Origin: Spirochaetaceae bacterium
GTDB taxonomy: Bacteria; Spirochaetota; Spirochaetia; Treponematales; Breznakiellaceae
Assembly: GCA_031284085.1 (NCBI GenBank)
Contig: JAITAM010000156.1
Span: 1 to 8,038, forward strand
Direction of reading: 5' to 3'
Length of the DNA stretch: 8,038 nt
The first letter of the stretch is position 1. Each line of letters starts with the position of its first letter. Below are positions 1 to 8,038 of this stretch, in pieces. The notes beneath the pieces are model-generated. The model worked only from the letters and a program-made list of their open reading frames with translations, was not told the DNA's origin and did no database searches. The position numbers and the translations under genes were made by a program.

Positions 1-595
1 CAAAAATTGAGAGAAGACGCTCTTTCCCCCGATATTACCCATTACACCATGGTTCGTCCGGCAGCAGCCGCAGGCACGGCCTGCTTGTAAGCAAAAAGCC
101 GCACCCCGCCCTTTGATAGTAGCGCCGGGAACTTGTGGAAGCTCTCCGCCTTATGTGATAATGGTCAGAACAGGCCAGACCTCAAGGCCAGCTTGTTTCA
201 ACGTTTCGGCATTGTATCGGGAGCGGAGGTACGGGTTTTTGGCTTTATAAACGATCGTAAAAGACTCATATTCCATAGAAAAAGGTTCGGCATTGTACCG
301 AGAATAAGCGCACACCTTTTGCCTACAGGCAGGTCAGCCTGCTCTAACCTTTCGATTGCTGTTCTACTCTCTGTTTGTTTATCATAGGGCGTTTTAAGTT
401 CTGACATAGTTCTGGCATGATACGGTCCAAACTGACAACTTTCTGAGGTCGGAGGTCTCAGCCGCAGGCTGCTTCAAAGGTTGTTGTATCGGGAATGGTG
501 TACGGCTTTTTGCCTGAAAGAAGCGGGAGAGGGAACGCAGGCACGGCCTCTTCCTAAACTTTGCGTTGTATCGGGAACGGAGTACGACTCTGACT
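1..595. repeat. Gene-poor region with degenerate REP-like modular repeats
   Basis: No ORF here has a credible start, ribosome site or recognisable domain. The stretch holds several imperfect copies of one motif. Its core is TTGTATCGGGA followed by a GTACGG-like stretch, then CTTTTTGCC, then a GCAGG/CCTGC hairpin. Copies are visible at about 204-248, 285-342, 479-520 and 557-590. An inverted copy at about 70-104 carries GCAAAAAGCCGCAC beside the hairpin GCAGGCACGGCCTGC. The 14-mer CGCAGGCACGGCCT occurs exactly at 69-82 and again at 536-549. A similar hairpin, GCAGGTCAGCCTGC, is at 329-342. The last copy ends six bases from the dehydrogenase stop codon. The arrangement resembles REP or MITE-type dispersed repeats that have accumulated between genes and decayed. 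No transposase or clear target-site duplication was seen. The repeat relationship is directly visible; its mobile origin is inferred. Confidence 0.6.
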
Positions 596-1561
596 CTAGA
601 AAGAGGTTGAGCCTGTCCGGTAGCCTGTTTCTAAATCTACAGTGTTCATCAGCGGCTTTCCAGCTTTGTAGCGGACTGCATTTTCAATACAAATTGATAA
701 AATTGCCTCGTAGGTTTCACGCAGAGAGAAACCACCCGATACATGCGGTGTAATAATAACATTTTCAATACGCCAGAGTTTGTGGCCTAAAGGAAGCGGC
801 TCAGGATCAGTTACATCAAGCGCCGCACCGCCAAGCGCACCGGATTCAAGACTATCACACAAAGCGTCAGTGTCAACCGCAGACCCGCGGCCGATATTAA
901 CAAGAACAGCGCCCCTCTTCATTAGTGCAAGCCGTTCCCGATTAAAAAGCCCTTTGGTTCCGCTAGTACCCGGCAGGCAAAGAGCAACAATATCCGCACG
1001 AGGCAGCACTTCATCAAGCCGGTTAATCAACACAAGCTCATCAACAAAATCCGGCTTGTCGACACCGATCCGCCTCACTCCTATTACAGAAGAACCAAGC
1101 GCCTTCATTCTTTGAGCAAACTCTCCCCCGATATTTCCCAAACCGACCACGAGTACTAAAGAACCTTTGATACTTTTTACCGTTCCACGCGGCATCCAGC
1201 GCCCTTTGTTCTGTTCATCACGATACTGGTGCAGACGTTTATATAATGAAAACACACACGCAACTATATGTTCAGCAATAGCATGACCGTATGCACCGGT
1301 TGCATTGGTAACAGTAGTTTCAGCACCAAGCGCCGCCCTATCGTAACCTTCCGTCCCAGCCGATTGAAGCTGTATCCATTTAAGCGCTTTATACGCCCCA
1401 AGCGTTTTTGGCTCCGGATTGCCAAAAATAATCTCGGTGTTCTGTATTATATGCGGATCTATAGCAGCATTCTTTGCATGGACTACCGTTATTCCCGCAA
1501 GAGCCGCTTCAAGCCGACTCAAAAATGTCTGTTCCGCTTCAAACAGCACCAACGCATACAT
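596..1561 (-). CDS. D-2-hydroxyacid dehydrogenase, NAD(P)-dependent
   Basis: This 321-residue protein has the full D-isomer-specific 2-hydroxyacid dehydrogenase layout. An N-terminal substrate-domain half (about 1-95, with SAGTEGYD at 67-74) is followed by a Rossmann nucleotide-binding domain (about 95-280). A C-terminal helix then returns to the substrate domain. The dinucleotide motif GLGNIGG spans 140-146. The catalytic trio expected in the family is present: Arg225 in GRGSAVD, Glu254 in TDPEP and His273 in TPHVSG. The family reversibly reduces 2-oxoacids to D-2-hydroxyacids in the cytoplasm, and the substrate cannot be read from sequence. Length is normal. The tail after VDLETGY is a short extra stretch (RTGSTSF) next to the repeat-rich 3' flank. 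The ATG lies 17 bp after the chemoreceptor stop, so co-transcription is likely. The upstream AGAGAAAAG is only a weak ribosome site. No T-tract terminator is evident downstream. Confidence 0.93.
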   Translation of the reverse strand: MYALVLFEAEQTFLSRLEAALAGITVVHAKNAAIDPHIIQNTEIIFGNPEPKTLGAYKALKWIQLQSAGTEGYDRAALGAETTVTNATGAYGHAIAEHIVACVFSLYKRLHQYRDEQNKGRWMPRGTVKSIKGSLVLVVGLGNIGGEFAQRMKALGSSVIGVRRIGVDKPDFVDELVLINRLDEVLPRADIVALCLPGTSGTKGLFNRERLALMKRGAVLVNIGRGSAVDTDALCDSLESGALGGAALDVTDPEPLPLGHKLWRIENVIITPHVSGGFSLRETYEAILSICIENAVRYKAGKPLMNTVDLETGYRTGSTSF

Positions 1562-1578
1562 TTCTTTTCTCTGTGCAA

Positions 1579-3444
1579 CTAGGTTGTAAAGTGAGCAACC
1601 AATGCCTCCATGCTATTGATATTAACAATCATCTTTTCTGTAACTTTACTAACTTTTTCCGAAGAATTTTCCACATCACCAAAACCGTCTGTAATACGCG
1701 CAACATGCGATTGGGTTTCTTGAGAAGCCTTCTTTGCATTTACCATTGTATTCAGTACTTGTTTACTAACATCACCCAGCTCCTGTGAACTTTTATACAC
1801 ATTATCTGTAACTTGAGTTACCACTTGAAACGTTTTTACTATTTGAGAGGAACTGACTTTCTGTTCGTTCATTACCCGCTTTACTTCCTGTACAACGACA
1901 TCTGTTTTTCCAATACGATCGGAAACCCGAATAAAGGCATCTTCAGAATCTTTTGAAGCGCTCACAACTTCGGTAATAGCCCGCTGAACCATATTGATTT
2001 CTTGACGGATATTTTTTGATTGATCGGCAGAAGTTTCTGCAAGTTTTCTGATTTCATCGGCTACTACGGCAAACCCTGCGCCGGAATCGCCTGCATGAGC
2101 CGCCTCAATAGCTGCATTCATAGCAAGCAGGTTGGTTTGACTGGCTATTGTAGCAATGACTTTATTTGCTTCCAGCAACGCCGATGAACGTTCTGCTATG
2201 AGAGCGATTTTATTTTTTGATTCTTCCTGTGCGCGCCTGCCCTGCTCCGATAGAGATATAAGTTCAGTAAAATGTTCTGCCATGATGGCACTAGAGGTGC
2301 TTACATGGTTGATATTTTCAACCAGCTTGTCTATTACCTCAGAAGAAGAACTCACGCTGCGCGCCTGTTCTGCTATCATTTTTCCCATAGCATTGATAAT
2401 CTGAACGATTTTCTCGACCGCCTCGCTTGAATCAGTAACAAGATCGGCTTGTTTTTGGGATACATTTTTTACACCGCTGATGCTTTCAGCAATTCGAGAA
2501 ACAGCAGAAGCGCTTATTTTTGCATTTTCTTGGAGACTGCTGCCGATACTCATAAATTCCTGCTGTATCTTTTTAACTTCCCGCATAGTAGAAGCAATAT
2601 TTGAACAAAAAAGATTCAGGCGTTCCACAATACTTCCAATCTCATCAATGGAAACCACACGAATACGCTGTTTGAGGTTCTTGTTTTGAGAAACTAATTG
2701 GTCTGCCTGTTGAATGACATTATTATAGATAGTTTGAACGTGTCTAACAAGATTTACAAAAGCGTATGATATTATAAGAAGGAAAATGAAGAATGAAACA
2801 CCTAAAATGCCAAGCATTTTTCGGAACATTTCAGTATTATTCTGCTTTGTTACGTCCAGTAACAAGAAAATTGATGCCCCTGCAAGCAAGACAACTACAA
2901 TACAAATAAAAAGAGGAATGATTAACAGCTTGCGCGCCTGCCGGGACTCCAAAAGTTCCAAAGGATAGCGAATAATATTTTGAGAATCTAAGAAAACTGA
3001 TACTAATCTATCTGTGATGATATAAGCAACACCTGAGAATAAAAAACAAAAAGCCAACTGAAATAAAAAGACACCCACACGCACCCCCGATTGGATGCCT
3101 AAGATCGTTCCGCAAAACGTAATGATGCCTATGTATGCTGCTATTATAACTAATTCAATCGCTAGCCCATGCAGCGGCAGGTCGCCTAGGGTCTTCAAAC
3201 CAGACTTATTAAAGTCTGGTTTTAGCTGCCCGCCTTGAAAATCTTCCTTAAAAATCAAACTGCTTCGGTAATAGTTGAATATACTTCCACAAAGGAACAC
3301 CACACTTACCCCTGCAAGCACCAAAAAAGCCCACGTTTGTCCACCACTTCCACGGAAAAGGAGTATTGATACTACCATAATAACAATTTCCGCTAAAGTA
3401 CATCCGCCTACAGCGGCAAGATATGATTTCTGTGTTTCATTCAT
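1579..3444 (-). CDS. Methyl-accepting chemotaxis protein with six membrane helices
   Basis: This 621-residue chemoreceptor has an unusual N-terminal half. Six hydrophobic helices are visible at about 9-30, 38-58, 94-116, 124-143, 173-196 and 210-232, with no large extracytoplasmic sensor domain between them. A HAMP-like coiled region (about 233-290) follows, then a long cytoplasmic signalling hairpin. The conserved tip spans about 433-470 ([19 protein letters not shown], then [14 protein letters not shown]). The usual Arg of EAARAG is His450, which I recall as common in spirochaete receptors. There is no C-terminal CheR-docking pentapeptide; the protein ends VAHFTT. Its role is to control CheA/CheW kinase arrays and so flagellar rotation. 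The ligand is unknown and may be membrane-embedded or energy-related. The ATG at 3444 is preferred because GGGGGG (3452-3457) sits 7 bp upstream as ribosome site. A longer reading from TTG at 3459 would consume that site. It is followed closely by the dehydrogenase. Confidence 0.95.
3197..3222. repeat. Perfect 11-bp inverted repeat inside the chemoreceptor gene
   Basis: AAACCAGACTT (3197-3207) and AAGTCTGGTTT (3212-3222) are exact reverse complements separated by four bases. The repeat encodes part of the cytoplasmic loop between helices 2 and 3 ([10 protein letters not shown]). As RNA it would fold strongly on either strand. On the plus strand the right arm runs into TTTT, so it resembles a weak terminator for antisense transcription. 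Confidence 0.7.
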
Positions 3445-3451
3445 TACTCTA

Positions 3452-3457
3452 CCCCCC
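3452..3457 (-). promoter_or_regulatory. Ribosome binding site deciding the chemoreceptor start
   Basis: On the minus strand GGGGGG, followed by TAGAG, lies 7 bp upstream of ATG at 3444. This supports the ATG over the in-frame TTG at 3459, whose first codons would be the ribosome site itself. Confidence 0.6.
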
Positions 3458-3467
3458 AATTTGTTAA

Positions 3468-3505
3468 ATTGATGATACTACATCAATAAACAAAAAAGAA
3501 TTATA
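3468..3505 (-). promoter_or_regulatory. Leader region of the chemoreceptor gene: -10-like box and inverted repeat
   Basis: Reading the minus strand, a perfect TATAAT occupies 3505-3500. No convincing -35 hexamer lies 16-18 bp before it, because that position is an A-tract. Downstream, ATTGATG and CATCAAT (3468-3474 and 3481-3487) form a 7-bp inverted repeat with a 6-base spacer, between the -10-like box and the ribosome site. It could be an operator or a leader hairpin. Promoter activity is an inference from one hexamer. Confidence 0.3.
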
Positions 3506-3507
3506 TC

Positions 3508-3530
3508 GCCGCGATTAGCGGCTTTTTTTT
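3508..3530 (+). terminator. Intrinsic terminator reading on the plus strand, antisense to its neighbours
   Basis: GCCGC and GCGGC form a 5-bp GC-only stem around GATTA, followed directly by eight T residues. This is a canonical rho-independent terminator on the plus strand. Both flanking genes are on the minus strand, where the stem is preceded by A8 and has no immediate T-run. It would therefore be poor at ending the HD-GYP transcript. It may instead block antisense transcripts coming from the chemoreceptor side. Confidence 0.55.
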
Positions 3531-3546
3531 CGGTATCAGTCAGTTA

Positions 3547-4608
3547 TTATTGGATGCGTCGTGATATTTCTTCAAATCGGTTGCTAATTTCAACGACTCT
3601 ATCGGTAAGAAATGGATCGAATTGTGTTCCTTTTCCTTTGGCTATAATTGCTATAGCTTCATCATGTGCAAGAGCTGCTTTATAAACACGGGTACACACT
3701 AACGCATCGTACACATCAACTAATGATACGATCCGAGCGGCCAACGGTATATCAAAAGCGGCAAGCCCGCTCGGATAACCATTGCCGTCAAAACGTTCAT
3801 GGTGATATGTGGCAATGCCTTGACAGTGTTTAAGGTACATCAAGTCTTGATCTTTTACAGCTTTCATTATTTCTTCAATAATATTTCTGCCTACAGTAGT
3901 ATGGGTTTTCATAATTTCATATTCTTCCGGATCAAGCTTTCCGGGCTTGAGCAGTATTTTATCGGGAATACCTATTTTGCCAACATCATGGAGTACTACC
4001 GATTTAACAATAATATCCGGCTTCAGATCAATGAGTTCATCTCTGTACGCAGAAGGAGTGTCTAAGATGTAATCAATCAATGCTTTTGCTAAATACTGGG
4101 TGCGTTTTACATGGCTGCCTGATTCAAGGTTCCGGTATTCAATAATATTAGCCATAGACTGGAGTATATTATCCAATGTTGCAGTCATTTCTGCGGTTTT
4201 TGTAGCAACCATTGCTTCAAGATTATCACTGTAATTTTTTAGTTCAATTTGATTCTTTACCCGCAGCTTAACAATTTCAGGCAAAAAAGGCTTAGAAATA
4301 AAGTCTACAGCCCCGGTTGAGAGAGCTTCGGTTTCTGAATCAGACGTTGTAATAAAAATGACTGGTATTCGTCTGAGAGAAGAGTCCCTTTTCATATTCT
4401 CAAACATTTCATACCCGTTCATTTCCGGCATGAATATATCAAGTAAAATAATTTTAGGAAGTGTCGTTGTTGAATGAAGCACTTCAAGAGCTTGTATTCC
4501 ATTATTAGCAGTAATAACGTGATAAGTATCCTTGAGGATTTCCTCAAGGATCATCACGTTCATATCAACATCATCAACAACAAGTACTGTTGGAATAGTA
4601 TCAGACAT
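3547..4608 (-). CDS. Response regulator with HD-GYP cyclic-di-GMP phosphodiesterase domain
   Basis: This 353-residue cytoplasmic protein begins with a receiver domain (about 6-122). It has the acidic pair Asp12/Asp13, phospho-acceptor Asp57 (LLDIFMP), Thr87 and Lys106 (SKPF). A helical linker (about 123-150) leads to an HD-GYP domain (about 150-345). Metal and substrate residues are intact: His166, the HD pair 207-208 followed by GKIGIPD, His236, His269-His270, the GNGYP signature (275-279) and Asp298 in SLVDVYD. The family hydrolyses cyclic di-GMP to pGpG or GMP, and phosphorylation of Asp57 should control activity. The architecture is RpfG-like. The start ATG overlaps the end of the Hpt gene by 8 bp (ATGTCTGA), indicating translational coupling and shared function. 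The gene ends with tandem stops TAATAA. An active enzyme is expected from the retained ligands. Activity itself is not shown. Confidence 0.96.
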   Translation of the reverse strand: MSDTIPTVLVVDDVDMNVMILEEILKDTYHVITANNGIQALEVLHSTTTLPKIILLDIFMPEMNGYEMFENMKRDSSLRRIPVIFITTSDSETEALSTGAVDFISKPFLPEIVKLRVKNQIELKNYSDNLEAMVATKTAEMTATLDNILQSMANIIEYRNLESGSHVKRTQYLAKALIDYILDTPSAYRDELIDLKPDIIVKSVVLHDVGKIGIPDKILLKPGKLDPEEYEIMKTHTTVGRNIIEEIMKAVKDQDLMYLKHCQGIATYHHERFDGNGYPSGLAAFDIPLAARIVSLVDVYDALVCTRVYKAALAHDEAIAIIAKGKGTQFDPFLTDRVVEISNRFEEISRRIQ

Positions 4609-4933
4609 AACGGCTAAGCACCTTATTTATAGCACCTATAGTTTCAGCGAAACATACTTTTATCTTTTCTAGAGAATCTTCTTGGACAGCATGAGCTTTA
4701 ATCTCTATCTCTAAGCTCTTACTCTGTTCATACAGAGCAGTAAGCGATAGATTTGCAGCTATGCCTTTAATAGTATGTATCGCACTTTGTGCTTTCACAT
4801 AATCTTCGGCTTGCAGCGCCTCAAAAATATCATTCAAATTATTGGCATCTTTGAACTTAGTTAATAACCGAATGTACAATTTTGTATTGTTCAAAACTCG
4901 GCCAAGCCCTTCGGTTTCGTTCACGTATTCCAT
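4601..4933 (-). CDS. Stand-alone histidine phosphotransfer (Hpt) protein
   Basis: This small 110-residue, mostly helical protein carries the Hpt motif HTIKGIAANL. His53 is the expected phospho-acceptor and Lys56-Gly57 are in the conserved places. The length matches a single four-helix Hpt module. There is no kinase or receiver domain, so it must receive phosphate from a separate hybrid sensor kinase and pass it to a receiver. The overlapping REC-HD-GYP gene is the obvious partner. GGAGG (4945-4949) lies 11 bp before the ATG, slightly long spacing. An in-frame stop just upstream rules out a longer product. This gene is first in its operon. The family assignment rests on the His motif and helical pattern and is fairly secure. 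The partner assignment is inferred from context. Confidence 0.9.
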   Translation of the reverse strand: MEYVNETEGLGRVLNNTKLYIRLLTKFKDANNLNDIFEALQAEDYVKAQSAIHTIKGIAANLSLTALYEQSKSLEIEIKAHAVQEDSLEKIKVCFAETIGAINKVLSRYV

Positions 4934-4959
4934 GTTTCAATGATCCTCCACTATAAAAA

Positions 4960-4988
4960 ATGATAACACCCTTATTAAAAACATTCAA
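4960..4988 (-). promoter_or_regulatory. Candidate sigma-70-type promoter for the Hpt/HD-GYP operon
   Basis: On the minus strand TTGAAT (4988-4983), a 17-bp spacer and TATCAT (4965-4960) precede the GGAGG ribosome site of the Hpt gene. The -35 part lies in a two-copy direct repeat (AAAAACATTCAATA on the plus strand at 4977-4990 and 4995-5008, 18 bp apart). The upstream copy might be a second -35 or an activator site. Confidence 0.45.
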
Positions 4989-5034
4989 TACTAAAAAAAC
5001 ATTCAATAAATAAACCGGCGCCTCTAAGTCTTTT

Positions 5035-5047
5035 AAGCCTTAGGCTT
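5035..5047. repeat. Palindrome between the 229-residue gene and the Hpt operon
   Basis: AAGCCT and AGGCTT flank a single central T, a 13-bp near-perfect palindrome in the gap 4934-5127. It has no T-run on either strand, so it is not a convincing terminator. It could be an operator for the Hpt operon. The rest of this gap holds the Hpt promoter repeats and nothing else recognised. Confidence 0.3.
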
Positions 5048-5127
5048 CAGATAGATACGTTTAGGCAGACCTTGCGCTGCACTTGGTCAAAGAGGCCCCT
5101 GAACTTTGATTTTGAGTAGTACAGGAG

Positions 5128-5817
5128 CTACGGGACAGTTACTGCGCTTACGGGTCCCCACGGGCCCGGTTCGTCTTTGGCGTTCATGTAACAGGCTGAA
5201 AGGTAGAGCATCATACCGCGGCATAAATCAAAGTCGATTTGAAGGTTTTTTCGTTTGCTTGTAATTCTGTTGGGCAGCTCTGACCCGCTTGTTGGAACTT
5301 CTGTCATCTTGATAAAGCTCCCTGCGCTCCCTTCTCCAATAAAGCCGAAGCCTATACAAACTTTTTCATCCGCACGGGGATCGTTTGAGGCTTTGCCGTT
5401 AAGGGGGCCTCTGTGGTTTAGCACAACTTGCCCGGGCGCAGGGAAGCTAACCGTTATGGAAGGCACAGCATCAGGCTGCGCTATGGGAGAATAGTTACGG
5501 TTCGGCATACGCAGCAGCAAAGCAGAGTAGTCCTCGTCTACCAAAGGCGGCGAAAGAAAAAAGCGCTCTTTAATATACTGCATTTTTGCGATAAGGGTGC
5601 TAAAGACACGGTTACATTCAGCAATGCTAATAGGAGAGCGTTCTCCTGAAAGGACATGGTCAAGGCAGGTTTCAGCCTGCGTGGTAAGCCCCCCCAGCTC
5701 TGTAATATCCTTGTCGGGAATACCCAGACTTGCACCTCGTGCGGTGCCGATTTCTGTCCATACTCTGGCCATATTGACCTGTTCAACCCGTTTAGTGGGA
5801 AGCCAGCGGTGTTTCAT
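5128..5817 (-). CDS. Conserved hypothetical protein with fibronectin-III-like C-terminus
   Basis: This 229-residue protein has no signal peptide or membrane helix and is predicted cytoplasmic. The N-terminal part (1-100, starting MKHRWLPTKR) is helical. It includes a conserved-looking segment around residues 70-95 (CNRVFSTLIAKMQYIKERFF, then LSPP). A proline-rich linker (about 105-125) follows. The last 105 residues look like a beta-sandwich, ending in LSACYMNAKDEPGPWGPV, the pattern of a fibronectin-III final strand. I recall proteins of this plan (MKxRWLPTK at the start, GPWGPV near the end) in Treponema and some Bacteroidetes, but cannot name a function. An adhesion-like or carbohydrate-related role would be a guess. 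The start is well supported by AAGGAG five bases before ATG. A TTGACA promoter lies upstream, next to the 21-bp repeat array, so the gene is divergent from the VOC gene. No clear terminator follows. Confidence 0.87.
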   Translation of the reverse strand: MKHRWLPTKRVEQVNMARVWTEIGTARGASLGIPDKDITELGGLTTQAETCLDHVLSGERSPISIAECNRVFSTLIAKMQYIKERFFLSPPLVDEDYSALLLRMPNRNYSPIAQPDAVPSITVSFPAPGQVVLNHRGPLNGKASNDPRADEKVCIGFGFIGEGSAGSFIKMTEVPTSGSELPNRITSKRKNLQIDFDLCRGMMLYLSACYMNAKDEPGPWGPVSAVTVP

Positions 5818-5888
5818 TGTTACTCCTTTTCACCTCTCTTATCTCCTTTGAATTTTGTTTTTGAAGAAAAGGTTATTGAGCCGAAGTA

Positions 5889-5917
5889 ATATTAGTTACC
5901 TCTATTACTCTTGTCAA
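5889..5917 (-). promoter_or_regulatory. Candidate promoter for the 229-residue gene
   Basis: On the minus strand a perfect TTGACA (5917-5912), 17-bp spacer and TAATAT (5894-5889) point toward the gene starting at 5817. The -10 is weak. The hexamer begins 15 bp from the tandem array. AAGTAATAT is directly repeated on the plus strand at 5884-5892 and 5916-5924, overlapping both promoter boxes. Confidence 0.45.
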
Positions 5918-5932
5918 GTAATATAATGATGA

Positions 5933-6163
5933 AATATGCACCGACATATTTAGAATATGCACCGACATATTTGGAATATGCACCGACATATTTAGAATAT
6001 GCACCGACATATTTGGAATACGCACCGACATATTTGGAATACGCACCGACATATTTGGAATATGTACCGACATATTTAGAATATGCACCGACATATTTGG
6101 AATATGCACCGACATATTTGGAATATGCACCGACATATTTAGAATATGCACCGACATATTCCG
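5933..6163. repeat. 21-bp tandem array, 11 copies, made of alternating inverted half-sites
   Basis: Eleven uninterrupted 21-bp units fill the divergent intergenic region. Each unit is AATATG, spacer CACCGA, CATATT, then linker TRG; the last unit ends CCG. AATATG and CATATT are reverse complements, so the array is a continuous string of dyads with alternating 6-bp and 3-bp spacers. Variation is limited to transitions: TAG or TGG linkers, AATACG in units 5 and 6 (6017-6058), and TACCGA in unit 7 (6059-6079). The period equals two helical turns, so all dyads would lie on one face of the DNA. Two frames are open through the array. One on plus reads YAPTYLE repeats (5911-6207) and one on minus reads NMSVHIP/L repeats (5873-6283). 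Neither has a ribosome site. I treat it as noncoding, possibly a regulator-binding or copy-number-variable element. Confidence 0.93.
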
Positions 6164-6178
6164 CGCTTCATTTGTCCC

Positions 6179-6208
6179 TTGACAATTCTGTACTATCGTG
6201 CCTATGAT
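6179..6208 (+). promoter_or_regulatory. Promoter for the VOC/ABC-transporter genes
   Basis: A perfect TTGACA (6179-6184), an 18-bp spacer and TATGAT (6203-6208, five of six consensus bases) lie 60 bp before the VOC start and 15 bp after the tandem array. Transcription would begin near 6215. The leader contains a small inverted repeat, GAATAA/TTATTC (6221-6236). Confidence 0.6.
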
Positions 6209-6253
6209 AAATTGTAGCATGAATAACTTATTATTCTTTAGACTTGTAACTTT

Positions 6254-6261
6254 GAGGAGGG
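6254..6261 (+). promoter_or_regulatory. Ribosome binding site selecting the TTG start of the VOC gene
   Basis: GAGGAGGG ends 6 bp before TTG at 6268. A nearer ATG at 6263 is out of frame, only 1 bp after the site, and meets a stop after four codons (ATG TTT TGG GAG TAA). The TTG is therefore the real start. Initiation at the ATG, if it occurs, would compete with the main gene. Confidence 0.6.
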
Positions 6262-6267
6262 TATGTT

Positions 6268-6780
6268 TTGGGAGTAAATTCAAAAACGGTTTGCCAAATT
6301 AACCTTGTCGTTAATAATTTGGATCAGCTTCTTGCAAATTACCGAAAAGCGTTTCCGGATCTTGCAGTGAAGATTTTTAACCTGCCTAAACCGGACGCGG
6401 TTCCAGCGTTCACAGACGGTAAACAGGGGGATTATTCGGATTGCCGCCTTGCAGTACTGGAATTTGAAAACCTTGTGCTTGAAATAACCGAACCCGGTGC
6501 CAGTGATAGTCCGTGGAAACGGTGGTTGGATGCACACGGGCCGGGAGTTGAACACATTGGGTTCAAAATTAGCGAGGCGGATAAAGATGAAACATTCAAA
6601 ACTCTAGAGGGCTGTGGAAGCAAATTGTACCATGCGGGTTTTTATCCGGGAGGCACGTACAGCTTTGTCGATGGGTTTGAATCTTTTGGCTTTGATTTTA
6701 ATATCAAATGGGATGCGGACAACAGCGAAAGGATTGCACATTGGAAAACGCATCCGCAGGAGACGCTTTCCAAAATTTGA
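6268..6780 (+). CDS. VOC (glyoxalase/bleomycin-resistance fold) family protein
   Basis: This 170-residue cytoplasmic protein has two beta-alpha-beta-beta-beta modules. Module one (about 8-75) runs from QINLVV to LVLEITEP. Module two (about 92-148) runs from GPGVEHIGFKI to FDFNIKW. The segment EITEPGASDSPWKRWLDAHG plus VEHIGF resembles methylmalonyl-CoA epimerase and lactoylglutathione-lyase relatives. Expected metal positions are only partly kept. Gln10 replaces the usual first His, Glu72 and His96 are plausible, and the final Glu seems replaced by Asp143 or Asn145. A metal enzyme with altered ligands is possible, and the substrate is unknown. Translation probably starts at TTG, supported by GAGGAGGG six bases upstream. 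A VOC gene beside a sugar ABC transporter suggests a role with the imported compound or its metabolism, which is an inference from context. Confidence 0.9.
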   Translation: MGVNSKTVCQINLVVNNLDQLLANYRKAFPDLAVKIFNLPKPDAVPAFTDGKQGDYSDCRLAVLEFENLVLEITEPGASDSPWKRWLDAHGPGVEHIGFKISEADKDETFKTLEGCGSKLYHAGFYPGGTYSFVDGFESFGFDFNIKWDADNSERIAHWKTHPQETLSKI

Positions 6781-6807
6781 AAGCGATTACATCTTTTTGA
6801 TTTGAAG

Positions 6808-6836
6808 CCGTATACGTTACGATACGGTATTTTAAT
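6808..6836 (+). terminator. Weak hairpin between the VOC and substrate-binding genes
   Basis: CCGTAT (6808-6813) and ATACGG (6822-6827) form a 6-bp stem with an 8-base loop, followed by TATTTTAA. The short T-run makes it at best a partial terminator or an mRNA-processing or stability element that sets relative expression of the two genes. Confidence 0.35.
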
Positions 6837-6857
6837 GGTTAATGGGGAGAAAAGGGA

Positions 6858-8038
6858 ATGAAAAAGCGTTTAGTATACGCTTTGTTGGTAACAACAAGCA
6901 TGGCGGCTTTGTTTTTTGGGTGTCAGAAAAAAGAAAGTGGAGGAAGCGCTGCGGCTAGCCCCGCAGGTGCAGGCACAAGCGCGTCAACAAAGACCACAGT
7001 ACAGTACTGGTATCCGTGGGGCGGCGATTCTGAAACGTGGGACAAGTGGCGCATGAGGGAATTTGAGAAGGATCAGGATCAGTACATCATTGAATCTACT
7101 TATGTACCTGAAGGGGCGGGGGTAAGGAACGGCAAACTGATGGCGGCCATCAATTCCGGCGATGTTCCCGATATTGTCGTATCGGATGCCCCGACTCAAA
7201 GTTACGCGCTGGCAACGCAGGGCGCTTTTGAGGCGATTGATGATGCGCTCAGGCAGATTGGCTTTGATGAGAGCCGGGCAAATCAAGGGTTGCTGCCTTA
7301 CATGAAGTGGAAAGGCGTAACGTATATTTACCCGCAGAACACTGATATTACCTTGCTTTTTTATCGGACGGATTTTTTTGAAGAAGCGAATCTCGATCCT
7401 ACTCAACCGCCGAAAACTATTGAGGAACTTGATCAATATGCGCTTCAATTAACCAAGATGGCGGCTAACGGCCGTGATGTTGACCGCTACGGGTTTATTC
7501 CGTGGCTGGATGCTGGTGCGGATCCTTCAACATGGACCTTCCAATTCAGAGCGGATGTGTACGACGAGGCTAACGATAAGGTTACGCTTGCAAATCCTGC
7601 TGTTGCGCGGGTTTATGAATGGCAGAGGGCGTATGCGCAGCAGGCGGACCCGGAACGGATGCGGTCGTTTACCTCGTCTCTCGGCGCTGCATTCTCTCCC
7701 GACCATGCTTTTATGCAGGGTAAGGTAGCCATGACTGCTATTGGCAACTGGTTCTGCGAGGCGCTTAAGCAGCACGCTCCGGATATTAAGTATGCAGTAG
7801 CGCCGCTTCCCACAGCCGATCCTGAGATTTACGGCAGCTGCGCGCTGGCGGGCAATGTTTTCTTTGTTCCAAAAGGCGCAAAGCAGATTGTCGGCGGGGT
7901 AACTTTTGCTGATTATTGTCAAAGCGCAAAGATCGTTGAGGACAATAACCGAGTATGGCGGTCGCTGGGTATTTATAAAGACAGTATTGAAGGTTTGTCT
8001 CTCTATAAAGACGGAGACCCAATTCTTGAGACGTGTAT
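6858..8038 (+). CDS. ABC transporter extracellular solute-binding lipoprotein, family 1 (3' end beyond window)
   Basis: The reading frame is open from ATG at 6858 to the window edge: 393 codons plus two bases, so the C-terminus is missing. It starts with a lipoprotein signal (MKKRLVYALL, then a hydrophobic core) ending in LFFGC, with Cys22 as the predicted lipidated residue. A Gly/Ala/Ser-rich tether (about 28-43) follows. The mature protein begins with the YWYPWGGD strand. It contains features of sugar-type binding proteins: MAAINSGDVPDIVVSD (about 95-110), a YPQNTDITLLFYRTDFFEEANLDP segment typical of the hinge, and FMQGKVAMTAIGNWF. Its role is to capture a solute, most likely a carbohydrate, outside the inner membrane for an ABC permease whose genes should follow to the right. 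GGGGAG lies 8 bp upstream of the ATG. It is likely co-transcribed with the VOC gene across a 77-bp gap. The ligand cannot be determined. Confidence 0.94.
   Translation, partial: MKKRLVYALLVTTSMAALFFGCQKKESGGSAAASPAGAGTSASTKTTVQYWYPWGGDSETWDKWRMREFEKDQDQYIIESTYVPEGAGVRNGKLMAAINSGDVPDIVVSDAPTQSYALATQGAFEAIDDALRQIGFDESRANQGLLPYMKWKGVTYIYPQNTDITLLFYRTDFFEEANLDPTQPPKTIEELDQYALQLTKMAANGRDVDRYGFIPWLDAGADPSTWTFQFRADVYDEANDKVTLANPAVARVYEWQRAYAQQADPERMRSFTSSLGAAFSPDHAFMQGKVAMTAIGNWFCEALKQHAPDIKYAVAPLPTADPEIYGSCALAGNVFFVPKGAKQIVGGVTFADYCQSAKIVEDNNRVWRSLGIYKDSIEGLSLYKDGDPILETC

Follow-up and report, generated by a model that had tools for sequence, protein, structure and literature searches.

The eleven-unit tandem repeat in the 8,038-nucleotide stretch of Spirochaetaceae DNA analysed here (the window) belongs to a class of arrays found upstream of one gene family, at most of the members examined, and the repeat unit is different each time. 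What is kept within this class is the 21-bp step and the dyad within the unit, while the sequence of the unit differs from gene to gene and changes faster than the encoded proteins. The class of gene-private, 21-bp-stepped dyad arrays is more interesting than the single array of the window. Tentatively, we read the window array as helically phased tandem operators for a predicted dimeric DNA-binding protein, a role that is quite possible and that resembles the cooperative operator proposed in an initial annotation of this DNA.

The window array and its neighbours

The features around the array, in the numbering of the window, are:

5128..5817, minus strand: gene for a 229-aa protein of a multicopy treponeme family, no Pfam match (ORF, family search, AlphaFold2 and PDB matches)
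5889..5917, minus strand: sigma70-like promoter TTGACA-17-TAATAT directed toward the 229-aa gene (consensus scan 10/12; a sequence match only)
5933..6163, no strand: array of eleven 21-bp units, consensus AATATGCACCGACATATTTRG (TRF, unit listing, pattern search with shuffles)
6179..6208, plus strand: sigma70-like promoter TTGACA-18-TATGAT directed toward the VOC-like gene (consensus scan 11/12; likewise a sequence match only)
6268..6780, plus strand: divergent VOC/glyoxalase-like protein of 170 aa with a TTG start (ORF; Pfam PF13669 Glyoxalase_4, E 1.9e-6)

Within the window TRF calls this array and no other; the call spans 5933-6160 with a score of 407, at period 21 and 10.9 copies, with 95% matches and free of indels. 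When read by unit the array consists of eleven 21-mers covering 5933-6163; the eleven-copy 21-bp array of the initial annotation is thus confirmed by both TRF and the unit listing. The same annotation had placed AATATG and CATATT in every unit, separated by alternating spacers of 6 and 3 bp, and this needs a slight correction. The exact form AATATG-N6-CATATT occurs nine times in the array, where 200 dinucleotide shuffles gave 0.01 on average, and the dyad is exact in 9/11 units since units 5 and 6 read AATACG. The short TNG spacer is present in 10/11 units, the final unit ending in CCG.

The array sits between the 229-aa gene on the minus strand and the VOC/glyoxalase-like gene on the plus strand. 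As first described, this is the sole divergent gap among the evident genes of the window, and it holds a promoter-like site on either side of the array, each with its TTGACA hexamer 15 bp from the eleven-unit block (the minus-strand site from 5917, the plus-strand site from 6179). Between 5100 and 6900 the scan gave 10 sigma70-like sites compared with 3.6 in shuffles, four of them weak (9/12) and inside or overlapping the array. The two-unit pattern of the window array proved private to the window, with no match outside it in four same-genus assemblies. A second array with the window unit was not found in genome G000 (67.6% complete), which counts against the operator reading.

AlphaFold2 models the 229-aa protein as a three-helix bundle followed by an FN3-like domain (pLDDT 92.8, pTM 0.61). 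Residues 112-229 match FN3 domains in the PDB, the matches listed all falling within residues 108-229, and on this model residues 112-229 are an FN3-like beta sandwich. No Pfam family was found for the protein, whose own family is multicopy in Treponema/Spirochaetaceae. As a separate observation, window positions 432-532 are a dispersed repeat, giving 55 blastn hits (E up to 1e-8), which start at window 400-499, against 40 other sampled contigs of G000.

Association of the arrays with one gene family

Of 135 relatives, the best 80 serve as the named loci, and many of these are paralogues or relatives of one another; seven with less than 200 bp of upstream DNA were left out, leaving 73. An array was counted when it had a period of 21, 42 or 63 bp and ended no more than 600 bp upstream of the gene. 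By this rule 68 of the 73 family loci carry an array, a count made without the merging of TRF calls (with merging, the array of L111 is called with period 62). The five loci that lack one argue against the operator reading. Among genes of at least 150 aa on random contigs of G000 and G002, an array was present at 29/308, and one of these 29 is itself a family gene (L054). This control was drawn from genomes other than those of most family loci; other genes at the same 80 loci were counted as well, with an array at 20/250, or 5/235 once genes sharing the array of the family gene are removed; on the downstream side of the family genes an array was found in 2/73. The Fisher p-values for the two gene controls, ~2e-45 and ~4e-45, overstate the evidence since relatedness among the loci violates independence. 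In a second set, 12 of 16 new loci carried an array.

The period of the arrays is also characteristic. Family loci have almost only multiples of 21, whereas 22 and 23 are frequent periods among arrays elsewhere. Among control genes, 20/308 are preceded by an array of the 22-24 type, and the abundance of such arrays in the same genomes is a further point against the operator reading. Random contigs of the two genomes contained 67 arrays of period 20-24 in 473 kb. The two-turn period emphasised initially stands for the window, where the spacing is exactly 21 bp, but such spacing is not universal, arrays of 22-23 bp being common in the same genomes. Many of the 22-24-bp arrays of G000 and G002 (for example L062:2859-3305, L083:4690-5339 and L076:11075-11695) were noted in passing, several with a GGTCAGACCTC or GAGGTCTGTCCCC core and without clear dyads.

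Taken genome by genome, G002 has a 21-class array at all 15 of its family hits, in L204 overlapping the called gene start. G000 has one at six of 10 hits (five arrays); of its four array-less hits, two lie at a contig end without upstream DNA and the other two are fragmentary (94 and 119 aa). In G138, a single contig of 3,855,671 bp, the two full-length family genes each have an array, with periods of 21 and 22, and no other array of period 20-24 was found in 520 kb of samples. G140, also a single contig, is less clear-cut: of its two partial matches, one lacks an array and has a tract of 61 C residues 100 bp upstream, and the other is preceded by a 21-bp array of three copies. The closest relative with readable upstream DNA (G003:C15, 57% identical) has no array in the 817 bp upstream, which again speaks against the operator reading. 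Our full-text literature searches found no description of these arrays among the matches listed.

Several minor observations concern the loci themselves. At the array-less relative in L008, one inverted repeat (CATTGTGCAGA and its complement) was seen by eye upstream of the family gene, at L008:2300-2375. Family genes with 21-bp arrays (weak in L152) were also met in L101, L158 and L152, on contigs labelled Planctomycetaceae or Azoarcus that are perhaps misbinned. Repeat-rich proteins resembling BspA-type leucine-rich-repeat lipoproteins by eye occur in 12/80 family loci, mostly downstream of the family gene (e.g. L095:1485-3119).

Spacing and symmetry are kept while the unit changes

Over 70 arrays, the dyad symmetry of the unit amounts to 5.66 of 8 pairs against 4.92 in shuffles (z 9.8). 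It persists in 34 non-redundant units (z 4.5) and in 82 orphan 21-bp units (z 6.4), and is not clear in units of 22 and 23 bp (z 1.7 each). The positions that form the dyad also vary less within an array than the remaining ones, 0.109 against 0.177 (62 arrays, Wilcoxon p 8e-6), and comparison with permuted or rotated columns gave z -7.1 and -6.8 in arrays of at least five units, a result for the class and not for the window array alone. Arrays of fewer than five units were left out of the counts of column variation, and L138 was omitted from alignment A2 because of a stop codon. Constraint on the dyad columns without an RNA or coding signature would fit protein-bound DNA.

The units in the array of L250 in G138 have diverged (69% matches), yet 9/9 strong gapless dyad centres lie on one 21-bp comb; taken by itself, the count of nine is a moderate excess over the 3.4 expected (sd 1.8, largest 10 in 500 shuffles). 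The regularity of the step must be read with some care: the unit splitter advances 21 bp at a time and tolerates a deviation of 2, so that 614/626 exact 21-bp steps arise partly by construction. For the period, the source is TRF.

Unit sequences are shared (at least 16/21 bases) by 16/20 pairs of proteins more than 90% identical, as opposed to 40/819 pairs at 60-80% identity. Words such as GACTT, TGACT and GAGTC are modestly enriched, but no core motif common to all units was found. In the third of G002 that was sampled, orphan arrays repeat six of the 15 units that adjoin family genes, again at a threshold of 16/21 bases, which was reached by none of 4,000 shuffled pairs; two of these units appear in 10 and 11 of the 66 orphans, another in three, and three more in one each. 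The corresponding figure in G000 is none of five family-adjacent units among 16 orphans, with one match at 16 across genomes. The genes beside the G002 orphan arrays comprise a group of similar lipoprotein-like proteins, recognised by eye, and unrelated genes, so the recurrence could reflect a small regulon or copied upstream DNA. We also noted ten G002 arrays with a common CTCATA-type unit (L073, L089, L086, L216, L077), some before two similar proteins of 728-739 aa that are chemoreceptor-like by eye and others at unrelated genes.

The family protein itself is unlikely to recognise its own array in a simple lock-and-key fashion, since proteins that are 60-80% identical mostly have unrelated units.

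It is useful to set these arrays beside known tandem repeats. Plasmid iterons are tandem repeats of ~17-22 bp beside a gene, spaced ~two helical turns apart and bound by Rep proteins, and the window array resembles them in its position beside a gene and its spacing of about two turns. Unlike iterons, it has no Rep-like protein beside it, such arrays are present in many copies per genome, and the adjacent protein does not track the unit. An iteron-type replication origin is not supported, the adjacent products being a family protein without a Pfam match, FN3-like in its C-terminal half (listed matches within residues 108-229), and a VOC-like protein. No plasmid match was found, and a viral origin was likewise discarded, six viral contigs having a single 18-mer match apiece. 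At the hmw1/hmw2 genes of Haemophilus influenzae, variable 7-bp promoter repeats at paralogous genes tune expression. The treponeme arrays share with them the setting, repeats in front of paralogous genes, but the hmw repeats are 7 bp long and have one common unit, whereas each treponeme gene has its own, longer dyad unit. REP/BIME palindromes, which go with RAYT transposases, are intergenic palindromic repeats that differ between lineages. This description applies to the treponeme arrays too; these, however, have a strict head-to-tail 21-bp step, and no transposase gene lies beside the window array. Finally, a study of TAACTGA heptamer arrays in Beggiatoaceae, cyanobacteria and Bacteroidetes (MacGregor 2015, PMC4679880) describes many intergenic direct repeats close upstream of start codons, as here, for which binding of a regulator was proposed; there the heptamer sequence is fixed and no evident pattern in downstream gene functions is reported. 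The treponeme arrays, in contrast, keep the 21-bp step and the dyad and not the sequence, and are found at one gene family at most examined loci. A TAACTGA-type array is ruled out for the window, whose unit is a 21-mer without TAACTGA.

Candidate operators and the alternatives

If the window array consists of operators, each unit would bind one dimer of the candidate DNA-binding protein, with every dimer on one common helical face. Dimers at sites two turns apart would presumably bind cooperatively, and binding might raise or lower transcription of the 229-aa gene, and perhaps also that of the VOC-like gene, with the copy number of the array tuning the response. The array probably expands, contracts and homogenises through slippage or gene conversion; homogenisation of this kind would give each family member its own unit while the geometry is kept. 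The operator proposal of the initial annotation draws support from the dyad half-sites, the 21-bp spacing, the flanking promoter-like sites, the constrained dyad columns at related loci and the lack of an RNA or coding signature. It is weakened by the many related loci at which the array abuts the gene with no recognisable promoter in front, and it has to be revised in that the array belongs to a class whose unit differs at each family gene. Among the 12 largest groups of 409 neighbour ORFs at the family loci we recognised no recurrent regulator by eye, another point against the operator reading.

The position of promoters is mixed across the loci. Promoter-like sites scoring at least 10/12 occur between array and gene at 7/70 loci and within 200 bp upstream of the array at 7/63 loci, with 1.2 expected in each case. 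Most loci therefore show none and the side varies, which does not favour operators. In L092 such a site lies 8 bp before the array; both full-length family genes of G138 have, by eye, a promoter-like site between array and gene. The median distance from the array to the start of the matched protein is 84 bp; it is at most 65 bp in 23/70 arrays and at most 130 bp in 59/70, and arrays often adjoin the ribosome-binding site. For the 23 arrays closest to the start, a transcribed leader is as natural as an operator. An array acting within the mRNA leader on translation or message stability, as proposed for the Beggiatoaceae heptamers, would account for these distances and for the sites upstream of the array, and the mixed promoter positions together with the short distances make a leader role possible for part of the family. 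As a general explanation it is nevertheless unlikely. Mismatches in the dyads are G/T in 222 cases and A/C in 235, with no G-U wobble bias, and the arms do not covary (z 0.16 over 52 arrays, those with fewer than four usable units or weak dyads being left out; both sides changed in 65 cases against 59.6 expected). Both results favour a dimer that reads the DNA sequence, and speak less for a hairpin of RNA or DNA. No Rfam family was found in the window, where the good minus-strand promoter falls between the array and the gene and would thus leave the array outside the message of the 229-aa gene.

The arrays might also be neutral tandem satellites, slippage-prone intergenic DNA that piles up in repeat-rich genomes and has no function. 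The density of period-20-24 arrays on random contigs, the fast turnover of the units and the closest relative with readable but array-free upstream DNA are all as such an origin would have it. Satellites without function would not be expected, however, to be strongly enriched at a single gene family and on the upstream side of its genes, or to show multiples of 21 almost exclusive to that family with many of 22 and 23 elsewhere, constrained dyad columns, or a genome such as G138 where arrays stand at both full-length family genes and no other 20-24-bp array was seen in the samples. We regard this explanation as improbable.

Returning to operators, a broader proposal would be that geometry and not sequence is inherited: each member of the large FN3-like family in gut treponemes would have a private, self-homogenising array of dyads two turns apart, and its reader would be a regulator that diversifies fast or recognises shape. 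Dozens of paralogues could in this way be switched or tuned singly, some arrays recruiting other genes into small regulons. In this full form the proposal is rather unlikely. Were the operator reading true, the arrays would represent a cis-regulatory class that keeps spacing and symmetry while its sequence turns over almost freely, and that is tied to one expanded treponeme gene family. They would then offer a test case for the co-evolution of DNA-binding specificity and its sites, and for selection on helical phasing.

Arrays serving as hot spots of recombination or gene conversion, aiding the multiplication or reshuffling of the family, seem quite improbable. The family is multicopy, and the recurrence of six of the 15 G002 units at other genes is what upstream copying would give, but no recombinase was recognised by eye in the 12 largest neighbour groups, and paralogues mostly have unrelated units, so that homology between arrays is usually absent.

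Least probable is a coding role, in which the array, whose 21 bp equal seven codons, would specify a heptapeptide-repeat peptide. Such a peptide might be switched by 7-bp or poly-C tracts lying upstream, and its production might be coupled to that of the next gene. In its favour, family loci have arrays almost only in multiples of 21, and frame +2 relative to the gene is open in 45/69 arrays against 24 and 25 for the other frames (22/34 non-redundant units against 14 and 14), a surplus that also counts against operators. Variation, however, is spread about evenly over the three codon positions, and in each of the three sense frames the numbers of synonymous and stop-gain variants are close to chance.

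In L099, L102, L112, L116, L130, L132 and L145 we noted open frames of ~150-205 codons. Starting from the 7-bp array or the spacer, they cross the 21-bp array in +2 and end near the start of the family gene, with no signal of coding selection in the arrays. At loci with at least 120 bp before the array, a 7-bp array was present in 17/61 (e.g. L103, L112, L132) and a poly-C/G tract of at least 9 in 16/61 (poly-C, e.g. L104, L127, L157), within ~400 bp; the random contigs contained six poly-C/G tracts in 473 kb. These upstream 7-bp and poly-C tracts are a possible phase-variation element.
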